A stretch of DNA of 64,000 nt from Mediterranea massiliensis (GCA_015060695.1 SUYA01000004.1:124001-188000); one strand, 5' to 3'; positions 1 through 64,000 are shown, counted from the stretch's first letter. Numbers and translations: made by a program. The notes: generated by a model not told the origin, from the letters alone.

Positions 1-23
1 TCTCAGAAGTTTTTTCGTGATTT

Positions 24-149
24 TAATGTCACAATGTCACACAACTGTTAAAATAGTGGGTTAGTGGGCTGATTATGAGCGCAGAAAATGTTAAACGAAA
101 GTGTGACATTAGGTGTGACATTAGCGTGACATTAGTTTTTTAATGTCAC
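24..149. repeat. Cluster of TAATGTCAC/GTGACATTA motifs in both orientations
   Basis: TAATGTCAC at 24-32 and 141-149, AATGTCAC at 33-40, inverted GTGACATTA at 103-111, 115-123 and 126-134. Confidence 0.8.
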
Positions 150-203
150 ACACTCTTTTTGTTATTGCCCGAAAAACGAGATAACTATCTGTTCCATCAG
201 TAT

Positions 204-307
204 GAAACACTTTGTTTTAAGTGCTTGAAACAGTTTGTTTCGTATGCTGAAACACTCTGTTTCAAGCTGTGAAACACTTTGTTTCTATGGGAGAAACTGA
301 TAGTTTC
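204..307. repeat. Five palindromic 15-bp units (GAAAC-N5-GTTTC-like) at ~22 bp period
   Basis: Units at 204-218, 227-241, 249-263, 271-285, 293-307; starts 23,22,22,22 bp apart; spacers differ in sequence. Confidence 0.9.
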
Positions 308-547
308 GGCGCACAAAACAGACGCAATACAGCCGTTTTGGAGGCTGAAAATGTCAATTTTAACATTTTTAACCGTTTAAACCGGTGAAATGTGGCTTCA
401 TGGCAACTGGTGTAAATTTTATTTTGCAAATTTATAATTATTACTTTTAATGTTTATAAGGCCTGTATTTGAAAATAACGAGTATATTTGTTGGATTCTT
501 TTTTTATTCTATTTAGTTTTGTACCATAATTTACAGATAAGATAAAT

Positions 548-1627
548 TTGTTCTTTTGTATGGCAAAATGGGATAAAATAGAACGATTAACCGATGATGG
601 AAAATTAGTTTCGATGCAAGCTCCTTTAATTATTTCTGCTAGCCGAAGTACTGATATACCTGCATTTTATGCAGATTGGTTTTTTCATAGGTTACAGAAA
701 GGCTATTCTGCATGGAAGAATCCGTTCAATGGAGTGAAGTCATACGTTTCTTATGAAAATATTCGTTTTATAGTGTTTTGGTCAAAGAATCCACGTCCTT
801 TATTGCCGTATCTATCTTTTTTAAAAGAAAGAAATATTAAATGTTATATTCAATATACACTGAATGATTATGAACAAGAGGGATTAGAAAAAGTTCCTTC
901 TCTTTCATATCGCATTGAGACTTTCAAGTTACTTGTAGAACAGCTTGGAAAAGGTGCAGTGATTTGGCGGTTTGATCCCATGATATTAACAGATAATATA
1001 TCTGTAGATGAATTACTATGTAAAGTGCAGAATATTGGCGATCAATTGAAAGATGATACTGAAAAAATGGTTTTTAGCTATGCCGACATAGGTATGTATA
1101 AGAAAGTTAAACATAATCTTGAAGTTAGTGGTATTTCTTATACTGAATGGGAAATAGAGCAAATGAAAGAGTTTGCATATAAACTTTCTGCTATGAATCG
1201 TGAACGTGGTTGGAACTTCGAACTTGCTACATGTGGAGAGAAAATAGATATAACAGAGTATGGAATTCATCATAATCGATGTATCGATGGCGATCTCATT
1301 ACGCGGCTTGCATGGAACGACAAGGATTTGATGGATTTTATGAAAGTAAAGATTGAGACGATTCCTGCTCCGACTTTGTTTGGAAAGCCTGAATTGCCAG
1401 AAGGTGCAATATCTTTGCCTAATCATCATTTCTTTATTAGTACACATAAAAAAGACATAGGACAGCGTAAGTTTTGCGAATGTATGGCTTCTAAAGATAT
1501 AGGAGAATATAATACATGTCCTCACCTATGTGAATACTGCTATGCCAATACAACCAAACGGTTAGCTTATGAAAACTGGCAGTATCATCAAGGAAATAAA
1601 TTTGGAGATACCATAACAGGGAAATAG
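548..1627 (+). CDS. DUF1848 family protein with C-terminal CX3CX2C motif
   Basis: IISASRSTDIPAFYADWFFHRL...VFWSKNPRPLLPYL motifs and C-terminal CPHLCEYCYAN; start may be the internal Met (MAKWDK). Confidence 0.8.
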   Translation: MFFCMAKWDKIERLTDDGKLVSMQAPLIISASRSTDIPAFYADWFFHRLQKGYSAWKNPFNGVKSYVSYENIRFIVFWSKNPRPLLPYLSFLKERNIKCYIQYTLNDYEQEGLEKVPSLSYRIETFKLLVEQLGKGAVIWRFDPMILTDNISVDELLCKVQNIGDQLKDDTEKMVFSYADIGMYKKVKHNLEVSGISYTEWEIEQMKEFAYKLSAMNRERGWNFELATCGEKIDITEYGIHHNRCIDGDLITRLAWNDKDLMDFMKVKIETIPAPTLFGKPELPEGAISLPNHHFFISTHKKDIGQRKFCECMASKDIGEYNTCPHLCEYCYANTTKRLAYENWQYHQGNKFGDTITGK

Positions 1628-1630
1628 AGT

Positions 1631-4279
1631 ATGTCATATGCAGAAGATATACTACAATGTGATAGAATTGATGACATTATTGACTATTGTCACAATGCTT
1701 TGCCTAAAGAATATAGGGGAAAACCATGGACACATCCAGAACTGAATCATGGTAAAGATAGGTTGAATAGCGATGTAGCACTAAATTGTTATGTGTCAGC
1801 ATATGGAGATATGCATGTAGCAAAGTGTCGAGTTGCAATGATGAATTTTCCTTTTAATAATATTCGAGGAAGTATAGAAATAGTTGACTGGGGGTGTGGT
1901 CAAGGTATAGGCTCTGCTACTATAATTGAGATTTTAAGGCAGCATAATCTGTTTCAATGGATTAGAAAAGTCACACTTATTGAGCCTTCTCGTGGTGCTA
2001 TAGAACGAGCTAACGTTAATATTCGTACCCTTACGCGTGGTACAGTTGAAATAGATGTGAAGAATCTTTTTCTTCCTACAAACGATATTCCTGAAGGAGA
2101 AACACTTAATGCTATTGGATATAGATATAATAATGTAATCCATGTTTTTTCAAACATTTTGGATGTTACAACTATTGACTTAGGAGCAATCGCAAGAATG
2201 GTGGCTTCTGCACATGGGAGACATTTTATTTTATGTATCGGTCCTAAGAATGGTGCTGCTTATAGAATTGAAAAGTTTTGTTCTGTTTTTGGAGAACAAA
2301 ACTATTTCAGCCAGATTGATAGTGTACGTTATGCACGCACAAAGAGAACTGGGCATCCTTATACATGCTTTACAAGGTGCTTTGAGTATAATGGTGCATC
2401 AATTGACCTTAACAAATTGACTTTAGTAGGTAAGGAACAAGATGTGATATATGATGAATATGACTTACGTTTACTGATACAAAACAATGTGTTATCGCCT
2501 AAAAAAGCAAGAGTAGCATTGCGGTTACAGAATATTTTGTCTGTAGATGATGTAATGTATATTGATGCTGTAATTAATGAGGTAGTAGTTGATTTTATTA
2601 TTGTTAGGCCAAACAAAGGGGTACTTCTTTTTAATATATTTGAGGAAAACCTTAAAGATTGTACGATTTCAAATAATAAAAAAGAAATAACTATTAATGG
2701 ACATAAATATCAATCGCCCATTGATATAATAAATCTTTGTCAATCTAGTATTAAGGATTGCATAGAAGAACTTTTGATGAGCACGATAGAGAATAGCAAG
2801 AACTTTAGTCTTATCAAAAAGGCTGTTGTATTCTCAGAAAACACTCAAAAAGAGGTAATGAATATCTTAGGATATAAAAATAATAATGTTAACTTCACAT
2901 TTATTTTCGGTAAGGAACTAATAGAAAATAAAGATGTATCACAAAATTTATATACTACAATAGGTTTCCTTTATAATAATAATGCTTTTGATGACGTAGT
3001 GAAAAGAAAATTGGCCAAGATAATATCTCCATCTTGGCATTTCTATCAAGAAGGACGTATTGATATGCAACCGATTGGTGTACAGAAACGATTATCGGAA
3101 AGCAGTATGACACAACAAAAAATTAGTGGAGTTGCAGGCTCTGGAAAAACTCAAGTTTTAGCATTTAGAGCGGTAAATGCCATGAAAAGAACCGGAGGTG
3201 ATGTTTTGGTGTTAACCTATAATATTACTTTAGCTAATTACTTAAAGCTTCGGCTATCTGAAATTAGAGAAGATTTCTCTTGGGAAAAAATAGACATTTA
3301 TCCTTATCATCAGTTTTTTAGGATACGCGCTGCAGAATGTCAGTTACATGTGGAATTTAGTTCATATGAAAATGAGACTTTTTTTGATAATGCTAGAGAT
3401 TATAAAAAGTATTCAGCTATTTTTATTGATGAGGTACAAGATTTTACAACAGAATGGCTTCACATTATCATACGGAATTTTCTTCTTGAACCAGATGGTG
3501 AACTAGTAGTGTTTGGAGATCCCAAACAAAATTTATATCACCGACCTTTGGATGTAAATGGTGATATTCGTATAGGTATAATTCGTGGAGAATGGAATCG
3601 AAAATTAACAAACAGTCGAAGATTTACTAATCCACGTCTTTCAGATCTTGCGACTGCTTTTCAAACAAAATTTATGACAACTTTGCCCACCGATAATATA
3701 GCTATAGATAATAAATTACCGAATTTACTTAATTTCCAAATTCTAAATTATATTGATCTTCGTCAAAATAATACTTTGGATGCCATAGTTGACAATATAA
3801 TTAATATCATTAATAATGACAATAATGAAGCAAGAGATTTTGTTGTGCTTGCTTCATCAACCAAATTACTTCGCAATATTGACTTTAGTTATCGTCAAGC
3901 AACAAAAGAGCAAACAGAAATAACCTTTATTTCAACCGAAGTATTAGATCGTTTAAAGCAAATACATAGGATTACTGATCAAAAGCCTGTTAATTGGAAA
4001 TTTAATAGAGATTTTGAAGCAATTGAGCGAACAAGAAAACAATTGTTTACTACTGATAAGCGTTGCTTGAAACTTTCTACTATACAAAGCTTCAAAGGTT
4101 GGGAGTCTCCTTCTGTTATTGTTATTCTTGAAAGTGACTTGGCATTACATAATACGGCATACCGTCCCATGTCTCCTCAAACTATATATACGGCGATAAC
4201 TCGTGCAAGGGAAAATTTGTATATTCTAAATATTGGGAATGATTCTTATCACAATTTTTTCTACAATCAATCTATATGA
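1631..4279 (+). CDS. Multidomain protein: N-terminal SAM methyltransferase-like, central NERD-like, C-terminal UvrD-like SF1 helicase
   Basis: Methyltransferase motif I-like VDWGCGQGIGSATI; Walker A GVAGSGKTQ; Walker B IFIDEVQDF; FGDPKQNLY; motif VI YTAITRARENLYI. Confidence 0.8.
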   Translation: MSYAEDILQCDRIDDIIDYCHNALPKEYRGKPWTHPELNHGKDRLNSDVALNCYVSAYGDMHVAKCRVAMMNFPFNNIRGSIEIVDWGCGQGIGSATIIEILRQHNLFQWIRKVTLIEPSRGAIERANVNIRTLTRGTVEIDVKNLFLPTNDIPEGETLNAIGYRYNNVIHVFSNILDVTTIDLGAIARMVASAHGRHFILCIGPKNGAAYRIEKFCSVFGEQNYFSQIDSVRYARTKRTGHPYTCFTRCFEYNGASIDLNKLTLVGKEQDVIYDEYDLRLLIQNNVLSPKKARVALRLQNILSVDDVMYIDAVINEVVVDFIIVRPNKGVLLFNIFEENLKDCTISNNKKEITINGHKYQSPIDIINLCQSSIKDCIEELLMSTIENSKNFSLIKKAVVFSENTQKEVMNILGYKNNNVNFTFIFGKELIENKDVSQNLYTTIGFLYNNNAFDDVVKRKLAKIISPSWHFYQEGRIDMQPIGVQKRLSESSMTQQKISGVAGSGKTQVLAFRAVNAMKRTGGDVLVLTYNITLANYLKLRLSEIREDFSWEKIDIYPYHQFFRIRAAECQLHVEFSSYENETFFDNARDYKKYSAIFIDEVQDFTTEWLHIIIRNFLLEPDGELVVFGDPKQNLYHRPLDVNGDIRIGIIRGEWNRKLTNSRRFTNPRLSDLATAFQTKFMTTLPTDNIAIDNKLPNLLNFQILNYIDLRQNNTLDAIVDNIINIINNDNNEARDFVVLASSTKLLRNIDFSYRQATKEQTEITFISTEVLDRLKQIHRITDQKPVNWKFNRDFEAIERTRKQLFTTDKRCLKLSTIQSFKGWESPSVIVILESDLALHNTAYRPMSPQTIYTAITRARENLYILNIGNDSYHNFFYNQSI

Positions 4280-4461
4280 ATAATTTTACAACAATAGAAA
4301 AATATGCAATCATAAAAGTATTGTCACACGTTATGAAAGCTGACGGCATTATTCATCCTAAAGAAGAGGAATATATGAATCATATATACAACGAATTTTC
4401 CATAACAATCAATGATTTAGAAGATATTTCTAATATTAATGATATCACTATTGTCCACTAA
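4276..4461 (+). pseudogene. Truncated TerB-like (tellurite resistance B fold) protein
   Basis: IKVLSHVMKADGIIHPKEEEYMNHIYNEF resembles TerB N-terminal half; ORF overlaps helicase stop by 4 nt and ends beside an IS relic. Confidence 0.5.
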
Positions 4462-4473
4462 AAAAGTGGACGA

Positions 4474-5205
4474 TTAAAAATTAAATAAACTTGGTTCACT
4501 AGAACCGAATCGTTCATTGACATTGTTGATATTTGATTTGTCGAAGAGGTCTCTCAAATGAGTTTTATCAGTAAGTGAGATTCCGATTATTTGCAGGATT
4601 TCATAAACCGACCGTTCGAGTTCCAGATCGTGCTTTAAATTACTACTAAGTAGTAAGTAATTATGACACAATAGATATGTGTTCTTACGGCATTCTCGCT
4701 TGTTTCCTAAAAATTATTGATTTTGAGGTGATGCTTGAGTCATTTGAAGAACAACTCTACACTCCATCGGTTACGATAAAGTTCTGCTACCACAAGTGAA
4801 GGAAGTTTAAAATCGTTTGTCAGAAAGACAAATTCACGTTTCTGTTCTTCATCAAAATAAATGACTCTTCTTAGCGGAATCGGATAATCTTTATAGCTTT
4901 TATAATTGGTAAACTCAATGATTGACTCCGATAAAACGTTCTTCGGAAGTCTCCGTTACCAAAAGATTTGTTTGCACTTAAGATTCTTTTTGGCACGAAC
5001 TACAAAGGTCGCTTCTATCTGTTCAATGTTGAACAAATTGTCGAAGTCGTTATAGCCTCTATCAAAGATATAGTAAGCACCTTTCTTGTAGGGTATTTTA
5101 GGTATCATCATCATATCATGGGTTGATACTGTAATAATATAGAAGTGCGCAGGTGCCTGTACTTCAATATTATATAGTGTGTGAACGTTGATTCCGCCCT
5201 AACAA
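4474..5205 (-). pseudogene. IS4-family transposase remnant (C-terminal part, frameshift and in-frame stops)
   Basis: Minus-strand translation contains HDMMMIPKIPYKKGAYYIFDRGYNDFDNLFNIEQIEATFVVRAKKN...LVVAELYRNRWSVELFFK and ELERSVYEILQIIGISLTDKTHLRDLF, interrupted by stops; N-terminus missing. Confidence 0.85.
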
Positions 5206-5296
5206 ATTAAATATCAATCATTTTAAAAAACTATTTCGATTTCTATTGGACATTTATGAGTTAATATATATATTTGCATTTATAACCTCAGTTTAT

Positions 5297-6529
5297 ATGA
5301 ATAGTATAGATTCTCTTTTAGCAATAGACCGACATGTTTCCGAGATAATTAAGGAAATATATGATAATCCGGATTGGAAAAGCTATGTGGATGAAAGACT
5401 ACAATTCAGACAATATACTATTCTTGAAGATGAGAATGAATCATTGGATCAACTGATTCAATGGTACATGAACAAGAAAAGTAAACGAGTACGATATGCA
5501 GGAACTAAACTAAGGAAAGCGTTCTTGACTCTACCTGCAGTTGAGCAAAGAAAAGTTGGATTAGCGCTTCTTACCGGTAGTATGAGTGATACTGAATGGA
5601 TATGTAAACGTCTTAATTATTACAAACCATCCCTGAATGAAGATTGGATTATTAATTGGCATCCATGCTATGCTGATGCGATAGAAGATTGTTGGAATAA
5701 GTATCATGGAATATCTTGTGGGAAATTAATGATCCAATTTCTCAATGAAGAAACTGTGTATAAACATATTGATGAACTGACCGATTTAGAACTTTATTTC
5801 GGTTTATGTCGAAGATTTATTAACGCACCATGGTTTAAGTTAGATATTGAAAAACTAAAAAACTGCACATATATCAATGCCTACCTATATATTATGTCGA
5901 AAACCTCTCAGGGAATTTCTGTGGAAGAGGCTAAGTTGCTTCTTTATCAATGGATAGCAGTATTGATGGTGCATGATGGAAAAAGCCAACGAAAACTAAC
6001 AAAAGAGAATATCTTTTGGAGTTATAGGAGTATGAAATATAGAGTGATAAATGCTTGGGGAATAGACACAGCTTTATATTATCTATTATGCATGAATCAT
6101 ACAAATGTTGTAATGGACTTTCTAAAATGGGATGACTTAATATGTAGGGAATTTTATAATGAAACAGAATATGGCATAGATAGTGAATTTGACGAAGAAA
6201 AATTTAGAGAAGTTATAATTAGGAATTTCCCCAAAGATATGAACTATCTATTAAATATAAATACAAGTTATTACGAATATATATCTACTCCAGGTCAACC
6301 TTATACAAAACCGAGATTGTACCCCGGTTTTGAAAGTGTAGGAAACGATATTCCTATGTATCTTCATTGCTGTCAGCCAGAACTTAAACCAACTATTTAT
6401 CCTGAAACAACAATATATCGAAATATAACGAAAGAAGAATACAACGAAATACTGAATAATAATCCAAATATAAGAAATATGGTTGAAACACTTAATCTAT
6501 CTTTAATAGATAAGGATTCTAAAAAATAA
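5297..6529 (+). CDS. Hypothetical protein (no recognised domain)
   Basis: Long uninterrupted ORF (5246-6529); first ATG-started form MNSIDSLLAIDRHV at 5297. Confidence 0.7.
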   Translation: MNSIDSLLAIDRHVSEIIKEIYDNPDWKSYVDERLQFRQYTILEDENESLDQLIQWYMNKKSKRVRYAGTKLRKAFLTLPAVEQRKVGLALLTGSMSDTEWICKRLNYYKPSLNEDWIINWHPCYADAIEDCWNKYHGISCGKLMIQFLNEETVYKHIDELTDLELYFGLCRRFINAPWFKLDIEKLKNCTYINAYLYIMSKTSQGISVEEAKLLLYQWIAVLMVHDGKSQRKLTKENIFWSYRSMKYRVINAWGIDTALYYLLCMNHTNVVMDFLKWDDLICREFYNETEYGIDSEFDEEKFREVIIRNFPKDMNYLLNINTSYYEYISTPGQPYTKPRLYPGFESVGNDIPMYLHCCQPELKPTIYPETTIYRNITKEEYNEILNNNPNIRNMVETLNLSLIDKDSKK

Positions 6530-6627
6530 TCGTAATGATAGAAGCAATAATTATATTTCTATTAACCTATTGGCGGAATTAAGTACGCACTAAATTAATT
6601 CCGCCAGTAAGTATAATAATAAAAAAC

Positions 6628-7063
6628 ATGAAAGATAGTCTATCATCGTTGGAACGATTCGTACAGGTTCAAGAGCTGATGTACCCAATCGCATTGGATG
6701 AAGTGAGGAATGGAAGGAAGCGTGGGCATTGGATATGGTACATCTTTCCGCAACTGAAGGGATTGGAAATGAGTGAGAATTCTTAATAATTATGGTATTG
6801 ATGGTATAGAGGAGGCAAGGGCTTATTTGAATCATCCGCTTCTTGGGGCAAGGTTACGGGAGATTACTTCGGCTTTCTTGGCTTTGAAAGGAAAAAGTGC
6901 AGTAGGTGTGTTCGGCCATTTGGATGCGATGAAGGTTTGTTCGTGTATGACGTTGTTTAATGAGGTGGCGGATGATGATTTGTTCCGAAAGGTGCTTGAC
7001 CGCTATTATAATGGGGTGGCGGATGAAAAGACATTGGAGATTTTTGGAAAGTACAGACTTTGA
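6628..7063 (+). pseudogene. DUF1810 family protein, frameshifted
   Basis: Frame 1 MKDSLSSLERFVQVQELMYPIALDEVRNGRKRGHWIWYIFPQLKGLEMSENS* (6628-6786), continued in another frame by YGIDGIEEARAYLNHPLLGARLREIT...SCMTLFNEVADDDLFRKVLDRYYNG. Confidence 0.8.
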
Positions 7064-7249
7064 AAGTGCTATCCGATTGGCGGTTTCATTAAGGGGTGAT
7101 GCTGATACGATGGGAGCTATTGCCGGAGGTATTGCGAAGGATTACTATGGGGGTGTGCCAAAATATATCAGTACGGAAGTGCTGAAACGGTTACCGATTG
7201 AGCTTATTGATGTAATGCAGATGTTTTATCGGAAGTTTGTGGGAAAATA
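7064..7249 (+). pseudogene. ADP-ribosylglycohydrolase C-terminal fragment
   Basis: FESAIRLAVSLRGDADTMGAIAGGIAKDYYGGVPKYI matches the GDxDTxxAIxGxIAxAYYG motif; rest of the gene absent. Confidence 0.75.
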
Positions 7250-7443
7250 ATGGGGTAAACCATGCTGTGGCTGGTATTAATGCCTCAATATTTGTATAAG
7301 AAATATTATTTTTTTTGAACTTTTTAGTCTGCTTATTGGTTTTATCAATAGACCGATAGATTTTATCGGTTGGTAGGGTATGAATATACGGCTATCTTTG
7401 CAGCAAAGAAAGAGAAAATGTTTAATTGATAAAAATAATAATT

Positions 7444-7818
7444 ATGGCTACAAAGTTTTATAAATGTGCCCACTGTGGCAATGTGATAGTGAAAATGGTT
7501 GATTCGGGTGTTCCTGTGGTGTGCTGCGGAGAGAAGATGCAAGAGTTGGTACCCAATACGGTGGAGGCCAGTGGCGAAAAGCATATCCCTTTTGTGACTC
7601 AGTTGGAGGATAATAAGTTGAAAATTGAGGTGGGTAGTGTACATCATCCCATGCTTCCTGAACATCACATCGCCTTTATTTATGTGGAAACAGAGAATGG
7701 CGGTATTCATGTGAATCTGAAGGATAAACCGGAAGCTATTGTTGCATTAGGCGATGAAAAGGCGGTGGCGGTGTATGAATACTGCAACTTGCACGGATTG
7801 TGGAAGGTGGATATGTAA
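7444..7818 (+). CDS. Desulfoferrodoxin / superoxide reductase
   Basis: MATKFYKCAHCGNVIVKMVDSG...CCGEKM; EKHIPFV; EHHIAFIYV; CNLHGLWK; promoter-like TATCTTTG upstream. Confidence 0.93.
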   Translation: MATKFYKCAHCGNVIVKMVDSGVPVVCCGEKMQELVPNTVEASGEKHIPFVTQLEDNKLKIEVGSVHHPMLPEHHIAFIYVETENGGIHVNLKDKPEAIVALGDEKAVAVYEYCNLHGLWKVDM

Positions 7819-8075
7819 TCTATAGATAAGAATAAGGAATAGGAGAGGAGGACAGAAGGGGGTCTTCCTCTTCTTGTTTGTGGCAGAAATGTCATGTAAA
7901 ATAGGGATATATTCTGCCAATAGGAGAATGAAAACTGACAATATGGCAGGGAAAATCTTTCTTTGACAACGAAAAACATTTTGGCACAAATTTTGTATAT
8001 AGGTTATTGTTGGCGCGACAAAGCTCCGGCAGAATAAACTTGAATAATAACGAATAAAAATAAAAGAAAAAGATT

Positions 8076-9989
8076 ATGGGAAAGATTATTGGTATTGACT
8101 TAGGTACAACAAACTCTTGTGTGTCAGTATTTGAAGGTAATGAACCGGTGGTAATCACTAATAGTGAAGGTAAACGTACAACTCCCTCGGTTGTGGCATT
8201 TGTAGATGGCGGCGAACGTAAGGTGGGTGATCCAGCTAAGCGTCAGGCTATCACTAACCCTAAGCGTACGATTTATTCTATCAAGCGTTTTATGGGTGAA
8301 AACTGGAGCCAAGTGCAAAAGGAAATTTCACGCGTACCTTATGTAGTGGTGAATGAAAACAATATGCCTCGTGTAGATATTGATGGTCGCAAATATACTC
8401 CGCAAGAAATTTCGGCAATGATTCTTCAAAAAATGAAAAAGACTGCCGAAGATTATTTGGGTCAAGAAGTAACTGAAGCGGTTATTACTGTACCTGCTTA
8501 TTTCTCTGACTCTCAACGCCAGGCTACGAAGGAAGCCGGTCAGATTGCCGGTCTCGAAGTGAAGCGTATTGTGAACGAACCGACTGCGGCTGCTCTTGCT
8601 TATGGTATTGACAAGGCCAATAAGGATATGAAGGTGGCTGTGTTCGACCTTGGTGGTGGTACATTCGATATCTCTATCCTTGAATTTGGTGGCGGTGTGT
8701 TCGAGGTGCTTTCTACTAACGGTGATACTCACTTGGGTGGTGATGACTTTGACCAAATAATCATCAATTGGTTGGTAGAGGAGTTTAAGAACGATGAAGG
8801 TGCCGACCTTACTCAAGATCCGATGGCACTTCAACGTTTGAAGGAAGCTGCCGAAAAGGCAAAGATTGAGTTGTCATCTACTACATCTACTGAAATTAAC
8901 TTGCCGTACATCATGCCGGTAGGTGGTGTGCCCAAGCACTTGGTAAAGACGTTGACTCGCGCTAAGTTTGAAGCATTGGCGCACGGATTGATTCAAGCAT
9001 GTCTCGAACCTTGTAAGAAGGCTATGAGTGATGCCGGATTGAGCAATGCTGATATTGATGAAGTAATTTTAGTGGGTGGTTCTACTCGTATTCCTGCGGT
9101 ACAAAAATTGGTTGAGGACTTCTTTGGTAAAGCTCCGTCAAAGGGCGTGAATCCGGATGAAGTGGTAGCCGTAGGTGCTGCTGTACAAGGTGCTGTGTTG
9201 ACAGACGAAATCAAGGGTGTGGTATTGCTCGATGTGACTCCGCTGTCAATGGGTATTGAAACTCTTGGTGGTGTGATGACCAAGATGATTGATGCTAACA
9301 CAACCATTCCTTGCAAGAAGACAGAAACCTTCTCTACTGCTGCCGACAATCAAACAGAGGTGACTATTCATGTGCTTCAAGGTGAGCGTCCGATGGCTGC
9401 ACAGAACAAATCAATTGGTCAGTTTAACCTTACAGGTATTGCTCCTGCACGTCGTGGTGTACCTCAAATTGAAGTCTCTTTCGATATTGACGCCAACGGT
9501 ATCTTGAAGGTTTCTGCCAAGGATAAGGCTACCGGCAAGGAACAAGCCATCCGCATCGAAGCTTCATCTGGTTTGAGCAAGGAAGAAATCGAACGTATGA
9601 AGGCGGAAGCTGAAGCCAATGCCGAAGCAGATAAGAAGGAACGCGAAAAGATTGATAAACTGAACCAAGCCGACTCAATGATTTTCACTACCGAAAATCA
9701 ACTGAAAGAACTTGGCGATAAGTTGCCGGCTGACAAGAAAGCTCCTATCGAAGCCGCTCTTAGCAAGTTGAAAGATGCTCACAAAGCACAAGACCTTGCT
9801 GCGGTTGATGCAGCTATGGCCGAACTGAATACAGCCTTCCAAGCTGCCAGTGCAGAGATGTATGCACAAAGTGGCGCTCAAGGTGGTGCACAAGCCGGTC
9901 CAGACATGAATGCCGGAGCCCAAGGTGGTGCTCAAAATGACAAGCATGGCGACAATGTGCAAGATGCAGATTTTGAAGAAGTCAAGTAA
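8076..9989 (+). CDS. dnaK: Molecular chaperone DnaK (Hsp70)
   Basis: [21 protein letters not shown] and full-length Hsp70 motifs. Confidence 0.99.
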
Positions 9990-10007
9990 AGTCATTATAC
10001 AACTTGA

Positions 10008-10053
10008 TGTTAAAAAAGTGTGTAACTCAGTGAGTTGCACGCTTTTTTTTGTG
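10008..10053 (+). terminator. Intrinsic terminator downstream of dnaK
   Basis: GTGTGTAACTCAGTGAGTTGCACGC hairpin followed by TTTTTTTT. Confidence 0.8.
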
Positions 10054-10226
10054 AGTTGTTATAATCATATGGTGTACAATTAAAAATGCGCCTATGTATT
10101 TTGTACGCCATAGTTGATTTGAAAGTCTTGTAAAAGAAGTTAAAAAATCGTGTTTATTTTTAATGGGTAAAAAGTTATTTGTGGGTATAAGAAATATTCT
10201 TTTCCTTTGATTAAAAATTTTGTTAC

Positions 10227-11552
10227 TTGAATCTAAAAACAGTGGCTTTTCAATATAAAATAATAAAGATAATGCCTTATGTGGTTTTTCTTTTCTTAGG
10301 TATTTCTTGTGGGAAGAATTTGGAGAAGAAAGACGATGTAGAGATGTTGGACTCCCTACGTATGGCAAATGTTTATTTTCTCAAAATGAAGGAAATAGAA
10401 ATGTTGGATAGTATGGAGTGGTATGCTGGTAAAGCGTGTGATCTTTTACAAACAGATAAGCAGAAGGCTATTGTATATTACAACTTAGGGGAACGATGGC
10501 TACAAGCAGGAGAACCGGAACGGGCGCAGGCAGCTTTCTTTAAAATGGCACCGGCTATGGATTGGAGATGGCAAAAACTTTTGATTGAATCGTTGCCTGA
10601 TGCTTTTGCCCGACAAGGCAGGTATAGGAAAGCTATACAGGTGATTGATTCCATTTATGAATCGCGTAATTCGCGTAATCTAGTGCCTTATTATTTGTTA
10701 ATGAAAGGAACAACATTTGCTATGATGGGAAATCTTGATTCTACAATCTCTTATTATAATGAAGCTTCTCAAACACTGAATCCATGGGTGGCTCAAGAGG
10801 CTGCTCGTCGTTTAAGGTTATTTTATTTATCTGTTGGAAAGGACAGTTTGGCATATGAATCGACATTAGATGAATCTTCCAGTTTGCTTGATAAACTATA
10901 TGGAGAGATAAATTTGGAGGCAAGGATGAACTATGAAAATGAAAAAGTAAAGAATGAATTGAATCAACTGAAGATTGCTAAACAACGACGTGATATTGGG
11001 TTGCTGATTTTAGGATTAGTATTTGTTTCGGGTGGCTTTGCTTTTTATTACTTTTGGCAACGACGCAAACGGGTGACTGATAAGTTGTTGTTGAATGAAC
11101 AACAGATACGTCTTAATCAAGCTAATCGATTATTGGAACAAGAGCGTGAATTAGCTCTCTTGCGAGAAAAAGAAGCGCAACTACGAGAATCATTATTTCG
11201 CAGAATGAAGTCGTTTCATAAAATTCCTTCGCTGGAAGAGAACTCATCGGACAAGAATGAAAATGGTAATCGCATAGCCTTATCGACAGAAGATTGGGAA
11301 GAGATTCGTATGACAATAGATAAAAGTTATGAAAATTTCACCACTCGCTTACGAACTGCTTATCCAGCTTTGGGCGAAAAAGATATCAATTTTTGTTGCT
11401 TGATAAAGATTGGCGTCAGCATCAAAGACCTCTCTGATATATATTGTATCAGCCGAACTTCCATTAGTCGCAAGAAATTAAGATTGAAACGTGAAAAGTT
11501 TGGTTTAACAGCCGATGATGACACGTTGGATGGCTTTTTACGCCGATTTTAG
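10227..11552 (+). CDS. TPR lipoprotein-type transmembrane protein with C-terminal HTH-like domain
   Basis: Lipobox-like FLGISCGK, TPR-like repeats, TM segment IGLLILGLVFVSGGFAFYYFW, coiled coil, C-terminal LYCISRTSISRKKLRLKREKF. Confidence 0.7.
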   Translation: MNLKTVAFQYKIIKIMPYVVFLFLGISCGKNLEKKDDVEMLDSLRMANVYFLKMKEIEMLDSMEWYAGKACDLLQTDKQKAIVYYNLGERWLQAGEPERAQAAFFKMAPAMDWRWQKLLIESLPDAFARQGRYRKAIQVIDSIYESRNSRNLVPYYLLMKGTTFAMMGNLDSTISYYNEASQTLNPWVAQEAARRLRLFYLSVGKDSLAYESTLDESSSLLDKLYGEINLEARMNYENEKVKNELNQLKIAKQRRDIGLLILGLVFVSGGFAFYYFWQRRKRVTDKLLLNEQQIRLNQANRLLEQERELALLREKEAQLRESLFRRMKSFHKIPSLEENSSDKNENGNRIALSTEDWEEIRMTIDKSYENFTTRLRTAYPALGEKDINFCCLIKIGVSIKDLSDIYCISRTSISRKKLRLKREKFGLTADDDTLDGFLRRF

Positions 11553-11718
11553 GATGTATTGTCTATAATGATATTTATGATGAAATGTGAATATTATTAA
11601 TAATCAGCCTATTATCATGTTTTGTAATGATTGATATTGTCTATATAATTGTTTTATAATCTAAGGAGCTTTCCTTTATCTTTGCCACAGTTTTACTAAT
11701 TATTAAAAAAATAAGATT

Positions 11719-12936
11719 ATGAGCGCAAAGATTTTGTATGGAATTTGTTTCATCGGCTTATTGTTATCAGCTTGTACCGGAGGTAGCAAGCAATGGCTAA
11801 ATGAAAATGAGTATTCATTGTTATCAGCATTAGATGAACAACCTATTGTGGCATCTGTAGAAATGGTAAATAGTGATTCTGTATGGACATTCCATTATAG
11901 TAAATTAGGAAGTGATACATTGACTTTTCCTCTTTCGGAATTTGTAGAAGAGCTGAATTTGTTGAAACTTGATGGAAGTGACGAAGCATTAGTGCCAGTG
12001 GGTAGAGTTATCGCTTCAGAGAACTATTTATTAGTACAAGGAAAGCAACAGATTCCATATAAGTTGTTTGATAAAAAAGGACGATTCATTGCCAATATCG
12101 GTTCTTTTGGTCAAGGACCGGGTGAATATCAATTGATATACGATGAACAGATTGATGAACCGGGAAATCGTATTTATTTACTTCCATGGAATGCTAAGGC
12201 GTTATTGGCTTATGATTTGCAGGGTAACTTTGTACAGAGTATTCCCTTACCGACTATAGTACCTAAAGGCATGTTTAAAGCTGATACTAAAAAATCTCAA
12301 CTTCAAGTCTTTTTGTTGCCTTTTAAACATCTCCCTTTTGTTGCTTGGAATCAGACTTTTGATGGTCATATCCTTGATACTATTCCTTCAAGACATTTGG
12401 CTATTCAACCGGACTTCAGTAACGAGGTATATAGTAACAAAAATTCAACGGCATTTGATGTGTCGCTTTTTACTTTTTGGGAACGGCGTCCCGATACACT
12501 CTATCATCACATAGGAAACCGTCTAAAACCCCAATTCACAATGGAATATAGCGCTGGCAAAATGCCTATTCATAGTTATTGGGAGTTACCTGGATACTTT
12601 ACCGGAGATGTTGCGGTTGAAAAACAACTTTCGGAAAACACGTTTAGTACAGAAAAGCCTATTGATTACATCATAGATAAACAGAGTTTGCGTGGTTGCT
12701 ATTATAAAGTAATGAACGATTTGTTTGGTGGAGTAGAAATCACATATTTTGCTTTTAAATGTCGTTATGGTTACTATTGCGAAAATTGGGAACCTGCTCA
12801 TTTACAAGAAACTTTACAGACAATATTGAATAATAAAAAAGACTTATCGGATTCGGAACGTCAACGTTTGATGCAACTGATGGGTGGTATCACAGAGAAT
12901 GATAATAATTATATTGTGTGGGGTAAGTTGAAATAG
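11719..12936 (+). CDS. 6-bladed beta-propeller (BF3164-like) lipoprotein
   Basis: Lipobox LLLSACTGG; KKGRFIANIGSFGQGPGEYQLIYD propeller motif. Confidence 0.75.
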   Translation: MSAKILYGICFIGLLLSACTGGSKQWLNENEYSLLSALDEQPIVASVEMVNSDSVWTFHYSKLGSDTLTFPLSEFVEELNLLKLDGSDEALVPVGRVIASENYLLVQGKQQIPYKLFDKKGRFIANIGSFGQGPGEYQLIYDEQIDEPGNRIYLLPWNAKALLAYDLQGNFVQSIPLPTIVPKGMFKADTKKSQLQVFLLPFKHLPFVAWNQTFDGHILDTIPSRHLAIQPDFSNEVYSNKNSTAFDVSLFTFWERRPDTLYHHIGNRLKPQFTMEYSAGKMPIHSYWELPGYFTGDVAVEKQLSENTFSTEKPIDYIIDKQSLRGCYYKVMNDLFGGVEITYFAFKCRYGYYCENWEPAHLQETLQTILNNKKDLSDSERQRLMQLMGGITENDNNYIVWGKLK

Positions 12937-13102
12937 TGATTTTTTATAATTATTAGAACTCTATTTTAGAAAAAAAACTAATAATTTGCGTTAATGAATT
13001 ATAAAGTTTTAGATAAATATTAGTTTTTATTTTGAGGTTATATTCCAATAGCTTTCCTTTGTGTAAATTTTAATAAATTTATAAACGGCAATATATTACG
13101 CT

Positions 13103-14170
13103 ATGAATAGGAAATATATTAATTGGTGCTTATTGTTTCTGTTATTAACTGCTTGCTCGGATATAAAGAAAGAGGCTGATGTAGAGGAGGGTGTGGAAAC
13201 TGTGTTGCCAAGCGAAGAGAACAATGTGACTATACAGGTGTTACAAAAGCAGATGTTTGAACATGAGTTGGTGACCAATGGTAAAGTTACTGCTCGACAA
13301 CAAGCCGACTTGAGATTCCAATCTGATGGTATTGTGGCACATATTTATGTAAAAAACGGTGACTATGTTCGTAAAGGGCAGAAAATAGCAGAATTAGATA
13401 AATTCAGGTTGACAAACCAAACTGCTCAAGCAGCAGATGCATTGGAGCAAGCCAAGTTAGAGTTGAAAGATGTATTGATTGGACAAGGATATTCGGCCGA
13501 CAATCATAGTGAAGTACCTGCCGAAATCATGAAATTAGCGCGCGTAAAAAGTGGATATGACCAGCGTGTTGCTCAATATGAATTGGCTAAACATGAAGAA
13601 GAACATGCTACGTTGATAGCTCCTATAGACGGGATGGTAGCCAATCTTTTTGCGAAAGAACATAATACCCCCGATTCGTCAACACCATTCTGTACGATTA
13701 TTGGCACCGGACAGATGGAGGTTGATTTCACAGTGTTGGAAAGCGAATTGCCTTTGATTAAGAAAGGAAATAAAGTGATTGTTACACCTTATATGGATGC
13801 TTCAATAAAATGTGAAGGACAAATTACAGAGATAAATCCGTTAGTAGATACCAGGGGAATGGTGTCTGTAAAATCCTCTGTCCATAGTCCCCGCTTATTC
13901 AGTGGTATGAATGTACGTATTCATATCCGTCGCACGTTGGATGAACAAGTGGTGATACCCAGAAGTGCTGTTGTGTTGCGATCAGGAAAACAGGTTGTGT
14001 TTACCTTGAAAAATGGGAGAGCTTATTGGAACTATGTAAAGACTGGGTGGGAAAATAGCCAAAGCTATAGCCTTGAAGAAATGGCAGACATGCAGTTGGG
14101 AGATACCATAATAGTGAGCGGAAACGTGAACTTAGCACATGAAGCGCCTGTAGCAGTAGTGGAGGAATAA
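13103..14170 (+). CDS. RND efflux periplasmic adaptor subunit (HlyD/MFP family)
   Basis: Lipobox LLLTACSD; biotinyl-lipoyl-like VAHIYVKNGDYVRKGQKIAELD; coupled to RND permease. Confidence 0.92.
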   Translation: MNRKYINWCLLFLLLTACSDIKKEADVEEGVETVLPSEENNVTIQVLQKQMFEHELVTNGKVTARQQADLRFQSDGIVAHIYVKNGDYVRKGQKIAELDKFRLTNQTAQAADALEQAKLELKDVLIGQGYSADNHSEVPAEIMKLARVKSGYDQRVAQYELAKHEEEHATLIAPIDGMVANLFAKEHNTPDSSTPFCTIIGTGQMEVDFTVLESELPLIKKGNKVIVTPYMDASIKCEGQITEINPLVDTRGMVSVKSSVHSPRLFSGMNVRIHIRRTLDEQVVIPRSAVVLRSGKQVVFTLKNGRAYWNYVKTGWENSQSYSLEEMADMQLGDTIIVSGNVNLAHEAPVAVVEE

Positions 14171-14173
14171 AAG

Positions 14174-17100
14174 ATGGTGAACTTCTTAATAAAGAGACCT
14201 ATAGCCGTACTGATGGCATTTACGGCCTGTTTCATAATAGGGGCGGTGACGTATGAAACGTTGCCGGTGTCTTTATTACCTGATATTGCCATACCTCAGA
14301 TAACAGTCCAAATATCGGGACAAAATACATCGGCTCGTCAATTGGAGAATACAGTAGTGTCACCCATTAGACAACAATTGATTCAGGTGGTTCGACTGAC
14401 AGACATGAATAGTAGAACCAGAGATGGAGCGGCCATGATTGACTTAAGTTTTGAATATGGAACCAATACCGATTTGGCTTTCATTGAGGTAAACGAAAAG
14501 ATTGATGCGGCCATGAATGCATTACCCAAAGATGTTCAGCGGCCAAAGGTGATAAAAGCCAGTGCTACAGATGTACCAGTATTCTACTTGAACTTGACAT
14601 TGAAAGACGATGCAAAAGACGACAGTTTGGAGGAGGCAAATATGGCCAGTGAACGCTTTATGGATATGTGCCTTTTTGCTGAAAACGTTATACGACGTCG
14701 CATTGAACAGTTGCCCGAAGTCGCTATGGTGGATGTGACCGGAGTGATAGAGCAACAAGTACAGATAGTTCCCGACAAAAGTCAAATGATGATGTTGGGA
14801 TTGACGATAGAAGAAATAGAACAGGTATTGGCACAAAACAATGTAGAGCCCGGAAGCATGACCGTGCGCGATGGATATTATGAATACAATATAAAGTTTT
14901 CCACCTTGCTGCGCACCATAGATGATATACGCCAAATATTAATTCAAAAAGAGGGGCGCATATTGCGATTAGGAGACTTTTGCGACATTAAAGTGGTGCC
15001 GGTAAAAGAAAAAGGTATTGCTATGGCAGGTGGGAAAAGAGCCATATCATTAGCTGTGATTAAACAGGCCGATGAAAATATGGATCAGATGAAGGAAGCC
15101 GTAGCACAGGTAATGGAGCAGTTCAGCCAATCGCATCCGGACATAGAATTTAGTGTCAGCCGAAATCAGACCGAACTATTGGATTACACCATATCAAACT
15201 TGAAAGACAATCTGACATTAGGATTTGTTTTTATCTTCATCGTATCAATTTTTTTCTTGGGTGATGTTCGTTCTCCTCTTATTATTGGTATCAGTATGGT
15301 AGTATCTATCGTGACATGCTTTCTGTTTTTCTACCTGTTTGATATGTCACTTAACATCATATCGTTGTCGGGATTGATTTTGGCATTGGGTATGATGATA
15401 GACAGTAGTATTATTGTTACTGAGAATATATCACAATATCGCGAACGTAGATATAGCATCAGACGAGCATGTGTGGTAGGTACCTCAGAAGTGATTACCC
15501 CTATGCTCAGTTCGTCGCTGACTACGGTAGCTGTATTTGTACCATTGATATTTATTAGTGGCATTGCTGGAGCCTTGTTTTATGATCAAGCATTTGCGGT
15601 GGCCGTAGGTCTGTTTGTATCCTACTTTACGGGCATTATGCTACTGCCGGTTCTTTATATGTTGGCTTATCGTACGGGACTACGTCGCAATACATGGTTT
15701 TCACGCATTCGCATTAACAATCCACTGAAAGAACATACTTTGGATAGATTCTATGATGCCGGAGTAGATTGGGTGTTTGCACATAAAAAAGTATCCATAG
15801 CTTTTTGTGTGGTTTCCATCCCACTATGCGTGTTTATGTTCAACTTCATAGACAAAGAACGTATGCCCAAAATAGATCAAAATGAACTGATGGTGCGTAT
15901 TGAGTGGAATGAAAACATTCACCTTGATGAAAACCGGAGCAGAATAGAAACTTTGTTTGCAACCTTGCAAGAAGACTTTATTGAACAAACTGCTTCGGTG
16001 GGTGAACAAGACTATCTGCTTAATAGAGAACAAGCTCTGTCGGCTTCAGAAGCTGAACTCTATTTCAAAACAGCGACGTCAGAAGAAATAACACCATTAC
16101 AAAATAAGATATATCAAACAGTAAAAGAGAAATATCCTTTGGCTGTTATAGCTTTTTCGCCTCCTGAAACAGTCTTTGAAAAACTCTTTGTTACTGGAGA
16201 ACCTGATGTGGTGGCCGAATTATATGCCCGTAATAAAAATCGAGCACCACAAGCTAATGAATTACGCCAATTAGAACAACAAATAACTCATCAAACAGGA
16301 GTCACACCAACCGGTGTAGCTTTTGAAAACCAACTAAACATTGGTATTCGGCAAGAAAAACTATTACTTTATAATGTTTCGTACAATGAATTATATCGTA
16401 CTTTAAAAGTAGCTTTCAAGGAAAACAGCGTGGCAATGCTACACTCTTATCAGCAATATTTACCTATTTCAATTGTAGGTGAGGAGCAAACTATCAACCA
16501 GATGTTGCAAGAAACACTGATTGCTACCCGACCCAACGCACAAGGAGAGGTGGGATATATTCCACTGCGTGAATTAATAACGGTAGAACCCGGTGAAGAT
16601 TTGAAAACACTCACTGCCGGACGTAATGGTGAATATATACCTTTCGACTTCTATGATGTGGACAATGTACCCGATTTAATGAATAATGTGAAGCAAATAA
16701 CAGATGCAACCGGACATTGGGATACAGCCTTCTCAGGTAGTTTCTTTTCTAACCAGCAGATGATGAATGACTTGGTAGTAATACTATTTATCTCTATCAT
16801 GTTGATGTATTTTATATTGGCAGCCCAATTTGAAAGTTTTTTACAGCCTTTGATTGTATTGTTTGAAATCCCTATTGATGTAGCTTTCTCGTTGGTGTTG
16901 TTATGGTTGTGTGGGCATACATTAAATCTGATGTCGGCCATCGGTATCATTGTTACTTGTGGTATCATTATTAATGATTCTATTCTTAAAATAGATGCAA
17001 TCAACGAGTTACGGAAGTCTGGAGTACCTCTGATTGAGGCTATTCACGAAGCAGGACGTCGTCGCTTGCGCCCTATCATTATGACCTCACTTACTACCAT

Positions 17101-17260
17101 TTTGGCCATGCTTCCTTTGCTCTTTTCTTTTGACATGGGTTCAGAATTACAGAAACCTCTCTCCATTGCCATGATTGGAGCCATGGCCATCGGAACGTTG
17201 GTCAGTTTGTTTATTATACCTTTAGTATATTGGTTCATTTATAGAAAGAAAACTGTATGA
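14174..17260 (+). CDS. RND efflux permease
   Basis: MVNFLIKRPIAVLMAF; TM4 LALGMMIDSSIIVTEN; 1028 aa. Confidence 0.95.
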   Translation: MVNFLIKRPIAVLMAFTACFIIGAVTYETLPVSLLPDIAIPQITVQISGQNTSARQLENTVVSPIRQQLIQVVRLTDMNSRTRDGAAMIDLSFEYGTNTDLAFIEVNEKIDAAMNALPKDVQRPKVIKASATDVPVFYLNLTLKDDAKDDSLEEANMASERFMDMCLFAENVIRRRIEQLPEVAMVDVTGVIEQQVQIVPDKSQMMMLGLTIEEIEQVLAQNNVEPGSMTVRDGYYEYNIKFSTLLRTIDDIRQILIQKEGRILRLGDFCDIKVVPVKEKGIAMAGGKRAISLAVIKQADENMDQMKEAVAQVMEQFSQSHPDIEFSVSRNQTELLDYTISNLKDNLTLGFVFIFIVSIFFLGDVRSPLIIGISMVVSIVTCFLFFYLFDMSLNIISLSGLILALGMMIDSSIIVTENISQYRERRYSIRRACVVGTSEVITPMLSSSLTTVAVFVPLIFISGIAGALFYDQAFAVAVGLFVSYFTGIMLLPVLYMLAYRTGLRRNTWFSRIRINNPLKEHTLDRFYDAGVDWVFAHKKVSIAFCVVSIPLCVFMFNFIDKERMPKIDQNELMVRIEWNENIHLDENRSRIETLFATLQEDFIEQTASVGEQDYLLNREQALSASEAELYFKTATSEEITPLQNKIYQTVKEKYPLAVIAFSPPETVFEKLFVTGEPDVVAELYARNKNRAPQANELRQLEQQITHQTGVTPTGVAFENQLNIGIRQEKLLLYNVSYNELYRTLKVAFKENSVAMLHSYQQYLPISIVGEEQTINQMLQETLIATRPNAQGEVGYIPLRELITVEPGEDLKTLTAGRNGEYIPFDFYDVDNVPDLMNNVKQITDATGHWDTAFSGSFFSNQQMMNDLVVILFISIMLMYFILAAQFESFLQPLIVLFEIPIDVAFSLVLLWLCGHTLNLMSAIGIIVTCGIIINDSILKIDAINELRKSGVPLIEAIHEAGRRRLRPIIMTSLTTILAMLPLLFSFDMGSELQKPLSIAMIGAMAIGTLVSLFIIPLVYWFIYRKKTV

Positions 17261-18738
17261 AAAGAAAAATAGCCATACTATTGTTGCTTACAACAATAAT
17301 TACTCTACCTAAAGCACAACAGCGTGTCACGTTGGATTTACAACAAACGATTCGTTTAGCTAATGACAGTTCGTTGGAAGCTTTTCGAACCAAAAATATG
17401 TATTTGGCAGGTTACTGGGAATATCGCACTTATAAAGCCAATCGTTTGCCAAGTTTGACTCTGAATCTGACTCCGGCTCAATACTATCGTGACATTACTC
17501 GCCGGTATGATTCTGAGCAAGATTTAGATGTGTATCGTAGTCAACAATCGTTTTATGCATCAGGTAGCCTTTCGGTAAGGCAGAATTTCGATTTGACCGG
17601 TGGTACCTTCTACCTAAATAGCGACTTAGGTTATATGCGCAGTTTCGGAAATGGTAAATACACTCAATACACCAGTGTTCCGTTGCGTATAGGTTATTCT
17701 CAAAGTCTGTTGGGATACAATGCTTTCCGTTGGGAGCGAAAGATAGAGCCGCTAAAGTATGAAAAGGTAAAGAAAGAGTATATTTATAATGCCCAGCAGG
17801 TAGCCGAACAAGCAACCTCTTATTTCTTCAATTTGGCTATGTCGCAAGCTGAATATGATTTGGCTAAAGAAAATATGAAATCTACCGATACACTTTATAG
17901 TATAGGCAAGGAGCGTTTGAAGATTGCTGCAATCAGTCGTGCTGACCTATTAACTTTGGAATTGGATGCCGTAAATGCTCGAAATACATTACAGAATGCT
18001 ACCAGTTCTTTAAAACGAGCTATGTTTTCTTTAGCCTCTTTTTTGAATATGGAAAAAAATACCGAAATAACGGTAATTCTTCCTGGTCGTCCTGAATCTT
18101 TGATAATCCCTGTGGATGAAGCATTGGTTGCTGCTCAAAGTAACAATCCTAAGTTTTTAGAATTGCGTCAAAGTGTTTTAGAAGCCGAGCAGAATGTAGA
18201 TCGAACTAAAAAAGAATCTCGATTCAATGCCAGTGTTGATGCTAGTATTGGTTTCAATCAAGTGGCAGAAGGTTTCAGTGATGTATTCCGTAATCCTTCT
18301 CGACAGGAGTTGATTTCGCTTAGTGTGTCTATTCCGTTAATTGATTGGGGAGTGCGAAAAGGTAAGTATAATATGGCCAAGAATAATCTAAATGTGGTGA
18401 AAACTTCTGCTCGTCAAGAAGAAATAAGTATTGAGGAGGAGGTGATTATGACGGTCAATGACTTTAATGTACAACAACGTTTAGTGCTGAGTGCTGAGGA
18501 GGCTTTGGATCTATCTATTATGGCATACAACGAAACACGTCAACGTTTTATAATAGGTAAGGCTGATGTGAATAGTTTGACATTGGCTTTGAACCGCCAA
18601 CAGGAGGCTCAACGTAATTACATTTCGGCTTTACAGAATTATTGGCTGGGATATTATAAAATTCGTCGTTTAACTTTGCATGATTTTGCTTCAGGCTTTT
18701 CGCTTTCAGAGAAGTTTGACTATAATACGTTGCAATAA
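17257..18738 (+). CDS. TolC-family outer membrane efflux protein
   Basis: Signal peptide, TolC-like repeats, C-terminal NYWLGYYKIRRLTLHDF; 4-nt overlap with upstream permease. Confidence 0.92.
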   Translation: MKRKIAILLLLTTIITLPKAQQRVTLDLQQTIRLANDSSLEAFRTKNMYLAGYWEYRTYKANRLPSLTLNLTPAQYYRDITRRYDSEQDLDVYRSQQSFYASGSLSVRQNFDLTGGTFYLNSDLGYMRSFGNGKYTQYTSVPLRIGYSQSLLGYNAFRWERKIEPLKYEKVKKEYIYNAQQVAEQATSYFFNLAMSQAEYDLAKENMKSTDTLYSIGKERLKIAAISRADLLTLELDAVNARNTLQNATSSLKRAMFSLASFLNMEKNTEITVILPGRPESLIIPVDEALVAAQSNNPKFLELRQSVLEAEQNVDRTKKESRFNASVDASIGFNQVAEGFSDVFRNPSRQELISLSVSIPLIDWGVRKGKYNMAKNNLNVVKTSARQEEISIEEEVIMTVNDFNVQQRLVLSAEEALDLSIMAYNETRQRFIIGKADVNSLTLALNRQQEAQRNYISALQNYWLGYYKIRRLTLHDFASGFSLSEKFDYNTLQ

Positions 18739-18772
18739 TAATTAAGGTTTTAATTTTCAATTTCAAAATAAC

Positions 18773-21700
18773 GTGAACCGTCTTTCCTCATTTACTGTTA
18801 TCGTTTCCTTTGTCTGTCTGTCATTGATGGGCTTGGCATTGATACCTATGTTGCCGGTAAAGCTGAATCCTTCGCGCAGTTTGCCGGGATTTACGGTGTC
18901 GTTTAGTATGCCAGGGGCTTCATCTCGGGTGGTAGAGATGGAAGTTACTAGTAAGTTGGAAGGTATGTTGGCACGTATTCGAGGGATAAAAAACCTAAAT
19001 TCTACTTCAGGTAATGGTTATGGGCAAATTACGGTAGATTTAGATAAACATGCCGATGTGGATGCCGTGCGTTTCGAGGCATCCACCATTATTCGGCAGA
19101 CTTGGAGTCAGTTGCCCGATGGTGTTAGTTATCCTACTATTCGAATGAAGGTTCCTGAAGAGTCGGCCGACCGTCCTTTTATTTCATTCACATTGAATGC
19201 TCCTTCAACTCCTATTTTGATACAGCGTTATGCCGAGGAACAGATTAAACCCCGCTTAGCACGTTTGCAAGGTATTTATAAGATAGAAGTTAGTGGTGCT
19301 ACGCCGATGGAATGGAGGTTAGAATATGATGGAGAAAACTTGCGTCAATTAGGAATTACTGTAGATGATATAACTTCTGCCATAAGACAATACTATGAAA
19401 AGGAATTTCTTGGTATTAGAAATATGGAAGTCGGACAGGGGAAAGAACAGTGGATTCGAGTGGCATTGATGCCTTTGGCTGATAATCATTTATTCAATCC
19501 TTCACTTATTACGGTAACCTGTTTGGATGGGAAGTTAGTTCGCTTGGATGAATTGGTAACTGTTACACATACTGAAGAAGAACCTCAGAGTTATTATCGC
19601 ATCAATGGTTTGAATTCTATCTATCTTTCTATTACGGCCGAAGAGGCAGTCAATCAATTGGAATTAAGCGAAGCCATTTATCGAGAGATGGAGCAAATAG
19701 AGAGATTGTTGCCACCCGGTTACGAAGTGCATCCCAGTTATGATGCTACTGAGTATATTCGCGCAGAGTTGGACAAGATTTATTTTCGTACAGCTCTTAC
19801 TGTGTTCATTTTATTAGCTTTTGTATGGCTTACTACGCGTCGTTCTAAATATTTATTCTTAATAGTAACCAGCTTAACGGTGAATGTAGCTGTAGCACTT
19901 ATCTTTTACTATCTTTTTGGACTTGAGATGCAACTTTATTCGTTGGCAGGTATTACAGTTTCGTTGAATTTGATTATAGATAGCACTATTGTAATGACCG
20001 ACCACATTCTGCATCGTCGCAATTTGAAGGCTTTCATGTCTATCTTAGCTGCTACGCTGACTACCATGGGGGCTTTGGTTATTATATTTTTCCTTGATGA
20101 GAAGTTGCGCCTTAATTTGCAAGATTTTGCAGCAGTGGTCATCATTAATTTGGCGGTTTCTTTATTTGTAGCTCTGTTTTTTGTTCCGGCCATGATGAAA
20201 CAAACGGGTATGTTGTCTGCTACCGTTAGATGTACTTCTTCCGTACCTTTGACTTCTCGTTTGGGGAAAATGGGTTCGTTTCTAACTTCTTTTCTTAGAT
20301 TTACCAAGCGCTTTCCGGTTTATTTTAATCATTTTTATGTGCTACTCATTCGATTCTTGTGTCGTTGGCGTTCGGCAGTGTGTGTGTTGTTAGTATTGGC
20401 TTTTGGATTACCGATATTCTTGTTGCCTGAAAAATTAGAGGGTGAAGGACGTTGGATTGATTTGTATAATAATACTTTAGGTAGCTCTACTTATAAAGAG
20501 AATATAAAACCAATTGTTGATAAAGCTTTAGGTGGTACGTTGCGTTTGTTCGTTCAAGATGTATATTCTGGTAGCTATTTCAGTCGCAATGAAGAGGTTG
20601 TGTTGACAGCAAATGCTAACTTGCCTAACGGAAGCACGTTACAACAGATGAATACGTTGATAAAACGTATGGAGACTTATTTGAGTGAATTCAGTGAAAT
20701 TCGTCAGTTTCATACTTCTATTTACAATGCTCGTCGTGCCACTATCCAGATATATTTCAAGAAGGAAGCTCAGCATAGTGGATTCCCTTATATGCTGAAA
20801 TCTAATATGATAAGTCGTGCATTGCAATTGGGTGGTGGTAGTTGGGGTATATATGGATTGCAGGATCAGGGCTTTAATAATGATGTGCGCGAATCTGCAG
20901 GTTCTTACCGGATTACGCTGTACGGTTACAACTATGACGAACTTTATGGTTGGGCTGAGCAGTTGAAAGAGCGTCTGTTGCGTCACCGCCGTATTAAGGA
21001 AGTTCTTATTAATTCTGAGTACTCGTGGTGGAAAGATGATTATCAAGAGTTCTTTTTCAATTTAGATCGTGACCGTATGATTCGCCAAAATGTAGATGCT
21101 AATACGCTATATTCGGCTGTACGTCCCATTTTTGGTCGTAATATAGATGCCGGTAGGGTAGTTACTCAGTCGGGTACCGAACGAATCCACCTTTCATCTC
21201 GTCAAAGTCGTGATTATGACATTTGGGCTATGCAGTTCTCACCTCATTACGGACATGATAGTCTGCAACATTATAAGTTGGCGAGTTTAGCGGAGGTTGT
21301 ACGTCGTCAAACTCCTCAGAATATAGCCAAAGAGAACCAACAATACCGTCTATGCGTACAATATGAATATATTGGTTCGGGTGAAATGGGGCGTAAGGTT
21401 CAGAAACAGGATGTTGATGAATTCAATGACTTATTGCCTATGGGTTATGTTGCCCTTGCTGATAGTGAGTATGATGGATGGAGTAGTGAGGACAGTCGTG
21501 GGTATTTGTTATTGTTGGTTGTAGTGGGTATTATTTTCTTTACTACTTCTATTTTATTCAACTCTTTACGTCAGCCTTTAGCAATTATCTTCGTTATACC
21601 ATTGTCGTACATTGGTGTTTTTCTTACTTTCTTTTGGTTTGGCCTTAATTTTGATCAAGGTGGATTTGCTTCGTTCGTACTATTGTGTGGTATTACTGTA

Positions 21701-21985
21701 AATGCCAGTATTTATATAGTTAGTGAATATAATGCTTTACGTCGTAGCGGTAGATTATCGTGCTTGCGAGCTTATGTCAAGGCTTTTAGTTGTAAACTTC
21801 TTCCTATATTTCTTACTGTGATTTCTACAGTGTTAGGTTTTGTACCTTTTTTGGTGGGTACTCATAAAGAAGGTTTTTGGTTTCCATTGGCTGCCGGCAC
21901 CATTGGTGGATTGTTGATGTCAGTAGTGGCAATTTTCCTTTTTCTACCCCTATTTTTGTTGCCTCGAAAGCAGGTGTTGAAATAA
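18773..21985 (+). CDS. Second RND-family efflux permease (GTG start)
   Basis: MPGASSRVVEMEVTSKLEGML; 1070 aa; TM4 SLNLIIDSTIVMTDHILHRRN. Confidence 0.92.
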   Translation: MNRLSSFTVIVSFVCLSLMGLALIPMLPVKLNPSRSLPGFTVSFSMPGASSRVVEMEVTSKLEGMLARIRGIKNLNSTSGNGYGQITVDLDKHADVDAVRFEASTIIRQTWSQLPDGVSYPTIRMKVPEESADRPFISFTLNAPSTPILIQRYAEEQIKPRLARLQGIYKIEVSGATPMEWRLEYDGENLRQLGITVDDITSAIRQYYEKEFLGIRNMEVGQGKEQWIRVALMPLADNHLFNPSLITVTCLDGKLVRLDELVTVTHTEEEPQSYYRINGLNSIYLSITAEEAVNQLELSEAIYREMEQIERLLPPGYEVHPSYDATEYIRAELDKIYFRTALTVFILLAFVWLTTRRSKYLFLIVTSLTVNVAVALIFYYLFGLEMQLYSLAGITVSLNLIIDSTIVMTDHILHRRNLKAFMSILAATLTTMGALVIIFFLDEKLRLNLQDFAAVVIINLAVSLFVALFFVPAMMKQTGMLSATVRCTSSVPLTSRLGKMGSFLTSFLRFTKRFPVYFNHFYVLLIRFLCRWRSAVCVLLVLAFGLPIFLLPEKLEGEGRWIDLYNNTLGSSTYKENIKPIVDKALGGTLRLFVQDVYSGSYFSRNEEVVLTANANLPNGSTLQQMNTLIKRMETYLSEFSEIRQFHTSIYNARRATIQIYFKKEAQHSGFPYMLKSNMISRALQLGGGSWGIYGLQDQGFNNDVRESAGSYRITLYGYNYDELYGWAEQLKERLLRHRRIKEVLINSEYSWWKDDYQEFFFNLDRDRMIRQNVDANTLYSAVRPIFGRNIDAGRVVTQSGTERIHLSSRQSRDYDIWAMQFSPHYGHDSLQHYKLASLAEVVRRQTPQNIAKENQQYRLCVQYEYIGSGEMGRKVQKQDVDEFNDLLPMGYVALADSEYDGWSSEDSRGYLLLLVVVGIIFFTTSILFNSLRQPLAIIFVIPLSYIGVFLTFFWFGLNFDQGGFASFVLLCGITVNASIYIVSEYNALRRSGRLSCLRAYVKAFSCKLLPIFLTVISTVLGFVPFLVGTHKEGFWFPLAAGTIGGLLMSVVAIFLFLPLFLLPRKQVLK

Positions 21986-22119
21986 TCGCATCCGTAATTT
22001 ATGGCTATATTGTGCTGACTACATCAGTCTTGGTTAGGAAAAGGAGGGTAAATAGTTGGATGTCGAAAAAATACATTATCTTTGCACACTCAATTTATTA
22101 ACAAAAAAGAAGATAGATT

Positions 22120-22584
22120 ATGGCAATGCATACGTGGTTTGAATGCAAAATTCGATATGAAAAGATGATGGAAAATGGCATGACTAAGAAGGTAAATGAG
22201 CCTTACTTGGTGGATGCCCTAAGTTTTACGGAAGCTGAAGCAAGAATTATTGAAGAGATGACTCCTTTTATTACAGGAGAATTTACAGTGAGTGATATTA
22301 AGCGTGCCAACTATAGCGAACTTTTCAGTTCAGAAGAGGAGGCTGCCGATCGTTGGTTCAAATGTAAACTGCTGTTCATCACATTGGACGAAAAAAGTGG
22401 TGCAGAGAAAAAAACATCTACTCAAATATTGGTGCAAGCAGCCGACTTGCGTGATGCAGTAAAGAAATTAGACGAAGGTATGAAAAGTTCTTCAGTCGAC
22501 TATCAGATTGCATCAGTAGCCGAAACAATGATTATGGACGTATATCCTTATTGTGCCGAGTCAAACGACAAACCTGAAGTATAA
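22120..22584 (+). CDS. DUF4494 domain-containing protein
   Basis: MHTWFECKIRYEKMMENGMTKKVNEPYLVDALSFTEAEARI. Confidence 0.85.
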   Translation: MAMHTWFECKIRYEKMMENGMTKKVNEPYLVDALSFTEAEARIIEEMTPFITGEFTVSDIKRANYSELFSSEEEAADRWFKCKLLFITLDEKSGAEKKTSTQILVQAADLRDAVKKLDEGMKSSSVDYQIASVAETMIMDVYPYCAESNDKPEV

Positions 22585-22588
22585 AACG

Positions 22589-23257
22589 ATGAGTATTGCA
22601 GAACGCATTTTGCAGATACAGGGAGAAATACCTAAGGGCGTACGTCTGGTAGCCGTATCGAAATATCATTCTAACGAAGCCATTCTGGAGGCTTACGATG
22701 AAGGACAACGGATATTTGGTGAGAGCAAGGTGCAAGAAATGGTGGCTAAATACGAAACACTACCCAAAGATATTGAATGGCATTTCATCGGCCATCTGCA
22801 AACAAACAAGATAAAGTATTTGGCTAATTTTGTGAATCTAATCCATGGCGTTGATAGTTTAAAGCTATTGAAGGAGATTGATAAACAAGCTGCTAAAGTC
22901 GGACGAAAGATAAACTGTCTTTTGCAGATACATATTGCTCAAGAAGATACTAAATTTGGATTCCTACCCGATGAATGTAGGTCAATGTTGACACAAAGTG
23001 AGTGGAAGACATTGGGGCATATACAAATTTGTGGCCTTATGGGTATGGCTACTAATACTAACGACATTGAACAAATAAAGGCTGAATTTCGTTTATTAAG
23101 TAGTTTCTTCAAAGAATTGAAAACTTCTTTTTTTACTGAAGATGAGGCCTTCTGTGAACTTTCCATGGGGATGTCAGACGATTATCTTGAAGCCATAGCT
23201 GAGGGTAGCACCTTGGTAAGAGTTGGAAGTAAAATCTTTGGAGAAAGAATTTACTAA
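22589..23257 (+). CDS. YggS family PLP-binding protein
   Basis: VAVSKYHSNEAI...GESKVQE...WHFIGHLQTNK...MGMSDDYLEAIAEGSTLVRVGSKIFG. Confidence 0.95.
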   Translation: MSIAERILQIQGEIPKGVRLVAVSKYHSNEAILEAYDEGQRIFGESKVQEMVAKYETLPKDIEWHFIGHLQTNKIKYLANFVNLIHGVDSLKLLKEIDKQAAKVGRKINCLLQIHIAQEDTKFGFLPDECRSMLTQSEWKTLGHIQICGLMGMATNTNDIEQIKAEFRLLSSFFKELKTSFFTEDEAFCELSMGMSDDYLEAIAEGSTLVRVGSKIFGERIY

Positions 23258-23274
23258 CCAATATTACCATATCC

Positions 23275-24249
23275 ATGAGAACATTAGAAACGGCCTTTGC
23301 AGGTTTGCACCTGCGTAATCCGATTATCGTTGGAAGTTCGGGTTTAACAAGTACCCCAGTAAAGAATCTTAAACTATATGAAGCAGGTGCCGGAGCTATA
23401 GTGTTGAAGTCACTATTAGAGGAGCAAATTATGCAAGATGCCTATTGGCAAGGTGATTCCGTCATGTATCCCGAAGGGAGTGACTATTTGGTAGAATACG
23501 TCCGAGCAAATAAATTGGAAGAGTATCTAACACTGATTTCCGAAAGTAAGAAATTGTGCCGAATCCCTATTATTGCAAGTGTTAATTGCTATCATAATGA
23601 AAGTTGGGTGGATTTTGCGCGACAGATAGAAAAAGCTGGAGCAGATGCTATCGAGGTAAATATCCTATCCTTGCAAACAGAATTAAATTATGTCTATGGT
23701 AGTTTTGAACAACATCATATCGATATTCTTCACCATTTGAAACAGCGGGTAAATATACCTATAATCATAAAGTTGGGGCAAAACTTGACTAATCCTATAT
23801 CATTGATAAATCAATTGCACGCTAACGGTGCGGCTGGTGTAGTACTGTTCAATCGCTTTTATCAGCCAGATATAAACATTGATAAACTGACTCATTCGGC
23901 ATGTAATGTCTTTACTACCGAAGCTGAATTCCCTGAATCTTTGCGTTGGATAGGTATAGCATCTGCTGCTGTACCCCGTATGGATTATGCTTTATCAGGC
24001 GGCATACATTCTACCCAATCGCTTGTAAAATCCATATTAGCTGGCGCATCGGCAGTAGAAATGTGTAGCACTATTTATTTGCATTCACCATATATAATAG
24101 GAGAATATTTGCGCTATTTGGAGCATTGGATGGAAGATAAAGGGATGGATAAAATTACTCAGTTCAAGGGTATGCTCAATGTGAAATTACAATCAGGATT
24201 GAATACGTTTCAACGTACACAATTCCTTAAATATCATGCATCAAAATAA
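23275..24249 (+). CDS. Dihydroorotate dehydrogenase-like protein
   Basis: AFAGLHLRNPIIVGSSGLT; KAGADAIEVNI; ALSGGIHSTQSLVKSILAGASAVEMCS. Confidence 0.9.
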   Translation: MRTLETAFAGLHLRNPIIVGSSGLTSTPVKNLKLYEAGAGAIVLKSLLEEQIMQDAYWQGDSVMYPEGSDYLVEYVRANKLEEYLTLISESKKLCRIPIIASVNCYHNESWVDFARQIEKAGADAIEVNILSLQTELNYVYGSFEQHHIDILHHLKQRVNIPIIIKLGQNLTNPISLINQLHANGAAGVVLFNRFYQPDINIDKLTHSACNVFTTEAEFPESLRWIGIASAAVPRMDYALSGGIHSTQSLVKSILAGASAVEMCSTIYLHSPYIIGEYLRYLEHWMEDKGMDKITQFKGMLNVKLQSGLNTFQRTQFLKYHASK

Positions 24250-24256
24250 TAAAAAT

Positions 24257-24751
24257 ATGATAACATTTAAAGGAGAACCGATACATTTATCTGGTCAGTT
24301 TATAGAAGTGGGTAGTATAGCCCCCGATTTTGAGTTGGTAAAAACAGATTTGACAACCTGCTCATTGAGTGAATTAAAAGGAAAGAAAATACTATTGAAT
24401 ATTTTTCCGAGTTTAGATACCGGTGTTTGCGCTGCTTCTGTACGACGTTTTAATAAAATGGCATCCGAAATACCAGATGTACTCATTTTGTCTATTTCCA
24501 AAGATTTGCCTTTTGCACAAACTCGATTTTGCGTGAACGAAGGAATTGAAAACTTAATTCCTTTATCTGATTTTCGTTCTTCAAATTTCGGTACCGATTA
24601 CGGAATATTGATGGTCGATGGAATTTTGAAAGGATTATTGGCTAGAGCAATAGTGGTAATTAATGAATGGGGTAAAGTAATCTATACAGAATTAGTTCCT
24701 GAAATTACTCAGGAACCAGCTTATGATAATGTGTTGAAAGCAATGAGATGA
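24257..24751 (+). CDS. tpx: Thiol peroxidase
   Basis: FPSLDTGVCAASVRRFN; LPFAQTRFC. Confidence 0.92.
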   Translation: MITFKGEPIHLSGQFIEVGSIAPDFELVKTDLTTCSLSELKGKKILLNIFPSLDTGVCAASVRRFNKMASEIPDVLILSISKDLPFAQTRFCVNEGIENLIPLSDFRSSNFGTDYGILMVDGILKGLLARAIVVINEWGKVIYTELVPEITQEPAYDNVLKAMR

Positions 24752-24759
24752 AATTATTA

Positions 24760-25398
24760 TTATTTTTTCTTCATTCCTTTATAAATCAAAAAAGCTACAA
24801 TGAAAACTCCAATTCCAATGAATATATAGCCTAATTCATGACTATATTCAGTCACTTTTGCTAATAATTGCTCTTCTGTCTCAATACCTGGTACAGTAGA
24901 GAGGTAATATCCTATGGTGGCCAATATAGAGTTCCATATACCTGCACCTAAAGTGGTATAAAGTAAGAATGTTGTCAATTTCATTTTTGCCAACCCTGCA
25001 GGTATGGATATAAGTTGGCGTACGGCAGGTATAAGACGTCCGATGAAAGTGGATAATGCTCCATGCTTGTCGAAATATGCCTCGGCATGTTGTACTTTTG
25101 CTTCGTCAATGAGGCACATGTGTCCGAAGCGACTATTAGCAAATTTATAGACTATAGGACGTCCAAGACATTTGGCTAAATAGTAATTAATGATAGCACC
25201 AAAATCTGCTCCTAATGTAGCAAACAATATCACTAAGTATATATTCATATCATTGCCTATGGCTGCTTTGTAGGCAGCGGGTGGAACTACCACTTCCGAT
25301 GGGAAAGGTATGAATGAACTTTCTATAGTCATTAATAAGGTAATTGTCCAATAATTAAGGTGATCTAAGCACCATTGTATAAAGGCTACAGATTCCAT
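24760..25398 (-). CDS. DedA family membrane protein
   Basis: ESSFIPFPSEVVVPPAAY; FGRLIPAVRQLISIPAGLAKM-type motif. Confidence 0.93.
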   Translation of the reverse strand: MESVAFIQWCLDHLNYWTITLLMTIESSFIPFPSEVVVPPAAYKAAIGNDMNIYLVILFATLGADFGAIINYYLAKCLGRPIVYKFANSRFGHMCLIDEAKVQHAEAYFDKHGALSTFIGRLIPAVRQLISIPAGLAKMKLTTFLLYTTLGAGIWNSILATIGYYLSTVPGIETEEQLLAKVTEYSHELGYIFIGIGVFIVAFLIYKGMKKK

Positions 25399-25414
25399 TT
25401 GTTTATATCATTTT

Positions 25415-26845
25415 TTAATCGTTTGATAATCTTCCGAACAACATGCGTGCAATAGTCTCCATCTTTTCGGGATCTTGACTGTTTATGGCATCCATGATTT
25501 GTTCTATTTCAATTGTACTATATGGTTTATTTGAAAGTTTGTTGTAAGTTTCAAATTTTTCTTTGTCACCATTCAGTAGGTGTGCGATAGCTAAACATTC
25601 ATTGATGCCTTCATAGTCAGGTTCTAATTCTTTGGTTCGTTCGTAAGCATTGATGGCTAATTGAATCATGCCTACTGCCATTCCTTCGTTACCAATGTCG
25701 TACCAAGTATCGGCTTCCGGTGCTATGTGTAAGGCTTGTGCCCAATATTTTCCACTATTTTCTATGTCTTGTTCTTCGGCGCAAATTCGCCCCATTAGTA
25801 GTAGGGCTGAAAGGTCATTTGGATTCTTCTCCATGGCTTTTTGGCAATAGGTTTTAGCCTTCTCTTTTTGATTTATATTGTGGAGGCATCGACCTGCGTT
25901 CGAGTATAGCATGGCCATGGCTTGTACATCGGCATCCGTTTCGTCTTGTGTATCAATAGCTGCTTGGAATTCTTCGTAAGCTTTATCCCAAATATTTTTC
26001 TCCATAAAGTATAATCCTTTGAAAGTATGGAAAAAAGATTTTGTTACAAAGTTTCTTGAAAGAGCTTGTGTAAAGTTATCCAATGCGGCTTCATAATTTC
26101 CCAATTCATTGTATGCATATCCTTTAAAAGTGTATGCTTCTGCGTATTCATCATCGGAAATTAAAGCGAAATCACATGCCTCTATTGTTTTATCATATTC
26201 TTGTTGGGCATAGTGACATTTAGCTAATCCTACCCAGAAGATGGGTGAATAGGGGTTTTTATCTAATAGTTTGTTGAAATAGGTAGTGGCCTCTTTGTAT
26301 AAACCTTGTGAGTAGTGGCAATCTGCAGCCACTGATAGATATGGCTCTTCATCTTCGTGCAGACTTCTGTTATATTCTAACCACTTCATTGCATATTGTG
26401 GTAATCCGGCATCTAAATAGATGTAGCAGATGTCTGTAAGGTTATAGAGGTCGTTTTTATCAGTTATGGTATCAAGTAGTTCCTCGGCTTCTTGTAATTT
26501 AGCTTTTCGTAGCAAGATACCAGCTTTTAGTATTTTTACCTCGTCAGAAAAATTATCTTGTATGCTATCGGCAATGACATAGGCCTCTTCTTTTCGGTTA
26601 GTGTCTATGTAGAGGTAGGTCTTCTCAATGAGCAGGGTTGTGTTTTCTGGATGTAACTTTAAACCTGTTTCAATCACTTCTTCGGCATCGTCGAAGCGTT
26701 GATGCATGGCATACCAATCTGCTAAATCGGCTAAATCGTAGGCATCCATATAAATAGGTGTGCCACAAGATTTGGCCTCCTCATATCGGATGGCCAAATC
26801 TTGCAACTCTTTATCTCTGCCCGAAAGCATATTCTTTTTGCTCAT
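25415..26845 (-). CDS. Tetratricopeptide repeat protein
   Basis: Multiple TPR units, e.g. AEAYTFKGYAYNELGNYEAALDNFTQAL. Confidence 0.9.
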   Translation of the reverse strand: MSKKNMLSGRDKELQDLAIRYEEAKSCGTPIYMDAYDLADLADWYAMHQRFDDAEEVIETGLKLHPENTTLLIEKTYLYIDTNRKEEAYVIADSIQDNFSDEVKILKAGILLRKAKLQEAEELLDTITDKNDLYNLTDICYIYLDAGLPQYAMKWLEYNRSLHEDEEPYLSVAADCHYSQGLYKEATTYFNKLLDKNPYSPIFWVGLAKCHYAQQEYDKTIEACDFALISDDEYAEAYTFKGYAYNELGNYEAALDNFTQALSRNFVTKSFFHTFKGLYFMEKNIWDKAYEEFQAAIDTQDETDADVQAMAMLYSNAGRCLHNINQKEKAKTYCQKAMEKNPNDLSALLLMGRICAEEQDIENSGKYWAQALHIAPEADTWYDIGNEGMAVGMIQLAINAYERTKELEPDYEGINECLAIAHLLNGDKEKFETYNKLSNKPYSTIEIEQIMDAINSQDPEKMETIARMLFGRLSND

Positions 26846-26860
26846 TGGCTTATTATCTGC

Positions 26861-28600
26861 TTATTTATTCATTTTCCCCCAGGTATCTTTTAACCCTACG
26901 GTACGATTGAATACCATCTTGTTGTCAGTCGATTCTTTATCAACATTAAAGTATCCGATACGTTGGAATTGTAGGTAACTAAGTGGTTTCATGCCTGCGG
27001 CGAATTTTTCAATGTAGCAATTGCTCAAAATTTGGAGTGAATCAGGATTGATGATTTCTTTCATGGCGGTCAGTGCATCGCATTGCTTTTCTTCACGAAT
27101 GGCGGCCAATGCATCGCGCGGATTTTCTACTTTCCACAATCGGTCGTATAAGCGTACTTCGGCTTGCATACAATGATTACAACTTAGCCAGTGGATTGTG
27201 CCTTTTACTTTTCGGTTGGCTCCCGGCATACCACTCTTGCTTTCAGGGTCGTATTCACAATATACTTCTACCACTTCACCTGCTTCGTTTTTCTTGCATC
27301 CGGTACATCTCACAATGTATGCACTCTTTAAACGTACTTCTTGTCCGGGTGTCATACGGAAATATTTCTTTGGTGCATCTTCCATGAAGTCATCGCGTTC
27401 AATCCACAATTCACGGCTAAACTCGATGATATGGCTTCCTTCTTCGGGACGTTCAGGGTTGTTGATGGCTTCCATCTCTTCCACTTGGCCTTCGGGGTAG
27501 TTTGTAATGATACACTTTATCGGATTTAATACGGCAGAAATTCGGGTAGCACGGCTATTTAAATCTTCGCGTACGGCACTTTCCAATAAGGCAAATTCAT
27601 TGAGGGCATCATAGGTAGTATAGCCTATCTTATCAATGAATTTATGAATAGATTCTGGTGAATAACCTCTGCGTCTGAATCCACAAATGGTTGGCATGCG
27701 TGGGTCATCCCATCCATTTACAAGACCTTCCTTAACCAATGTCAGCAAGTTACGCTTGCTCATTAATGTATAACTCAGGTTCAGCTTGTTGAATTCGTAT
27801 TGGTTGGGACGATGGTCCTCTAAATCCTTACCTTCTTTTACCCAATCTACAAATAAATCGTATAAAGGACGATGAGGTACAAATTCAAGGGTGCAGAGAG
27901 AGTGGGTAACTCCTTCAAAATAATCACTTTGACCGTGTGCAAAGTCATACATAGGGTATGCTTTCCAGGTGGTTCCGGTGCGATGATGTGGATGCTTTAC
28001 GACACGATAAATAATTGGGTCGCGGAAATGCATGTTCGGACTAGCCATATCAATCTTTGCACGCAATACCATAGCACCTTCTTCTATTTCTCCGGTGTTC
28101 ATCTTCTTAAACAATTCCAAACTTTCAGCAACGGGGCGATTACGGAAAGGACTTTCTGTTCCCGGTTGTGTAGGAGTGCCCTTTTGTGAAGCTATTTGTT
28201 CGCTAGATTGTTCGTCTATATAAGCCTTTCCTTCTTCAATCAATCGGAGGGCAAAATCCCAAAGTTGCTGAAAGTAGTCTGAAGCATAATACTCATTTCC
28301 CCATTGGTATCCTAGCCATTGTATATCTTCTTTGATGGCTTCTACATATTCAACATCTTCTTTGGTTGGGTTAGTATCATCGAAACGCAAATTGCACACA
28401 CCTTTGTGTTTGGCCGCAATGCCAAAGTCTAAACAGATGGCCTTGGCATGCCCGATGTGCAGGTATCCGTTGGGTTCGGGCGGAAAACGTGTTTGTACAC
28501 GACTATCGTTCTTACCCTTTTCCAAGTCATTCTCCACGATTTGTTCAATGAAGTTCAAGCTTTTCTTTTCATTTATAGCTTCGTTTATTATCTCTGTCAT
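26861..28600 (-). CDS. glnS: Glutaminyl-tRNA synthetase
   Basis: RFPPEPNGYLHIGHAKAI; VMSKRN-type LMSKRNLLTLV. Confidence 0.98.
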   Translation of the reverse strand: MTEIINEAINEKKSLNFIEQIVENDLEKGKNDSRVQTRFPPEPNGYLHIGHAKAICLDFGIAAKHKGVCNLRFDDTNPTKEDVEYVEAIKEDIQWLGYQWGNEYYASDYFQQLWDFALRLIEEGKAYIDEQSSEQIASQKGTPTQPGTESPFRNRPVAESLELFKKMNTGEIEEGAMVLRAKIDMASPNMHFRDPIIYRVVKHPHHRTGTTWKAYPMYDFAHGQSDYFEGVTHSLCTLEFVPHRPLYDLFVDWVKEGKDLEDHRPNQYEFNKLNLSYTLMSKRNLLTLVKEGLVNGWDDPRMPTICGFRRRGYSPESIHKFIDKIGYTTYDALNEFALLESAVREDLNSRATRISAVLNPIKCIITNYPEGQVEEMEAINNPERPEEGSHIIEFSRELWIERDDFMEDAPKKYFRMTPGQEVRLKSAYIVRCTGCKKNEAGEVVEVYCEYDPESKSGMPGANRKVKGTIHWLSCNHCMQAEVRLYDRLWKVENPRDALAAIREEKQCDALTAMKEIINPDSLQILSNCYIEKFAAGMKPLSYLQFQRIGYFNVDKESTDNKMVFNRTVGLKDTWGKMNK

Positions 28601-28796
28601 ACGTACTTTGAATTGTAAAGTCATTATTAATGGTGCAAAAATACAATTATTTTGCCGATAATAAGGGATATGAGGCCAAAAAGTTTCCTTGTAACAGAAA
28701 TGTAATCCTTTTGAAACGTTTTTTTCAACCCTTTTGGTAGGCTGTTTTCATAATAAACCGTTTCTTTGCAAACAAAAAATAAAATAAAGGTTATCT

Positions 28797-29483
28797 ATGG
28801 TACAATTTATTGAATCAGAACTTGTCTTGTTGAAGAAAGAGATAGACGAGATGTGGAAATTAGTATATAATCAACTTGATCGTGCAGGTGAAGCGGTGCT
28901 AACCCTTGACCGTGAATTAGCTCAACAAGTATTGGTACATGAACGTCGTGTTAATGCTATGGAGTTGAAAATTGATGGAGATGTGGAAGATACCATAGAG
29001 TTATATAATCCTACGGGCATAGACTTGCGTTTTGTGTTGGCTATGATGAAAATTAATTCAAACCTTGAACGTTTGGGCGATTTTGCCGAAGGTATGGCTC
29101 GATTTGTCATCAATAGTAAGGAACCGGCATGGGATAGCGAGTTGATGGACTCTTTGCGTTTGGAAGAAATGATACACCAAGTATTGGCCATGCTTGAATT
29201 GGCTAAACAAGCATTGATGGAAGAGAACCAAGAGATTGCTACGGCTATTTTTGCCAAAGATCATTTGGTAGATGAAATTAATAGTGCTGCTACCGGTATT
29301 TTGGTGGATTATGTAGCATCACATCCCGATGCTGTCGAAACTTGCCTAACATTGATAGGCTTATGTCGTAAATTAGAACGTTCGGGCGACCATATTACCA
29401 ATATTGCCGAAGAGATAATATTCTATATGGATGCAAAAGTGTTGAAACATAGTGGTAAAACAGATGAGGGATACCTTAAGTAA
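28797..29483 (+). CDS. phoU: Phosphate signalling complex protein PhoU
   Basis: Two PhoU repeats; NSNLERLGDFAEGMARF; RKLERSGDHITNIAEEIIFY. Confidence 0.95.
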   Translation: MVQFIESELVLLKKEIDEMWKLVYNQLDRAGEAVLTLDRELAQQVLVHERRVNAMELKIDGDVEDTIELYNPTGIDLRFVLAMMKINSNLERLGDFAEGMARFVINSKEPAWDSELMDSLRLEEMIHQVLAMLELAKQALMEENQEIATAIFAKDHLVDEINSAATGILVDYVASHPDAVETCLTLIGLCRKLERSGDHITNIAEEIIFYMDAKVLKHSGKTDEGYLK

Positions 29484-29635
29484 AGTTAAGTTTTAAAAAA
29501 AAGTAGAGGAAAAAAGATTATTTTATAAAATTGCTTTATATTTGCATTATAGGAAACGTTTGTGAGTAAAATGAAGTCTTTTTTTGTATTTATTTACGAA
29601 TGTTTAATAAATATGTTATAAGACATGTTTTTTTG

Positions 29636-29668
29636 TTTGGTTGATAACTTAAAAAGGGGCTATATTTG
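29636..29668 (+). promoter_or_regulatory. Bacteroides-type promoter
   Basis: TTTG (29636-29639) - N21 - TATATTTG (29661-29668). Confidence 0.7.
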
Positions 29669-29674
29669 CAGTGT

Positions 29675-29760
29675 TATCCTGAAAACAATCTTTTTACCTT
29701 AAAAAAACTAATACCTATTGAAAACTGAAAAGGGTGCTTTGTGAAAAGCGCCCTTTTTCT
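29675..29760 (+). ncRNA. Candidate ~85-nt small RNA or short leader ending in an intrinsic terminator
   Basis: Predicted start downstream of TATATTTG; hairpin AAAGGGTGCTTTgtgaAAAGCGCCCTTT + T-tract; no convincing ORF inside. Confidence 0.5.
29728..29760 (+). terminator. Intrinsic terminator
   Basis: AAAGGGTGCTTT-gtga-AAAGCGCCCTTTTT. Confidence 0.85.
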
Positions 29761-29897
29761 TTACCAAACAAGTAATCATGCTTGCCATCATGTAATAGGA
29801 GGTTAGTTGATGACTTTCTTTAAAAACATTTTTCCTGCTTTGTTGTTACTTCTCGTGTGAATACACTGAAATAATTAACCTAAATGTAGATTGAAAA

Positions 29898-30371
29898 ATG
29901 AAAAAGTTAATGATGATGGCTGCTACGCTTGCAGCTTTATGCGCTTGCCAATCAAGCGGAAAGAAAAATGTAGAAATGATGGACAGTATTGATGTTGCCA
30001 TGTTGCCGGTCGAGGAGATCGATGAAGTCTTTGTTGGTACCTTACCTGCAGCTGATGGGCCGGGTGTTGATTATGTGTTGACACTGGGTGCCATGACCGA
30101 TGGCATAGATACTATCTATACCCTTGATATGACTTATCTGGATGCTGATGGACCTGGAAAGCATAAGACTTTTAGCACTAAAGGCAAGCAGCAAACCGTT
30201 CACAAAGTTGTGAATAACCACCCCAAAAAAGCGGTTAAATTGACTCCTGAAACAAATGATCCTCCCATGTTTTTTTTGATTGTAAACGACTCTACTTTGC
30301 GCTTAGTTGATGAAAACCTGCAGGAATCTACTTCGGGTTTGAATTATGACATTGTGTTGGTAGATGAATGA
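29898..30371 (+). CDS. NlpE-like lipoprotein
   Basis: Lipobox AALCACQSS; FVGTLPAADGPGVDYVLTL; MFFLIVNDSTLRLVDE. Confidence 0.75.
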   Translation: MKKLMMMAATLAALCACQSSGKKNVEMMDSIDVAMLPVEEIDEVFVGTLPAADGPGVDYVLTLGAMTDGIDTIYTLDMTYLDADGPGKHKTFSTKGKQQTVHKVVNNHPKKAVKLTPETNDPPMFFLIVNDSTLRLVDENLQESTSGLNYDIVLVDE

Positions 30372-30405
30372 ATGCCATAGCCTCTGCTTTGTTTTTGTTT
30401 ATTTT

Positions 30406-30462
30406 GTAAGTCCGTTGTTGGTCAGACATAGTTTCTTTCCGATAACGGACTTACTACTTTTT
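30406..30462 (+). terminator. Intrinsic terminator downstream of NlpE-like gene
   Basis: GTAAGTCCGTT (30406-30416) / AACGGACTTAC (30444-30454) followed by TACTTTTTG. Confidence 0.8.
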
Positions 30463-30686
30463 GTTATACTATATTTTAGTTTTATTAGGTGTGTACCGCA
30501 ATCTGTATGGGTTATTGTTTTGAAAGAAAATCAAAGGTCATAAGCTAACGCCTGTTTCTTTGACGGACATGCGTTACATTGGGTTGATATGCAAATGGTT
30601 TTGCTATTGTTATTTGTATGTTTAAAGTATATGGTTTTATAATATATTGATAATTAAGTATTTAATGTTTGTTCGTTAAGTTATTC

Positions 30687-30766
30687 AACTACCTATAGGT
30701 AGTTAGTCGATTACCTATAGGTAGTTGGCTCACTACTTATAGGTAGTTGCTCTTCTACCTATAGGT
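30687..30766. repeat. Four palindromic ACCTATAGGT units at exactly 22 bp period
   Basis: Cores at 30691-30700, 30713-30722, 30735-30744 (ACTTATAGGT), 30757-30766; first is within an 18-bp perfect palindrome AACTACCTATAGGTAGTT. Confidence 0.92.
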
Positions 30767-30950
30767 AAATCATTTATATGGAAAAGGCCTTCGATTGCTA
30801 ATCTATTTGGTCCATTGCTTTTAGTATGAGTACTAAAAGCGACGTTTTCTTTAGTTGCAAAACTTAAATTATTATGTAAAAGAGGAATAATCGCCTTTTT
30901 TTATTATGTTTGCAACCTAAATTGATATTATATTTTAAAATAGAAAAAAT

Positions 30951-31556
30951 ATGTTTTCCGGAATAGTAGAAGAATGTGCCACTTTAGTGGCTTTAGAAAA
31001 AGAACAAGAAAATGTACACTTTACTTTTAAATGTTCGTTTGTTGATGAGTTGAAGATTGATCAAAGCGTTTCTCACAATGGTGTATGCCTGACGGTAGTG
31101 AAGATAGAAAACGATACTTATGTGGTTACCGCTATGAAGGAGACTCTGGAACGTTCAAACCTTGGTTTTTTACAAGTAGGTGATGAAGTAAACGTAGAAC
31201 GAAGTATGCTCATGAACGGTCGCCTCGATGGACATATTGTACAAGGACATGTTGACCAAACCGCTACTTGCATAGATGTGCAGGATGCTGAAGGAAGTTA
31301 TTACTTTACTTTTCGTTATGCTTTCGATAAGGAAATGGCTCGTCGTGGTTATCTTACTGTCGATAAAGGCTCGGTAACAGTCAACGGTGTAAGCCTCACT
31401 GTTTGTAATCCTACAGACGACACTTTCCAGGTTGCTATTATTCCTTATACTTTTGAGCATACTAACTTTCATAATATTCGGGTAGGAAGCATTGTAAATA
31501 TTGAGTTTGACATAATCGGTAAGTACATAAGCCGCATTGCTACGTTTACGGTATAA
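30951..31556 (+). CDS. ribE: Riboflavin synthase alpha chain
   Basis: MFSGIVEECATLVAL; two lumazine-binding repeats; NGVSLTV. Confidence 0.96.
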   Translation: MFSGIVEECATLVALEKEQENVHFTFKCSFVDELKIDQSVSHNGVCLTVVKIENDTYVVTAMKETLERSNLGFLQVGDEVNVERSMLMNGRLDGHIVQGHVDQTATCIDVQDAEGSYYFTFRYAFDKEMARRGYLTVDKGSVTVNGVSLTVCNPTDDTFQVAIIPYTFEHTNFHNIRVGSIVNIEFDIIGKYISRIATFTV

Positions 31557-31584
31557 GTGTTGAACATTAATTACTAACTTTGTG

Positions 31585-32127
31585 ATGAATGATTTCCTGA
31601 ATTTAGTAGCAGCTCGTCAAAGCGATAGGGCTTATGATATGAGTCGTCCCGTAGAAGCAGAAAAGTTAGAGCGCATCCTTGAAGCAGCTCGTCTTGCTCC
31701 TTCGGCATGTAATGCCCAACCTTGGAAGTTTGTGGTAATCAACGACCCTCAACTCTCTGTTAAAGTAGGCAAAGCTACAGCCGGGCTCGGTATGAATAAG
31801 TTTGCTAAAGATGCTCCTGTTCATATTCTTATTGTAGAGGAGTCAATGAATATAACTTCCTTTTTAGGGGCCAAAATAAAAGATAAATACTTCCCGTTGA
31901 TAGACATTGGTATAGCAACGGCTCACATAACATTGGCTGCTGAAGCTGAAGGGTTAGGCTCTTGTATATTAGGGTGGTTTGATGAAAAAGAAATAAAGAA
32001 GTTGACAGGTATTCCTACCCATAAACGTCTTTTATTAGACATCACTATTGGATATCCGGCTAAGGCTAAACGGCAGAAGTCTCGTAAGTCGAAGGAGAAA
32101 GTCATTTCGTACAATGGATATAAATAG
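31585..32127 (+). CDS. Nitroreductase family protein
   Basis: RQSDRAYDMSRPVEAEKLERILEAARLAPSACNAQPW; GLGSCILGWF. Confidence 0.92.
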   Translation: MNDFLNLVAARQSDRAYDMSRPVEAEKLERILEAARLAPSACNAQPWKFVVINDPQLSVKVGKATAGLGMNKFAKDAPVHILIVEESMNITSFLGAKIKDKYFPLIDIGIATAHITLAAEAEGLGSCILGWFDEKEIKKLTGIPTHKRLLLDITIGYPAKAKRQKSRKSKEKVISYNGYK

Positions 32128-32177
32128 TGCGTGCTGAATAATTATGTTATTTGCATCGGTGAGCGAAACAGAAAATT

Positions 32178-32855
32178 ATGAAGATACTAATCGTAGAAGA
32201 CGAACCCGCTTTGAGTGATTTGATTCAACGATCGTTGGAGAAAGAACGCTATGTGGTAGAGACGGCATCCGATTTCTATGCTGCTTTGGATAAAATCGAG
32301 ATGTATGAATATGATTGTATCTTGTTGGATATCATGTTGCCCGGTGGTAGTGGCTTGAAAATACTTGAGCGAATGAAGTCACTTCGTAAGAAAGAGAATG
32401 TAATTATAATCTCAGCTAAGGACTCGTTGGAAGATAAGGTGTTGGGATTAGAGTTAGGAGCCGATGATTATCTTCCTAAGCCTTTCCATTTAGCAGAGTT
32501 GACGGCTCGGATAAGAAGTGTATTGCGTAGGAAGCATCGCAATGGTGAACATTCCATTACTTTAGGAAATGTCTGCATGGAACCCGATACATTCTCAGTG
32601 CGGGTTAATGACAAACCGTTGGAACTTAGCAGAAAAGAATATGATATCCTTCATTACTTTATGAATCGCCCCAATCGCATGATAAACAAAAATACGTTGG
32701 CCGAATCGGTATGGGGCGATCACATCGATCAAGTAGATAACTTCGACTTTATTTATACCCAAATTAAGAATTTGCGGAAGAAGTTGAAAGAATCTGAATC
32801 AACTATTGAGATAAAGGTCGTCTATGGTTTTGGTTATAAACTGGTGATAGCATAG
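32178..32855 (+). CDS. OmpR-type response regulator
   Basis: MKILIVEDEPALSDLI; DCILLDIMLPGGSG; LGADDYLPKPFHLAELTARI; winged helix. Confidence 0.95.
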   Translation: MKILIVEDEPALSDLIQRSLEKERYVVETASDFYAALDKIEMYEYDCILLDIMLPGGSGLKILERMKSLRKKENVIIISAKDSLEDKVLGLELGADDYLPKPFHLAELTARIRSVLRRKHRNGEHSITLGNVCMEPDTFSVRVNDKPLELSRKEYDILHYFMNRPNRMINKNTLAESVWGDHIDQVDNFDFIYTQIKNLRKKLKESESTIEIKVVYGFGYKLVIA

Positions 32856-32867
32856 GAGGAGTGTGAT

Positions 32868-34169
32868 ATGAAGTTGTTTCATAGGGTGCTGATTCATCTG
32901 TTAGTAAGTATCTTTGTAGTTTTTTTAGGATGGGCTATCGTTTTTTACCAAGGCATTATGGGTGAGATAAACGACGAAGTAGATGATTCGTTGGAAGACT
33001 ATTCAGAATTGATTATCATCCGTTCATTGGCAGGCAAAGAATTACCACGCCATGATATAGGCTCTAATAATCAGTATTACCTACGCCAGGTAGATGCATC
33101 TTATGCTTGTTCACACGAAGCTATCTCATACCGCGACTCCATGATTTATATTGTGGAAAAAAATGAAACCGAGCCGGCTCGTATATTAACCACCATTTTT
33201 AAAGATAACAACAATCATTATTATGAGTTATCTGTTTATACACCTACTATTGAAAAACAAGATCTTCGTAAAGCCATCTTTCATTTGTTAGTAACTCTTT
33301 TCATCATTCTTTTGATAACCATTCTGCTTATTGACATTTGGGTGTTTCGCCGTAGTATGAAGCCTTTTTATCAACTGATGGAATGGCTCAACAAATTTCG
33401 TTTGGGTCAAAAGAATCCTCCTCTCGATGTATCAACCCATATCATAGAATTTAGAAATTTAAATGAGGCTGTGACGCGTTATACATCTCATAGTGAGAAA
33501 GTGTACGAACAACAAAAGCAGTTTATTGGAAACGCTTCGCATGAAATACAAACACCCCTTGCTATTTGTCAAAATCGTTTGGAGATGTTGATGGAAGATA
33601 ACTCTTTGAAAGAAGAACATCTGGAACAATTAGTTAAAACATATCAGACGTTGGAGTATGTCAGCAAACTGAATAAGTCATTGCTATTACTATCAAAGAT
33701 AGATAATAACCAATTTTCGGAAACCTCTACAATTTGTATTAATGACTTGTTGCGTCAATATGCTACCGACTATCAAGAGGCTTATGGATATCGTAATATT
33801 CGCTTTACATTGAACGAAAAAGCGCATTGCTATCTAAATCTAAACGATACATTGGCTACGGTATTGATAACCAATCTGCTTAAAAATGCCTATCTTCACA
33901 ATTATGAACATGGCGATATCTGTGTAGAGATAGAAAAAAATGCTATTTCTTTTCGAAATACCGGTGATGCACAACCATTGGATCAAGACCTCATCTTCCA
34001 ACGATTCTACCAACGGAAAAAGAAAGAGGGTTCATCAGGCTTAGGCTTAGCTATTGCGGCTGCTATTTGCCGTCAGTTTTCACTCACATTGAGCTATCGC
34101 TATGTAAATAATCAACACGAATTTAGCATAAAAGACAATCAAAAGAATATTTCACAAAAAAAACATTAA
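32868..34169 (+). CDS. Sensor histidine kinase
   Basis: TM segments; H-box FIGNASHEIQTPLAI; N-box TNLLKNAYLHN; GSSGLGLAIA. Confidence 0.95.
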   Translation: MKLFHRVLIHLLVSIFVVFLGWAIVFYQGIMGEINDEVDDSLEDYSELIIIRSLAGKELPRHDIGSNNQYYLRQVDASYACSHEAISYRDSMIYIVEKNETEPARILTTIFKDNNNHYYELSVYTPTIEKQDLRKAIFHLLVTLFIILLITILLIDIWVFRRSMKPFYQLMEWLNKFRLGQKNPPLDVSTHIIEFRNLNEAVTRYTSHSEKVYEQQKQFIGNASHEIQTPLAICQNRLEMLMEDNSLKEEHLEQLVKTYQTLEYVSKLNKSLLLLSKIDNNQFSETSTICINDLLRQYATDYQEAYGYRNIRFTLNEKAHCYLNLNDTLATVLITNLLKNAYLHNYEHGDICVEIEKNAISFRNTGDAQPLDQDLIFQRFYQRKKKEGSSGLGLAIAAAICRQFSLTLSYRYVNNQHEFSIKDNQKNISQKKH

Positions 34170-34248
34170 AATCTCAAAACTTCAGAATCTTTTCAGAATC
34201 CTTTTTCATTTTTGTATTGTGAAAATAAATTTAGTGTAAACCATAAAA

Positions 34249-34698
34249 ATGAGAAAGATGAAAAAAGTAGCATTATTATTAGTATCTATGTTCGTATTGA
34301 GCCTCACGGTAAAGGCCGATGACGATAAACCTATTCAAGTGAGTGAAATGCCTGTTGTTGCCCAAAAAATTATCAAAAATTATTTTCCAGGACGAACGGT
34401 TGCTATGGCAAAAGTAGAAATGGACTTTATGAATAAAAGTTATGAAGTTATTTTTACTAACGGTGATAAGGTTGAATTTGATAAAAAAGGTAATTGGACT
34501 AATGTAGATTGTGAATATAGCCAAGTACCTGCTGAGATAATACCAACCGCTATACGCAATTATCTATCCAAGCACTATCCCGAAGCCAAAGTGCTACAGA
34601 TTGATATAGACGATAGAAAGAAATATGACGTTGAATTGAACAATGGCTTTGAACTGAAGTTCGACAAACGTTTCCGCTTAATTGATGTTGATAGATAA
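34249..34698 (+). CDS. PepSY-like periplasmic protein (DUF2874 type)
   Basis: Signal peptide; repeated AKVEMDFMNKSYEVIFTNGDKVEFDKKGNW / IDIDDRKKYDVELNNGFELKFDKRF. Confidence 0.85.
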   Translation: MRKMKKVALLLVSMFVLSLTVKADDDKPIQVSEMPVVAQKIIKNYFPGRTVAMAKVEMDFMNKSYEVIFTNGDKVEFDKKGNWTNVDCEYSQVPAEIIPTAIRNYLSKHYPEAKVLQIDIDDRKKYDVELNNGFELKFDKRFRLIDVDR

Positions 34699-34719
34699 GA
34701 ATGTTTCGCTGATAAAAGA

Positions 34720-34766
34720 AAACGTGCCTCTCCTTTGTATTTAACGAGAAGCACGTTTCCTTTTTA
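34720..34766. terminator. Bidirectional terminator between PepSY gene and msrA
   Basis: AAACGTGC (34720-34727) / GCACGTTT (34751-34758) + T-rich flank. Confidence 0.7.
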
Positions 34767-34767
34767 T

Positions 34768-35253
34768 TTAGAACTTCTTTATGCGGATATGGCAATAAGG
34801 CTCACCACCGGTTTTATCGTAGTAGTGTTGATGATATTCTTCGCCTATCCAAAAACGTTCGGCTGGACGAAGCCGAGTGTTTACAACATGCCCTTTACTA
34901 CGAAGTAATTCAATGACTTCAAGGGCCATCTGTTGTTGCTTATCATCAAGATAGAATATTTCACTACGATATTGTGGACCTATATCAGGACCTATGCCAT
35001 CGGTTTGTGCGGGGTCGTGTATTTCGAAAAACAACTTGCAAAGATCTGTGTAGCTGACTACTTCGGCATCATACTCCACTATAATGGCTTCAACGTGTTG
35101 AGTTAAATGAGCTTTAACCTCGGTATAAGTAGGATTTTCTTCGGTTCCGCCGGTGTAGCCCACTACGGTACTTAATACACCCTTACAACGTTCAAATTGA
35201 TGTTGTACCCCCCAAAAGCAACCAGCGGCAAAGATAGCTTTCTCTTTTTTCAT
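34768..35253 (-). CDS. msrA: Peptide-methionine (S)-S-oxide reductase
   Basis: AIFAAGCFWGVQHQFERCKGVLSTVVGYTGG. Confidence 0.97.
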   Translation of the reverse strand: MKKEKAIFAAGCFWGVQHQFERCKGVLSTVVGYTGGTEENPTYTEVKAHLTQHVEAIIVEYDAEVVSYTDLCKLFFEIHDPAQTDGIGPDIGPQYRSEIFYLDDKQQQMALEVIELLRSKGHVVNTRLRPAERFWIGEEYHQHYYDKTGGEPYCHIRIKKF

Positions 35254-35340
35254 GATAATTCTTTTTATTTAAAATGACGCTACAAATATAAATACTTTAT
35301 TGGGTAAAATATGAAACCTATAAAAAAAGTTTGCCTATTA

Positions 35341-35372
35341 TTTGTCAAATCGAAAAAGAATCTCTACCTTTG
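35341..35372 (+). promoter_or_regulatory. Bacteroides-type promoter for cobalamin locus
   Basis: TTTG (35341-35344) - N20 - TACCTTTG (35365-35372). Confidence 0.75.
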
Positions 35373-35379
35373 CCATCGG

Positions 35380-35560
35380 TTTTGTTCCTTATCCTCTATT
35401 CGGAGGTAGGATTAAAAGGGAATCGGGTGAAAATCCCGAACAGTCCCGCTGCTGTAAGTTTTATAATAAAGTTCATCAATGACTACATGCCACTGTTCGT
35501 AATGAATGGGAAGGCGATGAACTGAAGAAACAAGTCAGAAGACCTGCAAGACCGAGTCAA
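35380..35560 (+). promoter_or_regulatory. Cobalamin (B12) riboswitch
   Basis: GGGAATCGGGTGAAAATCCCGAACAGTCCCGCTGCTGTAA...GCCACTG...GGGAAGGCG...AAGTCAGAAGACCTGC. Confidence 0.96.
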
Positions 35561-35620
35561 AAAATTGCAAGCTCGAGGATAGCGTGCAGTGTACATAAGT
35601 AGAATATTACTTATATTTTT

Positions 35621-37633
35621 ATGAAAGCAAAAGCCTTGATACGGGCTATCTGTATCTGTATGTTGGCCTCTATAAATATACAAAAAACAGAGGCGCAAAA
35701 GGTAGATTCCATTGGTGATAAGGTTCACCAATTGACTGAAGTAACAATAAAAGCACGTCGGACACCGATGAAGGTGACAACTACGACACCGGTGCAATTA
35801 TTGGGTAAGGATGAAATAAAGAATTTGGGTTTGCAGAACATGGCTGATGCTGTACGCCGTTTTGCAGGTACCAATGTCCGAGACTATGGAGGTATAGGCG
35901 GTTTGAAGACGGTTTCTGTACGTAACTTAGGGGCTGCTCATACGGCTGTCAGCTATGATGGAGTAGTGGTGAGTAACACACAAGCGGGGCAAGTTGACAT
36001 TGGTCGTTTTTCGTTGGATAATGTATCTACCTTGTCGTTGATTATTGGACATGATGATAACTTATTGCAACCGGCACGATTGTTCGCTTCTGCCGGAGTG
36101 TTGAACATCGAAACCGAACGTCCTGTATTTGATGGGGATAAACGTAATCAGACACAGATTCAACTACGCGGAGGGTCGTTTGGATACTTTACTCCTTCGT
36201 TACGCCATTGGTATCGTTTGTCTAATCAGACTACACTAACTGCTAATGTAAACTATCTACATGCTGATGGAGGTTATCCGTTTACCCTAAAAAACGGAAA
36301 GTTGGTGACACAGGAAAAACGCATTAATAGTGACATGGAATCGTGGCAGGGTGAAGTAAATATGTTTCATACGTTTAAAGACGAAAGCGAACTGAATGCA
36401 AAAGCATATTACTATCATTCAGAGCGGGGATTGCCAGGTTCAATAGTGTTATATAACAAAGAGTCTAATGAACGTTTGTGGGATGAACACTTTTTTGTTC
36501 AGGCACGCTATAAGAAGTTACTATCCGAGAAGTGGAAATGGCAACTGCAAGGCAAGTATAACTATTCGTGGAATAAATACCAAGATCAGGGTGCCCAATA
36601 TACCGATGGTAAGCAGATTGATACCAATCGTCAGCATGAGTATTATGTTTCGGCTACATGGCTTTATACCCCTTTACCCGGTTGGCAGATAGCTTTGGCT
36701 CAAGATGGCATTGTAAATCGCCTTTACACCAACGGAGTGAATCCACCGGAACCTGTACGTTATACATCGTTGACTGCACTGAATATGCATTATCAATGGA
36801 ATCGATTGAAGATTGCAGCTTCATTGGTGGCCACCTATATAAGCGAAAAGGTTAAGAGAGGAGAAACCCCCGACGATCGTAAACGCTTGTCACCCTCATT
36901 CTCGCTATCGTGGCAACCCTGGAAAGAACATTCGCTACGTTTGCGTGCCATGTACAAACAGACATTTAGAGTACCCACATTTAGCGACTTATATTATTTA
37001 CGAGTGGGAAACACCCATCTGCGCCCCGAAAAAGCTACGGAATATACATTGGGCTTGACTTGGAGTGGTAGTCCATTTCGTTTTACCGACTACCTAACTC
37101 TAACCCTTGACGGGTATTACAACACGGTGAACGATAAAATTGTGGCCTTTCCAAGTACTTATGTATGGAAAATGCAGAATTATGGCAAAGCACGCCTTGC
37201 CGGGATAGATTTGACAATGGCTACTTATGTGCCTTTTGGAAAACAAACTGGCCTTAGCTTATCAGGTAACTATTCGTGGCAAAAAGCCATAGATGTTACT
37301 GATAAAGAGTCTAAAAACTATAAACATCAGCTACCCTATACACCCCGACATAACGGAAACGTCTCAGCTCTCTTAGAGACACCGTGGGTGAATGGAGGCT
37401 ATACAGTAACTATGGTAGGAAAGCGTTACTGTTTGGCGCAGAATATTCCTGAAAACGAGATTGCCGGCTATGCAGAACATACCGCTACTTTGTGGCGTGA
37501 GTTTAAGCTGAAGGATTGTAACTTACGTCTGCAGGCTGAGATTATTAATCTGACCGATGAACAATATGACGTGATAAAGTATTATCCTATGCCAGGACGT
37601 TCCTGGCGATTGACTGCAAGCATAATCTTTTGA
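35621..37633 (+). CDS. btuB: TonB-dependent receptor (BtuB-like)
   Basis: Plug domain MADAVRRFAGTNVRDYGGIGGLKTVSVRNLGAAHTAV; immediately downstream of B12 riboswitch. Confidence 0.9.
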   Translation: MKAKALIRAICICMLASINIQKTEAQKVDSIGDKVHQLTEVTIKARRTPMKVTTTTPVQLLGKDEIKNLGLQNMADAVRRFAGTNVRDYGGIGGLKTVSVRNLGAAHTAVSYDGVVVSNTQAGQVDIGRFSLDNVSTLSLIIGHDDNLLQPARLFASAGVLNIETERPVFDGDKRNQTQIQLRGGSFGYFTPSLRHWYRLSNQTTLTANVNYLHADGGYPFTLKNGKLVTQEKRINSDMESWQGEVNMFHTFKDESELNAKAYYYHSERGLPGSIVLYNKESNERLWDEHFFVQARYKKLLSEKWKWQLQGKYNYSWNKYQDQGAQYTDGKQIDTNRQHEYYVSATWLYTPLPGWQIALAQDGIVNRLYTNGVNPPEPVRYTSLTALNMHYQWNRLKIAASLVATYISEKVKRGETPDDRKRLSPSFSLSWQPWKEHSLRLRAMYKQTFRVPTFSDLYYLRVGNTHLRPEKATEYTLGLTWSGSPFRFTDYLTLTLDGYYNTVNDKIVAFPSTYVWKMQNYGKARLAGIDLTMATYVPFGKQTGLSLSGNYSWQKAIDVTDKESKNYKHQLPYTPRHNGNVSALLETPWVNGGYTVTMVGKRYCLAQNIPENEIAGYAEHTATLWREFKLKDCNLRLQAEIINLTDEQYDVIKYYPMPGRSWRLTASIIF

Positions 37634-37673
37634 TTTACAAGAATTAATTATTAACCATAAATAATATAATGAT

Positions 37674-38753
37674 ATGAAACTTAAGTCTATTTTATTTCCT
37701 GCGTTTGGCTGCATACTCTGTGGCATGACTTTTATGGCTTGTAGTGACGATTCAGAAGAACCGAAGCCTATTATTGATCCGGTTTACTATTCGTACATAT
37801 TAAATGAAGGCAGTTGGCCGGGCAACAATGCTAATATCTCCTTGTTCGACCCAGTTGCTGGTGAACTTATCCAATCAGATGTTTATCAGGCGGTGAATGG
37901 TCGTAAAATGGGTGAGTTGGCTAATGCAATGATAGAAGATGACGATCAGATATATGTAGTATTGAATGGATCGAAGTATGTAGCCCGCCTCGATGCCACA
38001 TGTAAGGAGCAAGCTCGATACACATTTGCCGAGGCCGAAGGTGCTCCTCGTTGCATAGATGTAGAAGACGGCTTTGTATATGTTACTCAATACGGTGGTC
38101 AGGTTAGCAAACTCGATGCAAAAACCATGACACGTGTAGCCACTTTCAATGGAGGTGACAATCTGGAAGGTATTGTAGCCGACGATGGTAAACTTTATGT
38201 GGCTAACGGTTGGAAAGGCATAGATACGTTTAATAACGAACTTCTTGTGATAGATGCCGAAACCATGAAGCAGACGGGTAGCATCAAGGTTGTAGAAAAC
38301 CCTGGAAAACTATATGAGATAGATGACAAAATCTATTTGTTGTCTGTAGGTAACTATGTGGATGTAGAAGCCTCTTTACAACTCATAGACCCCGCAACCA
38401 ATACTGCCAAACCCATTACTTCAGCCGACAAGATTACAGAAGGAAACGACGGTCTTATTTATGGGGTGCGATCTACCTATGACGCCGAGTGGAAACTTAC
38501 TAACAGCTTCTTTGTTTACAACCCGAGAAGCGGACGAGTAGAAGATACATCTTTCTTACGTGACGCTCCCGATTCCTTCAGTACCGTTGCCATCTATCTG
38601 TTGGAAGTTGATGAAAATACAGGCTATATTTACGTTGGTACCAGCGATTATGTCAGTACCGGTACCATCTATCAGTTCGACAAGACTGGTAAGCTGCTCC
38701 ACAAATTCGATTCCGGTGGTATCAATCCGAATACAATGATATTTATTGACTGA
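37674..38753 (+). CDS. btuG: BtuG-like surface beta-propeller lipoprotein
   Basis: Lipobox FMACSDD; DUF5074/YncE-like propeller repeats; adjacent to btuB-like gene. Confidence 0.8.
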   Translation: MKLKSILFPAFGCILCGMTFMACSDDSEEPKPIIDPVYYSYILNEGSWPGNNANISLFDPVAGELIQSDVYQAVNGRKMGELANAMIEDDDQIYVVLNGSKYVARLDATCKEQARYTFAEAEGAPRCIDVEDGFVYVTQYGGQVSKLDAKTMTRVATFNGGDNLEGIVADDGKLYVANGWKGIDTFNNELLVIDAETMKQTGSIKVVENPGKLYEIDDKIYLLSVGNYVDVEASLQLIDPATNTAKPITSADKITEGNDGLIYGVRSTYDAEWKLTNSFFVYNPRSGRVEDTSFLRDAPDSFSTVAIYLLEVDENTGYIYVGTSDYVSTGTIYQFDKTGKLLHKFDSGGINPNTMIFID

Positions 38754-38754
38754 T

Positions 38755-39891
38755 ATGAAACATATTTTACTATCTGCCCATATAGTAATCTTCGTCTTGC
38801 TCTTGTCCGCATGTGGTGGCAGGAGCAAGACTTCCTATTCGCAATGGCAGGGAGATACCCTCTCCATGCGCTATGCCCACTACTTGACACTGGTAGATTA
38901 TGACGGATACACGCTGGCCGAGATACGCAATCCTTGGGATACATTACACACATTGCACACCTATTTACTGATAGACAAGTCGGCTCCTTTGCCATCTCAT
39001 CTGCCTGAAGGTACAGTGCTACGTACACCTCTTTCCAAAGCCTTATTCTATTCATCGGTGCATTGCAGCCTGTTGAAACAACTTGATGCTTTGCAAACTA
39101 TCGGAGGTGTTTGCGACTTGAATTATATCAATCTGCCCGAAGTGAAGCAAGGAGTTGCTGCCGGACAGATTGTCGATTGTGGCGATGCTACAAATCCCGA
39201 TATAGAGCAAATAATTGAACTCTATCCCGACGCTATACTGCTTTCTCCTTTCGAGAACAGCGGTGGATATGGTCGAGTTGGGAATTTGGACATTCCTCTG
39301 ATAGAATGTGCCGACTACATGGAAACATCCCCTTTAGGCCGAGCCGAGTGGATGCGATTTTACGGCCGACTGGTTGGAAAAAGTGCTCAAGCCGACAGCC
39401 TTTTTGTTGCAGTAGAAGCTAACTATATCCAACTCAAAACAAAAGCATTACAAGCACAAACCCAACCTTCTGTGATACCTGACCTGCGTATAGGTTCCAC
39501 ATGGTACATGCCCGGTGGACGTAGTTATATCGGACGCCTGTTTCAAGATGCCAACATCAATTATGCCTATGCTGACGATACCCATAGCGGTTCGGTTCCT
39601 CTCTCATTCGAGACTGTATTTGACAAGGCTGGTCAAGCAGACATTTGGCTGATACGCTACAATCGTCCCGATTGTGATATGACCTACAACGACCTATCCA
39701 CCGACTTCGCAGGATATACCGGTTTGAAGGCCTTCAAACAGCGTCAAGTATATGGGTGCAACACCGCCCATTGCCCATATTATGAGGAAATTCCCTTTCG
39801 TCCCGATTATTTATTAAACGATTATATCCGGATTTTTCATCCCGAAATAGGAGATTTGGATGATTTGCGTTATTTTTGTCCCTTGCAATGA
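38755..39891 (+). CDS. btuF: ABC transporter substrate-binding protein (BtuF-like)
   Basis: Lipobox LLLSACGG; ALQTIGGVCDLNYINLPEVKQGVAAGQIVDCGDATNPDIEQIIELYPDAIL. Confidence 0.85.
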   Translation: MKHILLSAHIVIFVLLLSACGGRSKTSYSQWQGDTLSMRYAHYLTLVDYDGYTLAEIRNPWDTLHTLHTYLLIDKSAPLPSHLPEGTVLRTPLSKALFYSSVHCSLLKQLDALQTIGGVCDLNYINLPEVKQGVAAGQIVDCGDATNPDIEQIIELYPDAILLSPFENSGGYGRVGNLDIPLIECADYMETSPLGRAEWMRFYGRLVGKSAQADSLFVAVEANYIQLKTKALQAQTQPSVIPDLRIGSTWYMPGGRSYIGRLFQDANINYAYADDTHSGSVPLSFETVFDKAGQADIWLIRYNRPDCDMTYNDLSTDFAGYTGLKAFKQRQVYGCNTAHCPYYEEIPFRPDYLLNDYIRIFHPEIGDLDDLRYFCPLQ

Positions 39892-40919
39892 ATAAAGGAA
39901 TGAAATATGGCATTGCTTTGGTCGTAGGTATTCTTCTACTATTATTGGCTAATCTGTTGGTTGGTTCGGTATCGATACCTGCCGACCAGGTTTTCCGTAT
40001 CCTCTTCTTAGACCAGGAGGGAAATAAACCAGGCTGGCATTTCATTCTGTGGGAATCCCGCTTACCTCAAGCACTTACTGCCTTGTTGTGTGGTAGCGGA
40101 TTGGCTGTATGTGGTTTGATGCTTCAGACGGCATTTCGCAATCCATTGGCCGATCCATCAATCTTAGGCATAAATAGCGGAGCCAGCTTGGGGGTTGCAT
40201 TGGTCATGTTGGGGTGGGGTGGTAGCATTACTACCGCCGGTATCTCTTTCTCTGGTTTTCTTTCAGTACTGTTGGGAGCCTTTTTGGGTGCCATGTTGGT
40301 GATGGCAATCATCCTATTTTTCTCCACGTGGGTGCATAGCAATCTGCTACTACTTATTGTGGGCATCATGATAGGTTATATCATCTCCTCAGCCATCTCT
40401 CTGTTAAACTTCTTTGCTACGGCCGAAGGGGTTCAATCATACATGATTTGGGGGTTGGGCAATTTCGGAGGTGTATCGTTGCGCCAATTACCCCTGTATG
40501 CGTTGACTACCATTGTGGGACTTATTGGCTCGCTACTACTGATAAAACCACTCAACGCTTTGCTTTTGGGTGATAAATATGCTACCAATTTAGGTATCAA
40601 TGTCCGCAGAGTACGCAATGAGTTGTTACTGGTCACCGGCTTACTGACTGCCATTTCTACAGCTTTCTGTGGCCCTATTTCTTTTATTGGTTTAGCAGTT
40701 CCCCACATAGCCCGCTTGTTGCTGGGTATGGCAAACCACAAAACACTTTTACCTGTTACCATTCTATTAGGAGCTTTTGTTGCTCTGTTATGCAATCTTT
40801 TGTGTGTGATACCGGGCGAGTCGGGCATCATTCCATTAAATGCAGTTACTCCTATCATAGGTGCCCCCGTTATTCTCTATGTCTTGCTGAATGGTCGAAG
40901 CTCTCGCAGTTTCACTTAA
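39888..40919 (+). CDS. btuC: FecCD-family ABC permease (BtuC-like)
   Basis: RLPQALTALLCGSGLAVCGLMLQTAFRNPLADPSILGINSGASLG; overlaps btuF stop by 4 nt. Confidence 0.93.
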   Translation: MNKGMKYGIALVVGILLLLLANLLVGSVSIPADQVFRILFLDQEGNKPGWHFILWESRLPQALTALLCGSGLAVCGLMLQTAFRNPLADPSILGINSGASLGVALVMLGWGGSITTAGISFSGFLSVLLGAFLGAMLVMAIILFFSTWVHSNLLLLIVGIMIGYIISSAISLLNFFATAEGVQSYMIWGLGNFGGVSLRQLPLYALTTIVGLIGSLLLIKPLNALLLGDKYATNLGINVRRVRNELLLVTGLLTAISTAFCGPISFIGLAVPHIARLLLGMANHKTLLPVTILLGAFVALLCNLLCVIPGESGIIPLNAVTPIIGAPVILYVLLNGRSSRSFT

Positions 40920-41021
40920 AGAAAAGCGTTCAGATAGTCAATTATTTTTTTGTGTGATACACTTTGCATTTAGTGGAAATATCTATAATTTTGTACCTTT
41001 AATTAATTCGGAAATAGATTT

Positions 41022-42227
41022 ATGTATATTCTACTATTCTTATTTTTATTCACACTTTGTGCTTGTAATGATGGTCGAGGCGAGGCAAACCAGCAGACAA
41101 ACGATTCTATTGTGGCGGAAGTGCCAATGAAGTACGGGTTACCTATTAACGACTTTGTGGTAAGTTACGACACCATTCGGACGGGCGAGACGTTGGCCGA
41201 GGTGCTGATGACGTTTGGCATGACTGCCAATCAAGTGTATGAGCTGACGCAATGTCCCGATACAGTGTTTGATGTGCGCAGATTGCGAGCAGGTCAAGTC
41301 TGTGCCTATTTGTGTGATAAAGATAGTATAGCTACACCTCGCTATTTTGTATATGAGGAGAGTCGAAAGGCATATGTAATTTTTGATTTGCAGAATAATT
41401 ATCTGGCTACACGATCCGAGAAACCGTCAGAATGGCGCGAGGCGGAGGCTGGTGGACGGGTGGAATCGTCGCTTTGGGTGGCTATGCAGGGAACTGGTGC
41501 TTCGCCCATGTTGGCAGTGATGTTGTCGCATATCTTTGGGTGGAGCATTGACTTTTTCGGGATTCAGAAAGGCGATGAGTTTCGACTGATATATGCGCAA
41601 GAATTTGTTGAAAATGAGCCATTGAATAATTATAAAGTATTAGCAGCTTCGTTTAGGGCCAGCGATAGCTTGGTGTATGCCATTCCGTTTGTGCAAGATG
41701 GTGAGGAGTTGTTTTACAATGTAAATGGACAGAGTTTGGAAGGGGCTTTTTTGAAGGCACCACTCGACTTTTACCGTATTTCTTCGAGGTTTTCGAATAG
41801 TCGGTATCATCCGGTACTGAAGCGTCGCAGGGCACATCATGGTGTGGACTATGCTGCCCCTACGGGTACACCAGTCTATGCCATTGGCAGTGGTAAGGTG
41901 ATAGCCAAAGGTTTTCAAGCAGGTGGTGGTGGAAACTATGTAAAAATACGTCATAACAGTATGTATTCTACTACCTATATGCATTTGTCGCGCTTTGCCA
42001 AAGGATTGAAAGTAGGTGATCAGGTAGCACAAAAAGAGGTTATTGGCTATGTTGGTTCAACAGGGCTTTCAACAGGGCCACACCTCGATTTTCGTGTCTA
42101 TGAAAACGGTAAACCGGTGAATCCACTGACTGTAAAGTCACAACCCAAGAAACCCATTAGTGAAGCCAATCGCGATTCTTTTGCCATCGTATGCGATTCG
42201 TTGGTGCAACGGTTACGGGCTATCTGA
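41022..42227 (+). CDS. M23 family metallopeptidase
   Basis: HHGVDYAAPTGTPVYAIGSGKVIAKG...TYMHLSRFAKGLKVGDQV...STGPHLDFRVYENG. Confidence 0.95.
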   Translation: MYILLFLFLFTLCACNDGRGEANQQTNDSIVAEVPMKYGLPINDFVVSYDTIRTGETLAEVLMTFGMTANQVYELTQCPDTVFDVRRLRAGQVCAYLCDKDSIATPRYFVYEESRKAYVIFDLQNNYLATRSEKPSEWREAEAGGRVESSLWVAMQGTGASPMLAVMLSHIFGWSIDFFGIQKGDEFRLIYAQEFVENEPLNNYKVLAASFRASDSLVYAIPFVQDGEELFYNVNGQSLEGAFLKAPLDFYRISSRFSNSRYHPVLKRRRAHHGVDYAAPTGTPVYAIGSGKVIAKGFQAGGGGNYVKIRHNSMYSTTYMHLSRFAKGLKVGDQVAQKEVIGYVGSTGLSTGPHLDFRVYENGKPVNPLTVKSQPKKPISEANRDSFAIVCDSLVQRLRAI

Positions 42228-42237
42228 TTCAAAAGAT

Positions 42238-42657
42238 TTATATCATTTCATTTTGATTTGGTTTCATGAAGCGGTCGGCAAAAAGGCGGGCTGCATAACA
42301 TTCGGGTATAAATACTTTATCGATGTTCATAGCTTGTAGGATAGATTGATGAGTTTGATCTAATGCACGGGCATAGATGCTGCTTACCTTCAGTTCTTTT
42401 AAGGCTGCCACTGTGCGTAGCGAGTGGTCCATGCTTTGACCGATGGCTACCACTACGCTATCTATTTCGTGCAGGGGTAGAGCTTTAAGCGCACTACGTT
42501 CAGTGGTATCCATGATGTAGGCTACTGCTATTCGGTCTTTTATGGATTCTACACAGTGCTTGTTTATGTCCACACCAATGACATCGTGACCCTTGTCGGT
42601 CAATTCTTCGGCCAGTGTCTTGCCGAAGTTTCCTAATCCTATAATTAAATATTTCAT
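42238..42657 (-). CDS. TrkA-like K+ uptake regulatory protein
   Basis: MKYLIIGLGNFGKTLAEELTDKGHDVIGVDIN Rossmann motif; C-terminus short (139 aa). Confidence 0.85.
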   Translation of the reverse strand: MKYLIIGLGNFGKTLAEELTDKGHDVIGVDINKHCVESIKDRIAVAYIMDTTERSALKALPLHEIDSVVVAIGQSMDHSLRTVAALKELKVSSIYARALDQTHQSILQAMNIDKVFIPECYAARLFADRFMKPNQNEMI

Positions 42658-42671
42658 GATTGTGAATGTTT

Positions 42672-44468
42672 TTAGTTTATAATTACATTGTCTTGAGGGA
42701 AGCGATATGGAGGTGTTTCTTTGGGCGGAATAATGCTCATCAGTATGGTGATAAAACCAACTCGTCCGATAAACATCAATACTGAAACCGTAACTTTGCT
42801 TGCTTCGCCCAGTTGAGGTGTGATGTTCAGGCTGGCTCCTACCGTGCAATAGGCCGACACGGTTTCGAAAAACAATCCTCGGGGCGACAAATCGGGTTCT
42901 AAGGCTACCAATGCCATGAAAAAGAACAGCATGGTAATGATAGAACCTAATATGGTGGCAGATGCGCGACGGACTGAGTCAGCAGGTATTTCCCTATTGA
43001 ACAGCGTTACACTTTTACTTCCCCGAACGACTGACAATAAGTTGGCTACGGTCACAGCAAATGTGTTTACTTTTATTCCGCCTGCCGTCGATTGTGAAGC
43101 ACCGCCAATCCACATTAAGAAAGTATATACAATCAGTGTCAACAGGGAGAATCGTGTCAGGTCAACGCTGTTGAATCCGGCCGTTCGTGTAGCTACGGCA
43201 TTGAACAACGATTGTACCAATTTATCTGTATTACTCATTCCTGTCCATGCTCCATTCCATTCAAGCAGTGCCATAAGTAGTGTACCCCCTAATATCAGTC
43301 CTATGGTCATTCGTCCTACAATGCGAGTGTTTATATTGGTTAGGTGGGTATATCGGGGTTGATGATATTGTTTGTCCGTTAGTCGTCGTATGAATCCCGT
43401 GAGATAATAGTTTGCTACCTGCTTTAGGTTTACCAATAACGGAAATCCTATACCTCCTAAGACGATGAGTAACGATATGACAAGATAGAAACCGTTATGC
43501 CCGTTCATTAGTAACGGATTACCCAAATTACCAGATAGGGTAGAGAAGCCTGCATTACAAAAGGCTGAAACAGCATGGAATAATGAGAAAAATATCTCTT
43601 CGTGTATCGTCATTCCCATCGTGGCATGTATGTTTGTCCAAATGAGAAACGCTCCGCTCAACTCTATGATGAATGTAAAGCCCAAAATACTGATCAGCGT
43701 AGATAGAAGTGAGCTAAAAGTATCAGAACCTATCATGTGACGCAGGGCAAACTGGTTGTACAAACCTGTGTTTCCCATGAAAAACAGGGCAAAAAAACTG
43801 GTAATGGTCATCACTCCTAATCCACCAATTTGTATCAACAGGGCAATAATGATTTGCCCCTCAATTGAAAAGGTGGAAGCAATATCTACCGTAGATAGCC
43901 CTGTGACGCATACGGCACTGGTAGAAACAAACAGCGCATCGGCCAATGTCAAACGGATATGTTCGTGGGTAGAGCGAGGTAGTAACAATAACAATGCTCC
44001 AAAAAAGATGATAATGGCAAATCCCACGGCCAGTAATAAAGCCGGATTGGTTTTCTTGTTGATGAAGTTGATAACCCCTCTGGATATTTCCAAAATGGCA
44101 AATATACCCAGTACACTTACGGTATAATACTTGTTGGTAAGCACTTGCCAAACCGTCTTTACCCAGGCAGTAGCATCGGGGGGCATAACCATGAATCGAG
44201 GAATGGCCGATAGGTATAAGGCTATTCCTAAAAGAAAAGTCAGGGTAAATGTCTTTCGATTTATTTCCTTGTAGCGAAAGCCCAACTGAATATTGAAAAG
44301 AAGGAAGTAGCACCACCAACTGCAGTTGTACACTTGATGAACATATTCCATTTCGTGTGCATCGAGTACAAAGCCGTAATCAACTACTGCTGCTCCGATA
44401 AATACAACGGAGATAAAAAAGATGATGTACCGTATAATTATATTAATATGTTTGGCTCTGATATACAT
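42672..44468 (-). CDS. TrkH/KtrB-family potassium transporter
   Basis: ALFVSTSAVCVTGLSTVD; WIGGASQSTAGGIKVNTFAV; TVSAYCTVGASLNI. Confidence 0.95.
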   Translation of the reverse strand: MYIRAKHINIIIRYIIFFISVVFIGAAVVDYGFVLDAHEMEYVHQVYNCSWWCYFLLFNIQLGFRYKEINRKTFTLTFLLGIALYLSAIPRFMVMPPDATAWVKTVWQVLTNKYYTVSVLGIFAILEISRGVINFINKKTNPALLLAVGFAIIIFFGALLLLLPRSTHEHIRLTLADALFVSTSAVCVTGLSTVDIASTFSIEGQIIIALLIQIGGLGVMTITSFFALFFMGNTGLYNQFALRHMIGSDTFSSLLSTLISILGFTFIIELSGAFLIWTNIHATMGMTIHEEIFFSLFHAVSAFCNAGFSTLSGNLGNPLLMNGHNGFYLVISLLIVLGGIGFPLLVNLKQVANYYLTGFIRRLTDKQYHQPRYTHLTNINTRIVGRMTIGLILGGTLLMALLEWNGAWTGMSNTDKLVQSLFNAVATRTAGFNSVDLTRFSLLTLIVYTFLMWIGGASQSTAGGIKVNTFAVTVANLLSVVRGSKSVTLFNREIPADSVRRASATILGSIITMLFFFMALVALEPDLSPRGLFFETVSAYCTVGASLNITPQLGEASKVTVSVLMFIGRVGFITILMSIIPPKETPPYRFPQDNVIIN

Positions 44469-44570
44469 GAAGCATTAACGGTTATGTTTTATTAAAACAA
44501 ATGTAAATTGTTTTTTTCAAATAGTTGTTTGTAAGTTACAAACTATAACATTTAATAACTTTTTCCCAGA

Positions 44571-45653
44571 TTACTCATAATTAAAAGTCAGTTGCTTCCA
44601 TACGCTTTGTTTCCTTTCATCTTCATTACGCGGATTAGATACAGTCAACCCTATCAGACGGATGGAATGATGCTCGTACTCCACCTCTTTCAACAGTTCC
44701 TTGGCTAAAGGTAGGATTGTGTCGAGTGTGGTCAGTTCGTAGGATACGGTTTGACTACGGGTGATTTGTGTGAAGTCGGCAAACTTTATTTTCAGTGTCA
44801 ATGTGTTGCCGTAAAACTCTTTCCCTTTAAGGCGGTGTACCAATTCGGTGGCTACATGATACAATTCGATGATGATGCTCGATTTCCGGTTAATGTCTTT
44901 TTCTAACGTCTGTTCGCAACCGATGGATTTGCGTATGCGAACAGCTTCTACTGGTCGTTCGTCTATGCCTCGTGCAAAGTCGTAATATACTTTCCCCATC
45001 TTTCCGAAGGCTCTTGTTAATCCGCCTAACGAGTATTTACGCAGATGCTCGCCTCGATAGATACCCAGCTCGTGCATTTGTCGGGCGGTTACGGGACCGA
45101 CTCCCCAAAAACGTTCGATGGGCAGGCGGGCAATGAAATTGAGGGCTTGGTCGGGATGTATGGTACAAAGTCCGTTGGGCTTGCGATAGTCGGAGGCTAT
45201 CTTTGCCAGGAATTTATTGTAAGATACGCCTACCGATGCCACTAAGTTCAATCGCTCACGAATCTTCTGCTTAATCTCCTTACCTATGTCCACGGCCAAG
45301 GTTATACCTGGTTTGTTCTGGGTTACATCCAAGAAGGCTTCGTCTAACGACAAAGGTTCTACAAGATCGGTGTATTCGTGGAATATCTGATGTATCTGTG
45401 CCGACACCTCTTTATATACCTCCATTCGTCCGGGTACGAAAATCAGTTCCGGACAGAGCTTCTTGGCCTTCAGCGACGACATGGCCGAGCGCACACCAAA
45501 TTTCCGCGCTTCGTAACTGGCTGCGGCCACTACACCTCGTTCTTCGGCATGCCCCACGGCAATGGGTTTGCCCCGTAAGTCGGGGTTATCGCGTTGTTCT
45601 ACCGAGGCGTAGAAGGCGTCCATATCTATATGTAATATCTTTCGTTGCTTCAT
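44571..45653 (-). CDS. dinB: DNA polymerase IV
   Basis: ILHIDMDAFYASVEQRDNP; EPLSLDEAFLDVT; SVGVSYNKFLAKIASD. Confidence 0.97.
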   Translation of the reverse strand: MKQRKILHIDMDAFYASVEQRDNPDLRGKPIAVGHAEERGVVAAASYEARKFGVRSAMSSLKAKKLCPELIFVPGRMEVYKEVSAQIHQIFHEYTDLVEPLSLDEAFLDVTQNKPGITLAVDIGKEIKQKIRERLNLVASVGVSYNKFLAKIASDYRKPNGLCTIHPDQALNFIARLPIERFWGVGPVTARQMHELGIYRGEHLRKYSLGGLTRAFGKMGKVYYDFARGIDERPVEAVRIRKSIGCEQTLEKDINRKSSIIIELYHVATELVHRLKGKEFYGNTLTLKIKFADFTQITRSQTVSYELTTLDTILPLAKELLKEVEYEHHSIRLIGLTVSNPRNEDERKQSVWKQLTFNYE

Positions 45654-45709
45654 TCTTTGCGACAAAGATAACCTTTTTGAAAGAAAAATACACTTTTTTG
45701 TGATAAATG

Positions 45710-45741
45710 TTTGGTGGTATCGTTTGTATGCCTTACTTTTG
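45710..45741 (+). promoter_or_regulatory. Bacteroides-type promoter of his leader
   Basis: TTTG (45710-45713) - N20 - TACTTTTG (45734-45741). Confidence 0.7.
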
Positions 45742-45765
45742 TCGCAAATTTAAAAAAAAGAAGAA

Positions 45766-45828
45766 ATGAGAATTGTTGTTGCACATATTCATCATCACCA
45801 TCATCCTAACGAATATACGGTAGGCTAA
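45766..45828 (+). CDS. hisL: Histidine-rich leader peptide MRIVVAHIHHHHHPNEYTVG
   Basis: 20-codon ORF with six His codons (five consecutive) between a promoter and a hairpin upstream of hisG. Confidence 0.85.
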   Translation: MRIVVAHIHHHHHPNEYTVG

Positions 45829-45867
45829 TGAGTATATGTATGTGTGCATTATAACTATAATAAACAG

Positions 45868-45904
45868 AGGCTTGCCGATAAATTAGGTAAGCCTTATTTG
45901 TTTT
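45868..45904 (+). terminator. Putative his attenuator
   Basis: AGGCTTGCC (45868-45876) / GGTAAGCCT (45886-45894) followed by TATTTGTTTT. Confidence 0.75.
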
Positions 45905-45952
45905 AATGGAGAATTCAATCTTAAATCGTAAATAAAATCAAAATAAATAATT

Positions 45953-46804
45953 ATGCTTAGAATTGCAGTACAAGCCAAAGGGCGTCTTTACGAAGAAACC
46001 ATGTCTTTTTTATCAGAGTCAGATATTAAGTTAAGTGCAACGAAGCGTACGCTTTTAGTGCAATCTCCTAATTTCCCCGTTGAGGTACTTTTTCTGCGCG
46101 ATGACGACATCCCTCAAACTGTAGCCGCCGGCATTGCCGACATCGGTATTGTGGGTGAAAACGAGTATGCCGAGAAGAACGAAGATGCCGAAATCGTACG
46201 TCGGTTGGGCTTCAGCAAGTGTCGCCTCTCTTTGGCTATGCCCAAAGACATCGAGTATCCCGGTTTGCAATGGTTCGAAGGTAAGACCATTGCCACTTCC
46301 TATCCCGGCATCCTTTCGCGCTTCTTGAAAGAGCAAGGCGTGAGTGCTAAGATACACGTCATTACCGGTTCGGTAGAGGTATCTCCCGGTATCGGATTGG
46401 CCGATGCTATTTTCGACATCGTTAGTTCAGGCTCAACTTTAGTGAGCAATCGTCTGAAAGAGGTTGAGGTGGTTATGGAGTCGGAAGCCTTGTTGATAGG
46501 TAACAAGAACCTCTCAGCCGAGAAGAAGGAAATCTTGGCAGAACTGCTTTTCCGCATGAATGCCGTAAAAATGGCCGAAGACAAAAAATACGTTTTGATG
46601 AACGCTCCGAAAGCTAAGTTGGAGGAGATAATTAGCGTATTGCCCGGTATGAAGAGCCCCACCGTGATGCCATTGGCGCAAGAAGGATGGTGTTCTGTGC
46701 ATACAGTGCTTGACGAAAAGAGTTTTTGGGAAATCATTGGCAAACTGAAATCATTGGGTGCCGAAGGCATTTTGGTATTGCCCATTGAGAAAATGATAAT
46801 TTGA
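45953..46804 (+). CDS. hisG: ATP phosphoribosyltransferase (long form)
   Basis: LRIAVQAKGRLYEETMSFL; GIADIGIVGENEY; GLADAIFDIVSSGSTL. Confidence 0.97.
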   Translation: MLRIAVQAKGRLYEETMSFLSESDIKLSATKRTLLVQSPNFPVEVLFLRDDDIPQTVAAGIADIGIVGENEYAEKNEDAEIVRRLGFSKCRLSLAMPKDIEYPGLQWFEGKTIATSYPGILSRFLKEQGVSAKIHVITGSVEVSPGIGLADAIFDIVSSGSTLVSNRLKEVEVVMESEALLIGNKNLSAEKKEILAELLFRMNAVKMAEDKKYVLMNAPKAKLEEIISVLPGMKSPTVMPLAQEGWCSVHTVLDEKSFWEIIGKLKSLGAEGILVLPIEKMII

Positions 46805-46810
46805 TAGGTT

Positions 46811-48091
46811 ATGAATCTGATAAACAATCCCGATAGAAGTCAATGGGCCGAATTGTTGAAACGCCCTACACTGAACACCGAAAACCTGTTCGACACTGTG
46901 CGAGGCATCATCAACCGTGTGCGTGCCGAGGGCGATGCTGCCGTATTGGCATTGGAAGAACAGTTCGATAAGGTGAAACTCCCCTCGTTGGCCGTCAGTG
47001 CCGAAGAGTGGCAAGAGGCCGAATCGTTATTGACCGACGAGCTGAAGGCGGCTATCCGCCTGGCCAAGCAAAACATCGAAACCTTCCATGCCGCCCAGCG
47101 CTTCGAAGGCAAAAAGGTAGAGACACAACCCGGTGTAACCTGCTGGCAGAAGGCTGTTGCCATCGAAAAGGTGGGACTTTATATCCCCGGTGGCACCGCA
47201 CCGCTCTTCTCTACCGTGTTGATGCTGGCCATTCCGGCTAAGATTGCCGGTTGTCGGGAAATTGTGCTTTGCACTCCTCCCGGACGCAACGGTAAGGTTC
47301 ACCCGGCCGTGTTGTTTGCCGCCCAGGTAGCCGGTGTGGACAAGGTGTTCAAGGCCGGTGGCGTGCAAGCCATTGCCTCGATGGCCTATGGTACAGAAAG
47401 CATTCCTAAGGTATATAAGATATTTGGCCCCGGCAATCAGTATGTCACCGCGGCCAAGCAATTAGTCAGTTTGCGCGATGTGGCCATCGACATGCCTGCC
47501 GGTCCGTCGGAAGTGGAAGTGCTGGCCGACGAAACGGCCAATCCTACATTTGTAGCTGCTGATTTGCTCAGCCAAGCCGAACACGGCGTAGATAGTCAAG
47601 CCGTACTGATAACCACATCGGCCGCCTTGCAACAAGCTGTGAAGGCCGAGGTAGAACGCCAGTTGGCCCTGCTACCTCGCAAGGAGATTGCCGAAAAATC
47701 GTTGGATAATAGCAAATTAATAGTGGTAAATAGCATGGATGAGGCCATTGAGATGACCAACGCCTATGCCCCCGAACACCTGATTATCGAAACCGCCGAC
47801 TACATGGAGGTGGCCGCTAAGGTAATCAATGCCGGCTCGGTATTCCTTGGCTCGCTCACCCCCGAAAGTGCCGGCGACTATGCTTCGGGCACTAACCACA
47901 CCCTGCCCACCAACGGCTATGCCAAGGCTTATAGCGGTGTCAGCCTCGATAGTTTCATCCGGAAAATCACCTTCCAAGAAATACTGCCCGAAGGCTTGCG
48001 TCGGATAGGCCCTGCCATCGAAGTGATGGCCGCCAACGAACAACTCGATGCACACAAGAATGCCGTAACCGAAAGATTGAAAACGTTATGA
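46811..48091 (+). CDS. hisD: Histidinol dehydrogenase
   Basis: [48 protein letters not shown]. Confidence 0.98.
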
Positions 48092-49128
48092 AATCACTGA
48101 AAGAACTGACACGACCAAACGTGTGGCGATTGAAACCCTACTCTTCGGCACGCGATGAATATAAGGGAGTTGCAGCATCGGTTTTTCTCGATGCCAACGA
48201 AAGCCCCTACAACAACCCTATTAACCGCTATCCCGACCCTTTGCAGGGCGAGGTAAAGGCTTTATTGTCGAAGGTAAAGCAAGTGCCTGCCGAAAATATA
48301 TTCTTGGGAAACGGTAGCGACGAGGCCATCGACCTGCTTTTTCGCGCCTTCTGCGAGCCGCGCATCGACAACGTTGTGGCTATCGACCCCACCTACGGCA
48401 TGTATCAAGTATGCGCCGAAGTGAACGACGTGGAGTATCGCAAGGTGCTGCTCGACGAAAACTACCAGTTTACGGCCGATAGCTTGCTGGCAGCTGCCGA
48501 CGAGCATACCAAGGTCATCTTCCTCTGTTCGCCAAACAATCCTACCGGCAACGACCTGTGCCGCACGGAGATAGAGAAACTACTGAATGCTTTCGATGGC
48601 TTGGTGGTGGTAGATGAGGCTTACATCGACTTTTCCGATTCGCCCTCTTTCCGCTTCGACTTGGCTAAGTATCCCAACATCGTGGTGCTTCAAACCTTCT
48701 CGAAGGCGTGGGGCAGTGCAGCCATCCGCCTCGGCATGGCCTTTGCCAGCGAAGAGATTATCGGACTGTTCAACAAGATTAAGTACCCCTATAACGTCAA
48801 TCTGCTTACCCAGCAACAAGCTATCCAAATGCTTGGACGCAAGGAGGAGATAGGGGCTTGGGTAGCCATCTTGAAAGAAGAACGTGCCCGTATGGAAAAC
48901 GAACTGTTACAACTTCCCTTAACGGAAAAAATATTTCCCAGCCAGGCTAATTTTATTTTGGTACGCGTAGCCGATGCAACCGCCATCTACAACTATCTGG
49001 TGGCACAAGGCATCATTGTGCGCAACCGCCATTCGGTTTCGCTATGCGGTAATTGCCTGCGCATAACCATCGGTACGCCCGAAGAAAACAATACGTTGAT
49101 TGATGCAATGAAAGGATACCAATCATGA
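48088..49128 (+). CDS. hisC: Histidinol-phosphate aminotransferase
   Basis: [49 protein letters not shown]. Confidence 0.98.
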
Positions 49129-50243
49129 AAAAAGTACTCTTTATCGACCGCGACGGCACACTTGTCATCGAACCTCCCGTAGATTATCAACTCGACTCGT
49201 TAGAGAAGTTGGAGTTCTATCCCAAAGTGATGCGCAACTTAGGCTTTGTGCGCTCGAAACTTGACTTCGAGTTTGTGATGGTGACCAACCAAGACGGCTT
49301 GGGCACATCCTCATTCCCCGAAGAGACCTTCTGGCCGGCGCATAACCTGATGATGAAGACCTTGGAAGGCGAGGGGATAACCTTCGACAACATCTGCATC
49401 GACCGTAGTTTCCCCGAAGAAAATGCCCCTACACGCAAGCCGCGTACCGGCATGCTGACCAAGTATATCAATAACCCTGATTATGACCTTGCCGGTAGTT
49501 TTGTTATTGGCGATCGCCCCACCGATGTGGAGCTTGCCAAGAATTTAGGATGTCGTGCCATCTTCCTGCAAGACGACGATTCGTTGTTGAGCGACGAACT
49601 GAAAGCCGTTTGCACCTTGGCTACCCGCGATTGGGACAAAGTGGCCGAGTTCCTCTTTGCAGGCGAACGCCGTGCCACTATCCGCCGCACAACCAAGGAG
49701 ACCGACATCTTGGTGGAGGTAGATTTGGATGGTAACGGCCGTTGCGACATAGCCACCGGATTGGGCTTCTTCGACCACATGCTCGAACAGATTGGCAAGC
49801 ACGGCGGCATGGATTTGACCATCCGTGTGGATGGCGACCTGCACGTGGACGAGCATCACACCATCGAAGATACCGCTCTTGCCTTGGGCGAATGTTTGTA
49901 TCAAGCCTTGGGAAGCAAGCGAGGCATTGAACGCTACGGCTACTCGTTGCCTATGGATGATTGCCTTTGTCAGGTATGTCTCGATTTTGGTGGCCGCCCC
50001 TGGTTGGTATGGGATGCCGATTTCCGCCGCGAGAAGATAGGCGAGATGCCCACCGAGATGTTCCTACACTTCTTCAAGTCGCTGAGCGATGCAGCCAAAA
50101 TGAATCTGAACATTAAAGCCGAGGGCCAAAATGAGCATCATAAGATAGAAGGTATTTTTAAAGCTTTGGCACGTGCATTGAAAATGGCTGTCAAACGCGA
50201 TATTTATAATTTCGAGCTACCCAGTTCGAAAGGAGTTTTATAA
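49125..50243 (+). CDS. hisB: Bifunctional histidinol-phosphatase / imidazoleglycerol-phosphate dehydratase
   Basis: HAD domain [13 protein letters not shown] plus IGPD domain [29 protein letters not shown]. Confidence 0.98.
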
Positions 50244-50256
50244 ATTAAGTAAAACA

Positions 50257-50298
50257 AGAAAAAGGGGTGTAAAAGTGTTCTTTTACGCTCCTTTTTTG
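50257..50298 (+). terminator. Intrinsic terminator downstream of hisB
   Basis: AAAAAGGGGTGTAAAAG-tgtt-CTTTTACGCTCCTTTTTTG. Confidence 0.85.
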
Positions 50299-50399
50299 TT
50301 AAAATGCGACTAAAAGAACAAGAAAACGGGAAAAAAGTAGGGAGTTTCCAATGAAAAGGCTTAAATTTGGGCAATTTTTTAAACTCTAAATAAAAAATA

Positions 50400-51695
50400 A
50401 TGGCGATTAAACAGAACATTCAGCCGGCTACCGGTAAACTTGGCGTACTGGTAGTGGGCGTAGGAGGTGCGGTTTCTACTACCTTAATAACAGGTACGTT
50501 GGCCGCTCGTAAAGGCTTGTCAAAGCCTATAGGTGCAATCTCACAGATGGCCACCATGCGTATGCAAGATGGTCAAGAGCATCTCATTAAGGACATCGTT
50601 CCTTTGGCAGACTTGAACGATATCGTATTTGGCGGTTGGGATATTTTCCCCGATAACGTTTACGATGCTGCTATGTATGCTGAGGTGTTGAAAGAGAAAG
50701 ATTTAAATTTGGTAAAGGACGAACTGATGGCTATCAAGCCGATGCCTGCCGCATTTGATCATAACTTTGCCAAGCGTTTGAACGGTACTCACATCAAGCA
50801 AGCGGCTACCCGTTGGGATATGGTGGAACAGTTGCGCGAAGACATCCGTAACTTCAAAGCTGCCAACAATTGCGAACGTATAGCTGTTTTGTGGGCTGCA
50901 AGTACCGAAATTTATGTGCCGTTGGCCGATGAACATATGTCATTGGCTGCATTGGAAAAAGCCATGAAGGAAAACAATACCGAAGTGATTGCTCCGAGTA
51001 TGTGTTATGCCTATGCGGCTATAGCCGAAGGTGCTCCTTTTATAATGGGTGCTCCCAATTTGTGCGTAGATATGCCGGCCATGTGGGAATTCTCTAAGCA
51101 AAAGAACATTCCTATTGCCGGAAAGGACTTCAAGAGCGGTCAGACATTGATGAAAACTGTGTTGGCTCCGATGTTCAAAACTCGTATGTTGGGTGTTAGC
51201 GGATGGTTCTCGACAAACATCTTGGGAAACCGCGATGGCGAAGTGCTCGACCAACCCGAAAACTTCAAGACTAAAGAAGTCAGCAAGTTGTCGGTAATTG
51301 ATAATATATTCGAGCCGGAGAAGTTCCCCGACTTGTATGGCGATGTTTATCACAAGGTACGCATCAACTACTATCCACCGCGCAAGGATAACAAGGAGGC
51401 TTGGGACAATATCGACATTATCGGTTGGATGGGTTATCCGATGGAAATCAAGGTAAACTTCCTTTGCCGTGACTCCATCTTAGCTGCTCCTATTGCGCTC
51501 GACTTGGTCATCTTCAGCGACTTGGCTTTGCGTGCCGGTATGTGCGGCATCCAAACCTGGTTGTCATTCTTCTGCAAGAGCCCAATGCACGACTTCGAAC
51601 ACGAGCCGGTGCACGACCTCTTCCAACAATGGCGCATGGTGAAGCAAGAAATCCGCCAAATGGTAGGTGAAGAAGCACCTTCATATTTGGATTAA
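50400..51695 (+). CDS. myo-Inositol-1-phosphate synthase
   Basis: GVLVVGVGGAVSTTLITGT; SGQTLMKT; LGVSGWFSTNILGNRDGEVL; DSILAAPIALDLVIFSDLA. Confidence 0.95.
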   Translation: MAIKQNIQPATGKLGVLVVGVGGAVSTTLITGTLAARKGLSKPIGAISQMATMRMQDGQEHLIKDIVPLADLNDIVFGGWDIFPDNVYDAAMYAEVLKEKDLNLVKDELMAIKPMPAAFDHNFAKRLNGTHIKQAATRWDMVEQLREDIRNFKAANNCERIAVLWAASTEIYVPLADEHMSLAALEKAMKENNTEVIAPSMCYAYAAIAEGAPFIMGAPNLCVDMPAMWEFSKQKNIPIAGKDFKSGQTLMKTVLAPMFKTRMLGVSGWFSTNILGNRDGEVLDQPENFKTKEVSKLSVIDNIFEPEKFPDLYGDVYHKVRINYYPPRKDNKEAWDNIDIIGWMGYPMEIKVNFLCRDSILAAPIALDLVIFSDLALRAGMCGIQTWLSFFCKSPMHDFEHEPVHDLFQQWRMVKQEIRQMVGEEAPSYLD

Positions 51696-51920
51696 TGACA
51701 AGAATGAACTTGAAAGAAAGTTATAAAACAATTTGAGACTATAGGGTGATAGGAGCGGGAAGACAACCTGCTTCCGTCACCCTATCACTCTAATTTGACA
51801 GTAAATGTCAAGAGAGAAGATGCTGAAACGTTTGCTCCTCGTTCTGTTGTTACGGACAATGGGAGAATATAAAATGAAAACGTAGTGACAAACAGAAGAT
51901 AAAATTAGATAAAGAATATA

Positions 51921-52628
51921 ATGAAATTTGCTATTATTTCAGCCGGAGAAGGTTCGCGTCTTTCTCAAGAAGGAGTGGCATTGCCCAAACCATTGGTACC
52001 GCTCAACGGCGTGGCCATGATTGATCGCTTGATACAGATTTTTGTTCGCAACGGTGCCGACAAGGTGGTGGTGATTATAAACAACGAAACGCCACTTACT
52101 AAAGCGCATTTACAAGAACTGCAACAACGCTCGGAAGTTCCTTTAGAACTGGTAGTCAAGACAACTCCCAGTTCCATGCATAGCTTCTATGAACTCAGCT
52201 CATATTTGGCAGACGATAAATTTTGTCTGACAACTGTCGATACTATTTTCCGCGAAGATGAGTTTGCGGAATTCATCAAAAAATTCAAAGAGTCGGATGC
52301 CGATGGCTTTATGGCTGTTACCGATTTTATCGACGATGAAAAACCACTATACATTTCAACTGATGACAATTTAACCATTACAGGCTTTCACGATGCAGCT
52401 ACCCCCGAATGTCAATACATATCGGGTGGCATTTATTGCCTGACCCCTCCGGCCATACGTACCTTGCACGGATGTATGGAGAAGGGAATGGCTCGTATGC
52501 GCAACTTCCAACGCCAATTGGTAGCCGACGGATTGCGACTGAAAGCCTATCCCTTTAAGAAGATTGTAGATGTAGATCATGCCGGAGACATAGCGAAAGC
52601 AGAAGCTTTCTTGAATGGAGAAGATTAA
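51921..52628 (+). CDS. NTP-transferase (sugar/inositol-phosphate nucleotidyltransferase-like)
   Basis: AIISAGEGSRLSQEGVALPKPLVPLNGVAMIDRLI. Confidence 0.88.
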   Translation: MKFAIISAGEGSRLSQEGVALPKPLVPLNGVAMIDRLIQIFVRNGADKVVVIINNETPLTKAHLQELQQRSEVPLELVVKTTPSSMHSFYELSSYLADDKFCLTTVDTIFREDEFAEFIKKFKESDADGFMAVTDFIDDEKPLYISTDDNLTITGFHDAATPECQYISGGIYCLTPPAIRTLHGCMEKGMARMRNFQRQLVADGLRLKAYPFKKIVDVDHAGDIAKAEAFLNGED

Positions 52629-52652
52629 GAAAAACAAACAGAATAATTATAC

Positions 52653-53507
52653 ATGGAGGAAATATCGATTATAGGTGTAAGCCGAGGTAGTGAGTATTCT
52701 CCCAATCACGTGGACAATGATGCCGCTATATTCAACAAGGTAGTAGAAGAGTTGCGTAAATTGGGGTGTAAGGTCGATACGTATGCAGAAAAAGAATTCG
52801 TGTCAAGCGGTGTCGAAGGCGAAATAGTTTTTGATATGGCTCGCGATGCGGCTACCATCCGTCGCTTGAAGGAATTGGAAGACAAGGGTACGTTAGTCAT
52901 CAATTCGGCCTACGGTATAGACAACTGCGTGCGTAAACCAATGACAGAACTACTCATCAGTCATGAAGTGCCCCATCCCAAGAGCATCATCGTAAAGACC
53001 GATGAACCCTATCCGGGTACCTTCTTTCCTTGTTGGCTGAAGCGAGGTAATTCGCATGCCATTGTCAAGGAGGATGTATCGTATGCCACCAGTTGCGAAG
53101 AGGCCAACGCTATTCTTGCTGACTTTCGTAGCAGGGGTATTCCCGAAGCCGTAGTCAACGAGCATCTACAAGGTGATTTGATAAAATTCTACGGAGTACA
53201 GGGAACCGACTTCTTCTACTGGTTCTATCCCGGCCCTTGTTCGCATAGCAAGTTCGGCCTCGAAAAGATAAATGGTGAAGCCAAGGGTATTCCTTTCGAA
53301 GTAGCCGACCTGAAGCGATATAGCGACTTGGCTGCCGAAGTGCTTAATGTGCCTATATACGGGGGCGATTGTGTTGTGTTGCCCGATGGACAAGTAAACA
53401 TTATAGATTTCAATGATTGGCCCAGCTTTGTTCGTTGTCGCGAAGAGGCCGGTGTAAAAATAGCCGAATGTATCTACAAACAGGCATTAAAGAAACTGAA
53501 TAGATGA
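52653..53507 (+). CDS. ATP-grasp-like protein in inositol-lipid cluster
   Basis: CWLKRGNSHAIVKEDVSYATS...VNEHLQGDLIKFYGVQG...VLPDGQVNIIDFNDWPSF. Confidence 0.65.
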   Translation: MEEISIIGVSRGSEYSPNHVDNDAAIFNKVVEELRKLGCKVDTYAEKEFVSSGVEGEIVFDMARDAATIRRLKELEDKGTLVINSAYGIDNCVRKPMTELLISHEVPHPKSIIVKTDEPYPGTFFPCWLKRGNSHAIVKEDVSYATSCEEANAILADFRSRGIPEAVVNEHLQGDLIKFYGVQGTDFFYWFYPGPCSHSKFGLEKINGEAKGIPFEVADLKRYSDLAAEVLNVPIYGGDCVVLPDGQVNIIDFNDWPSFVRCREEAGVKIAECIYKQALKKLNR

Positions 53508-54448
53508 GTGAGAATAAAGAAAAAAAAGGATTAGAAGCCTCTTTCAAATCCATGGATACGGAAGAGTTTTTAGACATTTACCTGAACCGTCCCATAGGAT
53601 ATGCCTGGGCTTTATTTTTTAAGAAACTGAAAATTCACCCCAATGTAGTGACCATTCTCTCCATTTTTTTGGGAGTGGGAGCAGGTGTCATGTTCTATTT
53701 CCCCGACATGAAACACACCTTGTTGGGCATCTTCCTGTTAATGTGGGCCAACCATTATGACAGTGCCGACGGACAATTAGCCCGACTCACCGGGCAGAAA
53801 ACGCAATGGGGGCGTATGCTCGATGGCTTTGCCGGCGACCTTTGGTTCTTTGCCATTTATGCAGCCATCTGTTTGCGCTTGACCCATCAGCCCATACCGT
53901 TCTTCCCCGATCATAATTGGGGAATCTATATCTGGCTATTGGGAGCTTTTGCCGGCTTTATCTGTCATAGCAAGCAGTGTACGTTGGCCGATTATTACCG
54001 CAACATACACCTCTATTTCCTAAAGGGAAAAGCTGGAAGCGAATTGGATAACTTCAAGCAACAACGTGAAATATTCCATAGCCTGCCTTGGAAAGGAAAC
54101 TTCTGGTGGAAGGCGTTTCTCTATTTTTACGGAAACTACACACGCCAACAAGAGGGAATGACGCCCAACTTTCAACGTTTCTATGCTTTGGTGCGTCAGA
54201 AGTATGGTGATGACATCCCCCAATCCTTGCGCGATGAGTTTCGGGCAGCTAGCAAACCCCTCATGAAATACACCAACATCCTAACGTTCAACACTCGTGC
54301 CATTGCGCTCTATATCAGCATGCTGATAGGTGAACCTTGGGCCTATTTCCTCTTCGAAGTCATAGTTATGTCTGCGCTGTTCATTTACATGCGTCATCGT
54401 CACGAGGCTATCAGTGCAGCGTTTTATCAAAAATATTCTAACCTGTGA
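53504..54448 (+). CDS. CDP-alcohol phosphatidyltransferase (phosphatidylinositol-phosphate synthase-like)
   Basis: Complete CDP-OH-P motif YDSADGQLARLTGQKTQWGRMLDGFAGD. Confidence 0.93.
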   Translation: MSENKEKKGLEASFKSMDTEEFLDIYLNRPIGYAWALFFKKLKIHPNVVTILSIFLGVGAGVMFYFPDMKHTLLGIFLLMWANHYDSADGQLARLTGQKTQWGRMLDGFAGDLWFFAIYAAICLRLTHQPIPFFPDHNWGIYIWLLGAFAGFICHSKQCTLADYYRNIHLYFLKGKAGSELDNFKQQREIFHSLPWKGNFWWKAFLYFYGNYTRQQEGMTPNFQRFYALVRQKYGDDIPQSLRDEFRAASKPLMKYTNILTFNTRAIALYISMLIGEPWAYFLFEVIVMSALFIYMRHRHEAISAAFYQKYSNL

Positions 54449-55452
54449 AAAGTAAGTACAGAAACATATTCCTGCTATTTGGCATTGTAGCCATCCTCAT
54501 TATGCTCTGTACATTCGATATGGAGTATGATGAGTTGTTAAGCAATCTGGTGCGTGCCGGAGCTTGGTTGCCGGCTGTGATAGGATTGTGGGTGTTCATC
54601 TATTTGATGAATGCGTTGGCATGGTACATCATTATTCGTGACGGAAAGAAGGGGTGTCCCGTATCCTTTTTGCGAATTTACAAGCTGACCATCTCCGGAT
54701 TTGCGTTGAACTATGCCACCCCGATGGGATTGATGGGCGGTGAGCCATATCGCATTATGGAGCTGACCCCTTATGTAGGAGCCAGTAAAGCCACCTCGTC
54801 AGTCATTCTCTACGTAATGATGCACATCTTTTCGCACATCTGTTTTTGGCTGTTTTCCATTTTTCTTTATTTGGCATTCTATCCGGTCGATGCATTCTTA
54901 GCTATCTTGTTTGCCATCGTAGGCTCTTGTTGCATCTTAGCCATCTATTTTTTCATGAAGGGTTATAAGAATGGAATGGCTGTACGCACCCTCCGTTGGT
55001 TGGGACACATCCCTTTCATCAAGAAGTGGGCCCGACGTTTTGCTACCGAAAAACAAGAGTCATTGCAACGGGTAGATAGTCAAATAGCCGAGCTTCACAA
55101 GCAACATAAGACCACCTTCTACGCTTCGTTAGGATTGGAACTCCTGGCTCGCATTGTGGGTTGTTTGGAAGTCTATTTCATACTGAATGTACTCACTACC
55201 GACGTCAGCTTCGTTGCTTGTATATTGATTATGGCATTCACCTCCTTGTTTGCCAATATATTCTTTTTTTCGCCCATGCAGTTGGGTACCCGTGAAGGTG
55301 GTTTTGCCCTGTCAGTCAGTGGCCTTTCCATTCCCAGTGCATTCGGTGTATATACCAGTCTGATAACCCGTGTGCGCGAATTGGTATGGATTGTAATTGG
55401 TGTCATGCTGATGAAGGTAGGCAATGGCAATCCGGATAAAAAACAACATTGA
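54445..55452 (+). CDS. Lysylphosphatidylglycerol synthase-TM / flippase-like membrane protein
   Basis: Polytopic; YATPMGLMGGEPYRIMEL; FFSPMQLGTREGGF. Confidence 0.85.
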   Translation: MKSKYRNIFLLFGIVAILIMLCTFDMEYDELLSNLVRAGAWLPAVIGLWVFIYLMNALAWYIIIRDGKKGCPVSFLRIYKLTISGFALNYATPMGLMGGEPYRIMELTPYVGASKATSSVILYVMMHIFSHICFWLFSIFLYLAFYPVDAFLAILFAIVGSCCILAIYFFMKGYKNGMAVRTLRWLGHIPFIKKWARRFATEKQESLQRVDSQIAELHKQHKTTFYASLGLELLARIVGCLEVYFILNVLTTDVSFVACILIMAFTSLFANIFFFSPMQLGTREGGFALSVSGLSIPSAFGVYTSLITRVRELVWIVIGVMLMKVGNGNPDKKQH

Positions 55453-55454
55453 TT

Positions 55455-56168
55455 ATGAAAGATATTAAAGGAATTATTTTTGATTACGGTGGTACGATAG
55501 ATACCAATAGTCGTCATTGGGCCGAAGTGCTTTGGGAAAAATACGTTACCCATCAGGTGCCGGTTAGTAAAGAGGCATTCCGCGAAGCCTATGTATTTGG
55601 CGAACGCTCTTTAGCCAAGTATCCCTTTATACGTCCCGACCATAACTTTCACGATGTCTTGTCGGTAAAGACCAAGTTACAGATGGAGTATTTGGCCGAA
55701 AAACAACACCTGCCGATGAACGAAAAACAGTTGGCACGTTATGCTACGTTGGTAGCCGACAGTTGCTACGAATATGTACTCGAAGTATTGAAACGCTCAC
55801 GTCCGGTGGTAGAAGCGCTGGCGACTAAATACAAATTGGTATTGGTTTCCAATTTCTATGGAAACATCCAAACCATTTTACACGATTTTCGTTTATTCCA
55901 TTATTTTGCCGACATTGTAGAATCTTCGGTAGTAGGAGTTCGCAAACCCGATCCGGCCATCTATCAGTTGGGAGTAGATGCTATGGGATATCCGGCCGAG
56001 CAAGTATTGGTAGTAGGCGATTCATTTTCCAAAGACATGGTGCCGGCCAAAAAGGTGGGTTGCAAGGCCGCTTGGTTGAAAGGCGAAGGATGGGGCGGTG
56101 AACAGACCGACGACAATTTGCCCGACATGATTATAACCGATATTGTACAATTGTTGGAAGCTTTGTAA
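55455..56168 (+). CDS. HAD-family hydrolase
   Basis: GIIFDYGGTIDTN; VLVSNFYGN; GVRKPDPAIYQLG; VVGDSFSKDMVPAKKVG. Confidence 0.92.
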   Translation: MKDIKGIIFDYGGTIDTNSRHWAEVLWEKYVTHQVPVSKEAFREAYVFGERSLAKYPFIRPDHNFHDVLSVKTKLQMEYLAEKQHLPMNEKQLARYATLVADSCYEYVLEVLKRSRPVVEALATKYKLVLVSNFYGNIQTILHDFRLFHYFADIVESSVVGVRKPDPAIYQLGVDAMGYPAEQVLVVGDSFSKDMVPAKKVGCKAAWLKGEGWGGEQTDDNLPDMIITDIVQLLEAL

Positions 56169-56210
56169 AGAGTTTCAAGTTTGATAATTATTAAAGCAAA
56201 GAAATAAAAT

Positions 56211-56741
56211 ATGAAAAAACAACTTCTTCTATCCTTGTTGATGCTGATGATTGGCATCACCGTTCGTGCCCAAGAGGCCGAAGCCGATGCAAACGGCTAC
56301 ATTGTAAAAGTGGGTCAGGTGGCCCCTGATTTTACCGTCAAGACCACCGATGGAAAGAGCGTTACCCTCAGTCAGTTGCGTGGCAAGGTGGTGATGCTTC
56401 AGTTCACTGCCAGCTGGTGTGGTGTTTGCCGTAAAGAAATGCCCGACATTGAGAAGCAAATTTGGCAGAAGCATAAGGCCGACAAGAACTTTGTACTGTT
56501 GGGCATCGACCGCGACGAACCCCTTGAAAAGGTTATCGCCTTTGGCAAGCAGACCGGGGTAACCTATCCGTTGGCCCTCGACCCCGGTGCCGATGTATTT
56601 GCCAAGTATGCCTTGCGCAAGGCCGGTATCACTCGCAATGTGCTTATCGACCGCGAAGGTCGCATCGTCATGCTTACTCGCCTATACAACCCCGAAGAAT
56701 TTGCTTCGTTGGTAAAGAAAATAGATGAAATGTTGAAGTAA
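56211..56741 (+). CDS. TlpA-like thioredoxin-family protein
   Basis: Signal peptide; GQVAPDFTVKTTDGKSVTLSQLRGKVVMLQFTASWCGVCRKEMP. Confidence 0.95.
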   Translation: MKKQLLLSLLMLMIGITVRAQEAEADANGYIVKVGQVAPDFTVKTTDGKSVTLSQLRGKVVMLQFTASWCGVCRKEMPDIEKQIWQKHKADKNFVLLGIDRDEPLEKVIAFGKQTGVTYPLALDPGADVFAKYALRKAGITRNVLIDREGRIVMLTRLYNPEEFASLVKKIDEMLK

Positions 56742-56757
56742 TCATTCCGAAACAACC

Positions 56758-57705
56758 ATGTTGCAATATACCGGTGAAATCATTTCGTTGATAGTAGCCG
56801 TTTCTTGGACTATTACTGCTTTGGCGGCTGAGGTAGCCAGTAAGCGATTGGGGGCTTTACAACTCAACGTTGTCCGTATGTTCCTATCTCTGTTATTTTT
56901 AGGGCTTACCTTGTGGTGGTTTACCGGTTCTCCATTCCCCCTATTTGCCGGTGCCGAAGCCTGGTTTTGGCTCTCCCTTTCCGGCTTTGTGGGGTATGTA
57001 CTGGGCGACTACTGCCTATTCAATAGTTACATCCTGATAGGTTCTCGTTTCGGGCAGCTTTTCATGACGTTGGCACCTCCGGTAGCCGCTTTAGCCGGTT
57101 GGATAATGTTGGGCGAGCGACTCACCTTACTGGCGTTGTTGGGAATGTTAGTCACCCTTACCGGTATTGGTATTTCGGTTTTCAACAAGCAGAGTGGAGG
57201 AGAAGATACTCATACCAAGTTTTCCTTGAAACTTCCCTTGAAAGGAGTGCTTTTCGGCATTGGTGCCGGCATTGGTCAAGGGGTGGGGCTGGTACTGAGC
57301 AAATTAGGTATGAATCACTACGAGCAGACCATACCCGCCGGGATGGAAGCCGTTACTGATATGCTCCCCTTTGCTTCTACCTATATCCGTGCCATCACCG
57401 GTGCATTCGGTTTCTTGGCGGTTATGGTTTGGCAAGGTAAGTTGCACACCCTGCTTCCCACACTGACCAATGGTAAAGGGATGCATGCTGCATTTTGGGC
57501 TACGATGATGGGACCTTTCATTGGTGTCTCCCTTTCTCTGATGGCTGTGCAATACACCGAAGCCGGTATTGCTTCCACCTTGATGGCCCTCACTCCTGTG
57601 CTGATTCTCTGGCCGGCACACATGATGTTCGGACAAAAAGTTACAGCGAAGGAGATATTGGGTGCCATCATCAGTGTCATCGGTGTATCACTCTTCTTTT
57701 TGTAG
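56758..57705 (+). CDS. EamA/DMT-family transporter
   Basis: Ten-TM pattern; LAPPVAALAGWIMLGERLTLLALLGMLVTLTGI. Confidence 0.92.
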   Translation: MLQYTGEIISLIVAVSWTITALAAEVASKRLGALQLNVVRMFLSLLFLGLTLWWFTGSPFPLFAGAEAWFWLSLSGFVGYVLGDYCLFNSYILIGSRFGQLFMTLAPPVAALAGWIMLGERLTLLALLGMLVTLTGIGISVFNKQSGGEDTHTKFSLKLPLKGVLFGIGAGIGQGVGLVLSKLGMNHYEQTIPAGMEAVTDMLPFASTYIRAITGAFGFLAVMVWQGKLHTLLPTLTNGKGMHAAFWATMMGPFIGVSLSLMAVQYTEAGIASTLMALTPVLILWPAHMMFGQKVTAKEILGAIISVIGVSLFFL

Positions 57706-57715
57706 ATACACCATT

Positions 57716-58207
57716 TTAGCCTAACGGATCCTCCAGCTGTGTGTCATCGCCCGACGAGTCACCTCCGCTGCCGCTATTGCCACTGCCCGAAGCGCTGCTG
57801 CCGTCGGTATAATCCAGGTCGGGTGTAGCCATGCGGGTCACCGCCATGCTCTCCAACGTGTCTTGGAAGATGCTGCCCGGAGTAAACACAATGCGGCGTT
57901 TGGTGATGCTGCCGGCCGTTACATCCTCCTCTGCATCAGCTGCCTTCGCAGAGATGGTAGGGCGGAACAATCCGAACTCACCCAAGCGAACTGTCTTGCC
58001 ATCGTCAAGGGCTTCTGCCATTACATCGGTGGCGCCACTGATCACTAAATCCACAATCTTTCTGTGAATACCACAGAGCACACTCACCTTGCGACACAGC
58101 TTGTCGTTGGTAATGTTGCCACTGGTTACCGACTTGGCCACATACTTCGTAGCCTTTGTTTCATCAAATCCGAAAACTCGTTTCGTTACCACATAATTTA
58201 ATGCCAT
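57716..58207 (-). CDS. HU-family DNA-binding protein with low-complexity C-terminal tail
   Basis: MALNYVVTKRVFGFDETKATKYVAKSV...ALDDGKTVRLGEFGLFRPTISAKA; tail SSASGSGNSGSGGDSSGDD. Confidence 0.88.
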   Translation of the reverse strand: MALNYVVTKRVFGFDETKATKYVAKSVTSGNITNDKLCRKVSVLCGIHRKIVDLVISGATDVMAEALDDGKTVRLGEFGLFRPTISAKAADAEEDVTAGSITKRRIVFTPGSIFQDTLESMAVTRMATPDLDYTDGSSASGSGNSGSGGDSSGDDTQLEDPLG

Positions 58208-58340
58208 AAAAATTGAAAATTAAAGTGGATAAATAGTTGCTAATCAGCTCTTCCTGATTACACTACAAAGATACGATGCCGCTATCCGCCCCTTGTCCGC
58301 ATTCAGTCGTTATAGGTACAATCTTTGCATTTTTTTATAA

Positions 58341-59294
58341 TTATTCTCCCCCTAAGTTAGGGGGAGTACCCGTAGGGGGAGGGAGTGTGTCCCCCAACAA
58401 CAAATCCGCCACATCCGTATTATCCGGATATGCCCGACAGATGGTAGAAACCGTTGTAGAAATGCCATGCTGCTTTAATTTTTCCGCTTGCTGCTGCCAT
58501 TTCTGCTCACATCCACTGTCAGGGAAAAGCGTTACTTGCTTGCCCAGTAGCAACGAAGTATCCACAGACGACCAGCAACCGCCACACCCACCCGTAGCTA
58601 CCCAAGTAAACTGTGGCAGTACCAACCGGCACACCATTGCCGTCTTCTCGCTCTCAACTACTCCCACCTTTTCGGCTTGCGGCAACAAATGCGCCCCAAA
58701 GAACGTCTGTTGCAGATTTGCACTGTAATCGTTCAGAATCTGCTTGCCCATATAGGCGATTTTGTCACCATCATTTTTAATTCGCCTGCCATCTATAGGG
58801 TTGTAAACCATCACTTTAATTTGGTGCAACCGCCCCTGCTCATCTATTTGGGGAAAGGCAGTAGATAGTCCGCCATCGTACTGCCACTTCATGGCGGAAC
58901 CGACATGATAGAGGTCGAAAGTCGCATCCACCGCCTCTTGCGAAAAGCGACTGCATAGAAAGCGATACAGATTATTTTCGCCTCTTCGCTTGTTCATTTT
59001 TCCCAAGATTTCGCCTGGCAAATACTGCACCGGCTTAGCGACAACCGGAGCCGGAGTGGGGGAGAAGCGCGTACTCTCTTCTTGCTCCTTTAGCCAAGGA
59101 TGCTCCGCAAAATACTGCCTTGGCGTGTAGTGATAACCGCAATGGTTCTGTCGATTACACTTTCCTACGGTAGAGTGAACCGGTCTGTTTTGCCCATCAA
59201 CATATTGGGTAAACTCTCTTGCCCTGCCGCAAGCCGGGCAAGTATGCCGGCTACTTGGGCCGGTGTAGGGTTGAAGATGATAGTGGTAATTCAT
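58341..59294 (-). CDS. Primase-like zinc-finger/toprim-type protein (DUF6371-like)
   Basis: CPACGRAREFTQYVDGQ...VGKCNRQNHCGYHYTPRQYFAEHPWL; VVESEKTAMV; LFPDSG. Confidence 0.8.
   Translation of the reverse strand: MNYHYHLQPYTGPSSRHTCPACGRAREFTQYVDGQNRPVHSTVGKCNRQNHCGYHYTPRQYFAEHPWLKEQEESTRFSPTPAPVVAKPVQYLPGEILGKMNKRRGENNLYRFLCSRFSQEAVDATFDLYHVGSAMKWQYDGGLSTAFPQIDEQGRLHQIKVMVYNPIDGRRIKNDGDKIAYMGKQILNDYSANLQQTFFGAHLLPQAEKVGVVESEKTAMVCRLVLPQFTWVATGGCGGCWSSVDTSLLLGKQVTLFPDSGCEQKWQQQAEKLKQHGISTTVSTICRAYPDNTDVADLLLGDTLPPPTGTPPNLGGE
58346..58366. repeat. Perfect palindrome CTCCCCCTAA-G-TTAGGGGGAG
   Basis: Two 10-bp perfectly complementary arms with a 1-nt centre, at the 3' end of the primase-like ORF. 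Confidence 0.9.
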
Positions 59295-59327
59295 CGTTGT
59301 TTGGTTGTTGTTGAAAATTATGCTGAT

Positions 59328-59380
59328 AGTAAGTATGGTTTGGTAGCCCCCTATAGGGGGCGTACCAAACCATACTTACT
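59328..59380. repeat. 26-bp inverted repeat with one bulged base (cruciform/MITE-like palindrome)
   Basis: AGTAAGTATGGTTTGGTAGCCCCCTA / TAGGGGGC(G)TACCAAACCATACTTACT. Confidence 0.95.
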
Positions 59381-59383
59381 TGC

Positions 59384-60553
59384 CTATTGCAGCAAGGCCG
59401 GATTCATTTTATACTTTGGTTGCTTTTCCTTGTTTGTCGGAATTAGCCATTTTTTCTCGATATAGTAATTAGTAAATTTTCTTGCGGGTTGGTCTGAAAT
59501 TTTGAACATTTTTTCGACGCAATCATTTACATCGCTTTTAGAAAATTCACCCGTTGAAAAATGTCCTTTGATGATTAAACGGTGCAATTCGTCTCCAAAA
59601 TTTTCAGGTGTTTTTCTTGCTTTTATCTCACCCTTTTCACCTTCTCCATTTGCTACAATCTCCTCAAATGGTACACGTTCACCAGTGTTGTGATAAACCA
59701 AATATTCATCCCGTTTCAGAACAAAAGAAGAACGCTTTTCTTTGTCACTAATGTAATTACCCTTTACTATACAAAGGTGAAACTTATCGGTTTCTGTTGG
59801 GTCTTTTTTCAATTCCATAACCAAACGCAAAGAAGCTGTAAAAGCATGACTACCGCTGGCATTGTCTTTGGATGGTGCAAGCGATTCAGTGTATTTGTTA
59901 GTGTGATGCACAAACACGATTAAACAATTGTGTTTTTCGGCAATATTCTTATAATCATATAATATATGCCGAATATTACTTGCGTTATTAGGGTCGCTTC
60001 CGTTAAATAAATCCTCAAACACGTCGATGATTACTACATCTACTGGTGTTTCTTGAAGAAAATCATTTAATAGTCTTGGAATCTCTAATGGGAAAAATTC
60101 AAAGTACATATTATTTCTGTCTTCATTGTTTATATTTAATATCTTGTTTGCTTTCTTTACCAAATTGGCGGTTGCGTTTTCATCATCTTCAGTGCTGATG
60201 TAAGCTATTCTATTATGCTTGCATTTATTGCTCCAGCCAAGAAAATCTTGTTTCGCGGTAATAGCTAATCCAAGTTGTCTTGCAAGTAATGACTTACCTG
60301 TGTCTGATGTTCCAACAATGGCCATCAATCCTTTTTGGTGAATATACTCTCCAAAAATCATGGGTGTTTCTTCAATGTCCATAGCTAACAAATCTGCCAA
60401 AGTAATCTTACAGAATCCGTTACGTTCTTTTTTAAATTCAGCCTCGATTTTGGCTGCTACATCACTTACATAGTTCATAGTTCTCTCGGCGTAGGTCTGC
60501 GTGGCGTTGGCACCTGGTGCCCCCATTCCACAATTGTTTAAAAATTCATTCAT
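59384..60553 (-). CDS. RepA/AAA-type (RecA-like) ATPase
   Basis: Walker A MAIVGTSDTGKSLLARQLG; Walker B PVDVVIIDVFEDLF; IVFVHHTNKY. Confidence 0.88.
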   Translation of the reverse strand: MNEFLNNCGMGAPGANATQTYAERTMNYVSDVAAKIEAEFKKERNGFCKITLADLLAMDIEETPMIFGEYIHQKGLMAIVGTSDTGKSLLARQLGLAITAKQDFLGWSNKCKHNRIAYISTEDDENATANLVKKANKILNINNEDRNNMYFEFFPLEIPRLLNDFLQETPVDVVIIDVFEDLFNGSDPNNASNIRHILYDYKNIAEKHNCLIVFVHHTNKYTESLAPSKDNASGSHAFTASLRLVMELKKDPTETDKFHLCIVKGNYISDKEKRSSFVLKRDEYLVYHNTGERVPFEEIVANGEGEKGEIKARKTPENFGDELHRLIIKGHFSTGEFSKSDVNDCVEKMFKISDQPARKFTNYYIEKKWLIPTNKEKQPKYKMNPALLQ

Positions 60554-60595
60554 AATTTATTTATAATTTATACCTAAATTATTTTTAATTTTAGG

Positions 60596-60817
60596 CTAAA
60601 TTGTTTCAAAAGGATTACCTAACTCAGAGTAGATAATTTCTACTTGCTTGGGAGAAAGCACCCGATGACTATACGGTTTATAACCTGTTGCTTTTAGCTT
60701 CTCAAAGAGTGAAGAACAACGCTTAATTTCACGACTAAAACAGCGCACTGCATTTGCTGCTTTACTACATCCAGGGAAGTAGGCTTGTGCTAATTCACTA
60801 AACTTTAAATACTTCAT
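60596..60817 (-). CDS. DUF4248 domain-containing protein
   Basis: MKYLKFSELAQAYFPGCSKAANAVRCFSREIKRC...LSPKQVEIIYSELGNPF. Confidence 0.85.
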   Translation of the reverse strand: MKYLKFSELAQAYFPGCSKAANAVRCFSREIKRCSSLFEKLKATGYKPYSHRVLSPKQVEIIYSELGNPFETI

Positions 60818-60844
60818 ATCTTTTTTTTTAATTATTAATTTCTC

Positions 60845-60926
60845 TTTGTAGGGACGTAGCGTACTACGTCCGTAAGTTTATAGCAAAGGTACGATCACGC
60901 CAAAAAGAAATGAAGGACAAATATTT
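60845..60926. repeat. 82-bp direct repeat, copy 1
   Basis: TTTGTAGGGACGTAGCGTACTACGTCC...GACAAATATTT; 2 mismatches to copy 2. Confidence 0.95.
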
Positions 60927-61134
60927 TCCTCCTTTTTCGCCACTTTTGAATCTTTGTTGCAAAGCTACAACACCACGTTTTAAAGGTAGGGACAAGGTTA
61001 TTTTGCCAATCTACCCCGAATCCTTCACTGCCTTTGTTTATCTTCTTACATCTGCTCATTTCACACTTTTGATACATTTTTACCTCGAAAATCGGACAAA
61101 ACACTACACTTGCTCCTCTCATATTTTTCATATT

Positions 61135-61216
61135 TTTGTAGGGACGTAGCGTGCTACGTCCGTAAGTTTATAGCAAAGGTACGATCCCGCCAAAAAGAAA
61201 TGAAGGACAAATATTT
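61135..61216. repeat. 82-bp direct repeat, copy 2
   Basis: Same as 60845-60926 offset by 290 bp, 80/82 identical. Confidence 0.95.
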
Positions 61217-61389
61217 CAGGCCAAAAATACGATACCCTTTTGGGCAAAATTCGGGTTCTGTTAGTTTTCGTTGGGATCCGTTAGGATTATTCTGTAATAT
61301 TGACAAAATGGAAATAGATTAAGAAAAGATGTTTTTTAACGACGAAAAGATGATGATGTGGTTCGGGATAAAAAATAAATACGATTTAT

Positions 61390-61420
61390 TTTGTTCTCCG
61401 CTCACCTTTCACTATCTTTG
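61390..61420 (+). promoter_or_regulatory. Bacteroides-type promoter upstream of structured RNA region
   Basis: TTTG (61390-61393) - N19 - TATCTTTG (61413-61420). Confidence 0.75.
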
Positions 61421-61427
61421 TGAAGTC

Positions 61428-61705
61428 TTCATACAAATGCCCCCTTGCGAGGAATGGCGGAAGATAATTTTTGAGAGAATAAACGGAAGCGTTTAAGTGA
61501 TATTACCCGAATGTGAAATCTGGACAATTTCATAATAGTTGGGTGATAGGCAACAAACGGCTCCCGCTTGTAGTTTATATGCGTACAGCCTTTACTGTAC
61601 CCATACGCTATAGGCGTGGGGCGTGTTGTCTTATCTAACTATTAGGGCAGTCCAGAGCCTCACATTCAGATAAGATAAACATGCCGCCACGCTTCTTTTG
61701 TATAA
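61428..61705 (+). ncRNA. Candidate long structured RNA (rod-like, possibly 6S-like or 5' leader)
   Basis: Nested complementary arms: 61431-61437/61697-61703, 61455-61460/61684-61689, 61509-61516/61660-61667, 61520-61525/61650-61655, 61534-61540/61637-61643, 61551-61555/61624-61628, apical GTACAG/CTGTAC. Confidence 0.6.
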
Positions 61706-61725
61706 CCCAATGAAGAACACAGCGT

Positions 61726-64000
61726 ATGACAGCTACAGAACAAAAACAGGCTGCACATAAGTTTACAGAGCTATGGTTGCGATATAAAGAAGGAAAAAAC
61801 GAAATCGAAATCACCCAAAAGTTCTGGATGAATTTATTGCGTACGGTTTATGGTGTACAAAATGTAGAGGAATTTATCGATTTTGAACGTAAGGTTCGAG
61901 TAGATGACAAACCCAAACGGATTGATGGATATATTCCCTCTACAAAGGTTCTGATAGAGCAAAAGAAACGTGGCACACCGCTCGATAAGAAAATTCATCA
62001 AAGTGATAGCGAAGAACTTACTCCATACGAGCAAGCAAAGCGTTATGCTGATAATCTGCGTAACGAATTACGACCTAATTGGATTGTGGTATGTAACTTT
62101 GATGAATTTCGCATCCATGATTTGAATAGCGATACACCTTCGCATTTTGAAACCGTGAAGCTATCTGAGTTAGCGACAGATTATCATCGCATGAAGTTTC
62201 TTCAAGATATTAGTAGCACGAAGATATACAAAGAAACCGAGGTCAGTAGAAAGGCGGGTAAGCTGATAGGTGAAATCTATGCAGAATTAGAGAAACAATA
62301 TGGCAGCAATATGACGGATATGCAAAAGCATGAGTTGAATGTTTTGTGCGTCCGATTGGTATTCTGTCTTTATGCCGAAGATGCTGAGATATTTGAAAAG
62401 AACCAGTTTGGTGATTATCTACGCGACTGTCCAATAGAGATGTTTCGCTATAAACTGAATGACCTTTTTACTGCATTAGGTACAAAAAATCGTGAATCAT
62501 TGTTTATTGACCCACGTGCTAAGAACTTTAAATATGTAAATGGCGGACTATTTAATGACACATCAATATCCATACCGCCGATTACACAGAAAGTAAAAGA
62601 TTTGCTTGTAAACCGTGCAAGTGATGAGTTGAATTGGAGCGGTATATCTCCAACTATTTTTGGGGCAATGTTCGAAAGTACACTCAATCCCGAAACGCGC
62701 CATGATGGCGGTATGCATTACACATCAGTAGAGAATATACATAAGGTTATTGGACCCTTGTTTCTCGATGCTCTTCAAGATGAGTTGGAGGATATATTTG
62801 CAATGCCAGAGGGAAGGTCAAGACGCAATCGACTACTGAATTTCCAGGATAAGTTGGCTTCCATAACATGTATGGATCCGGCATGCGGAAGTGGAAACTT
62901 CTTGACCGAAACATATATTTCGTTGCGTAGAATGGAAAACCGCATATTGCGCGATTTGCACCGCAACGATACGTTGTTGATTGGAGAATTTAATAATCCC
63001 GTAAAGGTCAGTATTGAACAATTCCATGGAATAGAAATAAACGATTTTGCTGTTAGCGTAGCAAAAACTGCCATGTGGATTGCTGAAAATCAAATGCGAA
63101 CAGAAACAGAAGATATTGTGAAGTTGCATGACGATTTCCTTCCATTAACGCGTCATACGAATGTACAGCATGGTGATGCTCTTCGGATGGAATGGAGTGA
63201 CCTTGTTAGTCCTGACAAGCTAAGTTATATTATTGGTAATCCACCATTCTTAGGCTATTCTAATCAGTCGAAGGAGCAGAGAGAGGATTTGCAGGAGGTA
63301 TTTGTGGACGAAAAAGGTAAACCATATAAAAAAGTTGGCAAATTGGATTTTGTGGCTGCTTGGTATATGAAGTCCGCGCAAATGATGCAACAAAATCCAA
63401 AGATACGTACAGCATTGGTATCAACCAATAGCATCACTCAGGGTGAACAAGTGGCAATTTTATGGCGGCCGCTTGTTGAACGTTTTGGATTGCAGATACA
63501 CTTCGCTTGGAGGACGTTTGTTTGGGATGGCGATGCCAACGTGCATTGCGTCATAATAGGATTTGGCAAAGAGAAAAGTAATCATACTCCTCTTATCTTC
63601 GATGGCGAAGCATGTATAGAAGCAAAACACATTAATGCATACCTGTTAGATATGGAGGATGTGTGGGTAGAAAATAATAAAAAGCAGATTAGTGGTGCGC
63701 CCAAGATGTGCAAAGGTAGCCAACCTACAGGAAATTTTAATGTATCTGAGGAAGAACGGCAAATGTTGCAACAGAATCATCCCGAATTAATGCCGTATAT
63801 TCGTAGGTTTATGGGTGCTACGGAATTCATTAATAATCAGTTTCGTTATTGTTTTTGGCTGAAAGAAGCAAGTCCCAATATAATTCGTCGGTGTCCTTGG
63901 TTGATGAACCGCATTGAGGATATTAAAAAACAACGAGAAAAAAGTACAAAGGCTGCAACACGAAAGAAAGCCGAAACACCGACTCTGTTTGATGAAGACC
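61726..64000 (+). CDS. Type IIL / MmeI-like DNA methyltransferase (class I SAM-dependent), 3' end outside window
   Basis: Open frame MTATEQKQAAHKFTELWLRYKEGKNEIEITQKFWMNLLRTVYG...LIEQKKRG...ITCMDPACGSGNFLTETYISLRRME...YIIGNPPFLGYSNQ; runs off end, so absent from ORF track. Confidence 0.92.
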   Translation, partial: MTATEQKQAAHKFTELWLRYKEGKNEIEITQKFWMNLLRTVYGVQNVEEFIDFERKVRVDDKPKRIDGYIPSTKVLIEQKKRGTPLDKKIHQSDSEELTPYEQAKRYADNLRNELRPNWIVVCNFDEFRIHDLNSDTPSHFETVKLSELATDYHRMKFLQDISSTKIYKETEVSRKAGKLIGEIYAELEKQYGSNMTDMQKHELNVLCVRLVFCLYAEDAEIFEKNQFGDYLRDCPIEMFRYKLNDLFTALGTKNRESLFIDPRAKNFKYVNGGLFNDTSISIPPITQKVKDLLVNRASDELNWSGISPTIFGAMFESTLNPETRHDGGMHYTSVENIHKVIGPLFLDALQDELEDIFAMPEGRSRRNRLLNFQDKLASITCMDPACGSGNFLTETYISLRRMENRILRDLHRNDTLLIGEFNNPVKVSIEQFHGIEINDFAVSVAKTAMWIAENQMRTETEDIVKLHDDFLPLTRHTNVQHGDALRMEWSDLVSPDKLSYIIGNPPFLGYSNQSKEQREDLQEVFVDEKGKPYKKVGKLDFVAAWYMKSAQMMQQNPKIRTALVSTNSITQGEQVAILWRPLVERFGLQIHFAWRTFVWDGDANVHCVIIGFGKEKSNHTPLIFDGEACIEAKHINAYLLDMEDVWVENNKKQISGAPKMCKGSQPTGNFNVSEEERQMLQQNHPELMPYIRRFMGATEFINNQFRYCFWLKEASPNIIRRCPWLMNRIEDIKKQREKSTKAATRKKAETPTLFDED

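Follow-up and report, generated by a model that had tools for sequence, protein, structure and literature searches.

Near the beginning of a 64,000-nucleotide stretch of Mediterranea massiliensis DNA (GCA_015060695.1 SUYA01000004.1:124001-188000; hereafter the window), three open reading frames found by ORF calling lie on the same strand. The locus raises the question of whether the three genes belong together and, if so, what kind of system they form; the first-pass annotation had proposed a coupled operon with a role in defence or nucleic-acid processing. The coupling is borne out by the 3-nt gap between the first two genes, the 4-nt ATGA overlap between the second and third, and a gene order that recurs in relatives. 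The features are as follows.

560..1627, + strand: DUF1848 gene, 355 aa from the ATG at 560; a TTG at 548 is also open
1631..4279, + strand: gene for an 882-aa fusion of a methyltransferase (MT), a degenerate NERD and an SF1 (UvrD-type) helicase, starting 3 nt downstream of DUF1848
1631..2425, + strand: class I SAM methyltransferase domain of the fusion (residues 1-265), predicted from the motifs GxMHxxK, DWGCGQG, LIEPS and FSNILD
2492..2830, + strand: NERD-like domain of the fusion (about residues 288-400), matched by PADLOC C3a187; E-x-K lost
3083..4270, + strand: SF1 helicase core of the fusion, with intact motifs GVAGSGKT, DEVQD, GDPKQN, STIQSFKGWE and YTAITRA
4276..4461, + strand: TerB-like ORF, 61 aa (PF05099, E of 2e-5), with a 4-nt ATGA overlap with the fusion gene
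4443..5215, no strand assigned: stretch read as a degraded insertion-sequence-like remnant, with the end ...TTGTCCACTAAAAAAGTGGAC, truncating TerB

Pfam, PADLOC and NCBIfam together identify DUF1848, an SF1 UvrD-type helicase (Pfam E of 6e-10 in the 882-aa protein), a NERD+UvrD architecture and TerB in the window. The first protein matches PF08902 (E of 5e-88), and its start is placed at the ATG at 560 by alignment with homologues, the open frame itself spanning 548-1627. Both gene 1 and gene 2 retain their full length, and dN/dS is ~0.1 against L018, L019 and L021, a figure that applies to gene 2 (MT-helicase) only; the operon of the window has therefore been maintained until recently. The third gene has fared less well. 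Intact TerB homologues are 101 aa long and align with two ADGxIHPKE repeats; the window copy keeps ~57 of the 101 codons and one repeat, and then reads through into the insertion to a stop. Nucleotide homology to L021 ends at 4445, where the insertion-like stretch starts. The end of this putative remnant has other copies elsewhere in the same genome; a Pfam search with one of its fragments did not confirm a transposase. Because TerB is truncated, the window copy of the operon may be impaired. A DUF1810 pseudogene also lies in the vicinity and, with the insertion-like remnant, agrees with the degraded surroundings described at first pass. An array of palindromes upstream was considered as an operator and rejected, as it is part of a ~380-nt dispersed repeat with at least seven other copies. 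No known RNA elements were found in positions 1-7500 of the window.

The DUF1848 protein had been annotated as a putative Fe-S protein. It carries a CxxxCxxC motif at its C-terminus (C320, C324 and C327), and Cys 225, 241, 306, 308, 320, 324 and 327 are invariant in two sets of 47 and 22 DUF1848 sequences. In the AF2 model (pLDDT 92, pTM 0.91) the C-terminus runs from a strand through the CxxxCxxC loop into a helix. When the DUF1848 profile was compared with radical-SAM proteins of the spore-photoproduct-lyase (SPL)-like group, the unpermuted profile matched at the cysteine motif only (P of 3e-6). The permuted profile, with the C-terminal segment placed first, gave one collinear alignment of 145 columns (P of 2e-8), and the alignment of a doubled profile crossed the junction (P of 1e-7). 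As controls, 20 column-shuffled profiles reached a P of 0.06 at best, and the MT and helicase profiles gave values of 0.09 and above. A circular permutation of DUF1848 is thus shown computationally at the profile level. Foldseek gave weak barrel-like or radical-SAM matches (E of 1e-3, TM of 0.28) and nothing beyond these against the PDB and viral structures; weak matches are expected of a permuted protein, since Foldseek keeps the chain order. DUF1848 probably represents a radical-SAM enzyme of the spore-photoproduct-lyase type in circularly permuted form, and the invariant motif and the profile match support the first-pass assignment, with a predicted cluster. After permutation, the profile match to SPL-like proteins (PA0069 type) takes in the cysteine loop and some of the barrel, but in DUF1848 the CxxxCxxC motif is C-terminal rather than N-terminal and is accompanied by four further invariant cysteines. 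As a radical-SAM enzyme, the protein would presumably be sensitive to O2.

The second protein was described at first pass as a methyltransferase-helicase fusion in a set with TerB, an architecture that Pfam, PADLOC and the family alignment uphold. The MT motifs derive from an alignment of 20 family members, and DWGCGQG and LIEPS are those of class I SAM methyltransferases. Methyltransf_31 is matched by 12 of the 20 (Pfam, best E of 7e-6); the window copy alone matches only Methyltransf_23 (E of 0.02), short of the Pfam cut-off. Structural neighbours of the MT domain include RNA, small-molecule and DNA methyltransferases. In the AF2 model of the 882-aa protein (whole-protein pLDDT of 55) this domain, mostly at 70-90, is the sole reasonably confident part; because confidence is low elsewhere, matches to Schlafen and UvrD structures were not counted as evidence. 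PADLOC C3a187 ('NERD+UvrD') covers residues 288-867 (E of 2e-35). The SF1 motifs of this NERD-like/SF1 helicase region are intact, but its NERD domain is not an intact nuclease: the active-site E-x-K reads N-I-F in the window and N/H-x-C/F in MT-linked relatives, and is degenerate in all of the aligned MT-linked relatives of the same architecture (type A, below). The free-standing NERD-helicases L007 and L009 retain EVK. An active NERD nuclease was ruled out on the loss of E-x-K; the domain is predicted to be nuclease-dead, and the helicase of the fusion would be a translocase lacking nuclease activity.

The distribution of the gene set is patchy, in line with the first-pass reading: among 394 genomes of the order 14 had any match, and among 400 genomes of the family 20 did. 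Close relatives share 76-83% identity (L017-L021) and distant relatives about 36% (L059/L004 and the viral contigs L041/L042), and in both DUF1848 lies upstream of MT-helicase wherever the contig extends that far. The same gene order is found in L018, L019, L021, L043, L045, L046, L049, L050 and L059, and this recurrence across loci argues that the operon is not a product of chance. TerB follows MT-helicase in L017, L018, L019, L021, L043, L045, L046, L049, L050, L059 and L060. The third gene is thus TerB-like here, as first annotated, but it is truncated in the window and was not detected in the relatives L047, L048 and L041, and TerB is therefore an accessory. It may be a small accessory regulator, probably metal-sensing.

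What DUF1848 accompanies is the MT domain. The first-pass annotation had held that a failure of DUF1848 and the fusion to co-occur in other genomes would speak against it. Of the 39 MT genes in the fetched loci, 33 have DUF1848 no more than 1.5 kb away, four have it farther off in the locus and two lack it, a count biased by its inclusion of loci that were found through DUF1848. A family-level search with the fusion protein placed DUF1848 next to MT in all 17 genomes whose match included MT; it was not adjacent in the three helicase-only matches. Nor does it lie within 1.5 kb of any of eight MT-less NERD-SF1 helicases in the fetched loci, so that the partnership first proposed holds for the MT domain of the fusion but not for its helicase or for TerB. 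In L202, DUF1848, MT and LRR repeats occupy a single open frame, a natural fusion in a draft genome where the loss of a stop codon could be a sequencing error. The pairwise identities of DUF1848 and MT are uncorrelated (rho of -0.07, 17 loci), as illustrated by L057 (82% for DUF1848 against 29% for MT) and L020 (83% for the MT-helicase part, 61% for DUF1848). This independence indicates that DUF1848 has been exchanged between systems. The gene set is therefore conserved and mobile, with DUF1848 linked to the MT domain and not to helicases in general. Most short DUF1848s, from other families of the phylum and from phages, stand alone in varied contexts. A different methyltransferase gene precedes the short DUF1848 in L124 and L126 (4-nt overlap) and adjoins it in L174.

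The helicase is one of several exchangeable C-terminal modules of MT. It belongs to the set in type A, the arrangement of the window (MT, pseudo-NERD SF1 helicase and TerB), and to this extent its first-pass listing as a set member stands. In type B (L052-L057, L061, L143, L148 and L156) MT is joined to an SF2 helicase that resembles DpdF (PADLOC E down to 5e-80) and PsyrT (E of 8e-55), together with a coiled-coil gene, and in type C (L140 and L147) to LRR_5 repeats, in part with Sel1 repeats. L058 has a stand-alone MT followed by an AlbA_2/HATPase gene. In type D (L133, L152, L062 and L200) MT is preceded by an SF1 helicase encoded separately and by a neighbour gene, which in L152 encodes an ADP-ribosyltransferase/glycohydrolase protein (PF22546, E of 1e-32). 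Type E (L130 and L132-L139 except L133) has a NERD gene, an SF1 helicase, an uncharacterised gene and DUF1848 as separate neighbours; the NERD gene of L130 shows E-F-K and a weak CheR-type MT match. Type F (L153) is a single 1650-aa protein, beside DUF1848, in which NERD and SF1 helicase are combined with a weak Rsm22-like MT match.

AlkB and SPL each repair nucleic acid by direct reversal; AlkB needs O2 and SPL has an O2-sensitive Fe-S cluster. In L226 an AlkB-type dioxygenase lies 2 nt before the series MT, DpdF-type helicase and coiled coil, and DUF1848 is missing; AlkB here occupies the DUF1848 position. In L061 AlkB, DUF1848 and MT-helicase are consecutive genes. An MT relative lies 10 nt from AlkB in L184 (Moraxella plasmid AP031476), and AlkB is 0.9 kb from DUF1848 in L186 (Planktothrix). 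The AlkB proteins of L226, L061 and L184 match PF13532 (E of 1e-31 to 1e-33) and contain HxD and RxNxTFR. In the ~2 Mb of fetched loci, a profile built from these three found AlkB at no further locus except L186, and as the genes of L223 and L011 are identical with those of L226 and L061, the association comprises four independent loci. Neither DUF1848 nor AlkB was found within the fetched stretch at the MT loci L062, L201 and L227. On plasmids, MT relatives were limited to the Moraxella pair, and an MT search in the family of genome G863 gave no further locus. AlkB differs from DUF1848 in having an unrelated fold and in its dependence on O2, and the two may be functionally equivalent.

A defence context for the gene set, as suggested at first pass, appears to be well supported by individual neighbours. 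These are HsdS/HsdR (L020), GajB-like, HsdR and GmrSD (L021), HsdR and GmrSD (viral contig L162), T5orf172 (L045), AlbA_2 (L019), HsdM/HsdS (L061), an OLD-like ATPase (L057) and an AbiL-like gene (L155); in L060 a DUF1016/YhcG nuclease gene is inserted within the operon. Several further neighbours were scanned for defence genes without a match.

By its parts, the closest described system is Shango, an anti-phage operon of three genes that encode a TerB-like protein, an ATPase and a DEAD/DEAH helicase (PMC10250203). Both couple a TerB-like protein with a helicase in a three-gene operon, but the operon of the window has no ATPase gene, has an SF1 rather than a DEAD/DEAH helicase, and adds an MT domain and DUF1848; its TerB has no match in PADLOC, and it is not a member. 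Among UvrD-type defence helicases, the SF1 core is related to GajB of Gabija (PADLOC E of 3e-10); here, however, it shares one polypeptide with a methyltransferase and a dead NERD, and Gabija was ruled out by the absence of a GajA-like gene from the operon. Membership of DRT was ruled out likewise, with no reverse transcriptase among the three operon proteins or in the next ORF. Homologous NERD-helicase and DUF1848 genes are already associated with defence in the PADLOC models C3a187, RTasNERD-Hel and RTasDUF1848, but these are separate models, and the C3a187 match begins at residue 288 and excludes MT. Type B loci have a helicase like those of Dpd (DpdF) and PsyrT behind the same MT domain, a comparison by helicase alone, whereas the system in the window has an SF1 helicase. 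No description of DUF1848 or of the gene set was found in a literature search that most subscription papers lay outside. Taken together, these results leave the first-pass reading as a whole partly supported.

The constant pair of MT with DUF1848 or AlkB, the exchangeable targeting modules, the patchy distribution and the defence neighbours lead us to read the operon as a mobile, modular unit of defence type, in which MT and DUF1848 would write and process nucleic-acid methyl groups, with the targeting provided by the variable module. We regard this reading as evenly poised between right and wrong. The class I MT domain would methylate nucleic acid; on that substrate, DUF1848 would remove the methyl group or process it further, or would do so with a matching lesion, and would thereby play the part of the AlkB dioxygenase in the sister locus. 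The C-terminal module, which in the window comprises an SF1 translocase/helicase and a dead NERD, may recognize, open and present invading or damaged nucleic acid. We infer nucleic acid as the substrate, the direction of the chemistry (an eraser or a second writer) and the anti-phage outcome. A narrower version, in which MT with its exchangeable targeting modules is the methyl writer and DUF1848 is the eraser or processor, an O2-independent, permuted radical-SAM counterpart that would serve anaerobes in the place that AlkB has in other bacteria, is put forward only tentatively.

Part of the same evidence would suit a nucleic-acid repair cassette that protects the host genome and is not phage-specific, with DUF1848 reversing a lesion in the manner of SPL or AlkB, the UvrD-like helicase opening the site and MT acting as a repair or regulatory enzyme. 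The SPL-like profile match, the replacement of DUF1848 by AlkB and the UvrD type of the SF1 helicase agree with such a role, and the short DUF1848s that stand alone, some of them beside umuC-like genes, fit general repair and speak against defence. A cassette of this kind is nevertheless rather unlikely, given the rarity of the set, its repeated placement among restriction-modification and Abi genes, and the loci in which LRR/Sel1 repeats replace the helicase or ADP-ribosyltransferase proteins accompany it. It is also unlikely that the methyl group is elaborated by DUF1848 (or AlkB) into a larger self-mark, with the helicase discriminating unmarked DNA as in modification-restriction systems: two-step chemistry would suit MT with a radical-SAM enzyme or dioxygenase, and L021 and L162 have type I restriction-modification and GmrSD-like genes next to them, but the type A protein has no active nuclease and none of the restriction genes recurs at every locus.

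The pairing of a writer with an eraser-like gene would equally be expected of an abortive or toxin-antidote system, in which invasion would set off MT-helicase as a toxic methyl writer, with DUF1848 or AlkB as the antidote eraser. The PsyrT match of the sister-locus SF2 module points the same way; L201, L062 and L227, which have the MT module and no adjacent eraser, argue against it, and we consider it quite unlikely. That a mobile island merely happens to pass on unrelated accessory genes together, as the degraded surroundings and the insertion-like remnant might suggest, is highly improbable and already contradicted by the data, since the gene order is kept in close (76-83% identity) and distant (about 36%) relatives, almost every MT locus has DUF1848 next to MT, a natural fusion exists and purifying selection is seen.

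If the reading as a mobile defence-type operon is correct, DUF1848, a widespread family, would gain a role, and radical-SAM chemistry would be tied to a bacterial immune module built on a helicase. The substitution by AlkB predicts that the two enzymes would share a substrate and act on it by oxygen-dependent and oxygen-independent chemistry, respectively.

The window holds three further features outside the operon:
1-380, non-coding repeat element
5246-6529, intact ORF of 427 aa
6590-7250, broken DUF1810 gene (E = 2e-29)

The repeat element contains four GAAACANNNTGTTTC palindromes spaced 22-23 nt apart together with GTGTGACATTAG repeats, and is present in at least seven further copies in the same genome (~74-85% identity). 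The 427-aa ORF has no match in Pfam; weak relatives lie 3' of the operon in L018 (26%), a close relative of the window operon, and 5' of DUF1848 in L054 (22%), where the methyltransferase (MT) is joined to a DpdF/PsyrT-like SF2 helicase. The fragment that follows the broken DUF1810 gene resembles, by eye, an ADP-ribosylglycohydrolase.

In L060 (3973-8544) a DUF1016/YhcG nuclease gene is inserted between DUF1848 and the MT-helicase gene, and the start regions of DUF1848 and MT appear broken. DUF1848 also occurs as a stand-alone gene on viral contigs (L164, L165, L173, L178, L179 and L180), some of them very large (up to 376 kb). At five loci from another family of the same phylum (L160, L093, L094, L096 and L097), genes read by eye as umuC-like adjoin or lie near a short DUF1848. 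On the Moraxella plasmid AP031476.1 (L184), a gene annotated as a viperin-family antiviral radical SAM protein lies ~3 kb from the MT-AlkB pair.

Four loci (L152, L133, L062 and L200) encode a separate SF1 helicase, a second protein, which in L152 is an ADP-ribosyltransferase/glycohydrolase (PF22546/PF22545), and an MT-family protein. This set is a sister system.
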